Shown: positions 1 to 64,000 of the stretch, piece after piece
How positions within the stretch are numbered: position 1 is the stretch's first letter
How the letters are laid out: each line of letters starts with the position of its first letter
DNA from: Bacteroidales bacterium
GTDB taxonomy: Bacteria; Bacteroidota; Bacteroidia; Bacteroidales; UBA10428
NCBI GenBank assembly: GCA_016934395.1
Contig: JAFGSZ010000090.1
Location: 1 to 64,000, forward strand
Length of the DNA: 64,000 nucleotides
Direction: 5' to 3'
The notes under the pieces: model-generated
The model's database searches: none
The model's input: the letters and a program-made list of their open reading frames with translations, nothing else
What the model was told of the DNA's origin: nothing
Position numbers and translations under genes: made by a program

Positions 1-281
1 CAATTTAATTAAAAAAGTTGAAAAATAACAGGAAACATTTCAGCTTTATGTTTAATTAAACCGGTCGGCTAAAAACCCTCCCGGTTGTTGAACCAGCTTT
101 GCTGTAAGAACATGTAAAAATGGAATTAATTTACTAATTCTATTTGAAGGGTAGTTTGGTGTTTGATTTGTAGCACTATACGGAAATTTATATAATTTGG
201 ATTCAGAATCCGATAAAAAATTCTTTAATTTTAAAAAGTAGACAAATGCCGGAGTCTGATAGGGAAAAAAATTGGTAAAGA

Positions 282-328
282 ATTTAGGATTTAGGATTTA
301 GGATTTAGGATTTAGAATTTAGAATTTA
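282..328. repeat. Heptamer tandem repeat ATTTAGG
   Basis: Four perfect copies of ATTTAGG (282-309) are followed by two copies of the variant ATTTAGA (310-323) and a partial copy. It lies in non-coding DNA. Short telomere-like repeats of this kind occur between genes in many Bacteroidota; no function can be read from the sequence. Confidence 0.85.
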
Positions 329-387
329 TTTTATGGTATAATAGGACCCTGCTGATATTCTGGTATTATATTAGAGAATATAATAAA

Positions 388-426
388 AAAATACTGCCTG
401 ATCTGTTAAGAATCAGGCAGGTATTT
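388..426 (-). terminator. Hairpin with T-run on the minus strand
   Basis: CTGCCTGAT at 394-402 pairs perfectly with ATCAGGCAG at 412-420, with a 9-base loop; AT pairs extend the stem. Read on the minus strand the stem is followed by a run of T (complement of 384-391), which is the form of a rho-independent terminator. No minus-strand gene is visible just upstream of it (to its right), so either it ends an antisense or small transcript, or it serves imperfectly as a plus-strand terminator for a gene left of the window. Confidence 0.4.
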
Positions 427-673
427 AAGCCGCTATAATATTTACGGGAACACTTACCAGAAGGCTTATACCGTTCTAAAGCTATATTGCATACGCACAG
501 CTTGTTTTCGGTTTTTTAAATCCAAATAAGTATTCGGACAAAAATATATATTACGGAACCTATTTAAACCATACATTTTCTAAAAATTATTTTGCTATTG
601 TAAAATATTAATATATATTCGTAGTAAATTATAACGAAAACATAATATACAAAGATATAGAAATTTTTGAATT

Positions 674-1360
674 ATGTCAAATAAATATGATAATATTCGG
701 CAACTAATTTTTTATTGGCAGGAATATGAATCAGAGAATGAATCTACTGATTATAAGAAATTTGCACAATGGTTATTGCAAAACTCAGGCGTACAAAAAG
801 ATTCGAATTTGCCTGAATTGACTGACGATAAATCGAATCATCCTGAAACATTAACCTTTCTGCAGGGAATGGATTTAAAACAAAGAATTTCTATCCTGTT
901 AATTCGGATATCACGATTTTATGATTCGTACACTAAAAAATTCTTTTATGGATTACCTATTAATACTCAAATGGAGTTTCAGTTTTTGCTCTCTATAAAT
1001 AAAATAAAATCACCTACAAAATCAGATATTGTTAATATGCATCTGGTGGAATATACCACCGGAATAGATATTATTAAAAGATTGATAAAACTGGATCTTG
1101 TGGAGGAATCAAAAGACATTGCCGATAAAAGAAGTAAGCAGCTGAAAATTACCTCCGAAGGAAAAAAGACGCTGATTGAAGCGCTTATTCGTGTGAAAAA
1201 AATTAACGATTTGTTATTTATTAATATGAATGAAAACAAGCAGGATATATTATTGCATATGTTAATGGGTATTAATAAATTTCACACTAAAGTATTTTTA
1301 GAAAATTCAAATAAAACATATATTGAATTGCTTGAGTTGGTTGAATCCTTAAATGATTAA
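674..1360 (+). CDS. MarR-family winged-helix regulator
   Basis: The product is a predicted cytoplasmic DNA-binding regulator of 228 residues. The middle and C-terminal part (about residues 75-215) has the MarR layout: a helical dimerisation segment, a helix-turn-helix (around KSDIVNMHLVEYTTG) and a wing with the family's DxR signature (ADKRSKQLKITSEGKK). The first 70 residues are charged and extra compared with a typical 140-150-residue MarR protein. The ATG start follows an A-rich stretch, usual for this phylum. It lies 24 bases before the large GAF/PPDK gene on the same strand, so the two are probably co-transcribed and it may regulate its own operon. Its ligand is unknown. Confidence 0.8.
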   Translation: MSNKYDNIRQLIFYWQEYESENESTDYKKFAQWLLQNSGVQKDSNLPELTDDKSNHPETLTFLQGMDLKQRISILLIRISRFYDSYTKKFFYGLPINTQMEFQFLLSINKIKSPTKSDIVNMHLVEYTTGIDIIKRLIKLDLVEESKDIADKRSKQLKITSEGKKTLIEALIRVKKINDLLFINMNENKQDILLHMLMGINKFHTKVFLENSNKTYIELLELVESLND

Positions 1361-1384
1361 AAATGAATTTGTTTTTATTTGTAA

Positions 1385-4300
1385 ATGTTTCAAAAAAGTA
1401 AATTGGATGCAAAAAAAGTAAGTTCCATAAAAAGTATGCATAAATCCGCAAAATATGAACCTTCCGCGTCTTCCGGATATAATTCGAAAGAATTCCGAAA
1501 ATTATCCATAGTGAACAGGGTGATTGAAATTCTTAACGATACACTTTCAATGGATGATGCCATTCAGCAAATTTGTTATATTCTTCCGAATGCGTATTCA
1601 TATCCGGAATACGTACATATCCGAATTGAATTTAATTCAAAAAGCTTTATCAGCGAAAATTTTCAGGAGTCGTCCTGGATCGAAAGACAGACTTTTGAAT
1701 ATCCCGGCAAGGAAGAAGGGGCAATTGAAATTATTTACTCACAAAAATTCATTGAACTGGATGAGAAAGAGTTTTTAGTAAAAGATCCCTGTTTTTTAAA
1801 AAACATTGCCTCATTAATTACCGGAGCGTTATCGAGAAATCAGTTACTTAAGCTGCAATATGACAATGTGGAGCGGGTTAAAGAGCTCACAGGCATACAC
1901 AGAACAACCCAGATTTTTAAAAAGGGCGCTACGCTCGAAGAAGCTCTTCAGGAGATTTGTTCTTTTTTACCGGAAGCATGGCAGTATCCGCAATATACTG
2001 CGGCGCGTATTATTTTTGATGATAAGGTTTTTAACAGCCGGAAATTCAGGGATACACCCTGGGTGCAAAGACAAAATTTTGAAACATCAGATAATAAAGA
2101 AGGCACTATAGAAATTTATTACCTTAAAGAATTTCCTGAAGCAGACGAGGGGCCTTTTCTAAAAGAAGAACGTAACCTGTTAGACAACCTGTCTGCATTA
2201 ATTTCGGGAATGGCATCAAAGAAAGCCTTGCAGCAGCTGTTAATCCAGAATACTGAAAGGCTGAAAGAGCTTCGCGGAATTAATCAGACTTCGGCCATAC
2301 TAAAACAGACAAGGTCTATGGAGGAATCGCTTCAGGTAATATGTTCAATTTTACCCGAAGCATGGCAATATCCAGAACATACTGTTGCCCGTATTAAATA
2401 TGAGGATAAAATATTTGAAAGCTCAGATTTTAAGGAAACACCCTGGGTGCAAAAACAAGAGTTTGAAGCTCCGGGGAATAAAAAAGGCACTATTGAGATT
2501 TATTACCTTACAGAATTTCCTGACGAAGACGAGGGGCCGTTTTTAGCGGAAGAACGTAACCTTCTGATTAATTTATCTAATTTAATTGCAGGCTCGGCAA
2601 CAAAAGAAGTACTAAACAGGTTAACCGCTGAAAACAGGGAAAGACTCAAAGAGCTAAAAGCAATAAATCAAACATCACAAATAATAGCTAAAGGCTTTTC
2701 ACTGGAAGATACCCTGCAGAAAATTTGTTATATTCTTCCTAAATCCTGGCAATATCCGAGATATACAGCAGTTAGGATAGAATATGAAGATAATATATAT
2801 ACCAGCAAAAACTTTGAAGAATCATACTGGTGTCAGAAAGAAAACTTTGTTACTATTGATAATAATAAAGGATCCATTGAAGTTTTTTATCTTAAAGAAT
2901 TTCCAACCCTTTATGAAGGTCCTTTTTTAAAAGAAGAGCGACAGTTGCTTATTAACATCAGTAAATTAATTAGCGGATATATTAACAATTTTAAAGGAAG
3001 AAAAATTTACCACAGCAGCCTTGTATCCAGCAATATTCAATATAAATCAGAAGAGTTTAGAAATTCACTGGTCAGAAATAAACAACCCCTTCAGCTTTTC
3101 TTTAACAAACAACTTATCGATAAGTACATCTACCTGGATATGATGAAGTACAAAATTAAAGATATTTTGTTTGTGGCTACTTTGTACGATGCTTTTATCC
3201 TTGAAAATGAAGACAGTTTTTTTGAACAGTTTATGGGGGAAATATATCAGTATAGTCTGTTTTCATTACCCAGGATTACCGGTGTTACCAGTCCTGAAGA
3301 GGCAATGGAATTACTGGAAACAAGTCATTTTGACTTGGTGATTTTAATGGTGGGTCTGGATGCTGAAAGTCCTGTTGAACTGAGTAAAAAAATGAAAAGC
3401 AAACAGCCGGACCTGACCATATATTTATTATTAAACCAAAAAAGCAATATTAAATACTTTGAAGAACTTGTTCCCTCACTAAAATCGGTAGATAACCTTT
3501 TTGTGTGGAATGGCGATTCCCAGGTATTTTTCGCCATTGTAAAATCCATTGAAGACAGGGTAAATGTGGAAAACGATACCAAAATTGGTTTGGTACGGAT
3601 TATTCTGCTTATAGAAGATTCATCACAATATTATTCCAAGTACCTTCCAATATTATATTCTATATTATTTGACCAGGTGCAACAATCATTAGCTGAGGTT
3701 GAAAAAAATGAACTGGACAAGATTTGTAAAATGCGTTCAAGGGCTAAAATTATTCATGCCCGCAATTATGAAGATGCTATTTATATCTATAATAAATACA
3801 AAGACTTTTTGTTATGTGTAATCTCCGATGTTGAATTTGAACGCGATGGGAAAACAGATAAAACAGCAGGAATTAAATTTATAAAATATGTAAAATCGCA
3901 CCTGAAAAATCTGCCCATTGTCCTTCAGTCTTCCGAACCGGCAAATGAGGAGGTGGCCGGAAAATTAGGGGTTGCTTTTATTAATAAATACTCTGAAAGT
4001 CTTTTAAGCGACCTTAAGAAGTTCCTGACCCTGAATTTACGTTTCGGACATTTTATTTTCCGCGACAAGGATGGAAATCCTATTGCTGTGGCCAAAACAC
4101 TCCGGGAATTTGAAACGCTGTTTAATGAAATACCCGAAGAATCGCTGTATGTTCATGGAATAGATAACCAGTTTTCATTATGGCTTATGGCCAGAGGTGA
4201 AATTCAACTGGCCAAGTCACTGAATCCGGTACATATTAGCGATTTTGAAAATTTGGCTGAATTCAGAAAGTTTTTTCTGTATACATTAAAAAGGTATAGA

Positions 4301-6049
4301 GAAGAAAAAAAGAGGGGTAAAATACTGAGTTTTGAAGAAACAGCCATTCTGGATGAAAAAAATATTGTGAGTTTTTCAAGCGGATCACTGGGGGGAAAGG
4401 GCAGGGGACTGGCTTTTATTAATACCCTAATCTATAATCTGGACTTTTCTGCGTTGGCGCAGAAAATAAATATACGAACACCCATTACTGTTATTATCGG
4501 GACCGACGAGTATGAATATTTTATGGAAAAAAACAGGCTTTATGATAAATTATTCAACCAGGAACTCCCGTATTATAAAATAAGACTGCTATTTATGGAG
4601 GGGCATCTTTCCCCAACATTAAAAGAAAAGCTTAAAGCTTTTATCGAACAGGTAAACAAACCTATCGCAGTGAGGTCATCAAGCTTATTCGAAGATTCGC
4701 TCACTCAGCCGTTTGCCGGTGTTTTTGATACCTATATTGTTCCGAATAGCAGTTCACGGAAAAAAGTTACACTAAACCGGTTAGTTACTGCAATAAAACT
4801 TGTATTTGCTTCTGTGTTCTCAGACAAGGCCAGATCTTATTTTAAGGCTATTCATCATAAAATTGAAGAAGAAAGGATGGGAGTGATTCTTCAGGAACTC
4901 GTAGGAAACCAGTTTGATAATTATTATTATCCCCATATCAGCGGTATTGCGCAATCATTTAATTATTATCCGATGGCGCATATGAAACCCGAAGAAGGAT
5001 TTGCTGTAGGCGCTATAGGCCTGGGAACTTATGTGGTTGGCGGAAGGAAATCATTCCGGTTTTCACCCAGGTATCCCAAAACCGATATGTATACAACGAA
5101 AGACCTGCTGAACAGCACTCAGGTAGCATTTTATGCCCTTGATATTTCAAAGAAAAAAATCGACTTTACAAAAGACGGAGAATTGGCATCGCTTGCTTTA
5201 TTAGATATAAGTGAGGCAGAAAAACACGGTACAATTAAACATTGTGTATCTGTTTACAATCCGGACAATGATCGCATTGAACCGGGTTTATCTCCAAAAG
5301 GTCCACGGATCGTAAATTTTGCCGATATTCTGAAATTTAATTATATCCCGTTATCAGAAACTATCGATACAATGCTAAATACTGCAAAGGAAGCCCTGGG
5401 ATCACCCATTGAAATTGAATATGCAGTAGACCTGAATAAAGGTGAAAACGATCTTCCAACCTTTTATCTTTTACAAATCAAACCCCTGGTAGGAAACCAG
5501 TTGAGCACATATGTGGATATAGGAGAAATTGACAAATCCAAAACAATTTTATATACCAGGTCAAGTTTGGGGAACGGAAGACTTGACTATATCCGGGATG
5601 TGATTTTTGTGAATGTTTCAGGTTTTAATAAACTAAAAACGCTGGACATGGTAAATGAAATTGCTATGCTGAATAAGACATTACAGCAACAGAACCGTGA
5701 ATATGTGCTGATTGGTCCGGGCAGATGGGGTACGCGTGACCGGTTTCTGGGAATACCTGTGGATTGGTCTCAGATTTCCAATGCCAAAGTTATTGTTGAA
5801 GTCAGCTTATCAAATTTCCCGTTGGACACCTCCTTAGGCTCCCACTTTTTTTATAATGTTACTTCAATGAACATCGGTTATTTTTCGGTACAGGACTCTT
5901 CTAAAACTGACTTTATAAAATGGAATATTCTGAATAAACAAAAGGTTATACATTCAACTCAGTATTTTACACATGTACGATTTAGAAAACCAGTTGAGAT
6001 ATTAATGAATGGTAAACAACGTACATCAGCTATTATCTGTAAAGACTAA
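1385..6049 (+). CDS. Four-GAF / two-receiver / PPDK ATP-binding signalling protein
   Basis: This 1554-residue soluble protein has no signal peptide. Residues about 40-535 are four tandem repeats of about 129 residues, each with matching blocks (ILPEAWQYP, then TPWVQ, GTIEIYYL, EGPFLKEERNLL); this resembles the GAF-like input domain of sensor kinases. A degenerate receiver follows (about 590-725, acceptor Asp replaced in LVILMVGLD). A second receiver (about 735-870) keeps the acidic pair (IEDS), acceptor Asp (ISDVEF, about 814) and Lys (INKYS). The rest is a pyruvate phosphate dikinase N-terminal ATP-grasp module: GSLGGKGRGLAF near 997, AVRSSSLFEDS near 1092, LLQIKPLV near 1362. I see no phosphohistidine swivel motif and no PEP-binding TIM barrel, so it is unlikely to be a PEP synthase. 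Shorter receiver-PPDK_N proteins exist in Bacteroidota with no settled function. It sits in an operon with a MarR-like and a LuxR-type regulator. Confidence 0.75.
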   Translation: MFQKSKLDAKKVSSIKSMHKSAKYEPSASSGYNSKEFRKLSIVNRVIEILNDTLSMDDAIQQICYILPNAYSYPEYVHIRIEFNSKSFISENFQESSWIERQTFEYPGKEEGAIEIIYSQKFIELDEKEFLVKDPCFLKNIASLITGALSRNQLLKLQYDNVERVKELTGIHRTTQIFKKGATLEEALQEICSFLPEAWQYPQYTAARIIFDDKVFNSRKFRDTPWVQRQNFETSDNKEGTIEIYYLKEFPEADEGPFLKEERNLLDNLSALISGMASKKALQQLLIQNTERLKELRGINQTSAILKQTRSMEESLQVICSILPEAWQYPEHTVARIKYEDKIFESSDFKETPWVQKQEFEAPGNKKGTIEIYYLTEFPDEDEGPFLAEERNLLINLSNLIAGSATKEVLNRLTAENRERLKELKAINQTSQIIAKGFSLEDTLQKICYILPKSWQYPRYTAVRIEYEDNIYTSKNFEESYWCQKENFVTIDNNKGSIEVFYLKEFPTLYEGPFLKEERQLLINISKLISGYINNFKGRKIYHSSLVSSNIQYKSEEFRNSLVRNKQPLQLFFNKQLIDKYIYLDMMKYKIKDILFVATLYDAFILENEDSFFEQFMGEIYQYSLFSLPRITGVTSPEEAMELLETSHFDLVILMVGLDAESPVELSKKMKSKQPDLTIYLLLNQKSNIKYFEELVPSLKSVDNLFVWNGDSQVFFAIVKSIEDRVNVENDTKIGLVRIILLIEDSSQYYSKYLPILYSILFDQVQQSLAEVEKNELDKICKMRSRAKIIHARNYEDAIYIYNKYKDFLLCVISDVEFERDGKTDKTAGIKFIKYVKSHLKNLPIVLQSSEPANEEVAGKLGVAFINKYSESLLSDLKKFLTLNLRFGHFIFRDKDGNPIAVAKTLREFETLFNEIPEESLYVHGIDNQFSLWLMARGEIQLAKSLNPVHISDFENLAEFRKFFLYTLKRYREEKKRGKILSFEETAILDEKNIVSFSSGSLGGKGRGLAFINTLIYNLDFSALAQKINIRTPITVIIGTDEYEYFMEKNRLYDKLFNQELPYYKIRLLFMEGHLSPTLKEKLKAFIEQVNKPIAVRSSSLFEDSLTQPFAGVFDTYIVPNSSSRKKVTLNRLVTAIKLVFASVFSDKARSYFKAIHHKIEEERMGVILQELVGNQFDNYYYPHISGIAQSFNYYPMAHMKPEEGFAVGAIGLGTYVVGGRKSFRFSPRYPKTDMYTTKDLLNSTQVAFYALDISKKKIDFTKDGELASLALLDISEAEKHGTIKHCVSVYNPDNDRIEPGLSPKGPRIVNFADILKFNYIPLSETIDTMLNTAKEALGSPIEIEYAVDLNKGENDLPTFYLLQIKPLVGNQLSTYVDIGEIDKSKTILYTRSSLGNGRLDYIRDVIFVNVSGFNKLKTLDMVNEIAMLNKTLQQQNREYVLIGPGRWGTRDRFLGIPVDWSQISNAKVIVEVSLSNFPLDTSLGSHFFYNVTSMNIGYFSVQDSSKTDFIKWNILNKQKVIHSTQYFTHVRFRKPVEILMNGKQRTSAIICKD

Positions 6050-6054
6050 TTTAC

Positions 6055-6714
6055 ATGAATAAAATTTTTGTAGGTATTTTCGATGAGCATAAAATAACTC
6101 TTGAGGGTCTTCGATCTCTTCTTAAAGATGTTGATGACATTAATGTAGTACTTTCCAGTAGCGATAAAATCAATTTTCTGGAGAAATTACGCACAGCAAG
6201 TATCCATATTATTATTATCGGCATACATTCATCAGATGAAATACAATTAAGGCTAATCGAACAACTTAAAGTCCGGTACCCTAAAGTGAAAATTCTGATA
6301 TTATCCACTCAAAAGCATGAAGAAATAGTTTTTAAAACAATTAAAGCCGGAGCAAAGGGTTTTCTTTCGCAGGATACAGGCAAAAATGATTTGGTGGAGG
6401 CTATTTATACTTTACGCAACGGGCATGATTATTTCAGCAATTCAATAACCAGTCTGCTGTTAAACCAGTATATTCATAAAATAAAAACCGACGAAAAAAG
6501 AAATGTTACGGATATTAATATGTTGAGTTTACGGGAGGTTGAAATTCTGAAACTTTGGGGCGATGGCCTGACAAATAAAGAAATTGCAGAAAAATTATTT
6601 ATAAGTATCCGTACCGTGGAATCTCATAAAAATCATATTATGCAAAAGTTAAATATGAAAACCACGGTGGATGTAATAAAATTTGCCATAAAGAATAACC
6701 TGATTGAAATTTAG
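6055..6714 (+). CDS. LuxR/NarL-type regulator with degenerate receiver
   Basis: The product has 219 residues with the NarL/FixJ layout: receiver-like domain (1-125) and a C-terminal LuxR HTH (about 155-215) with the motifs LSLREVEILKLWGDGLTNKEIA and RTVESHKNHIMQKL. The receiver keeps an acidic pair (FDEH) but the phospho-acceptor position reads Gly (IIIIGIHSS where active members have a D), and the conserved Lys after the fifth strand is Gln (GAKGFLSQD). Aspartate phosphorylation is therefore unlikely. It starts 5 bases after the GAF/PPDK gene, so the two are translationally close and probably partners. DNA binding may be controlled by protein contact or ligand instead. Confidence 0.85.
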   Translation: MNKIFVGIFDEHKITLEGLRSLLKDVDDINVVLSSSDKINFLEKLRTASIHIIIIGIHSSDEIQLRLIEQLKVRYPKVKILILSTQKHEEIVFKTIKAGAKGFLSQDTGKNDLVEAIYTLRNGHDYFSNSITSLLLNQYIHKIKTDEKRNVTDINMLSLREVEILKLWGDGLTNKEIAEKLFISIRTVESHKNHIMQKLNMKTTVDVIKFAIKNNLIEI

Positions 6715-6759
6715 ATTTATGAATACCTAAAAAACATGATGAATTGAGCCAAACTATTT

Positions 6760-6825
6760 AAAGTGCCTAAAGTGAACTAAAGTGCCTAAAGTGTCTAAAG
6801 TGAACTAAAGTGCCTAAAGTGAACC
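6760..6825. repeat. Seven tandem 9-10-base units (AAAGTGNNCT)
   Basis: The units read AAAGTGCCT, AAAGTGAACT, AAAGTGCCT, AAAGTGTCT, AAAGTGAACT, AAAGTGCCT, AAAGTGAACC. They lie in the 306-base gap (6715-7020) between the LuxR-type gene and the interrupted outer-membrane gene; I see nothing else in that gap. Similar AAAGTG repeats are common between genes in Bacteroidota. They do not form a hairpin. Confidence 0.85.
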
Positions 6826-7020
6826 AGAGTACTTTAAGTTTTAGCTTTTAATTAATTTCTTTTTAAAAATTTTACCGCACTCCAAACTCTGGGCGCTCCT
6901 TACTTTATAAATGAAAGTGACAGTCTGAAAATAAGGATCTACTATAAATACCAAAATGTAGGGATTGTTTTAATATGTTAGGCTCGTTTTCTTTGATCCT
7001 GTATTTAACAGGAAAAAAAG

Positions 7021-7824
7021 ATGAAAAAAGTAATTTATTGTTTCGTAATATTTTTTTTTGCACATGTCCGAGTATCAGGACAAATTCAGGGAATATCCGC
7101 TTCAAAACTAACCACTATAAATTCAATTCCCGTTCCGAAAGGAATGCTTGAGTTTGAACCTGCATTTTCATATGTCTGGTCAGACAAATACTGGAATTCT
7201 GAACGGGAGAAAGTCCCATCCTTCGAGAATGGTGATAGTATTAAAAAAACCTCCGAACTTGGTTTCAGGATATCCTATGGTCTGTCAAAAATTCTGGAAG
7301 CCGGGGTGTACCTTCCGGCCGATCTTTCCGCGCTTTCTATTGGAACAAAAATACATGTTTATTCAACTGAAAAACTGGGTTTGGCATTTTTGTCCGGAGG
7401 CTGAATAAAAACAGGAAATTCCACCATATCTATAAGAGGGCATGACATTGATAATCTGAATCAATTTTTTACCGGGTTTGTCATAAGTATTAATCCTGGA
7501 GAAAATTTTTCTGTTGATATCGATAATCAGATTGGTAAATATTTCGGATCGGGTAATCTGGGACATAACTACGATTATTTTGTAAATGCCGATATAGGGT
7601 ATTTTTTCCTGCCCGGAATACAGGGTATAATCGGATTTAATTATGCCATAAATAAATTCGAAAATAAGATTCTTAACCATGAACACCTGTTGCTGAATCT
7701 GGGTGTAACAATTGAGCGTGCCGAAAACTTTATTCTTGTGCTGAATACCCCTGTATGTCTGCTTGGAAAAAACAGCGATTGTTTTCGTGGCATAGGCCTT
7801 GCCGTTACCATGTTATTAGATTAG
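7021..7824 (+). pseudogene. Outer-membrane transporter-like protein, broken by in-frame TGA
   Basis: The ATG at 7021 starts a signal peptide (MKKVIYCFVIFFFAHVRVSG) and about 127 residues of beta-rich sequence ending LGLAFLSGG. A TGA at 7402-7404 stops this frame, but the same frame then stays open for 139 more codons to TAG at 7822-7824. That second part has alternating barrel-like strands (DYFVNADIGYFFLPG, HLLLNLGVTIERAENF, FRGIGLAVTML). The joined product would be 267 codons, a normal size for small outer-membrane barrel proteins of the phenol-degradation MetA / transporter type. A TGG (Trp) to TGA change is the simplest explanation. It may be a recent pseudogene or a sequencing error. The family call is by shape only. 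Confidence 0.7.
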
Positions 7825-7873
7825 TGAATATATTTTGTTGCCTTCAATTTTCCTTTTTTACCTGCCGGCATAA

Positions 7874-9442
<1,569 letters not shown>

Positions 9443-10154
9443 ACCCTGAAATTTGAAATTTTAATAATATTTATAAAAAATAATAAATTATTTGTCCTGA
9501 AGGGCATGGTCATGGAGGATATCTACAAAACAGCAGCATGTTTTTAGTTCACCTTTGCAGGGCACATGTCGGTTGACAAATTAAGGAGATAAAGGGGGAG
9601 CACCAAAAAGCGCCATTTAACCGATCCGCCAAACCGACTCCCCCTTCTCTTCTGATTTAAAGGTTAAAAAAACCTGAATAGTATGGTCTAAAAATAAATA
9701 TTTTAATTCTCACTAGAAACAAAATATTTCTATAAAAGTTTAAAACACCCTTAATTAATCCATCATCAGTCTGGTTAATTCAAATCAGACAATCTTAAGT
9801 GTTGTGATTTCCTTCCGCTTCCCCTTTCGTGTAATATTTTCGAATTACCACGTAATATTTTTATTCTGAAACCTTTGCTGTTGGCTTTTTACTCTTTTAT
9901 TTATGGTCGGTATTATTTTAAAAAGAGGGCATTCAGGTAGATAAAATAAATAAAAAACGGTATCTTTTATTATTATTGTAGAATTATTCGGGATTGTATA
10001 AATTCAGGCTCATAAATGATAAGATATGTAAGGTGATTGACATATTTGTATTATCTTGAAGTTTCTGTAATCCTTAAGGTTTTTATATATTCACATCTCG
10101 AAATTCCGGGTAATTAAATATGGAATTAATTTTAAAGATTAGTAATTTGCTGCA
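9443..10154. other. 712-base non-coding region with structured segment
   Basis: I find no credible gene here. The first 200 bases contain several inverted repeats including a GC-rich one at 9592-9646 (listed separately). The last 200 bases are AT-rich and should hold the promoter of the CE2/AGE/GH105/GH5 operon; CATATTTG at about 10042 is one mismatch from the Bacteroidota -7 element TAnnTTTG. Confidence 0.6.
9592..9646. other. GC-rich inverted repeat, possible structured RNA
   Basis: AAGGGGGAG at 9592-9600 pairs perfectly with CTCCCCCTT at 9638-9646 around a 37-base loop. It lies 150 bases past the end of gdhA and 500 bases before the CE2 gene. There is no T-run after it, so it is not a standard terminator. 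Short inverted repeats upstream (CATGT at about 9538 with ACATG at about 9564) suggest that a longer structured transcript covering about 9500-9650 is possible. Confidence 0.4.
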
Positions 10155-11273
10155 ATGAAAATACCCCGACCAATATCCAATAAATCTGTAATATTTTTCT
10201 TGTTGATTCTGCCGATTTTTTCGAGCTGTATTCAGAAACCGGCAATTTTATATACACCCGATAATTCAGATATTTTTTATACCGGACGTATTGATTTTTC
10301 CAATCCGGAACACCCGATACTAAGTGGGGCCGGAGCTTATTTTCAGGTGAAATTTAAGGGCAATTCCTGCACTGTACTGCTCGAAGATATGAACTCTGAT
10401 GGACGGTACAATTATATTTCATATAACATCGATGGAAATTACCAGGGAAGGATAAAGCTTGAAAAAGATTCATTGAGGTACGAACTTGCTTCCGGACTGA
10501 ACCAAGGAAGTCATACCTTACTGGTTTGTAAAGCCACAGAAGCAATGCTTGGGCCTGTTGGTTTTTCCGGGATAGAATGTCAGGAATTACTTCCTGCCGA
10601 AGTGAAGTTTGAAAGAAAAATCGAGTTTATAGGAAACTCAATAACAAGCGGTACCGGTCTTGATTTATCTGAGATACCCTGCGATTCAGGACAATGGCAC
10701 GATCAACACAATGCTTTACTGGCATATGGGCCGGTAACTGCCCAAAAACTAAATGCCAACTGGTTGTTAAGCTCGGTATCGGGTATCGGAATAACACGAA
10801 CATGGAACCAGCCGGCGCCAAAAATGGCTGATGTTTATAAGAATTTATATCTCAATGTGGATTCTGCTGTTTCCTGGAAAGTACAAAATTATATTCCCGA
10901 TCTGGTTTCTATATGTCTAGGCACCAACGATTTTTCTGGTGGAGATGGCAGTTATAACCGGCAAACTTTAGATTCAGTAACCTTTGTAGATGAATACATC
11001 AGCTTTTTGAAATTGATTCGTACACGGTATCCTCTGGCTAAAATATGTTGCCTGAACAGTCCGGTGTTTAATGGGCAACAGAAACAATTGCTGGCAAATT
11101 ATCTCTTTGCAGCGGCTCAATATATGAAAGATGTTGAACAGGATGAAAATGTATATCTGTTTTCCTTTTCCGAAAAATATGTTAACGGATGTTCAGGACA
11201 TCCCGATAGCAAGGAGCATCAAAAGATGGCCAATGAACTGGTACCATTTTTTAAAGAAGTTATGAACTGGTAA
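10155..11273 (+). CDS. CE2-type SGNH carbohydrate esterase, lipoprotein
   Basis: A predicted O-acetyl esterase that removes acetyl groups from a polysaccharide or oligosaccharide. The 372 residues start with a lipoprotein signal peptide (lipobox near LPIFSSC). Residues about 35-150 form a beta-sandwich domain as in family CE2; residues about 155-372 are the SGNH hydrolase with block I (EFIGNSITSGTG, catalytic Ser), the GTND motif (SICLGTNDFS) and the terminal block V His (GCSGHPDSKEHQKMA). First gene of a four-gene operon; the next gene starts 20 bases on. The substrate is not readable from sequence. Confidence 0.85.
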   Translation: MKIPRPISNKSVIFFLLILPIFSSCIQKPAILYTPDNSDIFYTGRIDFSNPEHPILSGAGAYFQVKFKGNSCTVLLEDMNSDGRYNYISYNIDGNYQGRIKLEKDSLRYELASGLNQGSHTLLVCKATEAMLGPVGFSGIECQELLPAEVKFERKIEFIGNSITSGTGLDLSEIPCDSGQWHDQHNALLAYGPVTAQKLNANWLLSSVSGIGITRTWNQPAPKMADVYKNLYLNVDSAVSWKVQNYIPDLVSICLGTNDFSGGDGSYNRQTLDSVTFVDEYISFLKLIRTRYPLAKICCLNSPVFNGQQKQLLANYLFAAAQYMKDVEQDENVYLFSFSEKYVNGCSGHPDSKEHQKMANELVPFFKEVMNW

Positions 11274-11293
11274 ATATTATAAAATATATTGTA

Positions 11294-12691
11294 ATGAAAA
11301 TAAAAATCAGAAATCGTTTAATCCTGCTCCTGAATATAGGAATTTTACTCACTTTTGCCGGTGTTTCCTGTAGTTCGGATAAACAAAAAGATCAACAAAA
11401 ATTAATAGATGAACTTGAATATTCACTAAAATCTGAATTGTTGGATGTTTGGTATCCAAGCTGCTTAGATACTGTATACGGGGGATATTTGAGTGATTTT
11501 TCTTCTGACTGGCACCCTGACGGGCCGCAACAAAAAATGATCGTTGCCCAGGCACGGCTTTTATGGACAGCATCTGAAGCAGCCTTAATGTATAATAACA
11601 AAGACTATCAGAAATATGCCGCACACGGTGTTCAGTTCCTCAGGGAAAAAATGTGGGATAACCACTATGGTGGTTTTTATATGTATAGAAACCGCGAGGG
11701 AGAAGATATCGGGGGCGCTAATGCAGAAACAAAAAGCGCCTACGGGAATGCTTTTGCCATTTATGCATTATCAAGTTATTATAAATTATCAGCTGATACT
11801 GCAGCATTGGAACTTGCAAAGAAAACGTTTTACTGGCTTGATAGGTATAGTCACGATCCTGAATTTAAAGGATATTTTAACCTTATTAACCGGGATGGAT
11901 CATGGCTAGTTGGCAATTCTCTTGATGAATCACCGATGGACATAACGCCTGTCGGTTGGAAAGACCAGAATTCATCCATTCATTTACTGGAAGCATTTAC
12001 CAATCTTTACCAGGTATGGCCGGACAGTCTCCTTCGCGAGCGGCTTATAGAAATGAAAACAATAATTAGAGATACTTTAATCGGCAATAAAGGCTATTTA
12101 ACCTTGTTTGCCACAAGAGACTGGAAACCGGTTTCATTCAGAGATTCATCGGAAGATATTAGGAATAAAAGTTATCATCTTGATCATGTTTCTTTTGGTC
12201 ATGATGTTGAAACCGCCTACTTATTACTGGAAGCATCTCACACTCTTGGACTGGATCATGATAAAAAAACCTTGGAAGTAGCCAAACGTATGGTGGATCA
12301 TTCCCTGAATACCGGTTGGGATAATCAACGGGGAGGATTTTATTACGAAGGGTATTATTTTAAAGATTCAGACACCCTTACAATAATTGACGACAGCAAA
12401 AACTGGTGGGTACAATCCGAAGGATTAAATGCCCTGCTGCTGATGTCTGAATTATTTCCGGATGAAGAAAAATATTATACTGAATTCCTGAAGCAATGGA
12501 ATTACATAAAGACGTACCTTATTGATCATAAAAACGGGGAATGGTATGATGAAGGCCTTGATAACAGCCCTGAACGGCAATCAGCTCCCAAAGCTTCAGT
12601 ATGGAAGCTGAATTATCATAACGGCCGTGCATTGATGAATTGCATAAAAATGTTACGGTCAGAACACGAATTAACTGCTGATAAAAGCTAA
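11294..12691 (+). CDS. AGE-family sugar epimerase (cellobiose 2-epimerase-like), exported lipoprotein
   Basis: The alpha/alpha-barrel of the N-acylglucosamine 2-epimerase superfamily is seen over about residues 30-455. Two catalytic-His regions match cellobiose/mannobiose 2-epimerases: VSFGHDVETAYLLLEAS and KLNYHNGRALMN; KSAYGNAFAIYAL and SIHLLEAF are further family motifs. Such enzymes convert a beta-1,4-linked disaccharide's reducing-end glucose to mannose or the reverse. Unusually, the protein begins with a lipoprotein signal peptide (FAGVSCSS), placing it in the periplasm or at a membrane, whereas most known members are cytoplasmic. It is co-transcribed with CE2, GH105-like and GH5 genes. 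Substrate uncertain. Confidence 0.8.
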   Translation: MKIKIRNRLILLLNIGILLTFAGVSCSSDKQKDQQKLIDELEYSLKSELLDVWYPSCLDTVYGGYLSDFSSDWHPDGPQQKMIVAQARLLWTASEAALMYNNKDYQKYAAHGVQFLREKMWDNHYGGFYMYRNREGEDIGGANAETKSAYGNAFAIYALSSYYKLSADTAALELAKKTFYWLDRYSHDPEFKGYFNLINRDGSWLVGNSLDESPMDITPVGWKDQNSSIHLLEAFTNLYQVWPDSLLRERLIEMKTIIRDTLIGNKGYLTLFATRDWKPVSFRDSSEDIRNKSYHLDHVSFGHDVETAYLLLEASHTLGLDHDKKTLEVAKRMVDHSLNTGWDNQRGGFYYEGYYFKDSDTLTIIDDSKNWWVQSEGLNALLLMSELFPDEEKYYTEFLKQWNYIKTYLIDHKNGEWYDEGLDNSPERQSAPKASVWKLNYHNGRALMNCIKMLRSEHELTADKS

Positions 12692-12728
12692 AAAATATTA
12701 TTAATACAAATCTATTAAACGCTAAAGA

Positions 12729-13793
12729 ATGAAAAGACGCGATTTCTTATTAAACATGCCTGCTGCAGGTTTAACCCTTGGAGTTACAGGAACACTGGCG
12801 GCCGGTTGTGTTGCACCTGTCACTGAGGAAAAAACTTTTGCTAATAATACTACTATTGAAAAAGTAAAACTTGCTATGCTTACCATGCAGCGCCGTACCT
12901 GGGAACAGGGAGTAGCAATGCAGGCTATGCTTGAGCTGGGCGAGGAAGAACTTGTAATACTTATGGCCAAGGATGCTGTGATTTATCAGACAGAAGATGG
13001 CAGGGTAGCCATGGTAGGCGAAGAATTTGCATTAAGCGATGCCGCATCTCCGGGTGAGGCATTATTATGGGCTGCTAAAAAAACAGGTGATCCGGTTTTG
13101 ACAAACGGTTATAACAAACTGTTGGATTATATTATGAATAAGGCTCCCAGAACAGATGACGGTATTATCTATCATTTTACAAATGTTCCTCAGATATGGA
13201 GTGACATTAATTATATGTTACCTCCTTTTCTGGCTGCTGCCGGGGAATATAAGGAAGCTGTTAAACAGATTAAAGGGGCATTTTCGTGTTTATGGAATAA
13301 AGACAAAAAGTTACTGTCCCACATGTGGGATTGTGATAAAAAAGAGTTTGTTCGCAAGGATTTCTGGGGCGTTGGAAATGGCTGGTCGGCTGCTGGCCTT
13401 ACCCGGGTAATTAATGTATTACCCGATGGCATGATGGAAGAAAGAGATTTGCTTATCCAATATGTTAAGGATATTATAGACGGATGCCTTGTGTATATTC
13501 GTGAAGACGGGTTGTTTCATGATGTAGTAGATGATCCGGATTCATTTGTAGAAACAAATCTTGGACAAATGCTGGCATATTCTATTTACAGGGGAATAAA
13601 AGGCGGATGGATAGACAGCAGCTATAAAGAAAAAGCAGATAAGATGCGTGCAGCCGCTCACGGGAAAGTGGATGAATTAGGCCTGGTGCAGGGAGTATGC
13701 GGAGCGCCGAATTTTAATAAAGCAGGTACTGCAGCCGAAGGGCAGGTATTTTTTATTTTAATGGAAGTAGCCCATAAGGCATTAGTAGGATAA
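12729..13793 (+). CDS. GH88/GH105-like unsaturated glycuronyl hydrolase
   Basis: The product has 354 residues with the (alpha/alpha)6 barrel pattern of GH88/GH105, enzymes that remove unsaturated uronic acids left by polysaccharide lyases, using a vinyl-ether hydration mechanism. Visible signatures are WSDINYMLPPFLAAAG (the catalytic Asp region, about residue 157) and WGVGNGWSAAGL (about residue 215). The N-terminus has a twin-arginine motif (MKRRDFL) followed by a possible lipobox (LAAGC), so a Tat-exported, perhaps lipid-anchored protein. It lies 37 bases from both neighbours. No lyase gene is in the window, so the source of unsaturated substrate is open. Confidence 0.75.
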   Translation: MKRRDFLLNMPAAGLTLGVTGTLAAGCVAPVTEEKTFANNTTIEKVKLAMLTMQRRTWEQGVAMQAMLELGEEELVILMAKDAVIYQTEDGRVAMVGEEFALSDAASPGEALLWAAKKTGDPVLTNGYNKLLDYIMNKAPRTDDGIIYHFTNVPQIWSDINYMLPPFLAAAGEYKEAVKQIKGAFSCLWNKDKKLLSHMWDCDKKEFVRKDFWGVGNGWSAAGLTRVINVLPDGMMEERDLLIQYVKDIIDGCLVYIREDGLFHDVVDDPDSFVETNLGQMLAYSIYRGIKGGWIDSSYKEKADKMRAAAHGKVDELGLVQGVCGAPNFNKAGTAAEGQVFFILMEVAHKALVG

Positions 13794-13830
13794 ATTAAAG
13801 TCAGTTAACAGATTATTAAAAATAATAATT

Positions 13831-14931
13831 ATGAAAAGACGGGATTTTATTAAAACCAGTGGAGTTGTTGGAGCCCTGTCACTCTCAGGTATAGGAATAA
13901 GCGCTCTGGCAAATCCGGTTAAACCTGATCTCAGTTTTCCCCGCTACAGGGGATTTAACCTGCTTCAGAAATTCGGCGGATGGGGCCCGCGAAGAAAATT
14001 CGAAGAAGAAGACTTTGAAATTATGGCCGAATGGGGATTTGATTTTGCCCGAATTCCTATGTCATACTGGACCTGGGCTTCGAAAGATGACTGGTATACG
14101 ATCGATGAAGAAGTACTAAAAGATATTGATGAAGTGGTGGAATTCGGCAAACAGTATAATATTCACATTAATCTGAATATGCACCGTATTCCCGGGTACT
14201 GTATTAACGGTCGCGACCAGGAACCGGTTGATCTTTTTGAAGATACCCCTGAAAATATGCAGAAAGCCCTTGATGCAGCAATTTTTCACTGGAAACTTTT
14301 TGCGAAACGATATAAGGGTATCCCCAATAGCAGACTAAGTTTCGACCTTATTAATGAACCACCTCATTTAAAAGAAGAAACTCCCTATGTTAGGGTCGTA
14401 AAAGCTTTGGTAAAAGCTATTCGCGAAGAAGATCCTGAACGTCTTATTGTGGCTGACGGTAAAGATGTTGGCAGGACTCCGGTATACGGTATCGTTGATC
14501 TCGGACTGGTACAAAGTACCCGCGGTTACGATCCGATGAGTGTAAGTCATTACGAGGCAAGCTGGCCTCCAAGAGATTCATTTCAGACTTTTAATGTACC
14601 CACCTGGCCGCTTACGGGAGATGATGGTAAAATTTGGGATAAGGCAGTATTAAAAGCGCTTCTTATTGATACCTGGCAACCATTAGTGGATAAAGGTGTA
14701 TCGGTGCATGTGGGGGAATGGGGATGTTATAACAAAACTCCTCATGATGTGGCCCTCAAATGGATGGAAGATCTTCTCTCTCTTTGGAAGGATGCCGGAT
14801 GGGGACAGGCAATGTGGAATCTGAAAGGAGATTTTGGGGTATTAAACAGTCAGAGGGCAGATGTAAAATATGAAAAATACAAAGGCCATAAGCTCGACCG
14901 TAAAATGCTTGAACTGGTCAAAGCGTATTAA
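13831..14931 (+). CDS. GH5 glycoside hydrolase, Tat-exported
   Basis: A clan GH-A TIM-barrel hydrolase of 366 residues. The acid/base Glu is in SFDLINEPPH (about residue 175) and the nucleophile Glu in SVHVGEWGCY (about 297); NLNMHRIPGY on the fourth strand is typical of GH5. The N-terminus has a twin-arginine Tat signal (MKRRDFIKTSG) ending near ALANP. Last gene of the CE2-AGE-GH105-GH5 operon; it faces the galactan locus tail to tail. GH5 covers cellulases, mannanases, xylanases and others; I cannot assign the subfamily. With an AGE epimerase beside it, a gluco- or mannan-type beta-1,4 backbone is one possibility. Confidence 0.85.
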   Translation: MKRRDFIKTSGVVGALSLSGIGISALANPVKPDLSFPRYRGFNLLQKFGGWGPRRKFEEEDFEIMAEWGFDFARIPMSYWTWASKDDWYTIDEEVLKDIDEVVEFGKQYNIHINLNMHRIPGYCINGRDQEPVDLFEDTPENMQKALDAAIFHWKLFAKRYKGIPNSRLSFDLINEPPHLKEETPYVRVVKALVKAIREEDPERLIVADGKDVGRTPVYGIVDLGLVQSTRGYDPMSVSHYEASWPPRDSFQTFNVPTWPLTGDDGKIWDKAVLKALLIDTWQPLVDKGVSVHVGEWGCYNKTPHDVALKWMEDLLSLWKDAGWGQAMWNLKGDFGVLNSQRADVKYEKYKGHKLDRKMLELVKAY

Positions 14932-14939
14932 AAACACTC

Positions 14940-14974
14940 TACCCTGTCAGGGTCTAAGTGACCCTGACAGGGTA
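14940..14974. terminator. Perfect 15-bp palindrome between convergent genes
   Basis: TACCCTGTCAGGGTC (14940-14954), loop TAAGT, then its exact reverse complement (14960-14974). It sits between the GH5 stop (14931) and the GH53 stop on the other strand (14986), the place of a bidirectional terminator. It has no clear T-run on either side. The core ACCCTGTCAGGGT is itself nearly palindromic, giving a cruciform-prone element. Confidence 0.75.
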
Positions 14975-14985
14975 ATGTGATAATG

Positions 14986-16419
14986 TTACTCCGAAGGAGA
15001 AAGATATTTTTCTTTTAATTCATCATACGTACGTATCAAGTCAGTAGTCTTTCCATCCCGTTCAAACAGTCCGCTTCTCCAGCCAAGAGGTTCCCATATG
15101 CATGCGCCTTTTCCCATTTCATCCGGCAAGCCAAAAACAATATCATGTACTTCACGCTTATAGTCGGAGTATTCCACAACATTCAAGGGTTTGTTATATC
15201 GTTTTGATAAATCATGCAGGTTACTTTTCAGATCATCCAGGGTGCCATGCCAGCGGGGATAATATGAAAGTCCGATTATATCAAATCGTACATCTCGGGC
15301 GAGCATATTGTTCAACCAGAAAACCGCTTCGTCGTTTTGTCCCCCAAGGGCAATATGCATCATTACAGGCATATCAGGAGAAACGGTTTCAACACCAGCC
15401 ACTCCTGCTTTAAGCAAACCGGCCAGTTGGTCCGGATTACTGATATGGCCATCAGGCCAGAGTATCCCATGGTTGATTTCATTCCCAATCTGAACCATAT
15501 CAGGCAAGGTACCCTGTTGTTTCAGGGCAAGGAGTACATTTGAAGTATAAATTTTTACTGAATCTTTCAATGTTTCAAAATCCAGATCTTTCCAGGTAAA
15601 GGGTTTATTTTGTTGTTGCGGATCGGCCCAATAGTCACTATAATGAAAATCAAGCAGGAATTTCATGCCGGCATCTTTGATGCGTTTGGCCATGTTAAGG
15701 GTATAGCCTAGTCCGCAATATCCCTTTTCCGGGGCATAACCTTTTTCGTTTTCCGGATTCACAAATATTCGCAAACGAATATAGTTGAATCCATGGTCGC
15801 GTAATAAACTAATTGCATCTTTTTCAATGCCGTTGTCGAAAAATTTGCCACCCCGGTCTTCAATCTGCGGAAGAAATGAAATATCGGCTCCGATCATCCA
15901 GTCGATTGGTTTAGTAGTAGGAGGTACTTGATCCGGATTTGGTTCCATGATTACCAGATCAGCCGGTAGTGTATGTATTTCATGAGAGCCGGGCCAGAGT
16001 TTTCCGGATTTTGCTTCTACCTTAACTTTGTCCGGTTTGCTGCCGGCAATGAATACAAGGTGACATATGCCATTTACCAGTTGACAGTTACCATATTGTG
16101 TTCCGGATGTGTCTGTTCCGGGAACAAGTGCGCTTCCATCAGGGGCTGTTACCTTTCCGTCTCCGGTTATATAAATACGGATCGAATCGGCAGCCGAGGT
16201 GATTTCGCGTCCCATGCTATCTGTAACTGCAATTCGTAACCGTGTCTGATCTTTACTATTGGCAAGCAGAGTGGTGCTGTAACTGGTAAGCATAACAGAT
16301 ACAGGTTTACCCGAATCCACCTGAGAAACTAAAACAAATTCAGAAGTGTTTGATTTCGGTGGTTTACATTGGATCAAAGCAAAAATTCCAAAGAAAAAAA
16401 TAAGTTTATATAATTTCAT
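14986..16419 (-). CDS. GH53 endo-beta-1,4-galactanase with N-terminal Ig-like domain, lipoprotein
   Basis: This enzyme is predicted to cut internal beta-1,4-galactosyl bonds of pectic galactan or type I arabinogalactan. A lipoprotein signal peptide (FALIQCKPP) comes first, then an Ig-like / invasin-like domain (about residues 30-150), then the GH53 TIM barrel (about 170-475). The barrel shows MIGADISFLPQIEDRGG, NYIRLRIFVNP, FLLDFHYSDYWADP, the acid/base Glu in MVQIGNEINHG (about 312) and the nucleophile Glu in LNVVEYSDY (about 415). It is last in the galactan locus and differs from the other GH53 (26905-28110) by the extra domain, which may bind substrate or act as a spacer. Confidence 0.92.
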   Translation of the reverse strand: MKLYKLIFFFGIFALIQCKPPKSNTSEFVLVSQVDSGKPVSVMLTSYSTTLLANSKDQTRLRIAVTDSMGREITSAADSIRIYITGDGKVTAPDGSALVPGTDTSGTQYGNCQLVNGICHLVFIAGSKPDKVKVEAKSGKLWPGSHEIHTLPADLVIMEPNPDQVPPTTKPIDWMIGADISFLPQIEDRGGKFFDNGIEKDAISLLRDHGFNYIRLRIFVNPENEKGYAPEKGYCGLGYTLNMAKRIKDAGMKFLLDFHYSDYWADPQQQNKPFTWKDLDFETLKDSVKIYTSNVLLALKQQGTLPDMVQIGNEINHGILWPDGHISNPDQLAGLLKAGVAGVETVSPDMPVMMHIALGGQNDEAVFWLNNMLARDVRFDIIGLSYYPRWHGTLDDLKSNLHDLSKRYNKPLNVVEYSDYKREVHDIVFGLPDEMGKGACIWEPLGWRSGLFERDGKTTDLIRTYDELKEKYLSPSE

Positions 16420-16478
16420 GATAATAGTATTTTGGTTGTATAAATTTTGATCAAGTCTATTTTTGTTCTTTATAGATA

Positions 16479-19121
16479 TTATTCCAGTCGTACACTTTCG
16501 ATAGCAATTCCGTGTGTGTTTAAAAGTTCATCTTCAGGTATTCCCGGACCGATAGAAAATTGCAGGCTTTCGATATTTTCAGGATTAAATTTTTCATTGG
16601 AATAGTATTCAAAATAATAGGGTAAAAAGGTAGGATAGGGCCTTGGTAATAACACAAGTTTAACGGGTTTTAAATCTTCCATATTTACACTATATTCCCC
16701 ATATTCGGGTTTAACAGTTATAATTTCGCCAAAAGCAGACCCATTCTTCAATACAAGGGCCACCTGAAGCTTACAGTTTTTGTTATTTAAGGCATGCCCG
16801 GTAAAAACAAGATGTTTAACATTTGCCAACTCACTTTTTCGTGCAGCTATTTTATCTCCCATATAATGCCGAAATGTACAATCGTAGATTTTTACTGCAT
16901 TCAAATTTTCCGGATCTTCGGTAAATAAATGTTCGATATTTAGATATAATTCAGCTTTACCCTGCACTTTTGAAGGGACAAGATGCGAATTTTCCACCCA
17001 TTTTCTTGTCCAGTAATGAGTTGACCAATGCCGTCGCACTTCATCAATATCGTAAATAGCATCAAATAAATAGATTGGTGATGAGGGGGGTACCGCACGC
17101 AAATGGTAGGCCTGGTCATCGTAAAAATCCCAATCTGTTGGAAAACCGTTAAATCCTGAGGGATACGAAGTATAAAGACCATTTTGTTTAACTGAAATAT
17201 AATAGTGCAAAAATCCTTCCTGAACAAACTCAGCCGGTATGGTAACCGAATAAGTATACCCTGTTTTGTTAGTCATTGTAAAAATATCAGGTTCAAATTT
17301 TCGCCCGTAAAGACACAACTCAACGGATTCTGGATCTACCTGTGCGATAATTTTAGCTTCAATTTGTATCGAATTTCCTGAGGTAACCTCTTCAGCAGAG
17401 GTGTGCAGCACAATCGTCTTCTTAAGGCTCGATGGCGGTGCAACAAATTCATTTAACCGGATATTTTTCCAGGGATCATTTTTATTGAATTTGGGTTCGA
17501 AACCATTTCTGACAAGCAAATAGGATCCCGGTGAAATGCTAAAACTATTACCAATTGCGTTTGACGAGAAAGCATTTCCGTCATTTAATCCCTGAATGCT
17601 GAAATTTTCTCCCAGATCTGGCAGATTAACCATCATTCGCCATTTTTTCCAATTGATAATAGTTACTTCTTTTTTCAGGCTGGCCATGTCAAACGGATCG
17701 CTTATGCAAATTGCATCCGGCATCACTTCAAGTCGCCAAATACCATTTTCAAGCCGGTCGAGAAAATAGGCCCCAAAGCCTTCATACTGAATTACCGGTG
17801 AAATCCCATATCCGGCAATTTGTTCTAATAAATCAGGAGCAGGGGGAATAGATTGGGTAGAATTAGTATACATGAACTTTTTATCAGAAACCAGTTCCGC
17901 CAGATCATTTTCATAATCAACACTAAAGGGTCCGAAAGTTGTATTTTGCGGATAGGGTCCAAAATCGCTGTACATAGGGATCATATGAAAAACCTCAAAA
18001 GCTATTTTTAAACTCAAAGCTTTTTGGGGAGCATAAGCAAGGTTCATATAGTGGGTACGATAGCTTGTGTTTGCGTAAGCTATAAAATTAGGGTCCCAGG
18101 CAAACTGTGTAGCTGTTTGAATACCCGCTTTCCTGAAACTTCGCGCCATTGCCGGGTAAATATATGAAGCCCCGATATCAGCGGCATCAAGCTCGTACAC
18201 CAGCTTTGCCATTTTTTTAAATTTATTATTTTCAGCAAAAGGAATGGGATAATTGTCTACATGAGGAAGAAAATTTCCCTGGAGATTCACATTACCCACA
18301 AGTCCTGCAGGGTACCACTGAAACGTTCCACCCTGCACATCGGCGTTTATATAGGCATCTGCCAGGTGCACACTGTGGCTCATGTTATAAAATATGGGTT
18401 TTTTACATCCGGATCGCCGGATGGCTTTTGCCAGCTGATTGATAAAAGCAGTAGTTTCTTCCTCTGTACCTTTGTGATGCGGCTCATTACAGATTTCAAA
18501 TGCAATAATATCCGGATCGTCTTTATAAGCCATACCGGTATTGGAATTCACATGGTTCATAAACTGAAACAGGTAGTTTTCCTGGGCTTTTATGGCTTCA
18601 GGGTTTATCAGACAATTTGCTTTGCCACCAAAATATGTGGAGAAACCGGAAGTAGGGGTCCCCGGTTCAGGATAACCACTATTAGTATATGCTATGGGGG
18701 TAAGTACAAATTTCATACCCCGTTTTTTCATGGCATTCAACATATAATCAAAGAGTCTCAGATGCTCATTGGTGAGAAGGTTTCCTGCCGAATCGCTGAT
18801 TTCACAATCCCACACATGCACCCGGTATAAATCGAATCCGAGACGGGCAAAGTGATACACATCTTCATCAATTGCTTTTTCAGGCGAAATGCCAAGTTGT
18901 TTGGCCACACGCAAGGCGTGGGCAAAAGGAACGGTATAATTTATTCCAAAACCGGTAACTTCTGATTTTGTTTTTTCCCAGCGCATCACACCCTTATTAT
19001 CAACATATACATTGCCGGCATTTTTTGAAGGGCTTTGGGCACAAATTTGAATTGCTGCTATGTGAAAAATAAAAATAAAAAAACTCAGCCAAAAGATATT
19101 CAGTAAACGATTATGGTGCAT
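16479..19121 (-). CDS. Large clan GH-A exo-acting hydrolase, GH147-like beta-galactosidase candidate (copy A)
   Basis: The chosen ATG at 19121 starts a clear signal peptide (MHHNRLLNIFWLSFFIF...CAQ); an upstream ATG at 19169 would add 16 basic residues. The catalytic TIM barrel (about residues 45-400) has the acid/base Glu in AFEICNEPHH (about 213) and the probable nucleophile in KLVYELDAAD (about 310). Beta-sandwich regions follow (about 540-690 and 700-880). It is similar along its whole length to the gene at 24164-26722. The place in a galactan locus and the layout suggest an exo-beta-galactosidase of a family such as GH147, but I cannot confirm the family without a search. Probably periplasmic or surface. 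Confidence 0.65.
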   Translation of the reverse strand: MHHNRLLNIFWLSFFIFIFHIAAIQICAQSPSKNAGNVYVDNKGVMRWEKTKSEVTGFGINYTVPFAHALRVAKQLGISPEKAIDEDVYHFARLGFDLYRVHVWDCEISDSAGNLLTNEHLRLFDYMLNAMKKRGMKFVLTPIAYTNSGYPEPGTPTSGFSTYFGGKANCLINPEAIKAQENYLFQFMNHVNSNTGMAYKDDPDIIAFEICNEPHHKGTEEETTAFINQLAKAIRRSGCKKPIFYNMSHSVHLADAYINADVQGGTFQWYPAGLVGNVNLQGNFLPHVDNYPIPFAENNKFKKMAKLVYELDAADIGASYIYPAMARSFRKAGIQTATQFAWDPNFIAYANTSYRTHYMNLAYAPQKALSLKIAFEVFHMIPMYSDFGPYPQNTTFGPFSVDYENDLAELVSDKKFMYTNSTQSIPPAPDLLEQIAGYGISPVIQYEGFGAYFLDRLENGIWRLEVMPDAICISDPFDMASLKKEVTIINWKKWRMMVNLPDLGENFSIQGLNDGNAFSSNAIGNSFSISPGSYLLVRNGFEPKFNKNDPWKNIRLNEFVAPPSSLKKTIVLHTSAEEVTSGNSIQIEAKIIAQVDPESVELCLYGRKFEPDIFTMTNKTGYTYSVTIPAEFVQEGFLHYYISVKQNGLYTSYPSGFNGFPTDWDFYDDQAYHLRAVPPSSPIYLFDAIYDIDEVRRHWSTHYWTRKWVENSHLVPSKVQGKAELYLNIEHLFTEDPENLNAVKIYDCTFRHYMGDKIAARKSELANVKHLVFTGHALNNKNCKLQVALVLKNGSAFGEIITVKPEYGEYSVNMEDLKPVKLVLLPRPYPTFLPYYFEYYSNEKFNPENIESLQFSIGPGIPEDELLNTHGIAIESVRLE

Positions 19122-19208
19122 TATTTTATACTTTACCGGATATATTTTTACAGAAGGTTTTCTTTTCATCTGATTAGATTTTTAATGGATTTAATACTGA
19201 AAAAATTT

Positions 19209-21686
19209 TTACTTGTTTACCCATTCAAAAACTGCGACCGGATGCTCCGGATTATCTGTTTTTATTTCTATCCGGGCCTCCGTAAGATTTTCAGATTGTG
19301 CCTTTAACCTGATGACACCCGGTTTATGTGTAGATTGTATAATGACAAGAGCAAGCCCGTTAAATGTTTGCCTGTGATTTTCGCTGTAAATAGCATGATC
19401 GGCAGGATTTCCATTATCCACACCAAGGAGCTTCCCTTCCCCTTCAACAGTAAAATAGATGTGGTTATTGGCTGTAGGTACCACATTCCCTTCAGCATCC
19501 GTAATTTCCACTTTTATATGGGCTATATCACGTTTGTCGGCTTCAAGCCTGGTTTTATCCGCCGATAGTTTAATGGACTGAGGAGGCCCGGTAGTTGTGA
19601 GTATTTCGGTAGCTACAATTTCTCCGTTTTTTTTGCCCACAACTTTAATAATTCCGGGTTCGTAGGGGACATCCCATGACAGGTGCAAATCGGCAGTAGT
19701 TGGGAAAATTTGGGGTTGATCGTATGTATTCCATCCTCCGGAGGTACCCTGGCGGGGAAATTCAAGACGCTTTTCCCCATATGATTTTCCGTTAAGAAAA
19801 AGTTCAACGGCATCACAATTGGTATAGGCCAATACCGGGATTATTTGTCCTTCGCGACCTTCCCAGTTCCAATGAGGAAACAGATGGATTATAGGCTTTT
19901 TGGTCCACTGACTTTGATAAAAATAAAATCCGTCTTTTGGGAATCCGCACAGATCAATAACCCCTGAGCTGGAATTTTTATGAGGCCACCAGGATTCTCC
20001 CAGGTAATCAATGCCGGTCCACATAAAATCTCCGGCTACATAACTGCGTGTCGCAACAAACTTCCATAATTGTTCCACCCGTATCATATTGGCATTGTAA
20101 TCCGGCATAACAGTTACCGGGTTTTCACCTAAGGAATAATCACCGCGAATGCTTCGCAATGAAACGCTTTCGGTACCGATCATTTTCCAATCGGGATGAT
20201 TTATTTTATCGATACTGTACATCAGTTCCCTCCTTTCATGCCAACGATCGGCATAATTATAACCGACAATATCAAGGCCCTCCATGAATTCGAGTGTAGT
20301 AGCCCCACCGTCTGCCGCTATATTGTCCAATCCGGCGGTTACCGGACGCGTGGAATCTGCACTATAAACGGCATCCATAAGTTCTTTTAAAATTATATGC
20401 CCATCATCTGATTTTTGATCCGGGATTTCATTACCCACACTCCACAACACAATGGAGGGATGATTCCGGTCTCGACGGATCATGGACAGCAGGTCTTGTT
20501 TCCACCATTTTTCAAAATATATATGATAGGCAAATTCTCTTTTTCCAAAGCGCCATTCATCAAAAGCTTCATCCATCACCAGGAATCCGAGACGATCGCA
20601 AAGATCGAGAAATTCAGGTGCCGGAGGATTGTGGGCGGTACGTATGGCATTGCATCCCATTTCTTTAAGTTTAAGCAGGCGTCTTTCCCAAATTCCTTCG
20701 GGTACGGCTGCTCCCACACAACCGCCGTCGTGATGAAGATTTACACCATTCATCTTAAATCTTTGACCGTTTAATAAAAAACCATCTGTTGCATCGTAAA
20801 CAATTTCACGAATACCTATAACTGTTATTTCGTTGTCCAGAGTTTTATTTCCGTTAATAATTGCTGAATGTAATTTGTAAAGATCGGGTGTTTCGATTGA
20901 CCAGAGCTTGGGATTTGAAACAAGCAGAGTTTGCTCAATTTGGGTCTCTTTCCCGGAATTTAATTCAAAGATGGTCTCTGTCTTTGATATTTCTTTGCCT
21001 TCAGAATCCTTCAGGTAAGTTACTAATGTCCCGTTTTGTGTTTTGCTATGAAAATTTTCAATCCTTGTTTTCACAACGATCTCAGCCGATTCGGCAGATA
21101 TATTTGGTGTAGTGGCATAGATACCCCAGGGTTTAATATGTAAGGGATCTTTTATCCTTAACCAAACATGGCGGTAAATACCGGAGCCTGAATACCACCG
21201 GGTATTGGGTTGATTTGAATTATCCACCCGCACGGCAATAACGTTATCCTCTTCTTTAAGATAGGGTGTAAGATCGTAGTAAAAACTAATATAGCCATAA
21301 GGCCGTTTTCCAAGATGCTGGCCGTTGATCCAGACATCAGAGTTCATATACACACCATCAAATTCAATACTTATAATTTTACCCCTGGCCGATACCGGGA
21401 TTTTAAAATGTTTTCGGTACCAGCCGGTTCCGGTTGGAAGAAAACCGCCGCTTCCGCCAGTTGGGGCATTTTCGTCAACTTTGCCTTCAATACTCCAGTC
21501 ATGCGGCAAATCTAGAACTCTCCAGTTTGCATCACTAAAGTCCGGTTGTTGTGCATCTTTTGGATCACCCAAAACAAATTTCCAGTTGTAATCAAAAAGT
21601 TGTTTGTTATTTTTTTGTGCATGCAGGGGGATCATTAAAAAACAGAACAACACCAACAATAGCAGATTGGCTCTTATGATTTTCAT
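19209..21686 (-). CDS. GH2 beta-galactosidase with C-terminal accessory domains
   Basis: The product has 825 residues from the ATG at 21686, which starts a good signal peptide (MKIIRANLLLLVLFCFLMIPLHAQ) and leaves 37 bases after the previous gene; an ATG at 21734 would overlap it. Domains in order: sugar-binding jelly roll (about 25-190, GGFLPTGTGWYRKHF), Ig-like (about 195-300), TIM barrel (about 300-600) with acid/base in LWSVGNEIPDQ (about 419) and nucleophile in MIGTESVSLR (about 505), a DUF4982-like domain (AYTNCDAVELFLNGKSYGEK), and a C-terminal Ig-like domain (ADKTRLEADKRD). It should release terminal beta-linked galactose from galacto-oligosaccharides in the periplasm. Confidence 0.88.
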   Translation of the reverse strand: MKIIRANLLLLVLFCFLMIPLHAQKNNKQLFDYNWKFVLGDPKDAQQPDFSDANWRVLDLPHDWSIEGKVDENAPTGGSGGFLPTGTGWYRKHFKIPVSARGKIISIEFDGVYMNSDVWINGQHLGKRPYGYISFYYDLTPYLKEEDNVIAVRVDNSNQPNTRWYSGSGIYRHVWLRIKDPLHIKPWGIYATTPNISAESAEIVVKTRIENFHSKTQNGTLVTYLKDSEGKEISKTETIFELNSGKETQIEQTLLVSNPKLWSIETPDLYKLHSAIINGNKTLDNEITVIGIREIVYDATDGFLLNGQRFKMNGVNLHHDGGCVGAAVPEGIWERRLLKLKEMGCNAIRTAHNPPAPEFLDLCDRLGFLVMDEAFDEWRFGKREFAYHIYFEKWWKQDLLSMIRRDRNHPSIVLWSVGNEIPDQKSDDGHIILKELMDAVYSADSTRPVTAGLDNIAADGGATTLEFMEGLDIVGYNYADRWHERRELMYSIDKINHPDWKMIGTESVSLRSIRGDYSLGENPVTVMPDYNANMIRVEQLWKFVATRSYVAGDFMWTGIDYLGESWWPHKNSSSGVIDLCGFPKDGFYFYQSQWTKKPIIHLFPHWNWEGREGQIIPVLAYTNCDAVELFLNGKSYGEKRLEFPRQGTSGGWNTYDQPQIFPTTADLHLSWDVPYEPGIIKVVGKKNGEIVATEILTTTGPPQSIKLSADKTRLEADKRDIAHIKVEITDAEGNVVPTANNHIYFTVEGEGKLLGVDNGNPADHAIYSENHRQTFNGLALVIIQSTHKPGVIRLKAQSENLTEARIEIKTDNPEHPVAVFEWVNK

Positions 21687-21723
21687 AATATTAGATTTTT
21701 TAGGTACTACTTTAAATTTCAGA

Positions 21724-24057
21724 TTAATGGACATCTATGCTAGTTTCACTTTCCAGTTTATTGGATGTTGCTTTTATTTTAACCGGAAGATTACCCGCTT
21801 TAATGCGTACTAATGCTGTTGCTATTCCAGCTTCGGTAGATATAGTAGCCGGACTTATCAACATAGCATCGCCTGTAACACTAAAATCTACCGACTCATT
21901 ATTCGTTCTCACAATTGTACCTTCCTTATCGATAAGTTTTGCATAAACAAAAAGCGCATCATTACCAGCCGGGTTTGCCAGTTTACCGCTATAATCAACT
22001 TCCAATTGTAATTTACTAATTGCTCCGGGTGTACGTACAATATTTTCCGTAACTGCTTCACCATTTAAAAAGCCTTTTGCCATTAATTCACCCGGTTTAA
22101 ATTTTTCTGTTTTAAAAGTGAAAGGGGGATGAGGGAGATTAGTTGATATCGCATTTGAGTCAGGCGTTTGTTTTCCCAGACTTTTTCCGTTTAAGAAAAG
22201 CTCAATCTCATCACAATTACTAAAAACTCGAATATCAAGAGGAGATTCGGAAGTCCACCATGAAGCTATATGTACCATCGGACCACAATTGTACAAATTC
22301 GATTTTTCATCAGCATCACGCTGACTTTTAAAAAAGTAATAACTAAACTTGGGAATCCGGTCGATAGTCATAATTCCGGAAGCTTCCAGGTCATCTGAAT
22401 ATCCACGATTATAATCAAACATTACCCAGTAGCTATCCGAAAAGGCAGTGCTATTAAAATTATCGTTGTGGGCCTCCTGTATATTGGTGGCCTGTTGTAA
22501 TAACCGAACTTCTCCATCGGAAAGCAGCTGGCGACTCGACCGATCTGCCTGCAATAAATTTTTCCAGTTATCCTGGTTTAAACCGGCGTTCATGGCATAA
22601 TATTCCCAATCGCCATATTCCGAGACACTATAGGGTTTCTCGGACTCATGATAATGTCCCAGGCGATGCTGGCGTGCCTGAATATAAATATCGTAACCAT
22701 ATTCCTGCCATCCGGCCGTATAACACTGATCACCCGGATACTCTTCGTGAGCAATAGTATTTAATTGATCAATAAAAGTTTTATCCATCATGGATTCGTT
22801 GAGTGAAACTTCCCATGCTATTGCACATGGATGGTTTCGGTCCCGGCGAATCAGATCTCTGCTGGTTTTAAAAATCTGTTGCTGAAATTCAGGATCTTTA
22901 CTATAATATTGCCAGCCTAAAATAGCATCCATAACCACAAGACCCAATTCATCGCAGGCATCCATAAAAGCCGGCGAATGGGGATAATGCGACAGACGTA
23001 TATAATCAAAGCCGGCTTCTTTTATTTTTACCGCATCCCGGTATTGCGCTTCGTTACTTAACGCATACCCGATATACGGATACTCCTGGTGCCGGTTAAT
23101 ACCGCGTAAAAATTGTTGTTCTCCATTAATTTCAAATTTCTCTTTTGTAATCTTTATGCGGCGAATGCCTATACGTGTTTTTTCAACATCAACTTCTTTC
23201 CCGTTGGATATTATTTTGGTTTTGAGCGTATATAAAGCCGGTGATTTTGGCGACCATAACCTGGGATTAGTAAGCTTAATCTCCGTAGAAATTTCTTTTT
23301 GACCTTCTGCAGAAAGGTTTTCCTTTATGGACTCAACAGTGGCGACTAAATTGGTTCCATCCCACATTTCGTTTTTTATGGTGAAGTTTCTGTCTTTAAC
23401 GTCATGATTAATAACATGAGTCAATACCTTAACAATAGCCTCATCTTTCGCTACCTTTGGATAGCTGACAAATACACCTCCTCCGGCGGTCTTATTCGCT
23501 AAAATTGGATCTGAAATATGCAGCGGATTTTTAATTTCAAGAAAAACATCCCGGTATAATCCTCCATACATGTTAAAGTCGAGCTGCCTCATAGGCTTTG
23601 GACCAGTAACCGGATTATCGGTATTATCCAGTTTCACCAGGATATTATTGGATTCTCCAACTTTTGCGACATCTGTAAAATCGAACACCACCGGCAAATA
23701 CCCCCCCAGATGTGATGCGACTTTTTTACCATTTACCCAGAACTCGGAAACATTCATAGCCCCTTCAAAACGAAGGATTAATCGCTGTTTTTTTGCAGAT
23801 GAAGGAATTACAAAAGTTTTTTTATACCAACAGGTTCCCTGCCATTGTCCATCCATAACTTTTGGTTCTAACACCGGAGTGTGGGGTAATGATACAGCTT
23901 CCCAGTTTTCCACATTGGTTATGGTTTCTATATCAGCATCTGATATAGTGAATTGCCAGCCGGAATTAAATAGTTCTTTTGTTGGATTATTGCCGGAACA
24001 ACTCATTACTAGTACCAACAGGACTAAGGAGTATATGGTTTGAAATCGTATGTTCAT
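21724..24057 (-). CDS. GH2 beta-galactosidase, lipoprotein
   Basis: The product has 777 residues with a lipoprotein signal peptide (VLVMSCSGN). It has the GH2 three-domain core: jelly roll with GTCWYKKTFVIP and FWVNGKKVASHLGGY (about 25-190), Ig-like (about 195-295), TIM barrel (about 300-590) with acid/base Glu in WEVSLNESMM (about 420) and nucleophile Glu in YSVSEYGDWEYY (about 480). A DUF4982-like segment (FSNCDEIELFLNGKSLGK) and a C-terminal Ig-like domain follow. It differs clearly in sequence from the GH2 next to it, so the two probably have different linkage or chain-length preferences. Confidence 0.88.
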   Translation of the reverse strand: MNIRFQTIYSLVLLVLVMSCSGNNPTKELFNSGWQFTISDADIETITNVENWEAVSLPHTPVLEPKVMDGQWQGTCWYKKTFVIPSSAKKQRLILRFEGAMNVSEFWVNGKKVASHLGGYLPVVFDFTDVAKVGESNNILVKLDNTDNPVTGPKPMRQLDFNMYGGLYRDVFLEIKNPLHISDPILANKTAGGGVFVSYPKVAKDEAIVKVLTHVINHDVKDRNFTIKNEMWDGTNLVATVESIKENLSAEGQKEISTEIKLTNPRLWSPKSPALYTLKTKIISNGKEVDVEKTRIGIRRIKITKEKFEINGEQQFLRGINRHQEYPYIGYALSNEAQYRDAVKIKEAGFDYIRLSHYPHSPAFMDACDELGLVVMDAILGWQYYSKDPEFQQQIFKTSRDLIRRDRNHPCAIAWEVSLNESMMDKTFIDQLNTIAHEEYPGDQCYTAGWQEYGYDIYIQARQHRLGHYHESEKPYSVSEYGDWEYYAMNAGLNQDNWKNLLQADRSSRQLLSDGEVRLLQQATNIQEAHNDNFNSTAFSDSYWVMFDYNRGYSDDLEASGIMTIDRIPKFSYYFFKSQRDADEKSNLYNCGPMVHIASWWTSESPLDIRVFSNCDEIELFLNGKSLGKQTPDSNAISTNLPHPPFTFKTEKFKPGELMAKGFLNGEAVTENIVRTPGAISKLQLEVDYSGKLANPAGNDALFVYAKLIDKEGTIVRTNNESVDFSVTGDAMLISPATISTEAGIATALVRIKAGNLPVKIKATSNKLESETSIDVH

Positions 24058-24163
24058 CTCTTTCTTTTTGCTTCAATTGCTAATTATTTTTGCCATGAAT
24101 TTTTTTTTGAGAAAGACATTTAAACAGTCTGTTATAACTTGTTCAAATCAAACTTCTATTTTA

Positions 24164-26722
24164 TTATTCGAGTCTTATGGTCTTTATCTGCAGGCCATAA
24201 TCCATGTTTAATTGATCCTCAGATAATCCCGGGCCTATTGATATTTGCAGGGATTCAATAGCAGATATAGTAAGCTCGGATTTTTTAGGGCTGCTTTCAA
24301 AATAGTAAGGCAAAAATCCGGGATAGGGACGAGGCAGCGTTACCAACCGGGTTTTTTTAAGATCAGATAATTTAATACGATAATCTCCCCGATCTTCATT
24401 AATCTGAACCAAACCCCCAAAAATTTCAGCATTAGCGGTGATTAGTGATATTTGCACCCATTCAGGCTTTTTTGTTGTAGAATTGCCTTGTACAATCAGA
24501 GTGTTGAAATCATCAGGTTTAATATTCCTGCCTTTAATTTTATTTCCGAAATAGTGACGGATCGAATAATCCTGCACACTGGCGGCTTCATCCTTTGGAA
24601 TTTTGTCGAAATCAATATTTAAAACCGCCTTTGATGGCTCAGCGGTGGGTCTCAAACTGACGCCACGGTTCCAGGCCATGTTCAATTGTTCGTAATCAGA
24701 TGCAGCATCGAATAAATACAAGGGTGAATTTTCAGGGATAATATTTACTTTATAAGTTTCATTCTGATAAAAATCCCAATTCATTGGATTTCCTTCTGAG
24801 CCTGAAGGGTAAGTTTTTACTGACGATTCATTTTCAACCACGATGTAGTATCGGAAATACCCTTCTTTGATTTCTTCTTTTGGTATGGTAACCGTGTATT
24901 CGAACCCTGATTCATTTTTCATTTCATAGGATTTGGGTCTCCAGGCTCCAAATGCCAAAACTTTTACAGACCGGATTGGTTCTGGTGAAGCCACAGTGGT
25001 TTTAATATTCAATTCAGTTCCCGATAGAATTTCATTAATGGGGTTATGCACTACCCAGATAGATTTTACTGTTGATTCGGGTGCAAAAAATTCGCCAACC
25101 CTGATGTTTTTCCATTGTGAATCGGATTTCCATGTTGTAGCTTTACCCTTAACAGATAAAATATAGGTACCCGGTGTAATATTGAAAAACCCTGTTTTGG
25201 TGCTTATTTTGGTACTATTCCCATCATTTAGACCATCAATGGAAAAGTCTTTTCCAAGATCAGGTAACGTAATGGTCATAGGCCATTCATTCCACTGTAT
25301 AACAGCAACTGTTTTATCCGGGCTGTTTCTTCCGAATATATTTCTGGTCCATATTGCATCGGGTAAAACTTCAAGCCTCCAGACTCCTTTTTCCAGTCGG
25401 TCTAAAAAATAGGCGCCCTGGCCTCCGTATTTTACAATTTGCGAATTTCCAAAACCTGCAATTTCTTTTAGCTTTTTGCTATCCGGGGGCAGCGAATTTG
25501 TATTATTGGTATAAAAAAATTTCTGATCCGTGATCATCTCTGCCAGGTCGTTTTCATAATTCACGCGAAAGTTGCCGAACTGAGAATTTTCAGGATAAGA
25601 TCCAAAATCTTGATACATTGGGATTTCATGAAATACCTTCGAAGCAATTTTTAAACTCAGTGCTTTTTGTGGTGCATAGACCAGATTCATATAGTGTGTA
25701 TTGTACTCTGTATTGGCGTAAGCCAGATAAGTCGGGTCGTATGCAAACTGGGTGGCCCATTGAATGCCGGCAGTCCTGAAGCTCCTAGCCATGGCCGGAT
25801 AGATGTATGATCTTCCTACATCAGCAGCATCAAATTCATATACTATTTTTGCTCCCTTTATAAATCCCTCATCATTCTTAAACGGGATATCATATTTATC
25901 AACATTTGGCAGAAGATTGCCTCCTAATTCTTCCTGTGAGGTAAGTCCTGTGGGATACCATTGAAAGGTGCCCCCCTGAATATCTGCAGCATAATAAGCA
26001 TCTGACAGGTGAATACTATGACTTACATTGTAAAATACAGGCTTCTTACAACCGGTTTTTCTCATAGCACTCAGTAACTTTGAAATATAGGCAGTAACTT
26101 TATCTGCATCTTCATTATGATGCGGTTCATTGCTTACTTCAAATGCAACAATGTCCGGATCATTTTTATAGGCTATTCCTGTATATGGATTTACATGGTT
26201 CAAAAACTGAAAGAGGTATGTTTCCTGTGCTTTAATAGCTTCAGGATTGGTAAGACAAGCCTCTTTACCGTATTTGTTCGAGTATCCGGGAGTATTATCT
26301 GCCGGTTCAGGCCACCCGTTTCCCCAAAAGGCAATTGGCGTCAGAATGAATTTCATTCCACGGTCCTTCATTTTTTTAAGCATGTAATCGAAAAGGTCCA
26401 GGTGCTCATTGTCCAGCAAGTTGCCCAGTGTGTCACTAATTTCAGTATCCCAAACGTGCATGCGATATGCATCAAGACCCAGGCGGGCAAAGTGATAAAT
26501 ATCATCGTCTATGGATTTTTTTGGATCAATGCCCATTCTTTTTGCAGCTCTGTACGCATGGGCAAAGGGTACCGTGTAGTTTATTCCAAAACCTTTAACT
26601 TCAGACTGATCCGGCCAGCGCAAAATACCATTGGCATCTACAATCACATCAGGGCCTGACTGCGCCATTGAAGATATTGTGTGTATGAGCAAAAGGATTG
26701 ATATTATTTTATATAGTTTCAT
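24164..26722 (-). CDS. Large clan GH-A exo-acting hydrolase, GH147-like beta-galactosidase candidate (copy B)
   Basis: The product has 852 residues with a signal peptide (KIISILLLIHTISSMAQ). Acid/base Glu lies in VAFEVSNEPHHNED (about 196) and probable nucleophile in KIVYEFDAADVG (about 295) of a TIM barrel. C-terminal beta domains include an Ig-like part (about 545-655) and a final domain ending SLQISIGPGLSEDQL. It is a full-length paralogue of the gene at 16479-19121, with shared blocks such as VKGFGINYTVPFAHA, DIYHFARLGLD and RHYFGNKI. The two copies flank the two GH2 genes. Beta-galactosidase activity is inferred from context and fold only. Confidence 0.65.
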   Translation of the reverse strand: MKLYKIISILLLIHTISSMAQSGPDVIVDANGILRWPDQSEVKGFGINYTVPFAHAYRAAKRMGIDPKKSIDDDIYHFARLGLDAYRMHVWDTEISDTLGNLLDNEHLDLFDYMLKKMKDRGMKFILTPIAFWGNGWPEPADNTPGYSNKYGKEACLTNPEAIKAQETYLFQFLNHVNPYTGIAYKNDPDIVAFEVSNEPHHNEDADKVTAYISKLLSAMRKTGCKKPVFYNVSHSIHLSDAYYAADIQGGTFQWYPTGLTSQEELGGNLLPNVDKYDIPFKNDEGFIKGAKIVYEFDAADVGRSYIYPAMARSFRTAGIQWATQFAYDPTYLAYANTEYNTHYMNLVYAPQKALSLKIASKVFHEIPMYQDFGSYPENSQFGNFRVNYENDLAEMITDQKFFYTNNTNSLPPDSKKLKEIAGFGNSQIVKYGGQGAYFLDRLEKGVWRLEVLPDAIWTRNIFGRNSPDKTVAVIQWNEWPMTITLPDLGKDFSIDGLNDGNSTKISTKTGFFNITPGTYILSVKGKATTWKSDSQWKNIRVGEFFAPESTVKSIWVVHNPINEILSGTELNIKTTVASPEPIRSVKVLAFGAWRPKSYEMKNESGFEYTVTIPKEEIKEGYFRYYIVVENESSVKTYPSGSEGNPMNWDFYQNETYKVNIIPENSPLYLFDAASDYEQLNMAWNRGVSLRPTAEPSKAVLNIDFDKIPKDEAASVQDYSIRHYFGNKIKGRNIKPDDFNTLIVQGNSTTKKPEWVQISLITANAEIFGGLVQINEDRGDYRIKLSDLKKTRLVTLPRPYPGFLPYYFESSPKKSELTISAIESLQISIGPGLSEDQLNMDYGLQIKTIRLE

Positions 26723-26874
26723 TAGTTCCGTTTTTAGATGTACGCAGGGCTTATACCTGTTTTTTTAAAATCAGGTCATTGCTCTTTATATTTTAGAGTT
26801 CTTTACAGCTAATAATTATATTTTCCGGACAATAATATTCTTCGGCAGATTCCGTAGATGTTTTAATTCATTAG

Positions 26875-26898
26875 CATTATAGAAAGCTATCTATAATG
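26875..26898 (-). other. Small AT-rich hairpin after the GH53 stop
   Basis: CATTATAG (26875-26882) pairs with CTATAATG (26891-26898) around an 8-base loop, starting 6 bases past the stop of the GH53 gene in its direction of reading. It has no T-run in that direction, so it is more likely an mRNA 3'-end or processing structure than a strong terminator. The 182-base gap to the next gene holds nothing else I can name. Confidence 0.35.
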
Positions 26899-26904
26899 AT
26901 TTTT

Positions 26905-28110
26905 TCATTCTGTGTAATCATAAGTCATGTAAGTAAAAGCCATATTAACATTACCATCAAAATCAAAGAAAGCATTGTTTTCCCATGATGACCCGGTGTT
27001 CCATAAATCTCTCATGTTGGACGAAATCCATGCTGGTTCCCAGTATACAATACCTATACCTCCGCCGTCAATAAGATTCTTAGTAATAGTTTTCATTATG
27101 TCCAACTGACCTTCAGGGGTGATAGGAAAGCCAGAAACAGCTTCGGCGCCAAAAAGATTATTGTAATTATCGTTTCCTTCTGTAGTCCAGGGATAAGCAG
27201 TTTCCATTATCATAACATCTTTTCTGAATGTATTTTTGAAACCAGCCACCGTTTGTTTTAATTGCGAAATACTCACTCCGGTGTGCCATATGGGGTAATA
27301 AGAAAAGCCTATAATTTCAAAGTCCGACAATGCCCCGTTATTCATCATATTTTCGAACCACCATTCAACATTTACCGGATCTGCTATATGCAAAATGACT
27401 TTTGTATCAATAGCTGAATTTGAAGATACCTCCCGGACGGCCCGGATGCCGCTTTTAATTACAGATCTTAAATTTGTCCAGGCGCCATTACAATTATTAC
27501 AATCCGGAAATCCATCCGGTACTCTCGAAATAAATAATCCACAATTAATTTCATTTCCAATCTGAACAAATTCAGGCATAAGTCCTTTGCCATCCAGATA
27601 ACTTAAAGTATTGAATGTATAATTGTATACAGAATCACAAAGTACGCCGATATCCCGAATAGCTAACCAGGCTTCCGGGATATATTGTTTTCCTGGATCA
27701 GCCCAGGTATCAGAATAATGAAAATCAAGAACAACAGACATTCCCTGTTCCTTTGAAAGCCTGATTGCTTTTTCAACATCAAACAGATCGTTGTACATTT
27801 GTGTACCCGGCTCGTCATATACATCCAATGTCCATGTGGGATTATGCCACAATCTTAACCTTACAAGATTTGTCCCATATTCCCTGAAGATTTTATAGGG
27901 ATTCTCCACTACACCACTATCGCGGTATACGCCATCGTGGTCAAGTATCTGGTTAACATAAGATAGATCTGCGCCAAACAGAAAACCAGCAGGTTCTTCA
28001 TTCTTAGGATCATCGGTGATTATAGTATCCCGGTCGCTCTTTTTGCATCCAGTTGAAAGGGAAAGCAAAATCAGGCAGGTAAATACTATCGAAATTAAGA
28101 TTTTCCACAT
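26905..28110 (-). CDS. GH53 endo-beta-1,4-galactanase, lipoprotein
   Basis: A predicted endo-galactanase of 401 residues with a lipoprotein signal (LSLSTGCKKS) and a short acidic linker, then the GH53 barrel. Visible motifs are FLFGADLSYVNQILDHDG, TNLVRLRLWHNP, VVLDFHYSDTWADPGKQ, acid/base Glu in FVQIGNEINCG (about 185), FEIIGFSYYPIWH and nucleophile Glu in VMIMETAYPW (about 301). As the first enzyme gene after susC/susD/susE-like, it is the probable surface endo-enzyme that makes galacto-oligosaccharides for import. Confidence 0.93.
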   Translation of the reverse strand: MWKILISIVFTCLILLSLSTGCKKSDRDTIITDDPKNEEPAGFLFGADLSYVNQILDHDGVYRDSGVVENPYKIFREYGTNLVRLRLWHNPTWTLDVYDEPGTQMYNDLFDVEKAIRLSKEQGMSVVLDFHYSDTWADPGKQYIPEAWLAIRDIGVLCDSVYNYTFNTLSYLDGKGLMPEFVQIGNEINCGLFISRVPDGFPDCNNCNGAWTNLRSVIKSGIRAVREVSSNSAIDTKVILHIADPVNVEWWFENMMNNGALSDFEIIGFSYYPIWHTGVSISQLKQTVAGFKNTFRKDVMIMETAYPWTTEGNDNYNNLFGAEAVSGFPITPEGQLDIMKTITKNLIDGGGIGIVYWEPAWISSNMRDLWNTGSSWENNAFFDFDGNVNMAFTYMTYDYTE

Positions 28111-28157
28111 GCTTGAAGTCGATTTATTAATATGGATTGAGTAAATTCAGAAATAAT

Positions 28158-28184
28158 GGAGCTTCCCATTTTAAGGGAAGCTCC
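28158..28184 (-). terminator. Hairpin between SusE-like and GH53 genes (partial terminator or mRNA-stability element)
   Basis: GGAGCTTCCC (28158-28167) and GGGAAGCTCC (28175-28184) form a perfect 10-bp stem with a 7-base loop. It lies in the 97-base gap between the susE-like gene and the first enzyme gene of the same transcript. On the minus strand it is followed by ATTATTTC, a weak T-rich tail. Such structures often make the susCDE part of a locus more abundant than the enzyme part. Confidence 0.6.
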
Positions 28185-28207
28185 GCAAAAATTGACTTAA
28201 ACCTGCA

Positions 28208-29608
28208 CTATTGAAGTTCTCCGGTAATAATTCCGGGAACTACATCAATGGTTATACGGTATGTACCCGTTACTAAATTTAAGAAATTAGCATCTCCGCC
28301 ATTAGGTCCGCTCCATAGCGTTGGATCCACATTTTTGAAAGCATTATAATCGCGTGTAAATCCCCATACACCGGAGGTCGGGAAAAACCGCCATTCATTG
28401 CCTGCAGTCAGTTCCGTAACTTCAGTAAATTTCTCACCACGTATCCATGTCATCGATTCACCAAAAGTCCAGCCGTTGTCGCCACCTACACGATACATCG
28501 TAGGCATCTGGGCGGGTTCTATATCAATTGTTAAATCGAGTGTAGATACAGTTATTTTGTAAATACCCGTTGTTCCGATAAACTGGAAATTGGCATCTCC
28601 TGCTGTGGTTCCGGACAAGTCAGGATCAATGGTTCCGTCGATAAATGTATTGTAATTCCATTGAGTACCTCCCCAGGAAGGAGTTTCAAAAAATCTCCAC
28701 CAGTTTCCATTTCCCAATGTTTCAATGGCTTCAAATACACCGCCTCCTACGTGTCTCAATGCCAGTGCATCATCCAGCGACCATGCCTGATCATCGCCGA
28801 TAATATAAAGGCTTGATGGGAATAATTGTTTTTCTATTTCAATAGACTTTGTATTCAGGTCAACAGTAATTGCATAAGTACCTGCAACCAGGCTTGTAAA
28901 CTGAAAATTGGAATCCCCGTCACCGCTATCCCCAAATTCATCAGGAATATCTCCGGTAAAATAAGAAAATCCCCATTGTTCGCCAGTAACCCAGTCCAAT
29001 AATTCAAAAAACCGAAATAGAACATCCGTATCAAAATCAGCAAAACCCGTATATATCAGCGGTGCAATACTTTGCAGAGCAACAGCATTATCTAAATTCC
29101 AACCCTGTAAATCACCTATAAGATAAATAGGTGGAATATCCGGATCATAAGGTGTGATATTCACGTCTACGGGATCTGAATAAACGTCTGCAATCTCACC
29201 ACTTAAACTGGATACGACCCTTAATTGCAACGCTGCGGATACCTCCGGTGTCAGGGATAAACCTTCTACCAGGGCATCATTTAGATCTTCGATATTGACT
29301 TCTGCAAATAATTCTGTTGTAGTTGTCAAATCTTCGGCATCTGCAAAATTATTTCCTGCAACAGCAATCTGCAGGGTATAGGTTATAGAGGTAGCATAAC
29401 CGTAATCTGTAGCTTCCCAGCTAATTGTCTCAAAATTATTATTTGCATTTGCGTAAGTTAACACATACGAGGGACTTAACAAATTTGCAACTGCGCCTCC
29501 GGTTATTTCTGAAACGTCAACGGTTACTTTTTCTACAATGTCATCTCCGCAAGAAAATGTGAAGAAAAACAATAGAAAAACCAAACTAAACTTTACCAGT
29601 TTTTTCAT
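28208..29608 (-). CDS. SusE/SusF-like surface glycan-binding lipoprotein
   Basis: The ATG at 29608 begins a lipoprotein signal peptide (MKKLVKFSLVFLLFFFTFSC); the longer frame from 29632 would overlap susD. An SusE-type N-terminal domain (about 25-150, with YATSITYTLQIAVAG) is followed by three similar beta-sandwich repeats of about 100 residues, each with a GDxQxW / GGDNGW-type aromatic start (IYLIGDLQGWNLDNA, LYIIGDDQAWSLDDA, MYRVGGDNGWTFGES). Aromatic-rich repeats of this type bind starch in SusF; here they probably hold galactan at the cell surface. It lies 10 bases after susD. Confidence 0.88.
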   Translation of the reverse strand: MKKLVKFSLVFLLFFFTFSCGDDIVEKVTVDVSEITGGAVANLLSPSYVLTYANANNNFETISWEATDYGYATSITYTLQIAVAGNNFADAEDLTTTTELFAEVNIEDLNDALVEGLSLTPEVSAALQLRVVSSLSGEIADVYSDPVDVNITPYDPDIPPIYLIGDLQGWNLDNAVALQSIAPLIYTGFADFDTDVLFRFFELLDWVTGEQWGFSYFTGDIPDEFGDSGDGDSNFQFTSLVAGTYAITVDLNTKSIEIEKQLFPSSLYIIGDDQAWSLDDALALRHVGGGVFEAIETLGNGNWWRFFETPSWGGTQWNYNTFIDGTIDPDLSGTTAGDANFQFIGTTGIYKITVSTLDLTIDIEPAQMPTMYRVGGDNGWTFGESMTWIRGEKFTEVTELTAGNEWRFFPTSGVWGFTRDYNAFKNVDPTLWSGPNGGDANFLNLVTGTYRITIDVVPGIITGELQ

Positions 29609-29618
29609 ATTTTTAATT

Positions 29619-31166
29619 TTAATAGCCATCATTTTGAATAAGATTTGGGTTAGCAGTTAATTGAGTAGCCGGAACAGGATATAAATCTCTATATGATTCG
29701 GTGGCTCTTCCCTCAGCAACTCCACCTTTCCAGGGCCATACTTTTGTTCCATTGGTAAATTGACCGAACCGGATCAAATCGGTTCTTCTATGGCCTTCCC
29801 AGAATAATTCCCGTGCCCGCTCATCTAAAATAAAATCCAGATCAAGTTGTTCTGTGGTAAGCGTACTGGCGCCTGCCCTGGTTCGTAAGTCATTAACATA
29901 TCCCAGGGCTGTTGTCATTGAACCATTACCTCCCCGTAATACGGCTTCTGCATACATTAAATAAGCATCTCCAAGGCGAAACATCGGAAAGTCCGTATCA
30001 GGATGGGTAGCCAGGTTTGAATTGGAAACGCTCCCGTCAAGTTTTCTGTTCTTAAATTTAGTAGACATGTAACCATTAGAAAAAAGCTCTACATCTGTTA
30101 TTTCCAGTGTTTGTCCTTCTGACCAGAATGTTGCCCTTACATCTGTGGGTTCAAAAAGATTTACCAGGGCGGAAGTAACTCTAAGTATGCCCCACTGGGC
30201 TGTAATCCCTATGGTTTCCTGCGCTGTAATTGAACCGCCACCCATAGCTCCAGCCATTAAATAGGTAGTTCCTCCCCAGGTTTGGGTTGTCAATCCATCC
30301 TGGATTATCGGGAAAATTATTTCAGGACTTGTATTGTTGTCGGCTAAAAAATTTGCACGTTGTTCAGTAGATAATTCATAAGAACTTCCGATTAATTTAA
30401 CCAGTTCTGTAATGGCATCATCATACCGGTCTTCACCAATATAAACTTCTGCGTTTAAGTAAATTTTTGCCAAAACCATCCAGGCAGCAGCTTTATCAGC
30501 CCGGCCGTAAAGAAATCGCGGTTCACCAAGTATTGGTTCGATTGCTTTTAATTCCGATTCTATATAGGTAAACAGCTCTTCTCTGGTTGCCCGAGGAGGG
30601 AAAAAAGCACCCGGTAAATCTGCTTCTGTTACAAATGGAGATGTTCCAAACAAATCCATAGCATGCCAATAACCCAAAGCCCTGATAAAACGTGCTTCTG
30701 CGACGAAAACATCCACTTCCGGAAAACCGCTGTTAGAGGCTAATCTTATATATTCGTTACATACTGCAACCAGGTACATTATCCTTGAATGAAGGATACT
30801 CAGGTATGAATTGGTAGGTGTCCAGGATTGTGCATGAAAATCGGGTAAACCGGCTGCTGCATCACCTCTGGATACTGCTTCATCGGTAGATACTTCCTGA
30901 ACATTCCAGAACGATCGTGTATAGGTTGAAAAACCCTCATCAAAACCCTGGAAATCAGGATCTCCATTAGGACCCACTAATCCGCTCAATCCGATACTTG
31001 TATATAATTTAGCCAATCCGCTTAAGTAATCATCAACCGTTTTATAAACGTTATCAGAACTCACCACATTAGGGTCTATTGGAGCCACATCCAGATCTTT
31101 GAAACACCCGCTGAATACTATTATTATCAGCGTTATTATTGATATTTTTGATATATATTGTTTCAT
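29619..31166 (-). CDS. susD: SusD/RagB-family glycan-binding lipoprotein
   Basis: This 515-residue outer-membrane lipoprotein (lipobox IIVFSGCFK) has the SusD alpha-helical TPR scaffold. Typical parts are the N-terminal LDVAPIDPNVVSSDNVY, RFIRALGYWHAMDLFG, PPRATREELFTYIESEL, KAAAWMVLAKIYLN and the C-terminal DERARELFWEGHRRTDLIRFGQF and YPVPATQL. It forms the lid of the SusC transporter and captures oligosaccharide. It is 12 bases downstream of susC. The symbol is the family name; the substrate (probably galactan) comes from neighbours. Confidence 0.95.
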   Translation of the reverse strand: MKQYISKISIITLIIIVFSGCFKDLDVAPIDPNVVSSDNVYKTVDDYLSGLAKLYTSIGLSGLVGPNGDPDFQGFDEGFSTYTRSFWNVQEVSTDEAVSRGDAAAGLPDFHAQSWTPTNSYLSILHSRIMYLVAVCNEYIRLASNSGFPEVDVFVAEARFIRALGYWHAMDLFGTSPFVTEADLPGAFFPPRATREELFTYIESELKAIEPILGEPRFLYGRADKAAAWMVLAKIYLNAEVYIGEDRYDDAITELVKLIGSSYELSTEQRANFLADNNTSPEIIFPIIQDGLTTQTWGGTTYLMAGAMGGGSITAQETIGITAQWGILRVTSALVNLFEPTDVRATFWSEGQTLEITDVELFSNGYMSTKFKNRKLDGSVSNSNLATHPDTDFPMFRLGDAYLMYAEAVLRGGNGSMTTALGYVNDLRTRAGASTLTTEQLDLDFILDERARELFWEGHRRTDLIRFGQFTNGTKVWPWKGGVAEGRATESYRDLYPVPATQLTANPNLIQNDGY

Positions 31167-31178
31167 ATCCTTATTTTT

Positions 31179-34100
31179 CTAGTTAAAATTAATATTCAGA
31201 CTTAGCAAAAATGTACGTGGCCGTGGATAGATATTGTTGTCTATTCCACTTTGAATTTCCGGGTCTAAACCTTCATATTCAGTAATAATAAATGCATTTT
31301 GTACAGTAAAACTGAGTCTTGTATCCAGTTTATCGAACAACCTGCCAAATGTATATCCAAGGGTGATATTGTCCATTTTGAAAAATGAGGCATTTTGCAC
31401 ATAGATATCTGACCAGGGTTCACCACCCCCTTCAAATCCTATATCAGCAGCAGCAGTGCGCATGTTATTAAAGAAAATATCATTTGAATACAGGTTTGCA
31501 TAGGTACCATTGGCACCGTTGTTATACAAATAATTGCCAAGGCTTATTCTGCCGGAGAAAGAGAAATCCAGATTTTTATAATTCAATCTTGAATTAATTC
31601 CTATCAGATAATCCGGATTTGGATTATGATTATGATATTTGTTTCGGCTGTTACTGGCAATATCTCCTCCTTCACCTGATCGGTCAACATATACGCCTTC
31701 GATAGGATTTCCTTCGGCATCGTATACCTGCTGGAAGGTGTAAAATGAATTGGGTGCCTGACCAACAGTATGGATTTGAACATAACTGTTCAATCCACCG
31801 CCGCTAATAGTAGTTCCGGTTTCCACTCCCTCATCCAACGGATCATCAGTCTTATTCAATTTTGTGATTTCTCTTTGGTTGTAGGTAAGATTAGCGCCAA
31901 GTACCCAGCTAAAATCCGGTTTTGTCACAGGCCGGGCTGTAAGTGTAATTTCGTACCCCCGGATTTCCATGGTTCCGACATTGGTAAGAATATAATTACC
32001 AAAATTGCTTCCATCTGCCACAGGTATGAGGTTTAGAAGATCTACGGTTTCTCTTTTGTATACATCTGCAGTACCTGTAAGTTTATCTTTAAAAAGACCG
32101 AAATCTAAACCAATATTATAGGTTGTAGTTTCTTCCCACTTCAGATTGGCATCATAGGGTTCCGGCCGGGCAATTCTTACCGGAGTGCCGCCTGGTCCGA
32201 TAGGATAGTAGGAAAATCCTGTACCTAGGCCATATTTCGCTAACGCGGGATAATAAGCATCATTAACATTTGTGTTTGTAGGATCTAATCCCTGCTGACC
32301 CGTAACTCCATAGCCAAGTCTTAATTTTAAACCGGATACAACGTCAACGTTTTCCATAAATGATTCTTCATTGATTTTCCAGGCTAATGCCACAGATGGG
32401 AATATACCGGTTTGATTATCTCCGATAAACCGGGAAGAACCATCCTGTCTCAGCGTGGCAGTCACTATATACTTATCATTCAAGGTATAAATCAATCGGC
32501 CATATAAGGAGATTAAAAAGTTTTCAGTTGGGTTGTCTGTTTTTACAGAGTCCGTTTCACTTCTATGAAAATACCTTGTGTCTGAAACCACAAAATCTTC
32601 TGCAGTATTTCTGTCAAATGCAGTCTGACCGCGTCTCCAGTGCTGCCAGGAGTACCCGGCGGTTACGTTAAAATCGTGAACGCCAACTTTCTTGGTATAG
32701 TTAAGATAACCTTCCAGTAATTCGGAATCATAGGTATTGGTATAATCTCTCAACCTTCCAAACTCATCATTATAAACCCTGATGGTAAACGTAGACCCCG
32801 GAAGGTAATCGTCTCTGCCTTCTGTGCTGGTCCTGTCCATACCCAGATTTAAATTCGCTTTTAAATCGGGAAAGAAATGAAATTTATAATCCAAATGTAT
32901 ATTTCCAATAATACGGTTTACATTAGCCACATTATCACGAAGCGCCAGTTGAGCCACCGGGTTTTCGGTAAAAGTTGTGGCAATACCATCGGGATCCATG
33001 CTGCCATCGGGCAGGTTTTCTTCAGTCCACTGGAAGTATCCGCCGTAGCGCGTATTCCCGTTTTTTACCGGTTGTGTCGGGTCAAAATTAACCGCACTGC
33101 CTACAGCTCCCGGAACGCCAAAGTCTGTATATGCAAAAGCGCCTTTAACATTTAAATCAACGTTCAGGTGATCATTAAATAAACTAGGAGTAAGGTTAAG
33201 CGCCAGCGAATGCCTTGAGGTTTCGGTGGTTTTTAAAATACCCTGCTGATCGGTATAGCCATAAGAAGCTCTGAAAGGTACGTTTTTAATACTACCGGAA
33301 ACGCTCAAATTTTGGTTGTGTGATATGGCGTTTCTAAAAATTTCTTTTTGCCAGTCGGTATTCTCAGTACCCATTCTTTCTGCAATTTCTGCACTCAGAC
33401 CTGGTTTTCCGGCTGCTACACGTGAATTAATTAACTCCCGGTATTCATCTCCGGTTAATACATCTACATATTTAATAGGTGTGGATACAGATGCCTGTGA
33501 ACTGAATTCTACCTTCAGTTTTCCTTTAGTACCTTTTTTTGTAGTAATAATAATTACGCCATTTGATGCCCTTGATCCATAAATGGCTGCAGCAGAAGCA
33601 TCTTTGAGCACGGTAAACGACTCAATATCGCTGGGATTTAAAGTGTTCAGAGGATTTGATAATCCACCGATGTTACCGTCATCTATCGGAAAACCATCGA
33701 TTACAATAAGTGGGTCATTGGTAGCTCCACCAAGAGACGACCCCCCTCTGATACGTATGGTAGTTCCGGCACCCGGGGCTCCGCTATTGCTTGTAACTGT
33801 TACTCCGGCAATCCGGCCGGCCATCAATTCCTGGGGTGAGGTAGTAACCCCCTGATTAAAATCGCGGGCGCCCAATGTGGCAACAGATCCTGTGAGATCG
33901 TCTTTTTTAACCTGACCGTAACCGATAACTACAACTTCTTCTAAAGCAGCAATATCAGGCATCAGGTTAATTTCAAATGTTGTTTGAGTACCAACTGTAA
34001 TCTCCTCTTTGAGATACCCCACATAAGAAATGGTTAAAATTGCATTGGCATCAGGAACGGTAATTTTAAAAATACCCTTTGTGTCAGTTGTCGTACCGGT

Positions 34101-34244
34101 TGTGGTTCCTTTTATAATTATATTGACACCGGGTAAACCATCGCCATTCTCATCAAGTACTTTACCCGAAATATCCATTTGCTGGGATAAGAGGGAAGTA
34201 CTTATCATGATAAAAAATGTCAGAAAACATAAAATTTTTCTCAT
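31179..34244 (-). CDS. susC: SusC/RagA-family TonB-dependent outer-membrane transporter
   Basis: The product has 1021 residues: signal peptide (MRKILCFLTFFIMISTSLLS), a carboxypeptidase-regulatory-like domain (about 23-100, ISGKVLDENGDGLPGVNI), the plug with EEVVVIGYGQVKKDDLTG, LMAGRIAGVTV and IRIRGGSSLGG, then a 22-strand barrel ending in the phenylalanine/asparagine-type C-terminus (LLSLNINFN). It imports oligosaccharides using TonB-ExbBD energy, with SusD as lid. First gene of the structural part of the locus, 557 bases after the HTCS gene. Confidence 0.96.
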   Translation of the reverse strand: MRKILCFLTFFIMISTSLLSQQMDISGKVLDENGDGLPGVNIIIKGTTTGTTTDTKGIFKITVPDANAILTISYVGYLKEEITVGTQTTFEINLMPDIAALEEVVVIGYGQVKKDDLTGSVATLGARDFNQGVTTSPQELMAGRIAGVTVTSNSGAPGAGTTIRIRGGSSLGGATNDPLIVIDGFPIDDGNIGGLSNPLNTLNPSDIESFTVLKDASAAAIYGSRASNGVIIITTKKGTKGKLKVEFSSQASVSTPIKYVDVLTGDEYRELINSRVAAGKPGLSAEIAERMGTENTDWQKEIFRNAISHNQNLSVSGSIKNVPFRASYGYTDQQGILKTTETSRHSLALNLTPSLFNDHLNVDLNVKGAFAYTDFGVPGAVGSAVNFDPTQPVKNGNTRYGGYFQWTEENLPDGSMDPDGIATTFTENPVAQLALRDNVANVNRIIGNIHLDYKFHFFPDLKANLNLGMDRTSTEGRDDYLPGSTFTIRVYNDEFGRLRDYTNTYDSELLEGYLNYTKKVGVHDFNVTAGYSWQHWRRGQTAFDRNTAEDFVVSDTRYFHRSETDSVKTDNPTENFLISLYGRLIYTLNDKYIVTATLRQDGSSRFIGDNQTGIFPSVALAWKINEESFMENVDVVSGLKLRLGYGVTGQQGLDPTNTNVNDAYYPALAKYGLGTGFSYYPIGPGGTPVRIARPEPYDANLKWEETTTYNIGLDFGLFKDKLTGTADVYKRETVDLLNLIPVADGSNFGNYILTNVGTMEIRGYEITLTARPVTKPDFSWVLGANLTYNQREITKLNKTDDPLDEGVETGTTISGGGLNSYVQIHTVGQAPNSFYTFQQVYDAEGNPIEGVYVDRSGEGGDIASNSRNKYHNHNPNPDYLIGINSRLNYKNLDFSFSGRISLGNYLYNNGANGTYANLYSNDIFFNNMRTAAADIGFEGGGEPWSDIYVQNASFFKMDNITLGYTFGRLFDKLDTRLSFTVQNAFIITEYEGLDPEIQSGIDNNIYPRPRTFLLSLNINFN

Positions 34245-34516
34245 AAGGTTGTTGAATTAAAGGTTATACTATTTAGTAGCTATCTGTGTTAATTCATTTC
34301 GTAATACCCGTATTGTAAGGGTATCTTTTGCAGTTTCGGTTTTGTTAGGGTTGTTTTTGAATTGTTTTTAATATCGAACTTCGTTTGGATTAATTTTAGT
34401 TGTGTGTTTTGGTTTTTTAGCATAAGCATTTTATTTTTTTGTTAGCAGAATTGGCGAGGAAAAGTATTGCTTATTATTTTTTCAGATGGAAAGGGATTAA
34501 TCAATTTACAAAATAG

Positions 34517-34563
34517 ATCGTACAATTCGGAACAAATCTTACATTGAATGAAACAAATCGTAC
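34517..34563 (-). promoter_or_regulatory. Three direct repeats, candidate HTCS operator
   Basis: Plus-strand cores ATCGTAC (34517-34523), ATCTTAC (34536-34542) and ATCGTAC (34557-34563) start 19 and 21 bases apart, about two helical turns. Each is preceded by AAA/AGA and followed by a loosely similar TTCGG/TTGAA block. AraC-type domains, such as the one ending the adjacent HTCS, usually bind direct repeats at this spacing. They lie 273-319 bases upstream of the susC start. The assignment to HTCS is inference. Confidence 0.5.
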
Positions 34564-34682
34564 TTCGGGAAATTTTAAATAATATTCTGAATATTGAGTG
34601 AAAAGGAGGTTATATTATTTTTCTGATGAATAAGTATTTATAATACTGTAAGGCTCAGGTTTAAATTAGCGTTGGCATGTGT

Positions 34683-34755
34683 ATTTGTGACTCTTTGTGG
34701 CTTAGAGACTTCGTGGCTATTATTATTTTGCCACTAAAACACAAAAGCACAAAGA
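34683..34755. repeat. Imperfect inverted repeat of TTTGTG / CACAAA words
   Basis: The left half has TTTGTGACTCTTTGTGGCTT and TTCGTGGC; the right half has GCCACTAAAACACAAAAGC and ACAAAG, roughly its reverse complement. The tip pairs exactly (GTGGC 34713-34717 with GCCAC 34730-34734). Repeats of this kind are scattered between genes in Bacteroidota. It lies between the end of the HTCS gene and susC and may help end the HTCS transcript. Confidence 0.6.
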
Positions 34756-34801
34756 ATTCACCAAAGTTAAAACACAATTTTAAACTTAAGCCTACGGTAA
34801 T

Positions 34802-37800
34802 TTATTTCCGCACCTTTACTGAGATAAATTCCTTGGGGGTTAATCCGAATTCTTCCTGGAAACACTTTGCAAAATAAGAATGACTTGAGAAACCAACATC
34901 GTACATTACCTGTGAAATGGTTCCCTGCCCGGAAGATAATAACCCGGCAGCCTTTTTTAATCTTAATTTACGAATAAGCTCATTGGTAGACAAGCCTGTT
35001 AAGGTTTTAATTTTTCTGTAAAGGTGGGTTGAGCTGATACCAATTTCTTTGCTTAGATGATCTACATTAAGTTCGGATTCAGAAATATTTTTTTCAATGT
35101 AATCCATTACTTTTTTCAGAAATTTCTCATCTATAGATGGTATATCAGATCGATCAGGATTATTGTAAAACCCTGCCGACGTGAAATATTTTTTAAGCTG
35201 CCTGTGCTGTTCAATAAGTTTTTCTATTCTTATTGTTAAATGTTTGGGATGAAATGGTTTTGATATATACTCATCAGCACCTACTGATATGCCCTTAATT
35301 TTATCATCAATGGAAGATAATGCCGTTAACAATATAATAGGAATATGGCTGGTATGGAAATCTGTTTTTAATTTTTCGCACAAATCAATTCCGTTTTCTT
35401 CGGGCATCATAATATCGGAGATGATTAAATCCGGATTTTCTTTTAATGCACATTCAAGTCCTTTGATTCCATTATTCGCGGTGATAATAAAATAATTATT
35501 TTCCAGTAATTTACCTACATATTTTACCAGTTCCGCATCATCTTCAATAATAAGGATTTTTGGGGCATTTGCCTGGTCTGGTTTATTGAAATGCAAGGCA
35601 GAAATATCTTCATCGTTGAGAACAATTTCCTGTTCTTCTTTTAAAAATTCAGGTAAATTTTTCCTTACACTTGTTGCATCCGGAATACTTCGGTCAAATT
35701 CACTCTCAGTAAAAAATGATTCATAAACAGGAATAATAACAGTAAATTTTGTCCCCACATGCTCTTCACTTTGCACACTGATTGTACCATGGTGAAGCTC
35801 AACAAGATCTTTACACAGAGCGAGGCCAATACCTGTTCCTCTTTTTTGTTCCTCTGATTTTCCAATCTGATAAAAACGTTTGAATATCAGCTCCAGTCTT
35901 TCTTGCGAAATGCCAGAACCTGTATCGGATACTTCAATACAAATATTTCGTTCATGTTCCCGGTCGGGAATAACAATTTTATTTTCACTATCGGTAAAAC
36001 TAACAGCCAGTTGAATTTTACCTTTTTCAGGTGTGAATTTAAAAGCGTTTGATAACAGATTATAAACGATCGTCTCAATAATATTCTCATCAAACCAAAC
36101 ATATGCAGAAGTTGCCGGAAACTTTAAGGAATACTTAATGTGGTTACGCCTCGACTGAGATTTAAATGATACTGCAATTTCTTTTAAATAGGGAATAATA
36201 TCCTGTTGAGAAACTCGCAACTCAAAATTTCCTGTTTCAACTTTGCGGAATTTTAACACCTGGTTTATCAGCCGGAGCAATCTTTTACTACCGCTGTGCA
36301 TAAAAGTAAGCTGTTGTTTGATTTTGTGGTCAAGATTATTCATAAGAAGCAACTTGTCCAACGGTCCAAGAATTAATGTTAGCGGAGTTTTAAATTCATG
36401 AGATATATTTGTAAAGAACTTCAATTTCATATCGTTATATTCTTCAGCTTTTTCATGTTCAATGCGTTCTAACTGGATATTGTGTTTGTAGCGGGCCCGT
36501 GCAAGAATCTGGCTTCTGAAAAAAATCAGCAATAATACCAGTACAATGCCATATATAATAAAAGCCCATGTGGTTTCCCAGTATGCCGGAAGTATGGTAA
36601 TGTCAATTTTGGTAAAGTTATTGTCCCAAGCCCCGTTTCTACTGGTCGATTTTACTTTAAAGGTATAATTACCCGGACGCAGGTGTGAGTATGTTGCATA
36701 CCTTCGTTTTGCACTGGTATAAATCCACTCGGGATCGAAATTTTCCAGCTGGTAGGCATAACGGATTTTATTCTGGGATTTATACGTTAGTGCAGAAAAT
36801 TCAAATGAAAAGGCATAATCTTTTCTTGTAAGTATAATATTGTCTGTGAAGGAAATGGATTTTTCAAGAATTTGTCGGCCATTGGTTTCTTTTGCTATTC
36901 CAACGGATTTATTAAACAACAGGAAATCTGAAATAACTACTTTAGGGAAATCCTGCTTTGATTTGATGCTGTCCGGATGAAAGAAATTCAACCCGTTTAT
37001 ACCCCCAAAATACATTTCACCTGAACGGGCTTTTAAAAAGGCGTGCCAGTAAAACTGATTTCCCTGCAGGCCATCGTCTTCATAAAAATTATAAAATTCC
37101 TGGTTTTCAACATTAAATTTTGACAAACCATTATTTGTACTGATCCACAAATTACCTGTATTATCTTCAAGTATTCCGTAAACCGTATTTCCGGGAAGGC
37201 CGTCTTTATCTGTAAAATTTACAAATTCGGGATCGGGTGTTTTTGTTGAATGCAGGCTATACAGGTTTATTTTGTTTAATCCTCCGGCGTAAGTACCTAT
37301 CCATAAATTCCCTCTCGAATCTTCGTATGCAGTAATTATCCTGTTATCGCTTAGGTTGTTATTCTGGGAAGATTCTTTTCTATAGCGATAAATTGTATCG
37401 ATAGCAAATGTTTCCGCATTATAGCGAACACGGTTTAATCCGTTCCAGGTACCAACCCAGATATAACCAAACCGGTCTTTCAGAATTTTATTTATTGAAG
37501 TGGCTGTTAACTTACTATGTCCTGAAACTTCACTGTCGAAACGAAAAACGTTCTTTTTCTCCTGGTTATATACAAACACGCCTCCGTTACAACCGATCCA
37601 TAAATTGCCGGAATTGTCCTCGTATATATCGTTAACAAACTCAGGAATATTATAAGAATTTTGAGAGAATTCACCGGTTTTTCTATTCATTAGACTTAAA
37701 CTTCCGCCCCAGGTCCCTATCCAGAAATTCCCGTATTTATCTTCATGAATGGCCGATACAATATTATGACTTATGCTGGCGGGATTATCAGGTTCGTGCA

Positions 37801-39025
37801 GATAGTGCGTGAAGTTTCTCCCATCGTACCTGTTGAGGCCCCCTCCATATGTACCGATCCATAAAATTCCCTGATAGTCCTCATAAATAGATCGTATGGT
37901 ATTATAAGAAAGACTGTTCGGGTTTTTAGGGTCATTTCTTATAATGGTAAATTTATTATCTTCAATATTCAACAGGTTTATTCCGGCATTTATGGAGCCA
38001 ATCCATAAAATTCCTTCATTATCATAATACAGATAATCCACATAATTGTCACTAATTCCATAATTATTTGCGGGATCGTACTTCCAAAAATTAAAACCTT
38101 TAGTTGCCGGATTGTACTTATTTAATCCTCCGGATTTGGTCCCTATCCAGTAATTTCCCGTAAAATCCTCAACAACAGAAGTAATCGAATTGTCGCTTAA
38201 GGTGTTATAATCTCCTGCGATATTATAGAATCTGGTAAATGTTTCCTTCTTTTTATTAAATAAATTCAGCCCGTCTTCGGTGCCGATCCATAGGTTTTCA
38301 GTGGCGCTGTAGCTGGAAATGGATGTAATAATATTGTTGCTGATGGACCCGGGAACCCCCGGTTGTTGTTCAAATAATTTTGTTTCACCGGTAGCTTTTG
38401 TATATCGCAGTAAGCCGGCATCTGTTCCTATCCATAACACATGGTCATCATTTTTAAAAATAACCCTGGTATCTTTAATTTCGTTACCATTTATTGTTTT
38501 AATATTAAGTTTCGGGCTGTCAAATACTCCGTTTTTAATATCAAATCTGCACAATCCGTTATCGGTTCCAATCCAAAGCAGGGTATCCTCATCAAGCAGC
38601 AGCGAATTATGATGAAAAATAAAGTTGGATGAAATGCTGTTTGGGTTATTGGGATCATGATAATATCTGGTGAACCGGTCATATAAATAATTGTACATAT
38701 TTAATCCGCCGCCCTGTGTTCCAATCCAAATATTCCCGGAGTGATCTTCAATAATCGTGCTGATAAAATCGTCGGATATGGAATTTGGATCAGACGGGTC
38801 GTGCTTATAAACAATAAAATTATAACCATTATACCGGTTTAAGCCATCGGTGGTGCCGATCCAGATATAACCCCTGCTGTCTTTATAAATGCAGGTAACG
38901 GAATTATTTGACAACCCGTTCTCAATAGAAATCTGGTTAAACCTGTAATTGTTTTCCTGGGAAAAACCCCATAACAGGTTGAACGATAACAAAATTATCA
39001 GCTTCCACTTAATTTGTAATGGCAT
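34802..39025 (-). CDS. Hybrid two-component regulator (HTCS) of the galactan locus
   Basis: A one-protein sensor and activator of 1407 residues. In order: signal peptide (1-22); periplasmic beta-propeller repeats (about 25-670) with many copies of the Reg_prop pattern DxxGxxWIGTxxGL; Y_Y_Y domain (about 740-810, HLRPGNYTFKVKS); one membrane helix (about 820-840); HisKA with the phospho-accepting His in FFTNISHEFKTPLT (about 877); HATPase with GTGIGLALCKDLVE; receiver with acceptor Asp in LIISDIMMPEENG (about 1204); AraC-type HTH (about 1310-1405). Oligosaccharide binding between propeller dimers triggers phosphorelay and activation of the adjacent susC operon in known members. It is on the same strand, just upstream of susC. 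Confidence 0.97.
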   Translation of the reverse strand: MPLQIKWKLIILLSFNLLWGFSQENNYRFNQISIENGLSNNSVTCIYKDSRGYIWIGTTDGLNRYNGYNFIVYKHDPSDPNSISDDFISTIIEDHSGNIWIGTQGGGLNMYNYLYDRFTRYYHDPNNPNSISSNFIFHHNSLLLDEDTLLWIGTDNGLCRFDIKNGVFDSPKLNIKTINGNEIKDTRVIFKNDDHVLWIGTDAGLLRYTKATGETKLFEQQPGVPGSISNNIITSISSYSATENLWIGTEDGLNLFNKKKETFTRFYNIAGDYNTLSDNSITSVVEDFTGNYWIGTKSGGLNKYNPATKGFNFWKYDPANNYGISDNYVDYLYYDNEGILWIGSINAGINLLNIEDNKFTIIRNDPKNPNSLSYNTIRSIYEDYQGILWIGTYGGGLNRYDGRNFTHYLHEPDNPASISHNIVSAIHEDKYGNFWIGTWGGSLSLMNRKTGEFSQNSYNIPEFVNDIYEDNSGNLWIGCNGGVFVYNQEKKNVFRFDSEVSGHSKLTATSINKILKDRFGYIWVGTWNGLNRVRYNAETFAIDTIYRYRKESSQNNNLSDNRIITAYEDSRGNLWIGTYAGGLNKINLYSLHSTKTPDPEFVNFTDKDGLPGNTVYGILEDNTGNLWISTNNGLSKFNVENQEFYNFYEDDGLQGNQFYWHAFLKARSGEMYFGGINGLNFFHPDSIKSKQDFPKVVISDFLLFNKSVGIAKETNGRQILEKSISFTDNIILTRKDYAFSFEFSALTYKSQNKIRYAYQLENFDPEWIYTSAKRRYATYSHLRPGNYTFKVKSTSRNGAWDNNFTKIDITILPAYWETTWAFIIYGIVLVLLLIFFRSQILARARYKHNIQLERIEHEKAEEYNDMKLKFFTNISHEFKTPLTLILGPLDKLLLMNNLDHKIKQQLTFMHSGSKRLLRLINQVLKFRKVETGNFELRVSQQDIIPYLKEIAVSFKSQSRRNHIKYSLKFPATSAYVWFDENIIETIVYNLLSNAFKFTPEKGKIQLAVSFTDSENKIVIPDREHERNICIEVSDTGSGISQERLELIFKRFYQIGKSEEQKRGTGIGLALCKDLVELHHGTISVQSEEHVGTKFTVIIPVYESFFTESEFDRSIPDATSVRKNLPEFLKEEQEIVLNDEDISALHFNKPDQANAPKILIIEDDAELVKYVGKLLENNYFIITANNGIKGLECALKENPDLIISDIMMPEENGIDLCEKLKTDFHTSHIPIILLTALSSIDDKIKGISVGADEYISKPFHPKHLTIRIEKLIEQHRQLKKYFTSAGFYNNPDRSDIPSIDEKFLKKVMDYIEKNISESELNVDHLSKEIGISSTHLYRKIKTLTGLSTNELIRKLRLKKAAGLLSSGQGTISQVMYDVGFSSHSYFAKCFQEEFGLTPKEFISVKVRK

Positions 39026-39208
39026 TACTTTTTTTTAAAATAAAAAAACAGTACAATCCATAACTGGCAAATTTAAAGGAATATCTTATTTATTTTTTAA
39101 ATATAAAAATATAATGATTGCGGAATAAAGTTAATTTGCGTTAAATTATCAATATTTTAGTATTCTGTTTGATAAATAAAGATTTCAAAATCATTAATTT
39201 TTTAAGAA

Positions 39209-39421
39209 ATGTCCCTGAATAAATCTAAAACACCTCAACCCGTAATTATCAAAGGAAAAGAACTTCAATGTCCGGTTTGCGGTAATAAATCATTTTCAAA
39301 ACGAAGGGCACAATTAAATTCTGCTGTAGCCACATTTTTTAATCTCGACTGGACCAATCGCAGCGCAAGTTGTTATGTGTGTTCTGAATGTACTCATATT
39401 TTATGGTTTTTAGATGAATAA
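39209..39421 (+). CDS. Small zinc-ribbon protein
   Basis: The 70-residue cytoplasmic protein has two CxxC knuckles (LQCPVCGNK and YVCSECTHI), about 32 residues apart, the pattern of a zinc ribbon. No other domain is visible. The ATG follows an A-rich stretch. It reads into a TPR gene 18 bases downstream and is divergent from the HTCS gene. Function is unknown; similar small zinc-ribbon proteins are often annotated as nucleic-acid-binding, without proof. Confidence 0.7.
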   Translation: MSLNKSKTPQPVIIKGKELQCPVCGNKSFSKRRAQLNSAVATFFNLDWTNRSASCYVCSECTHILWFLDE

Positions 39422-39439
39422 ACAAATTATCCTATATAA

Positions 39440-40768
39440 ATGACAGTACAAAAAATGAAGTGGTGTTTAGCCCTTTTATATCTGGGCTCGTTTTCTTTAA
39501 CCGGTCAAAAAATTGATTCTGTTTTAGTTTATATGCAGCAATATCAGTATGAGAAAGTATTGGTATATATCGATACTTTTTTCCCCGATAATAAAAGCAA
39601 TGAAATATGCCTGATAAAAGGCACAGCTTTAAAAGCCCTGAAAAAATATCAGGAAGCTGTACCAAATTTTTTGTATGTGTTTCAGTCGGATTCAACAAAT
39701 ATTCAGGTAATTATTAATCTGGCAGAATGTTATAATTCATTGAATGATTATAAGGAAGCACAATATTTTTACCGTAAAGGATCTAACCTGCAACCTGAAA
39801 ATAATTATTTCGTTCAGCAACTGGCTGATTCTTATTATGCCAATGAACAGTACAATGCTGCTAAAGAATATTACAATGTCTCGTTAAAAAAGGATACTGT
39901 TTTTTATCTTGTTAAACAAATAGCAAAGTGCCTGGATAATTCAGGAAAAGCAGATTCTGCCATCCTTTACTATGAATGTGCCTTGGAATTAAATCCCGAC
40001 GATTTTCAATCGGTTCAGCGCCTGGCAAATCTTTATATAAAAGAAGAAGACTATGAAAAAGGCATTAAAATAACGGATTTTTACCTGCTATCAGATTCGG
40101 GTAATGTAAAAATTCTACGGCTTAGCGGATATATAAACTTTTTACTTAAAAATTATATAAAGGCTGCGGAAAGATTTTATTCTTGCATACAGTTGGGAGA
40201 TACTTCGACTTTTGTAAATAAGTATCTTGGTTATAGTTATTTTAAACTTAAAGAATACGCAGAAGCTAAAGATTATCTGGAAATAGCTTTTATTGAAGAC
40301 TCACTTAATGCTGACCTATGTTATGCCCTGGGTTTATCCTGTTCATTATCCTATTATAAAAAATTGGGTATAGATTATTTGGAAAAAGCTATTGAACTGA
40401 TTGTCCCGCCACCGGAATCTTTATCCAGAATTTATCAGGACCTGGCATTGGCCCATACCGGGTATTATCAATATAAAGAAGCGCTTGATGCTTATTTTAA
40501 AGCCTTTGATCTAATGCCCGATGATACCCTGTTAATTTTTAGCATTGCCAGTCATTATGATAACTGGATAAAGGATAAATATACTGCCTTGAAGTATTAT
40601 AAAATATTTATGAAAACGCGACCGAAACAGGATAGGTCTTTACCAGTATTGCCTGTTGAAGGAGGACTGGTAGTTTCGTATTACGATTTTACAGATCGAA
40701 GAATTAAAGAAATAGAAGAAGAAATATTCTGGACGGGGGAACAAACCGATACGGTTACATTAAAATAA
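39440..40768 (+). CDS. Secreted TPR-repeat protein
   Basis: The product has 442 residues with an N-terminal signal peptide (MKWCLALLYLGSFSLTG) and about nine or ten tetratricopeptide repeats, for example DYKEAQYFYRKGSNLQPEN, ADSAILYYECALELNPDD, YKEALDAYFKAFDLMPDD. It is likely periplasmic and scaffolds protein contacts. No enzymatic domain is seen. It shares a short gap with the zinc-ribbon gene, so the two may be co-transcribed. Its specific role cannot be told. Confidence 0.8.
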   Translation: MTVQKMKWCLALLYLGSFSLTGQKIDSVLVYMQQYQYEKVLVYIDTFFPDNKSNEICLIKGTALKALKKYQEAVPNFLYVFQSDSTNIQVIINLAECYNSLNDYKEAQYFYRKGSNLQPENNYFVQQLADSYYANEQYNAAKEYYNVSLKKDTVFYLVKQIAKCLDNSGKADSAILYYECALELNPDDFQSVQRLANLYIKEEDYEKGIKITDFYLLSDSGNVKILRLSGYINFLLKNYIKAAERFYSCIQLGDTSTFVNKYLGYSYFKLKEYAEAKDYLEIAFIEDSLNADLCYALGLSCSLSYYKKLGIDYLEKAIELIVPPPESLSRIYQDLALAHTGYYQYKEALDAYFKAFDLMPDDTLLIFSIASHYDNWIKDKYTALKYYKIFMKTRPKQDRSLPVLPVEGGLVVSYYDFTDRRIKEIEEEIFWTGEQTDTVTLK

Positions 40769-40816
40769 AGGGTGTAATGCTAACAATAAAGCCTAATTTA
40801 AAAACTGAATTTAACC

Positions 40817-40842
40817 AAATCCCAAATCATAAATCCCAAATC
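40817..40842. repeat. Two copies of AAATCCCAAATC
   Basis: Perfect 12-base copies at 40817-40828 and 40831-40842, separated by AT, in the short gap between the convergent TPR and ribH genes. Likely a simple intergenic repeat without a known role. Confidence 0.7.
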
Positions 40843-40846
40843 GAAA

Positions 40847-41341
40847 TTATTCCTTAATCTTCAGTTTTAAAGCTGCCATCTTAATAGCCGTAATGGCCGC
40901 TTCATCACCTTTATTACCGTGTTTTCCGCCTGCCCGGTCAAGAGCTTGTTGCTGGGTATCGGTGGTTAAGACTCCAAAAACAACAGGCAGGTTATATTTT
41001 ATATTTAATTGGGTAATTCCCTGGGTTACACTGTGACAAATAAAATCAAAATGACGTGTTTCTCCCTGAATAACACACCCCAGACAGATTACAGCAGCAA
41101 ATTTACCGGTCTCGGCAACCAGCTGGGCGCCAAGGCTAAGTTCAAAACTTCCGGGTACATATTCTACCTGGATATTTTCTTGGGAAACGCCATTTTTAAT
41201 AAGTGTATTTATGGCCCCGTCGCGAAGCGCAAATGTAATTTCCTGATTCCATTCGGCCACAACAATAACAAACCGCATACCTGAGCCATCGGGAATATCT
41301 TCAGTATTATATTGCGAAAGATTTTTTAGACGGGTTGCCAT
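40847..41341 (-). CDS. ribH: 6,7-dimethyl-8-ribityllumazine synthase
   Basis: This enzyme joins the ribitylamino-uracil intermediate with 3,4-dihydroxy-2-butanone 4-phosphate to make lumazine, the step before riboflavin. The 164 residues show the family motifs FVIVVAEWNQEIT, VPGSFELSLGAQ, AVICLGCVIQGETRHFDFI with the catalytic His, VVFGVLTTDT and the C-terminal GGKHGNKGDEAA. Cytoplasmic, forms pentamers or 60-mers in known members. It follows a TPR gene on the same strand at 83 bases. Confidence 0.97.
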   Translation of the reverse strand: MATRLKNLSQYNTEDIPDGSGMRFVIVVAEWNQEITFALRDGAINTLIKNGVSQENIQVEYVPGSFELSLGAQLVAETGKFAAVICLGCVIQGETRHFDFICHSVTQGITQLNIKYNLPVVFGVLTTDTQQQALDRAGGKHGNKGDEAAITAIKMAALKLKIKE

Positions 41342-41424
41342 TAATATTAAATTAATTAAGGAAAGATGTACTTCCCGGCATGGTTAATTGAACGATAAAA
41401 TTTATTGAAATGTGTTTTACTATA

Positions 41425-42114
41425 TTATAATTTTAGTTCTACAGCTTCAATATATTTTTCAATATCGCGTGCTTCAGTTGATTTTGGATAATCTTTCTGA
41501 ATTTTTTTATAAGCATCGAGCGCTTTTTTATATTCATCCAACTCTTCGTATACCAAACCGGCTTTTTTCAGGTAGATAGGTGCGGTAAAATTATTTTTGC
41601 TGTTATTCGCAGCTTTTGTAAAGAATGTTATGGCTTCATCATATTCCCCAAGCTCAACATATGCATCAGCTATAGCGCCAAATGCAACAGATGAAACTAT
41701 TTTATCATTTGCTTCAAATTTTTTCAGATATTCAATTGCGTTTTCAAAATCGCCCATATGTAAATATGAAATTCCGGCATAATAATTCGCCAGGTTGGCT
41801 GATTTTGTGATACTGTATTCATCAATTATATCTAAAAATCCAAGATTACTGCCATCTCCCATAAGGGCAAGGTTAAATGAGTCTTTCTCGAAGTATTTTT
41901 CAGCCATAAACAACTGAGACTGGGCTTCATGCTCAACAGGGGCAAGATATAACCTTTTATAACCGATATATCCCCCCACAACAACAATTATTGCGAGAAC
42001 AATTATAGTAAGGCTTTTCTGGTTTTCTTCAATATACCGTTCAGTTTTACTTAATGCGTTTTCCACACTTTGAATACCCAATTCAGGAGTTTCTTGTTTT
42101 TTATGCTTAGCCAT
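41425..42114 (-). CDS. Membrane-anchored TPR protein (YfgM-like)
   Basis: The product has 229 residues. A cytoplasmic tail (1-38) precedes one transmembrane helix (about 39-58, LTIIVLAIIVVVGGYIGYKR), then a periplasmic-side TPR domain (about 65-225) with repeats such as YAGISYLHMGDFENAIEYLKKF and ADAYVELGEYDEAITFFTKAA. This resembles YfgM-type proteins, which work with periplasmic chaperones at the Sec translocon in E. coli. It precedes ribH and is divergent from recF, a neighbourhood that is common in Bacteroidota. Confidence 0.8.
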   Translation of the reverse strand: MAKHKKQETPELGIQSVENALSKTERYIEENQKSLTIIVLAIIVVVGGYIGYKRLYLAPVEHEAQSQLFMAEKYFEKDSFNLALMGDGSNLGFLDIIDEYSITKSANLANYYAGISYLHMGDFENAIEYLKKFEANDKIVSSVAFGAIADAYVELGEYDEAITFFTKAANNSKNNFTAPIYLKKAGLVYEELDEYKKALDAYKKIQKDYPKSTEARDIEKYIEAVELKL

Positions 42115-42443
42115 ATTTAACTGTCTTTATTAGCGTATTTTAACCTGATTAATTTATAAATTACATCTATTATATTGTTTTCGATAAAGTTACACTAACT
42201 TTTTAAATATACTAAGTGCAACTGAATCGGCATCGCCTTTGCGCAGCCAATGCGGCAGAGCAAGGGATAACCTGCTTTGATACAGATCAAACTGTGAATC
42301 TGCAACCAGGGCAGGTTAAATCAGAACGCAAATGTAATTTATTTGTGAATTAATCCGAAAAAATTACAAACAATTTTTCCCGGAACGTAAATTTGCAGTA
42401 AAATTCAGTAATTTTAAACCTTAATTAAAAGTATCAGAAATCC
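42115..42443. other. 329-base intergenic region with GC-rich structured island
   Basis: This lies between the divergent TPR and recF genes. About 42220-42330 is clearly richer in G+C than its AT-rich flanks. It contains an outer 7-bp stem AACCTGC (42269-42275) with GCAGGTT (42311-42317), and directly inside it a perfect hairpin TTTGAT (42276-42281), loop ACAG, ATCAAA (42286-42291). On the minus strand a 41-codon open stretch without ATG (42315-42190) reads PHWLRKGDADSVALSIFKKL near its end. This may be a gene remnant, a mobile repeat or a structured RNA. The recF promoter should be in the AT-rich part after 42340. Confidence 0.5.
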
Positions 42444-43547
42444 ATGTATTTAAAAAACCTGTCATTAGTAAATTTTAAAAACTACAGCCAGGTAGAACTT
42501 AAGCTATCACCCAGAATAAATTGTTTTACAGGAAATAATGGTTCAGGAAAAACGAATATTCTGGATTCCATTCATTATTTATGCTTATGTAAAAGTTATT
42601 TTAATCCTGTAGATAGTCAGAATATTAAGTATAATAATGATTTTATGATTATACAGGGAAACTTCGACCGCCAGGGGAATAATGAAGATATATACTGCGG
42701 GGTGGCCAGGAGTAAAAAGAAAATTTTTAAGCGGAATAAAAAAGATTATTCCCGATTGTCTGAACATATAGGGTTGTTATCACTGGTAATGATTTCTCCG
42801 GTAGATACGGGCTTGATTCTGGATGGAAGTGAAGAGCGAAGAAAATTTATAAACAGTGTAATCTCGCAGTATAGCAAATCATACCTGCAGAGCATAATAA
42901 AGTATAATCATATTCTTACACAGCGCAACACCTTATTAAAACAAATGTCTGACGGGAAATCCGGTCATGAAGATACCCTGGAGGTGTATGATAAACAAAT
43001 GGTTACTGAAGGAAATAAAATTTATAATGAGCGCAAGTTATTTATCGAAAAATTTGTTCCTATATTTCAGAAATATTACGAATTTATTTCTTCGGGTACT
43101 GAAAAGGTGGAACTGACGTACAATTCACAGTTAAATTCAGGAGATTTTTCAGGATTATTGATGAAGTCGGCAAAAAAAGACCGTATACTTCAATTTTCAA
43201 CAGTTGGTGTTCATAAAGATGACTTAGAACTCAAACTGGAAAATCACGATATAAAAAAGTCGGGATCTCAGGGGCAGCAAAAAACGTATCTTGTTGCGCT
43301 AAAACTTGCCCAGTACGATTTTATCAAAATGGTTAGCGGGCTAAATCCCTTGTTATTGCTGGATGATATATTCGACAAGTTTGATGAAATTCGGGTGCGG
43401 CAAATTATAGAACTGGTGGCCGGTGAAAATTTCGGACAGATTTTTATTACCCACACCAATCTTGACAGAATGAAAACCGTTCTTGAGGGGATACATATTG
43501 ACTATAATTTATTCTTTGTTGAAGAAGATACCATAAAACAAGTGTAA
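42444..43547 (+). CDS. recF: DNA replication and repair protein RecF
   Basis: An SMC-like ATPase without a long coiled coil that helps load RecA at single-strand gaps with RecO and RecR. The 367 residues show Walker A in CFTGNNGSGKTNILDSIH, the RecF marker YLCLCKSYF, the signature KSGSQGQQKTYLVALKLAQY, Walker B in NPLLLLDDIFDKFD and the D-loop/switch FGQIFITHTN. Cytoplasmic. The DUF721 gene begins 5 bases downstream, a pair conserved across the phylum. Confidence 0.97.
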   Translation: MYLKNLSLVNFKNYSQVELKLSPRINCFTGNNGSGKTNILDSIHYLCLCKSYFNPVDSQNIKYNNDFMIIQGNFDRQGNNEDIYCGVARSKKKIFKRNKKDYSRLSEHIGLLSLVMISPVDTGLILDGSEERRKFINSVISQYSKSYLQSIIKYNHILTQRNTLLKQMSDGKSGHEDTLEVYDKQMVTEGNKIYNERKLFIEKFVPIFQKYYEFISSGTEKVELTYNSQLNSGDFSGLLMKSAKKDRILQFSTVGVHKDDLELKLENHDIKKSGSQGQQKTYLVALKLAQYDFIKMVSGLNPLLLLDDIFDKFDEIRVRQIIELVAGENFGQIFITHTNLDRMKTVLEGIHIDYNLFFVEEDTIKQV

Positions 43548-43552
43548 GCAGT

Positions 43553-43843
43553 ATGCAAAAAAGTAACACCAAACGGATCGGAGAAGTATTGCGCGAGTAT
43601 GTTGAAAGCCTGCGTATGTCAAAAAAACTGAAAGAGGTGGATATTGTCAGTCACTGGGAAGAGTTTATGGGAAAATCAGTAGCCAGACGTACCCAAAAAA
43701 TATATATCAATAATAAAACCCTTTATATTCACCTTACCTCTTCTGTATTGAGAAACGAACTGCTTATGATGAGGCAAATGATAATCGACAGAATAAATGA
43801 CCGGGCCGGAGAAAATATTATCAATAAGATCGTGTTCCGCTAG
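43553..43843 (+). CDS. DUF721 (DciA-like) protein
   Basis: The small 96-residue protein matches DUF721: RIGEVLREYVESLRMSKKLKEV, a central W (SHWEEFMGKSVARRTQKI) and a beta strand region (NKTLYIHLTSSVLRNELLMM). DUF721 includes DciA, which loads the replicative helicase in many bacteria; the Bacteroidota proteins are shorter than actinobacterial DciA. Its start 5 bases after recF points to a shared replication/repair role, by inference. Confidence 0.88.
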   Translation: MQKSNTKRIGEVLREYVESLRMSKKLKEVDIVSHWEEFMGKSVARRTQKIYINNKTLYIHLTSSVLRNELLMMRQMIIDRINDRAGENIINKIVFR

Positions 43844-43958
43844 CATGATAATATCATATCTAAACGGAGGAACAAACCAGTAATGTTTTCTAAATACGAA
43901 ATATAATTTTAAGTACTATTAATTAATAAATTATAACTCCGACAGGTTTAAACAAGTA

Positions 43959-44396
43959 CTAGTCGTCTCCGAATTTTGAAAAACGTTCAATTTTAGAAAA
44001 GAAAAAATCACATTCCCGCATTGCATTTTCATCGCTATCCGAACCGTGTACGGCATTTCTTTCAATAGACTCGGCAAATAATTTCCTTATGGTTCCTTCT
44101 TCTGCCTTGGTGGGATCTGTTGCACCAATAATTTTCCTGTATTCTTCAACAGCGTTATCTTTTTCCAGTATGGCAACAAGCACCGGGCCCGATATCATAA
44201 ATTCCACCAGACTTTTATAAAAGGCCTTATCCATATGAATAGCATAAAAACGTTCGGCCTGGCTTTGGGTGAGCCGGAAAAATTTCATAGCTGAAATATG
44301 AAATCCTTTACTATTTATTTTCTCAAGAATAGGCCCGATGTATTCATTGGCCACTGCTCCGGGTTTAATAATGGTTAAAGTTTTCGTTCCGTTCAT
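43959..44396 (-). CDS. ndk: Nucleoside diphosphate kinase
   Basis: This enzyme transfers the gamma-phosphate of ATP to nucleoside diphosphates through a phospho-histidine. The ATG at 44396 gives MNGTKTLTIIKPGAV, the usual start; a longer frame to 44528 adds a non-homologous leader and overlaps the divergent gene. Motifs are LTIIKPGAVANEY, FYAIHMDKAFYKSLVEFM, and the active-site His in RNAVHGSDSDENA. The protein of 145 residues matches family size. Divergent from nrnA across a 108-base promoter region. Confidence 0.97.
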   Translation of the reverse strand: MNGTKTLTIIKPGAVANEYIGPILEKINSKGFHISAMKFFRLTQSQAERFYAIHMDKAFYKSLVEFMISGPVLVAILEKDNAVEEYRKIIGATDPTKAEEGTIRKLFAESIERNAVHGSDSDENAMRECDFFFSKIERFSKFGDD

Positions 44397-44504
44397 AATG
44401 TAAAATTTTGAAAAGCGAAAATATGAAATATTTATAAAGATGCATGTTCCGGGTAATATATAATTTTTATATATATTTGAAAGGAGTAATTGATTCAATA
44501 AATA

Positions 44505-45542
44505 ATGACTGACGAAAGGATTTATCACGATACATCGCCATTAAAGGAAAAATTATCCGGAAAGAAAATTAAAGTTGCCTTGCTTTCACATCGGAATCCG
44601 GACGGAGATGCTATAGGCGCCACCCTAGCGTTATATAATATATTTAAAAGTATGGGGCACGAGGCAAATGTGATTGTACCGAACATTGTGCCCGTTTTTT
44701 TACAGTGGATGCCGGGATACAAAGGAGTTACGGTTTTCGAGAAAATGAACAAAAAAGCGGAAAGAATTATCAGTGAATCTGATCTGATATTTTTAGTGGA
44801 TTTTAACGAGCTAAGCCGGGTGAAGGAGTTTGAAAAGACGGTACTGGAATCAAAAGCATACAAAGTAATGATCGATCATCATCCTGGCCCCCAACAAATA
44901 GCCGATTCAATATTTTCTGATACTTCAGTAAGTTCCTCTTCAGAACTTGTATTTGAGGTTGTCTGCGATCTTAACCTGGATCAATATATCGACAAGGATG
45001 TAGCCCAATGTATATATGCCGGCATAATGGCCGATACAGGATGCTTTAGTTATAATTCAAGCAATCCGAAAACATTTGAAATTGTATCACGTTTGCTTTC
45101 GTACGGATTCGATAAAGATCAGATATATTACAATGTATACGATAATTTTTCTGCGAACAGGCTTCAGCTTTTGGGGTATTGTTTGCACGAAAAAATGAAG
45201 GTACTGGAAAAATACAGAACAGCATTTATCAGTCTTTCAAAAGAAGAAATGAAAAAATTTCAGTTTCAGCCCGGAGATAGTGAAGGATTTGTAAATTATC
45301 CCTTGTCGATTAAAGGAATATGCTTTACCGCGCTTTTTACGGAAAATAAAGATTATGTAAAAATTTCCTTCCGGTCGAAAGGAAATTTTGCAGTGAATGA
45401 ATTTTCAAAAAAGTATTTTAATGGTGGCGGCCATAAAAATGCAGCCGGTGGTGAATCATATGTCTCTCTTGAAAAAACACTGGAAACATTTATAAACCTG
45501 CTTCCTGAATTTGAAAAAGAATTATTATCAAATGATGCCTAG
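44505..45542 (+). CDS. nrnA: DHH/DHHA1 phosphoesterase (NrnA-like oligoribonuclease / pAp phosphatase)
   Basis: The product has 345 residues with the DHH metal-binding motifs: LSHRNPDGDAIGA, LIFLVDFNEL, KVMIDHHPGPQ and GIMADTGCFSYNSSNP; the C-terminal DHHA1 domain ends with FNGGGHKNAAGGE. NrnA proteins degrade short RNA oligonucleotides and remove phosphate from 3'-phosphoadenosine 5'-phosphate. Cytoplasmic. The last bases overlap the start of the FKBP (GldI-like) gene, so translation is probably coupled. The order ndk, nrnA, gldI-like, FKBP is found in Bacteroidota. Confidence 0.92.
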   Translation: MTDERIYHDTSPLKEKLSGKKIKVALLSHRNPDGDAIGATLALYNIFKSMGHEANVIVPNIVPVFLQWMPGYKGVTVFEKMNKKAERIISESDLIFLVDFNELSRVKEFEKTVLESKAYKVMIDHHPGPQQIADSIFSDTSVSSSSELVFEVVCDLNLDQYIDKDVAQCIYAGIMADTGCFSYNSSNPKTFEIVSRLLSYGFDKDQIYYNVYDNFSANRLQLLGYCLHEKMKVLEKYRTAFISLSKEEMKKFQFQPGDSEGFVNYPLSIKGICFTALFTENKDYVKISFRSKGNFAVNEFSKKYFNGGGHKNAAGGESYVSLEKTLETFINLLPEFEKELLSNDA

Positions 45543-46065
45543 AAATACAGCTTTATTTATTTTTATATTCTTGTTGTTGGTATTTTCGTGCAAACAAAAT
45601 GATCGCCGGATTAGTGATGAAGACTATGAAAAAACCAAAGATGCGCTGATAGGAGCGAATAAGATCCTGGTGAAAAAAGATTCGGAGAAAATTGCCGGGT
45701 ATATTAAACGCCGGAGTTGGGATATGAAGGAAACGAAAACCGGATTATGGTATATGATTATTTCACCTGGAGAAGGAAAAAAGGCACAGAATGGAACATA
45801 TATTACTTTAGACTACACATTAACATTACTTGACGGGACCTTGTGCTACAGTTCAGATATTGATGGCCCCAAACAATTTGAAATTGGAAGGGGAGGAGTA
45901 GAAGCCGGATTGGAAGAAGGTGTTTTAATGCTTCATGAGGGAGATAGCGCACGGTTTATTTTGCCGCCTCACCTTGCTCACGGGCTTATTGGCGACGGTG
46001 AAAAAATTCCTAAGCGGGCCATTATTGTTTATGAAGTATATGTACGCATGCTTGAAGATCGTTAA
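45532..46065 (+). CDS. gldI: FKBP-type peptidyl-prolyl isomerase lipoprotein, GldI-like
   Basis: The ATG at 45532 (or the next ATG at 45535) starts MMPRNTALFIFIFLLLVFSCKQ, a lipoprotein signal peptide, and overlaps the nrnA stop by about 11 bases; the TTG further upstream is less likely. One FKBP domain (about residues 75-175) shows NGTYITLDYTLTLLDGTLCYSS, EAGLEEGVLMLHEGDSARFILP and PHLAHGLIGDGEKIPKRAI. In gliding flavobacteria GldI sits at this locus after nrnA; motility cannot be inferred from this gene alone. Confidence 0.8.
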   Translation: MMPRNTALFIFIFLLLVFSCKQNDRRISDEDYEKTKDALIGANKILVKKDSEKIAGYIKRRSWDMKETKTGLWYMIISPGEGKKAQNGTYITLDYTLTLLDGTLCYSSDIDGPKQFEIGRGGVEAGLEEGVLMLHEGDSARFILPPHLAHGLIGDGEKIPKRAIIVYEVYVRMLEDR

Positions 46066-46103
46066 TATATATCTTAATAAACTGATATTAAATTAAGTTA
46101 CGA

Positions 46104-46964
46104 ATGAAAAAACTTTTTGTCTTTCTTCTGATATTATTGGGAATATCGTGTAACAACCATTCCCCGTATCCCGGATTTTCCAAAGCACGGCACGGTATAT
46201 ATTTTCAATTGCATAAAATAGGGGAGGAAACAGAAAAAGCCTATCCCGGAGATTTTATCACAGCCGATATTCAGTATTTTACACTAAAAGATTCCTTGTT
46301 TTTTAAGGGAAGGAGAAAATTCCAGGTAACCCGGCCTTCATTTAAAGGTTCTGTAGATGAATGTTTTTTAATGCTGGCTGAAAATGAAAACGCCACATTT
46401 ATTATTTCTGCAGACAATTTTTTTGAAAAAACGCTACAGACTTCTCTGCCTTCATTTCTTGATACTGAAAGTAAAATGAAAATTGAAGTGGAAATACTTG
46501 AAATTCAAACCGAAGAAGAATATAATAAAGAGAAAGAAGCATTTCTCAACTGGATTGACGATTTTGGCGATTATGAAAAAACGATCTTGGAACAATTTCT
46601 TGCTGAAAAAGAACTTGCGGTGAATCCCACAAAATCGGGATTATATCAATTGATATTAAAGGAGGGCACAGGAAGAAAAGTTCGGCAGGGCGATACAATT
46701 ACCGTGAACTATGAGGGAAAATTCCTGAATGGAAAATATTTCGACTCTACCATCAAGCGAAATCAACCGTTTCAGTTTGTATATGGCACAGAATGGCAGG
46801 TGGTTAAAGGATTGGAAGAGGCAATTAGTATGATGGAGGAGGGTGAAAAATCGTTGTTTATCCTGCCCTCTGAACTGGCATTTGGAAACACCGGGTCATC
46901 CACCGGAATTATTCCTCCTTTTACATCTTTAATTTTTGAAGTTGAACTTTTAAAAATAAATTAA
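46104..46964 (+). CDS. FKBP-type peptidyl-prolyl isomerase lipoprotein
   Basis: The product has 286 residues with a lipoprotein signal (LILLGISCNNH). The C-terminal half (about 180-286) is a full FKBP domain: QGDTITVNYEGKFLNGKYFDST, VVKGLEEAISMMEEGEKSLFILPS, FGNTGSSTGIIPPFTSLIFEVEL. The N-terminal half (about 40-140) looks like a degenerate FKBP domain (PGDFITADIQYFTLKDSLFF, ADNFFEKTL). It likely helps fold exported proteins in the periplasm. It lies 38 bases after the GldI-like gene. Confidence 0.88.
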   Translation: MKKLFVFLLILLGISCNNHSPYPGFSKARHGIYFQLHKIGEETEKAYPGDFITADIQYFTLKDSLFFKGRRKFQVTRPSFKGSVDECFLMLAENENATFIISADNFFEKTLQTSLPSFLDTESKMKIEVEILEIQTEEEYNKEKEAFLNWIDDFGDYEKTILEQFLAEKELAVNPTKSGLYQLILKEGTGRKVRQGDTITVNYEGKFLNGKYFDSTIKRNQPFQFVYGTEWQVVKGLEEAISMMEEGEKSLFILPSELAFGNTGSSTGIIPPFTSLIFEVELLKIN

Positions 46965-47032
46965 TAATTTTTAAGCAACCTTTTTCGTTATAATACATCT
47001 AAGCATTAAATCAACATTAAAAATATATAACA

Positions 47033-47968
47033 ATGAATTTTTCGAGACCATTTGCAAATAGCGCCATACTTATACTATTGGCGGGAGCATTCTTAGTATC
47101 CGGTTGTATAAAAGATGATTCGGAGGAAAGACTGGCAGAAGAAAATAAACTATTAGATGAGTACCTCACGGAAAACAATATTTCGGATGACTATAAAACA
47201 GCATCCGGGATGTACTATATTGAAAATGAAGCCGGTACAGGTGATATTGCAGTGCCCAATGATTTTATAGTAATAAAATATACGGGTAAATACATAGATG
47301 AGACCATATTTGAATCTACTGATAGCGCAATTGCCCAGGAAGCCGGAATTTATTTTTCGGAATATATCTATGGGAGTATAAAATTTAAATATGGCTATAG
47401 CATTGCCGGTTTTACAGAAGGTATTTCGTATATGCGACAGGGAGGGAAAGCTACATTTATTATTCCATCCAAACTGGCATACTCCAATAATTACAAAACA
47501 TTGATATATGATGTGGAATTACTGGAGGTTATTAAATATCCGGCACAGAATGAAACCGGAAAAATGTTTGCCTATATCTCAGATTCGCTGGATATAAATA
47601 TTTCAGATTCTACAAGTACGGGTTTGTATTACATAGAATCACCATTGAGTGTTGCCGGTGGGCCAACAATAACCACCGCAGATTCGGTTTACCTGAAATA
47701 TACCGGCAGGTTTCTTGATGGCAGGATTTTCGACCAGACCGAGGGCAACCAGACTTTTAATTTTATCCAGGGGTCAACGGGTTTTATTTCAGGATTTACT
47801 GAGGCTATAGGTTACATGTATCAGGGTTGCATTGCAAAAGTTGTTATTCCCTATAAACTGGGTTATGGCACTCATGAGTATTTACACCCCAGTTATGGTT
47901 TTATTGTTATTCCGGCATATACCACCCTCGTTTTTGACCTGGAAGTGGTGAAAGTGACACCTTTCTAA
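47033..47968 (+). CDS. Double-FKBP lipoprotein
   Basis: The product has 311 residues with lipobox FLVSGCIKDD. Two FKBP-like domains: about 75-170 (NDFIVIKYTGKYIDETIFES, GFTEGISYMRQGGKATFIIPS) and about 215-311 (ADSVYLKYTGRFLDGRIFDQT, GFTEAIGYMYQGCIAKVVIPY, PAYTTLVFDLEVVKV). Third FKBP lipoprotein in a row, 68 bases from the last one. A rho-independent terminator follows the stop. Some active-site aromatic positions differ between the halves, so one may be non-catalytic. Confidence 0.88.
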   Translation: MNFSRPFANSAILILLAGAFLVSGCIKDDSEERLAEENKLLDEYLTENNISDDYKTASGMYYIENEAGTGDIAVPNDFIVIKYTGKYIDETIFESTDSAIAQEAGIYFSEYIYGSIKFKYGYSIAGFTEGISYMRQGGKATFIIPSKLAYSNNYKTLIYDVELLEVIKYPAQNETGKMFAYISDSLDINISDSTSTGLYYIESPLSVAGGPTITTADSVYLKYTGRFLDGRIFDQTEGNQTFNFIQGSTGFISGFTEAIGYMYQGCIAKVVIPYKLGYGTHEYLHPSYGFIVIPAYTTLVFDLEVVKVTPF

Positions 47969-47987
47969 GAAATTTAATATTTTTTCC

Positions 47988-48030
47988 AAACCGGCTATAG
48001 GGATTGTAAAATAAATATAGCCGGTTTTTT
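47988..48030 (+). terminator. Rho-independent terminator after the FKBP operon
   Basis: AAACCGGCTATA (47988-47999) pairs with TATAGCCGGTTT (48016-48027); the stem runs into TTTTTT (48025-48030). It ends the plus-strand transcript. Its right side is also the C-terminal coding end of the convergent rsmI gene, whose stop is at 47995. Confidence 0.85.
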
Positions 48031-48699
48031 ATGCAATTCCGGAATTTGCCGTGTCCATTCTTTAATACTTTTTGTTGCAATAAACTCACCGGATTGGGTA
48101 ATATCAGCTGCCACACATAGTTGGGTTTCAGGCTGGCAGGTATTTATAATATCCTGAAAAAGCTGGTTATTTCGATAGGGCGCTTCAATAAAAAGCTGAG
48201 ATAAATTTTCCTGCTTCGATTGTTTTTCAAGCAACCTGATTTTTTGTGTACGCTCGGGCTTTTTTATGGGCAGGTACCCGTGAAAAGCAAAATTCTGGCC
48301 ATTTAACCCGGATGCCATTAATGCCAGAAAAATTGAAGAAGGTCCGGTTATCGGAATCACCTGTATTCCTTTTTTATGGGCTAGTTTTACAAGCTCAGCT
48401 CCCGGGTCGGCAATTCCCGGTAAACCGGCTTCAGACATTAAACCGACATGATGTTCGCTCGCCGGATTTAAAAAGGCTTCGATATCTGCAGCTTGTGTAT
48501 GTTCATTTAAAACATAAAACGTCAGCGAATCTATGGGTTTTTTAATACCCATTTTTTTTAAATACCTCCGTGCTGTGCGAATATCTTCAACAATATAAAA
48601 ATCTATATTATTAATAATTTCAAATACAAATTGCGGAAGCGTATGCAGGATATTTTCTTCACCAAGTGGGGCAGGAATCAGGTATAGTTTGCCTTTCAT
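47995..48699 (-). CDS. rsmI: SAM-dependent methyltransferase, RsmI-like (16S rRNA C1402 2'-O)
   Basis: The ATG at 48699 starts MKGKLYLIPAPLGE, the usual start; a longer frame to 48897 runs inside the neighbouring gene. The 234 residues have the tetrapyrrole-methylase fold: YIVEDIRTARRYLKKMGI, VGLMSEAGLPGIADPGAELV, the SAM/active loop VIPITGPSSIFLALMASGLNGQNFAFHGYLP, and QLFIEAPYRNNQL. In most bacteria it methylates 16S rRNA C1402; the Bacteroidota protein is shorter at the C-terminus. It starts 7 bases after the peptidase stop. Confidence 0.85.
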   Translation of the reverse strand: MKGKLYLIPAPLGEENILHTLPQFVFEIINNIDFYIVEDIRTARRYLKKMGIKKPIDSLTFYVLNEHTQAADIEAFLNPASEHHVGLMSEAGLPGIADPGAELVKLAHKKGIQVIPITGPSSIFLALMASGLNGQNFAFHGYLPIKKPERTQKIRLLEKQSKQENLSQLFIEAPYRNNQLFQDIINTCQPETQLCVAADITQSGEFIATKSIKEWTRQIPELHKKPAIFILQSL

Positions 48700-48706
48700 A
48701 CTTTTA

Positions 48707-51094
48707 TTATTCTTTTTTATCAATAAGGTTTTCCTGAAATAATTTATAAATGCGCTTGTATTCATCTGTCCAGCTGGAGGCTTCCTTAAAACCATGGTCT
48801 TCAAGCGGAAATAAAGCGAGTTCCCAGTTATTTTTACCCAGTTCAATAAGACGCTGCGACAAGCGGACAATATCCTGAAACTGCACATTGGTATCAATCA
48901 CCCCATGCAACATCAGCAAATTATCCTGCAAACCTTCGGCATAGTATAACGGACTGCTGCGATAGTATGCAATGCTGTCTTCCACCGGTGTATTTAATAT
49001 ATTAACTGTATAGGGATGGTTATAATGAGCCCAATCCACTACCGATCGCAAAGCAGCGCCGCACCTGAATGTACCCGGTTTTGTGAACAATGCCATCAGG
49101 GTAATAAAACCTCCATACGATCCGCCATATATTCCAATTTTGTCTTTGTTTATCCCGTAACGTTCAACAAGATATTTTGCCCCGTCAACCTGGTCATTCA
49201 GGTCTCTGCCGCCCATATGCCGGTATATTGCTGTCCGCCAATCACGCCCGTAACCCTCACTGCCCCGGTAATCGATATCCAGCACGGTATATCCGTTATC
49301 GCATAAAAAATTATGAAACATATATTCCCTGTAATAATCGCTCCACCAGCGATGAACATTTTGAAGATATCCGGCACCGTGCACAAATATTACAGCTGCA
49401 CCGTTTTTAACGTTTTCTTCAGGGATATAAATTCTGGCGGGTACCGGAACCCCATCGGAGGCTTTAAATTGTATAATTTCCGGTTCCCTCCAGGGATAGG
49501 CTTTAAATTCAGAGGATAGAGAATGTGAGATACGTTTTTCAGTTTCTCCGGCTTTATTCGGCAAAATATATAATTCCCAGGGCGTGTTGCTGTTTGAGTA
49601 TCGTATTGCCAGAAATTTTTCATCGGGAGATACTGTTACTTCATTATTGCCAGCCATTGATGTTATCTTTTTCATTTCACCGCCATTCGCGGGAAGATGA
49701 TAAAAATGATGTTCAAAAGGGGATTCCCGGTTCGAGGTGATATAAAAAGTTTTTTTATTATGAGAAAGGGTAACATCCAGAATTTCAAAACTGCCACTGG
49801 TTAGTGCGGTTTTCTTTTTATCAGGAATTGAACAGGTGTACAGATGAGAGTAACCGGTCTGTTCAGATTGAAACCATACCGTATTGTTATCGATCCAACC
49901 CATATTTCCCGGAACAGATTTCCATCCTGAAATTCCCGGTCCCCCGATCCAGGCTTCATCGTGCTGACGTTCGAGCAAAACAGGTTCACCGGTTTCAAGC
50001 TGTAGAAGCAAAATCCACCGGTCTTTACCATCCATTGACTTGGCTTCAATTAGAGCAGCGCCGTTTTCGGAATAATAAGGTCCGTGAATAAAGATGTCGC
50101 GTGGATTTTCAAATTGGTCCCCGCAACCCCCGGAGGTTGTATCGTATTCTTTTAAAAATTCAGGTTTATCATAAATTCCTTCTATTTTTTCTGATTTAAA
50201 AGTATATACCGTATCGGCTTCAATATTATATATATAAAATTTATATTTATCCTGCGATGTGCCCACTTTTTCGCGCGCAGGTATATCTTCTGTGTACCCG
50301 CTCCGGGTAACATAACTGGGAACTTTTGTGTTTTTATTTTCAGCAGTTGAAGTATTTAGAATAAACGTTACGAATGTAGCATCCGGGTTTATCTGAATAT
50401 TAAAAATCTGCTGTCCGTCCAGATAAAAAGCTTTCGGGCGTTTTGGTTCCAACAGTTTATTTCTTTTTTCCTGAATTTCCGAAATTTCTTTTCTTTCTTT
50501 TATAATTTCAAAATGTGCCAACTGATCCTTTTCGAGCCACTGTTCATATTCGGGTTTATCCTTATCACTTTTTTCCGAACCGGAGTTAAAATTTGTAAGC
50601 TGAACAGTTGTTCCGGAAGTTATATCCCATGAATACAGATTATTCTCTTTCTGGTATACAATTTTTGTATCGTTTTGGGAAAATGTAGGATTGGTTTCAA
50701 CTTCAAGGGTACTGGTAATTTTTATTTCCGTGTTTTTATTCAGATCATACAAAAAAATATCTCCAAACCGCGAGTAGGTTTTTTTTGTTCGTTGTGCATT
50801 GTATTCACCCTTTACAGGAAGTTGCTTCTGAACTTCTACTGTAACAGGCTTGATATTTAAGTCATGAATACCCGCCTGGTAAACATCACGAACCTTTTCC
50901 ATCCGTGGATTCCAGGTAAAAAAAATGGTTTTACTATCTTCTGACCAGCGAATATCTTTTGGAAGGTACCCTACAAAATCTTCACCCTTCATAATCTTTT
51001 CAATGGAAAGATCCGATAAATTATTATAGGTTTGTCCCGATTGATTCAAACTGTATAACAGGCAAAGCAGAATTAGAACGGATAATTTTCTCAT
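48707..51094 (-). CDS. S9 family serine peptidase, dipeptidyl peptidase IV-like
   Basis: The ATG at 51094 begins a signal peptide (MRKLSVLILLCLLYSLNQSGQ); the frame upstream to 51157 lacks support. An N-terminal beta-propeller (about 60-530) precedes the alpha/beta-hydrolase domain (about 535-795). The triad is visible: Ser in GIYGGSYGGFITL (GxSxGG), Asp in MLHGVIDTNVQF, His in PLEDHGFKEASSW. It cleaves X-Pro or short peptides in the periplasm. It probably forms a two-gene unit with rsmI. Confidence 0.92.
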   Translation of the reverse strand: MRKLSVLILLCLLYSLNQSGQTYNNLSDLSIEKIMKGEDFVGYLPKDIRWSEDSKTIFFTWNPRMEKVRDVYQAGIHDLNIKPVTVEVQKQLPVKGEYNAQRTKKTYSRFGDIFLYDLNKNTEIKITSTLEVETNPTFSQNDTKIVYQKENNLYSWDITSGTTVQLTNFNSGSEKSDKDKPEYEQWLEKDQLAHFEIIKERKEISEIQEKRNKLLEPKRPKAFYLDGQQIFNIQINPDATFVTFILNTSTAENKNTKVPSYVTRSGYTEDIPAREKVGTSQDKYKFYIYNIEADTVYTFKSEKIEGIYDKPEFLKEYDTTSGGCGDQFENPRDIFIHGPYYSENGAALIEAKSMDGKDRWILLLQLETGEPVLLERQHDEAWIGGPGISGWKSVPGNMGWIDNNTVWFQSEQTGYSHLYTCSIPDKKKTALTSGSFEILDVTLSHNKKTFYITSNRESPFEHHFYHLPANGGEMKKITSMAGNNEVTVSPDEKFLAIRYSNSNTPWELYILPNKAGETEKRISHSLSSEFKAYPWREPEIIQFKASDGVPVPARIYIPEENVKNGAAVIFVHGAGYLQNVHRWWSDYYREYMFHNFLCDNGYTVLDIDYRGSEGYGRDWRTAIYRHMGGRDLNDQVDGAKYLVERYGINKDKIGIYGGSYGGFITLMALFTKPGTFRCGAALRSVVDWAHYNHPYTVNILNTPVEDSIAYYRSSPLYYAEGLQDNLLMLHGVIDTNVQFQDIVRLSQRLIELGKNNWELALFPLEDHGFKEASSWTDEYKRIYKLFQENLIDKKE

Positions 51095-51271
51095 GTTTAA
51101 TAAAAAATATTTAGTATTACTGTAATGCAAGTAATACATCGTATCAGATATTTCCAAACATATTGTAATAATTAATTATTTAATAAGGAAATACCTTAGA
51201 TATTAAATAATATACAATTATACAGGGGGTTTTTGAATAAAGCTTTACTTTTGAATACAAATTCAGTTGAT

Positions 51272-52033
51272 TTGAAAATTACTTTTTTAGGAACAGGAAC
51301 TTCACAGGGTGTGCCGGTAATTGCTTGTCAGTGCAGGGTATGTTTGTCAAAAGATTCCCGCGATAAACGATTACGTTCTTCTGTTATGATCGAAGAGAAA
51401 GGAAATGTTCTGGTAATCGATTCCGGGCCTGATTTCAGGCAGCAGATGCTGCGGCATAATGTGAAAAACCTGGATGCTATTATATTTACTCACGAACATA
51501 AAGATCATGTTGCGGGTCTTGATGATGTTCGCGCTTTTAATTTTATTCTGAAACGGCCAATGGATGTTTATGCTGAAAAGCGGGTACAGGATGCTTTGCA
51601 ACGTGAATTCATGTACATTTTTTCCGATCATAAATATCCCGGAATCCCTGATATTAAAATGCACATGTTAAATAATTCTGAATTTAGTGTGGCAGGTATC
51701 CGCTTGCTTCCTATTCGGGTATACCATCATGAACTGCCTGTATTTGGTTTCAGGATTAATAGTTTTGCATATATTACCGATCTGAACCGAATTCCGGATG
51801 AGGAAATAAAAAAACTTGAAGGGGTAAAATATTTTGCAATATCCGCGCTTCGGATTAAACCACACGTTTCACATTTTTGTCTTCAGGAGGCATTGGATGT
51901 TATTCAGAAAATAAAACCGGAAAAAGCGTATTTAACCCATATCAGCCACCAGTTTGGCTTACATGCCGAGGTGGAACTCTCATTACCGGAACATGTACGG
52001 TTGGCTTATGATGGATTAGAGATAGATATTTAG
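51272..52033 (+). CDS. MBL-fold metal-dependent hydrolase (PhnP-like)
   Basis: The metallo-beta-lactamase fold shows the metal-binding motif FTHEHKDHVAGLDDVRAFN and later YHHELPVFGFRI, YITDLN and LTHISHQFGLH. There is no ATG in frame before the conserved KITFLGTGTSQGVPVIAC, so the start is probably the TTG at 51272 (upstream TTG codons at 51233 and 51251 are possible). The cysteine cluster (CQCRVCLSKD) at the N-terminus is typical of this group (PhnP-like phosphodiesterases). Cytoplasmic. Convergent with the TonB-dependent receptor gene, 17 bases apart. Confidence 0.85.
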   Translation: MKITFLGTGTSQGVPVIACQCRVCLSKDSRDKRLRSSVMIEEKGNVLVIDSGPDFRQQMLRHNVKNLDAIIFTHEHKDHVAGLDDVRAFNFILKRPMDVYAEKRVQDALQREFMYIFSDHKYPGIPDIKMHMLNNSEFSVAGIRLLPIRVYHHELPVFGFRINSFAYITDLNRIPDEEIKKLEGVKYFAISALRIKPHVSHFCLQEALDVIQKIKPEKAYLTHISHQFGLHAEVELSLPEHVRLAYDGLEIDI

Positions 52034-52050
52034 GGAAACGCATTAATTTT

Positions 52051-54483
52051 TTAAAACTCAATATCACCTCCTCCGGCACCGTTTCCACGGTTACCATTCC
52101 CGTTGATTTTTTTCTTTTGATTTAGCCTGTAAATAAATGTAAGTGAAATACTGCGGGTAGACCAGCGAAATTCATTTTCCGAATACAATTCCGGTCGTTC
52201 AAGAATATACCTGAATTTCCTGCTGTTTAAAACATCACGGATGTTCAGGGTCAGCGTACCGTCTCCGCCCAGAACATCTTTACTTGCTGCGAGGTTCAGC
52301 ATGTAAAACTCTTTGCGAATACCCTGGGTAGTCCGCTGGGGTGCCCGGTAAAAGAATATAGCCTGAAAATCGAGATTATTTCTGAATTTCAATTTCGAGT
52401 TCAACCGGGTATTCCATGAGTAGGTATCACTTGACAGGTTTTCACCTGCATATTCACCGGTAGTAATGGCCCGGTAAAAATTAATATCACCGCTAAGTGT
52501 CCACCATTTAACCACATCAAGAGATATGTTGGATTCAATCCCGTACGATTTTTGTTTCGACAAGTTTAACGGCTTCTGAATGGTAATACCTGTTGTATCA
52601 ACAAAATTTATGCGTTCAATAACGCCTTCGGTATTTTTGTAATACAATCCTCCATAAAACGAAAATTTACCATTGTTAAATAAATATCCTCCTTCATACG
52701 AATCGGTATATTCCGGATTCAGATTAGGATTTCCGGAACGAAAATTTCTTGAATCGCTGAAAGAATAAAACGGATTCAGCAACCAAAAGTGGGGCCTGTT
52801 TATGCGCCTGCTATAACTTAACTGAAAAGAGTTTTTCTGATCAAACTGAAAAGAATTATGGATTGTAGGAAATATATTAAAGTATAACCGGTCGTTTTGT
52901 TCCCGGGTATTTTCCAGGTAGGTATGTATATCCGAAAGTTCGGCTCTTAATCCCAGCTGAAGTGAATATTTTCCAAATTTATTTCCCGTTTGGATATAGA
53001 GGGCATGTACATTTTCGGTGTAATCAAAATTATTGGAAAAGTCAGATAGCTTAATCCAATTGTCGTCTGAATCAATTTCCTCAACAATATACGGATTTGT
53101 AATTTTTCTGAATTCACTTCGGTATCCGGTTTCAAATTTCAGTTTTTCACTCAGTGGGTAAATATAATCGGCTTTAAAAAGAATTTTACGTTCGAACTCC
53201 TTATTATAGCTTTTCTGAAATAATGGATTTTCATCTATATTTTCACCTGAATAATCAATCTGCCTCTCACTGATATTTGATTTTTCAAGTTCCGAATCTT
53301 CAATATACTGGAACAGTGCATTAAACTTATGATCTTTCTTTTCGAATTTTTTTTCATAATTCAGGGCAAATTCAATATTTCTTTCTGTTTCTTTCTCCCG
53401 ATCTTCCCGCAGGGTATTATCAGAGAGTATTTCGTTGGCATCGTAATCTTTATACAGAATATCAGTGAGGTTTAACTGATCTTCAATTCCCACCATTACT
53501 GATGCAGTAATCACATTTCTGCTGTTAATAAAATAGTCGGCCCCACCTCTGAGGGTATGCGACCAACCTGTTCGCAACCGGCTTCTATGCATGCGGGTAT
53601 AATACGTGGTATCTTCAAACATAAAATGCTGAAAGGCGCTGCCATCACCTGGTCGTTCATCGTAACTCAGGCCATAATTTATAAAGTAATTTATTTTCTC
53701 GCGCCTGAAATTGATATTTGTGCTTAAAGAATAATCGTGTGGGTAACCTGCTGAACCTTCGAATGAACCATTTACACCGTATCTTTCTTCTTTTTTTAAC
53801 ACGATGTTAATAATACCTGCCATGCCTTCTGCTTCGTAGCGTGCACTCGGATTCGTAATTACCTCAATACGTTCAATAAGATTTCCGGGTAAGCTTTGTA
53901 AGGCATTTGAATTTCCATTATTAATCAGCCCCGAAGGTTTACCATCTACTAAAATTTGCAGGCTTTCACTTCCCCGCATGCTAATATTTCCATCCAGATC
54001 AACAGAAACTGAAGGTACATTATCGAGTATCTCAAGTGTGGATTTGCCGGTATTACTTAAATCTTTACCCACATTAAATACTTTTTTGTCAAGTGCAATT
54101 ACCATTTCACTTTTTTCACCGGTAATAACGGCTTCTGATATAAGGACAGTGCGTGGTTCCAGAGCAATTGTTCCCAGGTTAATGGGTGATTCCCCGAAAG
54201 GGATGGAGAAAATATTCGTGAATTTTTCCTCATAAGAAACAAACTGGATTTTGGCAAAATATAATCCGGGTATTAAAGCAATTTTGAAAGTGCCGTCAGG
54301 GCCCGTGATATTTCCGGTTACCAATGCTGAATCGGGAGTATATACCGATACAGTGGCGAATTCAAGAGGTTCTTGCCCATTAATATCTGTAATTATTCCT
54401 GTAATTCCGGATTTATCTGGTAACTGGCTGAAGCCGGTAATTGGTAAAATTGACAATATTATTATAATATAGAGGTTTTTCAT
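52051..54483 (-). CDS. TonB-dependent receptor, OMP beta-barrel (type 3) family
   Basis: The product has 810 residues: signal peptide (MKNLYIIIILSILPITGFSQ), carboxypeptidase-regulatory-like domain (about 27-105), plug (about 115-215, with SLQILVDGKPSGLINNG, NLIERIEVITNPSARYEAEG and AGIINIVLKK), then a large barrel. No SusD-like partner is next to it, so it is not a SusC. Members of this group carry unknown cargo such as metals or peptides. The gene stands alone, divergent from osmC. Confidence 0.9.
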   Translation of the reverse strand: MKNLYIIIILSILPITGFSQLPDKSGITGIITDINGQEPLEFATVSVYTPDSALVTGNITGPDGTFKIALIPGLYFAKIQFVSYEEKFTNIFSIPFGESPINLGTIALEPRTVLISEAVITGEKSEMVIALDKKVFNVGKDLSNTGKSTLEILDNVPSVSVDLDGNISMRGSESLQILVDGKPSGLINNGNSNALQSLPGNLIERIEVITNPSARYEAEGMAGIINIVLKKEERYGVNGSFEGSAGYPHDYSLSTNINFRREKINYFINYGLSYDERPGDGSAFQHFMFEDTTYYTRMHRSRLRTGWSHTLRGGADYFINSRNVITASVMVGIEDQLNLTDILYKDYDANEILSDNTLREDREKETERNIEFALNYEKKFEKKDHKFNALFQYIEDSELEKSNISERQIDYSGENIDENPLFQKSYNKEFERKILFKADYIYPLSEKLKFETGYRSEFRKITNPYIVEEIDSDDNWIKLSDFSNNFDYTENVHALYIQTGNKFGKYSLQLGLRAELSDIHTYLENTREQNDRLYFNIFPTIHNSFQFDQKNSFQLSYSRRINRPHFWLLNPFYSFSDSRNFRSGNPNLNPEYTDSYEGGYLFNNGKFSFYGGLYYKNTEGVIERINFVDTTGITIQKPLNLSKQKSYGIESNISLDVVKWWTLSGDINFYRAITTGEYAGENLSSDTYSWNTRLNSKLKFRNNLDFQAIFFYRAPQRTTQGIRKEFYMLNLAASKDVLGGDGTLTLNIRDVLNSRKFRYILERPELYSENEFRWSTRSISLTFIYRLNQKKKINGNGNRGNGAGGGDIEF

Positions 54484-54733
54484 TTTTACATTAATTGATT
54501 TTACATATTTCTATAACAGTTTAGAAACACTTCACTATTCAATTGTTTTTTTAAAAAGTGCATTTTAACGGGCATTTAACATTTTTATTGATGTATTAGA
54601 ATTCTTAATTAGCTGAATAGAAATCTATTGTTATAAATTCACTTATACATCTTCTAAATTGATTATAAAAAATATCAGACTGGTATTCTTTCTTTAACTT
54701 TCTTAAATTTGTATACCATCTAAACAATATATT

Positions 54734-55153
54734 ATGTCAATTAGAAAAGCAAAAGCCACCTGGAACGGCACCTTAAAAAAGGGCAGTGGAACCATGAATT
54801 TCAGTGATTACAGCGGACCTTATACTTTTATTTCGCGGTTTGAAGAGGGTAAAGGAACCAATCCTGAAGAACTAATCGGAGCAGCCCATGCAGGATGTTA
54901 TTCCATGTTTTTATCTGCCTTGCTTAGTGCGGAAAATTTAAATCCCGAAAGCGTTCAGACTTCTGCAGCAGTGCATCTGGAAAGTGACGAAGTGGGTCCG
55001 GTAATTTCAAAAATAGAGCTCAATACAGAAGTAAAATGTCCCGGGATTTCGCAGGAAAAATTTAAGGAACTTTCTGAGATTGCAAAAAAGAAATGTCCGG
55101 TATCACGGGTATTGGCTGCAACAGAAATTACACTTAGTGCAAAGCTTATTTAA
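54734..55153 (+). CDS. osmC: OsmC-type peroxiredoxin
   Basis: The 139-residue cytoplasmic protein reduces organic hydroperoxides. The two redox Cys are present: AAHAGCYSMFLSALL and AKKKCPVSRVLAAT. The N-terminal KATWNGTLKKGSGTMN and FEEGKGTNPEELIGAA are characteristic of the OsmC subgroup rather than Ohr. It lies between a TonB-receptor gene and, convergently, the MscS/permease group; osmC is often induced by osmotic and oxidative stress, fitting the osmotic theme of the neighbours (inference). Confidence 0.95.
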   Translation: MSIRKAKATWNGTLKKGSGTMNFSDYSGPYTFISRFEEGKGTNPEELIGAAHAGCYSMFLSALLSAENLNPESVQTSAAVHLESDEVGPVISKIELNTEVKCPGISQEKFKELSEIAKKKCPVSRVLAATEITLSAKLI

Positions 55154-55181
55154 GAACAGTTATTTTTTGTATTGTTTCATG

Positions 55182-55256
55182 GGGTAAGAAAAATATAAAT
55201 TCAGGTTCGTTACTGGAAAGGATTTATTTATTTTAACAAACTCCTGAATTTTTACC
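55182..55256. terminator. Inverted repeat between convergent osmC and mscS-like genes
   Basis: AAATTCAGG (55197-55205) pairs with CCTGAATTT (55243-55251), extended by GGGTAA (about 55182) with TTACCC (about 55251) across a bulge. The loop is about 37 bases. It lies in the 170-base gap between two convergent genes, so a bidirectional terminator role is likely, although the loop is long. Confidence 0.5.
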
Positions 55257-55323
55257 CAAATAAAAGTCTGTTTTTTGCGCCCTGAACACATCAGGTGTAA
55301 AGCGAAAATACATTAACCGGCCT

Positions 55324-56037
55324 TTATCTGCCGCTTAATTGTCCGAACCGTTTATCGAGGGCTTCCGCCAGATAATCCAAATGCTTCTGATTTCTAACCT
55401 GGACCAGTATGTTATAATGAAAAGACAAATCATCTTCGCCAACAAATTTTATATTAGGTTGTGTATTGCTAATTCGCCAGGGCGAGGTCATTAAAATATT
55501 TCTAATAGACTCTTCGGTAGATGTAACACTTTCGGTTTTTCTTGTTTTTAAAATAAAGGAATTTTTCTCAAAAGTTTTTGATTCAGTCTTTTGCGAGATA
55601 ATTTCACTCCCTAATCTTGAATAAGGAACTTTTACAAGCCTGCCCTCCTGAGTTTGCAGCGAAATATGGGTTAAATACAACGATTCCACCCTGCCTGCCA
55701 CTTCTCCAAACTGAACATGGTCCCCTTCAGCATAATTATTTTGCACCCTGAAAATTACACCGGCAATAAAATCTTTTATAAAGAACCATCCAATGAGGAC
55801 GCTTAAAATAACGATCATACAAATAATTACAAGCTTATAGTATGACTTTTCGTTAAATAAGTAATTCGCCGACCAAAACACAATGACTACCCAGGTAACT
55901 GAAACAATAAGCGGCAACATTCTGCCAACAGTTTTTAAGATAAAATATTTTTTCCCAAACCTCTTAATAACAACCTGTAAAAATTTAAGAACAAAGTAGG
56001 TTGCAGTAACAATTACCAAAACAATTATGGGTTTCAT
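55324..56037 (-). CDS. MscS-family mechanosensitive channel-like protein
   Basis: The product has 237 residues with three predicted membrane helices (about 1-20, 42-62, 68-92) and the MscS pore-lining/beta domain: WFFIKDFIAGVIFRVQNNYAEGDHVQFGEVAGRVESLYLTHI in outline, then a short alpha/beta tail. The Gly/Ala-rich TM3 of E. coli MscS is only partly conserved. It would release solutes upon membrane tension. It starts 10 bases after the transporter-ATPase gene, so the two are almost certainly co-transcribed. Confidence 0.82.
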   Translation of the reverse strand: MKPIIVLVIVTATYFVLKFLQVVIKRFGKKYFILKTVGRMLPLIVSVTWVVIVFWSANYLFNEKSYYKLVIICMIVILSVLIGWFFIKDFIAGVIFRVQNNYAEGDHVQFGEVAGRVESLYLTHISLQTQEGRLVKVPYSRLGSEIISQKTESKTFEKNSFILKTRKTESVTSTEESIRNILMTSPWRISNTQPNIKFVGEDDLSFHYNILVQVRNQKHLDYLAEALDKRFGQLSGR

Positions 56038-56047
56038 TATTTATAAT

Positions 56048-59000
56048 TTATTGGTTTTCTAATAAATATTCTGTTACAAAATTATCCATATAAGGATTGA
56101 TAACATAAACGCCACTTGATTTCTCCTTAATCAGTCCGGCTAGAAATAAGGCATCTGTTATCCTCATAATTTTCCGTTCATCTAGCATTAATACACGTTT
56201 GATTTTTGAAACTGTCATTCGTTTGTGCAATATAATCTGGTATAAAACTACATGCCAGTCGTCGTGCATGTTTTCAAACACACTGGTATTTGGTTTTTCA
56301 GGAGAAACGATCTCCAGCTGGTCATCTGAACTTGCTGTAATATGAGACACCCAGGCATAAAGGGCCGTTCCGGGATTTCCTTTTGAATAGTTAAAATATT
56401 TATTAAATAAACCGGCAAGGCGAATTTCAGAAATTCCATCTTCGTGTTTTTTGCCCAGGTTGAATTTCATGCCCCCGGAATGGTGTCTGCGCATGATCAG
56501 ATCTTTTAATTCTTCTGAATCAAAAGGCTTGCAAGATATCACACTTATAAAACTATCAGCAAGATGTTGAATTTCGTTAATACGTTGATATGCAAAAGAG
56601 TTTATATTAGCAAGAATCAGGCATTTATCGCTGAATTTTTTTATCAGGTCTAATATTAACCGTAAAACAGCAAAACCGTTTTCTGTTGATTCCCACCAGA
56701 GCTCCAAATCATGAAAAACAATAACCTTTTTATAGGGTAATTTTTCAAAAACCTCATAAGCATTTCCATGTATTTCCAGCACGTTATTTAATTCATGTTC
56801 AAATTCATGTATGTCTGCGGATCCCATTATTGGAGGAAAAATATGATAAACCTGATTCGTTTGAAAATATTTACGGGTAACATGTCTGCAAAATGCAGTT
56901 TTTCCGGAATTACGCTCACCGGTTATCAGAATTCCGCCCCGGTAACCATTGTTATAGTGAAAAATTGCAGTATTAAATTGTTGCTCTTCTTCTTTTCTAT
57001 CGATCCAAAAATCTTCGCTAATGCTTGACCGGCCACTAAAAAGATTTTTGTAATAAGATGGTATATTTTCATACACATTCGGGTTTGGGCTTACTTTATC
57101 TATAAGGTTGAGAAAAATTTCAGATGGAGAATTTCCACTTTCCTGTTCCGACAATTCGCGGGCAAGCAAAATGCCCTCGCTCTGTGAGTAAAGCAGGCGC
57201 ACAGTTTTTTTCCTAAAAAATATCTTTATATTCTCCATCCACTTATCAAAACGGCTCTTGGTCTTTTTACCCTGGTATTCCCGTATAATATGCGTTAGTT
57301 CCTTACTGCTTACAGTAATTTTATAAGAAGACAGGGGCTCAAACGTATTATCTAGATTTACATTAATAATATGCTGCAAATCTGCACTCAGCTTTTTAAT
57401 TTTAGATCGGTCTTCTTTTAACTCTTCCAGCGATTCATCAATAATTTCCCGGATAGCCTGTTTTTTACCTTCATCAGTTGGAGTTATATTTTCAAGTTCA
57501 AAATGAAGATAACTTAAATGGTCCTTTACCTGGTACGTTAATTTTCTGACTTCATGTCCCATTTTCTCAAGGTTTTCATCCAACTGCCCTATTAACCGGG
57601 AATCTATAAAATGTCTTACCATTCTTCTTACAGGAATTTCGATCACTTCACTATCGTGCGCAGATATATCGTGAACACTTGAAAACGGGGTACTATATAT
57701 CCTTATTTCTTCAGGAATTTCTTCTATTACATCCACTAAGTTTTTACTGAGTAATTCTGTAAATTCATTTACATTTAAAAAAGCACTATTAATGTTTAAC
57801 TCGGGAATCATCGTGTTGTTGTCTATCTGATCCTTTACGCTCATTAAGTTACTTCTGAATTTTTCCAGTTTGGTAAGCAGCTCTGAATTTATCACTTGAG
57901 TAATGTTTCGCAGAAGTTCAGAACTTTCGTGCCGTACTTTATTTTTCAGGTTTAAAATAACCAAATCCAGCAACAGTTTATTCGAAATATAATAGATATT
58001 ATCGTACCATTCTCCGGGAAAAGATCTGTTTTTCTCCTCCATTTCCCGATAATAAGAATTCCTTCTTTTTTTCTTAGAGATTAACTTGTTAATGTCGATC
58101 TTTTCAAGATCATTACTCAACAATTGAATATTTTTTCTAAAATCAGTTAAAATCTCGTTTTTAAAATAATGGGTATTTTGAGTTACGTTCCGGTTAATGT
58201 GGGTAATTTTTTCTAAAAGTTCCGATTGCTTATTTTCAACAAGCAGCAGGTCAATATTTCCCCGGGTAATTTCTTTCGTGAAAAACTCCATTTGGGTGTC
58301 GAGTAAAACTAACCAGTCATTAATTGAAGAAATAAATTTTAGGCCGGAGATGTTGATTTCTTTTAAAAAATCGTGTAAATATTGTTGCCGGTTTTGTTCC
58401 AGATACAAACGTACAATCTTGCGAAAATTAATATGGCTGTTTATTGTTTTTTTTGCAAATGGCCTGATTAGTCTGTTTTTTCTTTTAAACCATCGGAGTT
58501 TTCGACTGTCAGACAACCGGATATTAAAAACGCTTTTATCGTATTTTACAGAAAGTTTTTTTTGAATGCTAAGAATATTTTCACTTAATTGATTACAATA
58601 CCAGTCAATTCCGGATGCCAGCACATTTTTTTGAAATTCTATCCTTTCAGTTATAAATTCGTCAATCAGGTTTTTTACTTTAATATATATATCGTACCGT
58701 ATTTTACTAATTATTTTAGCAGTCTTGTTTTTATCTTTTATTTGGCTCGTCTTATTTAGTTCTTTATAAGCAGATAAAGCTAAAGCCTCCAACTTCTGCA
58801 TTAGGGCACTTTGTTCACTGAAAAAAGGCAGAAAGGCTTTTTTATAAAATGTATCAAGAATCTTTAAGCCATCAGAATCAAACTGTTCGAGTTTTACATT
58901 GAGAAATGGATATTTGGTGGTATTTAACGGCGGCAGTTTAATAGTTTCGGTTTTAATGGTGTTCTCCATTTTTGTAACCTGTTCGTCGCCGATAATATTG

Positions 59001-61144
59001 TAATCTTCAAAATTGTTTGAAGCATTGATCAGGAGCATGGTGCCCATTTTGGCTGTCAGTTCAGTAACTTCCTCGTAAGTTGTATTTATTTCGTGAAACT
59101 TTTTATCGGGGATCCCTACAATAGTCAGGTCGGTATTTCCTGATTCTCTCCAAATAATTTGATTTTTCGGAAGCTGGTCAATACTGTTATTTATTACTTT
59201 AATTTCCATATTCACCCTGTATTCCGATAGAATATTTTCAAGTGAATTATAGATATTATCGATCATAATACTATCGTTAACAACAACAAACAGCCTAATC
59301 TCAGGATTGGTCCAATTGGGCGAAGTTGTAAGATGCCGGATAAGATTAATGGCAAACGAAAGATTATTTCCCCAGCCGCTCCACCATATATCGATAGTTT
59401 TATTTTTACCCATTCCTCTTTGGGCATCATACTTCAGAAATACAGAATTAAAATTATTTTTTTCCAGATGTTTGATTAAGTCGGTAAATGTTTGTTTTTT
59501 ATTTTTATCCCGGCTCCATCCCATTAAAATTGTATTGGGTTCTATGCCGCTAAAACCATAGAGTCTCATTATTTCATCCATGCCGGTATATATATCGCGG
59601 CAGGCATGATAGTTTTTGAAATATCCGCTATTTTCCTTTTTCTTTTCAATAATTCCCTGTTTTCTTGGTAAAATTTCGTTTTGTGTTTCTTCTAACTGAA
59701 ATCCGGTAAGTATCCCCAGCTTTCCGGATATATCCTTGCCAAGCATAGTCATATAGGGCCTGTCGGTTTCTTCACCCGAGAACATAATTATGTTTGGGCG
59801 CCAGTTGCGGTAATGCAGCGAATCGGTCTTCAGTTTCTGCAATCCTGATTTTACAAGAGATGCCCACAAACTGCTCCAGGCATCACCCGATTGCAGCACC
59901 AGTTCTTTTCTTTTGATATAGAGATAAACAGCGCCCAAAATAAACGTTGCTCCCAGCATGGCAACAAAATCAAGTTGTATCATCACGATCATACAGGCAA
60001 TTGAGCCAATAATACTTATCCATGCAGGAGTTTTAAAAGCCGGTCTGAAATCGGCGCTTGTTAATCTTTCAAATGCACAACTGAGATTCAGAAATCCATA
60101 AGTAGTAATAAAAAAGATAGACACAATACGAGCTATTACATCTAGTTCACCAATTAGAATACCTGCTTCAGCAATTATAAAAGTCAGCAACAAGGCATTT
60201 CTGGGTTCATTTGTTTTTCCGGTTCCCCTGGCAAAAAAACGGTGGGTGATCCGGTCTGTGGCTGTGGCCTGTAAAATCCGGGGTGCGCCTAATATACTGC
60301 CAAGTGCTGACGAGAGTGTGGCTCCCCAAATACCTGCGATAACCAACTCCGGTATCCATGCGATTTTTAGCAAAATTTTCGGGTCACCGGCCAATGCTTT
60401 GTGATCAACCGTATAAGAAAAGTAAAAGGCCAGGCCGATATAAACTATCAAGCCAACCATTATAGCGGATATTGATCCCAGGGGTATTGATTTTTTAGGA
60501 TCTTTTAAATCTCCCGACATTGATACTCCGGCCTCAAAACCAGTAACAGCAGGGAAAAATATTCCAAATAAAACCATTATAGGTATAGTGGCATTTGAAT
60601 TTGTTAAGAAAGGATGTTCCGGGGCAAATTCATGCTTGCCAAAAAAGATGGAAAGCAATGAAAGTACAATAGCGGCCATAATAAAATATTGTGTTTTAAG
60701 GGCAAGGGAGGTACTTATAAAAGTAATAATCGTAACTAAAAGAAGAATAGCACTTCCGGCAATTCTTATATTATCTTTCGTTAATTCAAATCCCCAAAAG
60801 TTTAAAAAACTTTCTGAAAATCCAATCAGATAAAGGCTCACGCTAAAAGATAATCCAACAAACAAAGCCAATCCAAGTGTACCTCCTATGGGAAGGCCCA
60901 AACTTCTGGAGATCATATAATACGTGCCGCCAGCCTGAACTTTTTTATCTGTGGCAATTGAAGAAACACTTAAACCTGTAGTTATGGAAATAATATGCGC
61001 AACGATAATAATCCCGATAGTAGCATATAATCCTGATTCACCAATGATCATAGGCAGGCGCATATACATTATAACGCCCAGGATGGTAAGAATGGACGGA
61101 GTAAATACCCCTCCGAAAGTCCCGAATTTATTTGATGAGGTCAT
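56048..61144 (-). CDS. SLC12-like cation-chloride/APC transporter fused to helical region and AAA-type ATPase
   Basis: A very large membrane protein of 1698 residues. Residues about 10-425 hold about 12 transmembrane helices of the APC superfamily, starting FGTFGGVFTPSILTILGVIM as in cation-chloride cotransporters; VLFGIFFPAVTGFEAGVSMSG in the fifth/sixth helix region is also SLC12-like. A cytoplasmic SLC12-type domain follows (about 430-745, HYRNWRPNIIMFSG). Residues about 760-1330 are charged and helical, probably coiled coil. Then an ATPase: Walker A GILITGERNSGKTAF (about 1409), Walker-B-like KVIVFHDLELWW (about 1477), and a winged-helix-like tail (about 1635-1690). Ordinary bacterial SLC12-like proteins end near residue 750. 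With mscS directly downstream, an osmotic or ion-homeostasis role is likely (inference). Confidence 0.75.
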   Translation of the reverse strand: MTSSNKFGTFGGVFTPSILTILGVIMYMRLPMIIGESGLYATIGIIIVAHIISITTGLSVSSIATDKKVQAGGTYYMISRSLGLPIGGTLGLALFVGLSFSVSLYLIGFSESFLNFWGFELTKDNIRIAGSAILLLVTIITFISTSLALKTQYFIMAAIVLSLLSIFFGKHEFAPEHPFLTNSNATIPIMVLFGIFFPAVTGFEAGVSMSGDLKDPKKSIPLGSISAIMVGLIVYIGLAFYFSYTVDHKALAGDPKILLKIAWIPELVIAGIWGATLSSALGSILGAPRILQATATDRITHRFFARGTGKTNEPRNALLLTFIIAEAGILIGELDVIARIVSIFFITTYGFLNLSCAFERLTSADFRPAFKTPAWISIIGSIACMIVMIQLDFVAMLGATFILGAVYLYIKRKELVLQSGDAWSSLWASLVKSGLQKLKTDSLHYRNWRPNIIMFSGEETDRPYMTMLGKDISGKLGILTGFQLEETQNEILPRKQGIIEKKKENSGYFKNYHACRDIYTGMDEIMRLYGFSGIEPNTILMGWSRDKNKKQTFTDLIKHLEKNNFNSVFLKYDAQRGMGKNKTIDIWWSGWGNNLSFAINLIRHLTTSPNWTNPEIRLFVVVNDSIMIDNIYNSLENILSEYRVNMEIKVINNSIDQLPKNQIIWRESGNTDLTIVGIPDKKFHEINTTYEEVTELTAKMGTMLLINASNNFEDYNIIGDEQVTKMENTIKTETIKLPPLNTTKYPFLNVKLEQFDSDGLKILDTFYKKAFLPFFSEQSALMQKLEALALSAYKELNKTSQIKDKNKTAKIISKIRYDIYIKVKNLIDEFITERIEFQKNVLASGIDWYCNQLSENILSIQKKLSVKYDKSVFNIRLSDSRKLRWFKRKNRLIRPFAKKTINSHINFRKIVRLYLEQNRQQYLHDFLKEINISGLKFISSINDWLVLLDTQMEFFTKEITRGNIDLLLVENKQSELLEKITHINRNVTQNTHYFKNEILTDFRKNIQLLSNDLEKIDINKLISKKKRRNSYYREMEEKNRSFPGEWYDNIYYISNKLLLDLVILNLKNKVRHESSELLRNITQVINSELLTKLEKFRSNLMSVKDQIDNNTMIPELNINSAFLNVNEFTELLSKNLVDVIEEIPEEIRIYSTPFSSVHDISAHDSEVIEIPVRRMVRHFIDSRLIGQLDENLEKMGHEVRKLTYQVKDHLSYLHFELENITPTDEGKKQAIREIIDESLEELKEDRSKIKKLSADLQHIINVNLDNTFEPLSSYKITVSSKELTHIIREYQGKKTKSRFDKWMENIKIFFRKKTVRLLYSQSEGILLARELSEQESGNSPSEIFLNLIDKVSPNPNVYENIPSYYKNLFSGRSSISEDFWIDRKEEEQQFNTAIFHYNNGYRGGILITGERNSGKTAFCRHVTRKYFQTNQVYHIFPPIMGSADIHEFEHELNNVLEIHGNAYEVFEKLPYKKVIVFHDLELWWESTENGFAVLRLILDLIKKFSDKCLILANINSFAYQRINEIQHLADSFISVISCKPFDSEELKDLIMRRHHSGGMKFNLGKKHEDGISEIRLAGLFNKYFNYSKGNPGTALYAWVSHITASSDDQLEIVSPEKPNTSVFENMHDDWHVVLYQIILHKRMTVSKIKRVLMLDERKIMRITDALFLAGLIKEKSSGVYVINPYMDNFVTEYLLENQ

Positions 61145-61246
61145 AGTTTTCCGATTCTTAATTTTTAAAGATCTTCAACAATTATTTTCAATCTTAAGCT
61201 TTTGACATATCTTGTAAATTTAGTCACAATAAAGACATGATTTTTT

Positions 61247-63226
61247 CTAATTTTCAGAAGTCTTTATTTTTGCAGCTTCATCGAAGTATTTTTTTGCTTC
61301 CGCGATGTTTCCCATTCGCTGGTAAGTTACTCCAATATTGATAACATTCTGTGCGTCGGATGGATCGAGTTTCATTGCCTGTATTAAAAAATTCAACGAA
61401 TTTTCAAAGTCACCGTTTATACCATATGCTACTCCGAGATCTTTATTTATCTGAATTCCCGAAGGATTTAATGTGTAGGCCTTATTTAAATAATATAGTG
61501 AGGAATCAATTTCTTGTTTAACCTTACCGTAAATATTCCCAAGCTTATAAAATGCCTCCCACCGGTTTGGATTAAACAGGGCAAGCTCTTTATAAATTAG
61601 AATTTGTTTGTCGATATTTTCTGTTTTATTTAAAATCAGGTTAATATTATTGTAAACATTCTCGTTCCATGGATTGTTTTCCAGAATTTTTTTATAGTAA
61701 TAATAGGTGCTGTCAATGTTTTTATCCCGGTCATAATATGCATTTCCCAGCAATAACAAAGCATCGGCATAATTAGGATGAATTTTTACCGATCGTTGCA
61801 GATAATAAACTGACTGGTCAAGCAGTGCTTTTTTTACTGTTGGATTTTTCTCGGATTTGGCCTTTTCAATAAGCGCCCCTCCGGCAGTACAATTGCTTTT
61901 TGCGCTATTATATGAAGTAAGAACATCAGTGGTAAATAAAGTATAATCGTTTTTCCAGACCTTGTTCCTGGTATATGTTTTAATAGAAAACAAAATTACA
62001 ATGGGAACCAGGATCAAATATAGATAAATTTGATTTTTCTGAGTGAATTTCACAAAAATTGATTTAAGCAAAATAGCCACCAGTATCACAAATCCAACCG
62101 AAGGAAAATAAAGAAACCGTTCATTCATAAATGTACCGATATTAACCAGCAGGTTAGAAAATGGAATTAATGCCACAATATAAAAAAGCAGGGCATAGGC
62201 CAGGGGATTTTTTTGCGGGTAAAGCAATCCAATTAACACTAACATCAGGAGGTATCCCAATCCCGGCAGAATAACCCAGAAATCTTCAAAATTTTGAAGG
62301 GCTATGTGGTATGGATAATAATCATAGGTTTGGGGATGGGGAAATACCAGAAGTTTAAAATATCGTCCGAGTACGTAAATTATGGTCGCGAGCCGCTGAT
62401 TTGAAGTGGCATATAAAAACGGATTATTCATCAGTTCCTGTGAAACAGCCTGGCCTGTTCCGGTTACCGTTTGCCTGATAATAAAATAGAGTAAGGCAGC
62501 AACCAACATAGGATACAACCCTGTAATAATACTTTTTAAAGAATTATTCCTGAAAAACCATGCTGTTAATGGAACAATTGCTAAAAAAACAGCAGCATTC
62601 TCTTTGGAAAGCAGCGCCAGGAAAAAAGATAGAAAAACAGGAATCAGGAGAATGTATTTTTTTGTTTCAAGAAGCCTTAGATAACCCATCAGGGTGAACA
62701 AAGAAAAAAGCAGGGCAAGTATTTCATCGCGTCCTTTAATGTTAGCTACTACCTCAGTATGTATAGGATGTACTGCAAATAAAAGGGCTGCGATAAATCC
62801 CAATTGCATAAACCAGGGTTTAAACAATTCATTAAAAAGCCGGGAAATCAATATATACAGTAATACAACGGTAAATGCATATAGTAACACATTTATCAGA
62901 TGATTGATCGTAGGATTTTCTCCAAAAAACTGATATTCGATGGCAAAAGTTGCTATAGATAACGGCCTGTATCTTCCACCGGGCACAAGGTCTTTTTTTT
63001 GTCCGAAAAATCCGGTAAATGAATCTTCTGAGAATATGCTCTTCAATCCATGTACACCCTTTTTTGTATAATCGTTTAGGGTAATGGTAATGGCATCATC
63101 AAGGGCATAATTGTTAAGCAGGGTGTTGCTATATAATATGCATGTAAAAGCAAAAAGGAGTATGGCCGGGCAGTAATGATTGAATGTTGATTTTACAGAT
63201 TGATTATCAGGGTTCAATTTCTTCAT
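61247..63226 (-). CDS. TMTC-like membrane glycosyltransferase with TPR repeats
   Basis: The ATG at 63226 is preferred over a TTG six bases earlier. The N-terminal part (about 20-420) has about ten membrane helices with an early acidic motif in the first loop (NNYALDDAITITLNDY), typical of GT-C enzymes, and the TMTC hallmark GGRYRPLSIATFAIEY with INVLLYAF. The C-terminal part (about 425-655) has five or six TPRs, such as YADALLLLGNAYYD and PSDAQNVINIGVTYQRMG. Eukaryotic TMTC proteins are O-mannosyltransferases; bacterial relatives are poorly characterised. The TPRs would face the periplasm. The MFS gene is 27 bases upstream. Confidence 0.75.
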   Translation of the reverse strand: MKKLNPDNQSVKSTFNHYCPAILLFAFTCILYSNTLLNNYALDDAITITLNDYTKKGVHGLKSIFSEDSFTGFFGQKKDLVPGGRYRPLSIATFAIEYQFFGENPTINHLINVLLYAFTVVLLYILISRLFNELFKPWFMQLGFIAALLFAVHPIHTEVVANIKGRDEILALLFSLFTLMGYLRLLETKKYILLIPVFLSFFLALLSKENAAVFLAIVPLTAWFFRNNSLKSIITGLYPMLVAALLYFIIRQTVTGTGQAVSQELMNNPFLYATSNQRLATIIYVLGRYFKLLVFPHPQTYDYYPYHIALQNFEDFWVILPGLGYLLMLVLIGLLYPQKNPLAYALLFYIVALIPFSNLLVNIGTFMNERFLYFPSVGFVILVAILLKSIFVKFTQKNQIYLYLILVPIVILFSIKTYTRNKVWKNDYTLFTTDVLTSYNSAKSNCTAGGALIEKAKSEKNPTVKKALLDQSVYYLQRSVKIHPNYADALLLLGNAYYDRDKNIDSTYYYYKKILENNPWNENVYNNINLILNKTENIDKQILIYKELALFNPNRWEAFYKLGNIYGKVKQEIDSSLYYLNKAYTLNPSGIQINKDLGVAYGINGDFENSLNFLIQAMKLDPSDAQNVINIGVTYQRMGNIAEAKKYFDEAAKIKTSEN

Positions 63227-63253
63227 TTCCAAAAGTATGTTGCAATAAATATA

Positions 63254-64000
63254 CTAAAAAGAATTTTTTTTCATCTGTGTTTGAATAACTTTCCATGCAC
63301 TTAAAAAACCGGTAATTAAAATAAATATTCCGGCTAAATATAATGCGGGTCGCAGGCCTTTTTTATCTGAAAGCAATCCCAGTAACGGACCAAACACTGC
63401 ATATATAATCCTTATAATCAGGCTGCGCAGAGAAAGCACTGTAGCCCTGATTTCAGATGCTGTATTCCGGTTAATATAATCTTTTAAGACAGGAGTAGCT
63501 ATTCCGCGGGCAAAATAAAATACAAAAAACAAAGCAATGGCCCAGGGTACAATAAATGTTCCCTGTAGAAAATATCCCAGTGAAATAAAACCGGTAATTA
63601 AATAAATAGTCTTTTTACTACCCAGCCAAAATTCAATTTTATGGGCATATAACGATCCGATGCCTACAGTTAAATTAAGAGCAGTCCATAATATTCCATA
63701 AAGTGCCCGGGGAGTTTCTATTTCAAAAAAATAGATTTGCGCAAACCACGCCATGGTCAGGGTTGAAAATCCGATTACCGACGATAAAAGAATTGTATTC
63801 CGAAGAGGTTTATTCTCAAAGAGGGCAAAATGGACAATTTTAAATATATAGGTAATTTTTTCAGGCCTTAGGTTTTTATGGCTTGAAGGATCTTTTAATA
63901 GCATTGCCGCTATTATTCCCAGAAAAGCTATTCCGGTTTGCACCTGATAGGGCAGGCGAGCACTTGAAATGGCTAAAAAAGCTCCCAGGATACCCGCTAT
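63254..64000 (-). CDS. MFS transporter, partial (5' end outside window)
   Basis: The frame stays open to the window edge at 64000, so the gene starts outside; the visible 248 codons are the C-terminal half of a major facilitator protein. About seven membrane helices are seen, with loop motifs in the second half such as LGLLSDKKGLRPALYLAG (an MFS A-like motif) and FYFARGIATPVLKDYINR. The substrate is unknown. The GTG at 63943 is internal, not the start, because the upstream codons continue a coherent membrane helix. Confidence 0.85.
   Translation of the reverse strand: MAGILGAFLAISSARLPYQVQTGIAFLGIIAAMLLKDPSSHKNLRPEKITYIFKIVHFALFENKPLRNTILLSSVIGFSTLTMAWFAQIYFFEIETPRALYGILWTALNLTVGIGSLYAHKIEFWLGSKKTIYLITGFISLGYFLQGTFIVPWAIALFFVFYFARGIATPVLKDYINRNTASEIRATVLSLRSLIIRIIYAVFGPLLGLLSDKKGLRPALYLAGIFILITGFLSAWKVIQTQMKKNSF

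Follow-up and report, generated by a model that had tools for sequence, protein, structure and literature searches.

An SLC12-type carrier fused to a predicted AAA+ ATPase and paired with an MscS-family protein: a candidate ion-homeostasis unit in a Bacteroidales bacterium

The regulation of secondary ion carriers in bacteria during volume change is, to our knowledge, poorly known, and we know of little physiology assigned to the bacterial homologs of the medically important NKCC and KCC carriers. In the Bacteroidales DNA analyzed here (64,000 nucleotides, hereafter the window), a single gene was predicted to join an SLC12-like carrier, a helical region and an ATPase, with an mscS-like gene following it. 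What do an ATPase and an MscS-family protein do beside such a carrier, and which of the three belong together?

The fusion itself is supported by a single intact open reading frame of 1698 codons with zero internal stops. In its product, an SLC12-type carrier is followed by long helices (about 590 residues), then by an AAA+ ATPase and a winged helix. Two separate genes or a frameshift were ruled out, as six unfragmented full-length homologs share the same architecture. The MscS-family gene lies 3′ of the fusion gene, across the expected gap of 10 bp. The features are listed below, with the evidence in brackets.

56048–61144, minus strand: 1698-aa fusion gene, carrier, helical region, AAA+ ATPase and winged helix (ORF, sequence matches, AF2, structure matches)
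59900–61132, minus strand: SLC12-type transmembrane carrier, residues 5–415 (AA_permease, KCC4 match, NKCC1 TM8–10 alignment)
59009–59827, minus strand: SLC12 cytoplasmic C-domain, residues 440–712, with RNWRP (weak Pfam match, PDB sequence match)
57149–58912, minus strand: predicted long antiparallel helical region, residues 745–1332 (AF2, hhalign)
56303–57058, minus strand: predicted AAA+ ATPase domain, residues 1363–1614 (homolog Pfam matches, AF2, structure matches)
56897–56920, minus strand: Walker A GERNSGKT, residues 1409–1416 (sequence, fusion alignment)
56702–56713, minus strand: Walker B region HDLE, residues 1478–1481, with His at the first acidic position (alignment)
56483–56488, minus strand: family signature Arg1553-His1554 (alignment of fusion rows)
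56057–56287, minus strand: predicted winged-helix tail, residues 1620–1696 (AF2, structure match)
55324–56037, minus strand: MscS-family partner, 237 aa, three TM helices plus beta and alpha-beta domains (Pfam, AF2, structure matches)

The carrier had been described as a complete cation-chloride-cotransporter-like module, and the searches agree. Pfam AA_permease covers residues 13–451 (E 2.6e-44), the PDB sequence match to KCC4 reaches E 6e-77, and the NCBIfam K-Cl cotransporter model TIGR00930 gives E 8e-114, its 381.7 bits falling short of the 953.4-bit cut-off. The SLC12 C-domain match is weak in the window protein (22.9 bits against a cut-off of 27) and above that cut-off in the homologs L007 (27.6) and L011 (35.4). 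The protein thus carries an APC-type carrier domain followed by an SLC12 cytoplasmic C-domain.

Its subtype was at first read as KCC-like from the best whole-module PDB match, KCC4, but the Na+ site led us to call it NKCC-like instead; for the TM1–TM6 part alone, the best match is still KCC3. The ion-site residues are Y105, P198, T201, A275, S278, S279 and Y349, among which the K+-site tyrosine of TM3 (Y105) and the Na+-site Ser-Ser pair of TM8 (S278, S279) are the NKCC-like ones, the roles of the NKCC K+ and Na+ site residues being taken from PMC7889885. The TM8 segment ATLSSAL matches TM8 of NKCC1 in an alignment over TM8–10. Leaving out L185, which is a second copy of L012, the tyrosine is found in 84 of 85 distinct rows with a letter at that position, and the Ser-Ser pair in 86 of 87. 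This site is not special to fusions: of the 25 rows counted as non-fused (24 carriers, plus L021, a fusion that was cut), 24 have the tyrosine and 23 the Ser-Ser pair. On these residues, the window carrier is predicted to be an NKCC-like Na+-K+-Cl− symporter.

The arrangement turned out to be widespread, with SLC12 fusions at 77 loci that differ in ATPase sequence, most of them from Bacteroidota by their record titles. One of the two-gene operons, L079, comes from the cultured Flexithrix dorotheae DSM 6795. The conserved mscS linkage proposed as a check was also found: an MscS-like ORF lies directly downstream in 68 of the 77 and in all six fusions of the ATPase to CPA2-type antiporters (two near-identical), and adjoins the ATPase in 49 of 53 standalone loci that have no carrier, although these are not independent events, because the loci are related to each other. 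In the control, 3 of 24 SLC12 carriers lacking the ATPase had an MscS gene in the flank read (about 1.5 kb). The MscS profiles used for these counts were built from the partners themselves, with first detection through a six-partner profile, and Pfam confirmed the MscS domain in all six partners tested. In the standalone set, the MscS gene is downstream in 36 loci and upstream in 13; the link between ATPase and MscS thus survives rearrangement. The source genome has six MscS-domain genes, and both of its ATPase paralogs are followed by one. MscS is not obligatory, since it is absent from seven fusion loci whose downstream sequence is readable (L010, L084, L089, L091, L092, L101 and L138). As to a possible single origin of the fusion, a 56-row tree places the SLC12 fusions on one side of a branch with a support of only 65; in a 134-row tree, L037–L039 are wrongly labelled standalone, those loci being cut.

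Several other ion carriers accompany the same ATPase. One version has the gene order CPA2-type antiporter::ATPase, MscS, TrkH, TrkA, and in L165 and L173 the ATPase, an MscS-like protein and an antiporter are encoded as genes. A TrkH gene adjoins the ATPase of L151, whose N-terminal hydrophobic region (residues 7–397) had zero Pfam matches, and 10 of 68 SLC12 fusion loci have a divergent antiporter gene some 117 bp upstream. Three loci with carrier and helices (L121, L130 and L140) stop after the helical region, and the sequence read there contains no ATPase and no MscS. Because the standalone and antiporter versions keep MscS and these ATPase-less loci do not have it, the conserved core is the ATPase plus the MscS-family protein, and the ion carriers are exchangeable. 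A role in ion or volume control is supported by this context, since antiporters and TrkH/TrkA are linked with this ATPase module as well. The "volume-regulation unit" of the original prediction therefore keeps its ion or volume role, but its SLC12 carrier becomes one of several exchangeable ones.

The partner itself belongs to the MscS family by several measures. Pfam MS_channel_2nd matches the 237-aa protein at E 2.4e-12, its AF2 model (pLDDT 93.3) aligns with MscS 7onl at Z 12.1 over 231 residues (rmsd 13.2), the match to MscS 2vv5 has E 3.6e-19, and TM3, the beta domain and the alpha-beta domain follow in MscS order. The Gly/Ala-rich pore helix TM3a was not found in the window partner, where the G/A/S fraction is 0.125; across 55 fusion partners the mean is 0.19 (range 0–0.56), compared with 0.50 in E. 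coli MscS. In three related loci, the partner is reduced to the cytosolic alpha-beta domain, without the membrane part. In L174 and L175, a gene of 185–187 aa that separates the ATPase from the antiporter could at most be a candidate reduced MscS (hhalign 22%).

These observations bear on the most literal interpretation, namely an independent influx carrier and a tension-gated release valve that share an operon, the ATPase sensing volume for the carrier alone. The adjacency of the genes and the MscS topology of the partner fit such a valve, as does the canonical pore helix of the partners of standalone ATPases (G/A/S 0.46 across the 17 measurable ones among 27). However, the ATPase–MscS pairing also occurs where there is no SLC12 carrier, MscS is missing along with the ATPase in L121, L130 and L140, and TM3 is degenerate in fusion partners. 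The loss of the pore-helix pattern and the occurrence of the cytosolic domain alone make a simple release valve doubtful, and we regard this interpretation as unlikely. For the small partner, a role as subunit or adaptor seems a better fit than that of a free release valve, and the claim that influx and release parts are encoded together is not supported as stated for a family whose shared core is ATPase plus MscS.

The ATPase is less apparent from sequence. Taken by itself, the window protein has weak AAA matches under the cut-off (E 0.011–0.11), the AAA_16 matches of L007 (1.3e-5) and L011 (4.9e-6) are stronger and still under the cut-off, and in the SLC12-fused and carrier-free rows scanned the module stays below every curated Pfam and NCBIfam cut-off. 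The predicted structure of residues 745–1698 (AF2, pLDDT 87.5) nevertheless rules out that there is no ATPase fold: Foldseek finds Orc1/Cdc6-type AAA+ proteins at E 7.4e-8 with a target-normalised TM of 0.47, and VIA gives Z 15.4 over 318 residues (rmsd 5.2). The model has an AAA+ fold ending in a C-terminal winged helix, as foreseen, and on this model the domain falls into the Orc1/Cdc6 fold group of AAA+ ATPases. These structure matches leave the helical region uncovered. That region is homologous across architectures: aligned alone by hhalign against standalone and antiporter-fused homologs, it gives E values of 3.1e-17 and 9.4e-18, compared with 0.17 and 0.089 for the reversed controls. 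It also has an apparent internal two-fold repeat, the halves of which align over 94% (E 1.2e-7, hhalign).

An AAA+ fold with long helical arms that pairs with several unrelated membrane proteins could also be a chaperone for the assembly, insertion or quality control of MscS-family proteins and ion carriers, rather than a regulator of activity. Covalent fusion to two unrelated carrier families would be odd for a chaperone, and the Walker residues are degenerate in many standalone versions: in 52 standalone rows, the Walker A lysine position holds 28 K and 14 R, and the lysine is replaced or unaligned in 24. We therefore consider a chaperone quite improbable.

The same losses would suit a structural remnant, in which the domain serves as an oligomer scaffold and nucleotide only adds stability. 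In the fusions, the first acid of Walker B (H1478-D1479-L-E1481 in the window) is replaced by His or Asn in 34 of 76 rows, the position reading D in 25, N in 20, H in 14 and E in 11, so that D or E is present in 36 of 76. Against a remnant, the Walker A motif located where it was predicted keeps its lysine in 75 of 76 fusion rows and Gly1414 in all 76, and we give this explanation little credence. The signature Arg1553 is likewise kept in 75 of 76 rows, and His1554 in 76 of 76. ATP hydrolysis is uncertain, given the standalone rows without an aligned lysine and the Walker B acid in only 36 of 76 fusions.

STAND-like defence, in which an invader-triggered ATPase would open the MscS-family pore or the carrier and kill the cell, can draw on weak NACHT, nSTAND and AAA_16 matches in relatives, on Apaf-1 among the fold matches and on the patchy presence of the module in family f62 (47/92 genomes; g122 10/10, g137 8/28, g199 0/9), but we find it hardly credible, because PADLOC returned only weak matches and no system (best E 1.3e-4), nearly every f62 genome bearing the module has one copy, and the identified neighbors are ion carriers.

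We lean, on balance, towards an ion-homeostasis unit in which the AAA+ switch and the MscS-family protein set the activity of a fused or adjacent ion carrier. The helical-ATPase module would team with the MscS-family membrane protein, and the carrier would be either part of the ATPase polypeptide or the product of a neighboring gene. The MscS-family protein may report membrane tension or packing, its cytosolic alpha-beta domain docking the ATPase; binding of ATP or ADP would then alter the ATPase and its long helical stalk; and the stalk may act on the cytoplasmic C-domain of the carrier to turn transport on or off. In versions with a canonical MscS, the channel may be gated too. As the window carrier is predicted to be an NKCC-like Na+-K+-Cl− symporter, it would use the Na+ gradient to import K+ and Cl− and so serve turgor. 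For the fusion system, we infer carrier gating, the direction of transport and the role of ATP, including its hydrolysis. A bolder version, which we hold tentatively and as somewhat doubtful, is that the AAA+ switch is independent of the carrier and, with the MscS-family protein as tension-sensing or docking subunit, nucleotide-gates at least three unrelated kinds of transporters (SLC12 symporter, CPA antiporters and the TrkH/TrkA operon).

The recurring module suggests an undescribed ATP-dependent switch for the control of cell salt and volume. The arrangement had been called undescribed, and no prior description of an SLC12-ATPase-MscS arrangement, let alone a wide one, was found in the open-access literature searched. 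We know of no AAA+-gated secondary ion transporter; a carrier-independent switch, if true, would be the first, and it would explain the MscS-family protein as a signalling subunit, not a valve. The module may also help to explain why bacteria encode some of their uncharacterised MscS paralogs. Being widespread, and covalently joining a carrier to an ATP switch with an MscS-family protein in a two-gene operon, it makes the question of carrier regulation directly testable.

Among known systems, the SLC12 carriers (NKCC1, KCC1–4) resemble the window protein in carrier and C-domain sequence and in the K+ and Na+ site residues. None of the 41 solved sequences among the matches listed is named as bearing a helical AAA+ module, and we are aware of no MscS partner of any SLC12 carrier. 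The C-domain of a prokaryotic cation-chloride cotransporter homolog was reportedly solved by Warmuth in 2009. The MscS family (E. coli MscS, YnaI and MscK) shares the topology and fold of the 237-aa partner, which differs in its lost pore-helix pattern, its reduction to the alpha-beta domain in related loci and its operon linkage to an AAA+ ATPase. Orc1/Cdc6, RuvB, TnsC and STAND-type ATPases share the AAA+ core and winged helix, whereas here an N-terminal helical region of about 590 residues is common to the family architectures, together with the Arg-His signature and fusion or linkage to membrane carriers. TrkH-TrkA, a nucleotide-regulated K+ uptake system, also places ion transport under cytosolic nucleotide-binding control, and its genes adjoin one version of the module. 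TrkA regulates through an RCK fold, not AAA+, and acts on a channel-like K+ transporter rather than a symporter; in the system described here, the nucleotide-binding part is a predicted AAA+ domain and the carrier is a predicted symporter.

The carrier-ATPase fusion of the original prediction is one uninterrupted reading frame in the window, and the gene of its MscS-family partner follows directly:

56048-61144, minus strand: fusion gene, 1698 codons in one open frame
55324-56037, minus strand: MscS-like partner gene, 237 codons, 10 bp downstream of the fusion gene

Convergent with the mscS-like gene lies an OsmC-family stress gene (54734-55153, plus strand; Pfam E 9.4e-20), and the fusion gene is preceded, at a distance of about 100 bp and on its own strand, by the gene of a 661-aa protein with C-terminal TPR repeats (61247-63232, minus strand).

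Residues 5-712 of the fusion form a cation-chloride-cotransporter module, which matches AA_permease (Pfam, E 2.6e-44), KCC4 in the PDB (E 6e-77), and the K-Cl cotransporter model TIGR00930 at E 8e-114, yet below its curated cut-off. No hydrophobic segments above threshold were found beyond residue 411. The structure of residues 745-1698, predicted from 64 aligned sequences (mean pLDDT 87.5, pTM 0.56), has long antiparallel helices up to about residue 1332, after which come an alpha/beta core of the AAA+ type and a winged helix; its structure matches are AAA+ proteins of the Orc1/Cdc6, RuvB, RFC, TnsC, and Apaf-1 type. The partner is predicted to fold as MscS, with transmembrane helices at 2-27, 32-61, and 67-99, a beta domain at 107-138, and an alpha-beta domain at 158-231 (pLDDT 93.3). 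Its profile matches MscS 2vv5 (E 3.6e-19), and its top structure match is MscS 7onl (Z 12.1, 231 residues, rmsd 13.2).

The full-length fusion occurs in 7 of the 59 relatives searched, the genome of the window apart; in one of them, G039, it was matched as two pieces that both lie on one open frame. A scan of genome contigs yielded at least 532 relatives of the query among the candidates, and in 68 of the best 80 loci, which were kept, carrier and ATPase are within one ORF. By record title, these best 80 of at least 532 are mostly from Bacteroidota, and further titles name Myxococcales, SAR324, Gemmatimonadetes, Marinimicrobia, Calditrichota, and Ignavibacteriae MAGs, for which binning errors are possible. 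In the ATPase tree, four loci with Myxococcales or Polyangiaceae in their titles (L094, L102, L119, L136) cluster with one whose title reads proteobacterium (L127; support 93, not starred). In a second tree, of 56 rows, one common origin for all SLC12 fusions receives a support of just 65.

Linkage to MscS was counted over distinct ATPase sequences. By script, 66 of 75 carrier fusions have an MscS-like ORF immediately downstream; two MscS-bearing loci (L037, L039), first filed as carrier-free because the sequences fetched were incomplete, were counted as probable fusions on open frames of 1712 and 1687 codons and on their tree placement among fusions, bringing the total to 68 of 77, a count of loci related to one another rather than of independent events. 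The MscS profiles behind this final count were derived from the partners themselves, first detection having relied on a profile of six partners; Pfam MS_channel_2nd scored above cut-off in all six partners tested (P0002, L006, L007, L011, L012, L085). Among the nine fusions with no adjacent downstream MscS, the contig ends at L100, and in L142 the ATPase frame is broken and MscS lies farther downstream. The gene is truly absent downstream in the other seven (L010, L084, L089, L091, L092, L101, L138). Since the ATPase tree unites L010, L089, L091, L092, and L101 (support 92, not starred), and their near relatives L087 and L093 retain the gene, its absence from these five points to a single loss event. 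In L010, the place of the missing MscS after the fusion is taken by an AAA_14 ATPase gene (L010:1-1182, minus strand; Pfam E 4.7e-21).

The conserved core is the ATPase with MscS, rather than the carrier with MscS. In a phylum-wide search, the ATPase was present in 76 of 395 genomes, that of the window counted. The latter genome, which has six MscS-domain genes as a control, encodes a second, carrier-free ATPase of the same family (989 aa), followed after 7 bp by a canonical 311-aa MscS gene. Among the 53 ATPases filed as standalone, a set that is weighted to family f62 (many of the 53) and includes one that runs off its contig (L063), 36 have MscS immediately downstream and 13 immediately upstream, the upstream gene of L171 being counted by separate inspection because a spurious ORF extension masked it in the script count. 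A gene of 185-187 aa occupies the MscS place in L174 and L175, and in L178 and L179, which have no adjacent MscS, the contig starts there. Conversely, three proteins of carrier and helical region (L121, L130, L140; 1310-1345 aa) come with no ATPase or MscS match at any point of the sequence read, which reaches at least 1.5 kb past the stop, a natural co-loss of both. By eye, the gene after the L130 and L140 carriers is the same, so these cases perhaps represent few events. In L141, a carrier alone, ATPase and MscS are both missing. As a control, an MscS gene was found in the flank read (about 1.5 kb) of 3 of 24 ATPase-less SLC12 carriers (L002, L028, L032), the 24 being 25 non-fused rows minus L021, a cut fusion. 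The genome of the window has three further SLC12 carriers without ATPase (L002-L004), of which L002 (G000 C49) adjoins an MscS gene.

Family f62 carries the ATPase in 47 of 92 genomes, in single copy in nearly all. By genus, it occurs in 10/10 (g122), 3/3 (g126), 8/28 (g137), and 0/9 (g199) genomes, several of which are incomplete. This pattern resembles inheritance by clade, with losses, more than it does a defence island, without amounting to proof, and a PADLOC search found no defence system. In seven f62 loci (L049, L052-L054, L057, L059, L062) the ATPase open frame spans some 450 codons (298-428 aa when read from the first start) and the long helical arm is absent from the ORF, with MscS still next; the arm may have been lost.

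The carrier can also be of another kind. In six loci, including the near-identical pair L150/L184 (L146-L150, L184), an antiporter domain precedes the ATPase module in one protein of 1495-1501 aa. In L148, the one scanned, the domain matches Na_H_Exchanger (E 3.7e-21) and, below cut-off, an NCBIfam CPA2 family; four others align to L148. MscS directly follows in all six, and TrkH and TrkA come next (TrkH by Pfam in L147, L148, and L150; TrkA by Pfam in L148 and elsewhere by similar lengths). Upstream of each lies a gene of 414-422 aa whose product has several hydrophobic segments and is perhaps another, divergent antiporter-like protein; the single one tested had no Pfam match. L165 and L173 have the order ATPase, small MscS-like gene, Na_H_Exchanger, and L151, one of the 53 filed as standalone, has a hydrophobic N-terminus and a TrkH gene just upstream. 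When the neighbours of the 68 SLC12 fusions were clustered, two families occurred in at least 10 loci: that of the MscS partner and that of a divergently transcribed antiporter, which lies about 117 bp upstream of the fusion in 10 of the 68 (in L067, the one tested, Pfam E 2.4e-21, with a K+/H+ antiporter model below cut-off). The helical parts, taken without the ATPase, align across the SLC12-fused, standalone, and antiporter-fused versions (hhalign E 3.1e-17, 9.4e-18, and 2.7e-13; two reversed-profile controls, E 0.17 and 0.089). All versions thus belong to a single family of a single architecture: an optional carrier, a helical stalk, AAA+, and a winged helix.

The Walker A lysine is kept in 75 of 76 fusions versus 28 of 52 standalones, the first acidic position of Walker B is frequently His or Asn in fusions, that of the window included, and Arg1553-His1554 is nearly invariant. 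Judged from these residues, the fusion ATPases likely bind ATP; hydrolysis is uncertain, and for that reason a switch fits better than a motor. In the partner, the Gly/Ala/Ser fraction of TM3a is 0.125 in the window and on average 0.19 in 55 fusion partners, compared with 0.50 in E. coli MscS and 0.46 in standalone partners (17 measurable of 27). In one clade (L067, L072, L103; support 100), the downstream gene overlaps the last 4 bp of the fusion gene and encodes 111 aa with no membrane segment, aligning to the MscS alpha-beta domain only (hhalign 97%, E 6e-11). As these proteins retain that part alone, the alpha-beta domain is the persistent part of the partner, and it is a candidate for the place where the ATPase docks.

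The NKCC1 K+ and Na+ site residues, as reported in PMC7889885, correspond to Y105, P198, T201, A275, S278, and S279 in the window. Among 88 fusion-type carriers, or 87 distinct rows with L185 taken as a second copy of L012 and the ATPase-less L121, L130, L140, and L141 included, the Tyr is conserved in 84 of 85 rows with a letter, the Thr in 83/87, and both Ser in 86/87; L012 is the exception at both the Tyr and Ser positions. Non-fused carriers keep the site too (Tyr in 24/25 rows, Ser-Ser in 23/25), which makes it a mark of the bacterial family and not of the fusion. Because TM8 of the window carrier aligns gap-free to NKCC1, our best guess is Na+-driven uptake of K+ and Cl-.

In Pfam and NCBIfam scans of SLC12-fused and carrier-free proteins, neither the ATPase nor the helical part matched any model at or above its curated cut-off; the antiporter fusion L148 has an ATPase core that does pass AAA_22 (32.5 against a cut-off of 27 bits). 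We found no description of the assembled system in the open-access literature, outside which bioRxiv preprints and most subscription papers fall, and within that literature it is undescribed; its newness would be smaller if a description exists beyond it. The parts belong to known superfamilies, and what is new concerns their assembly.
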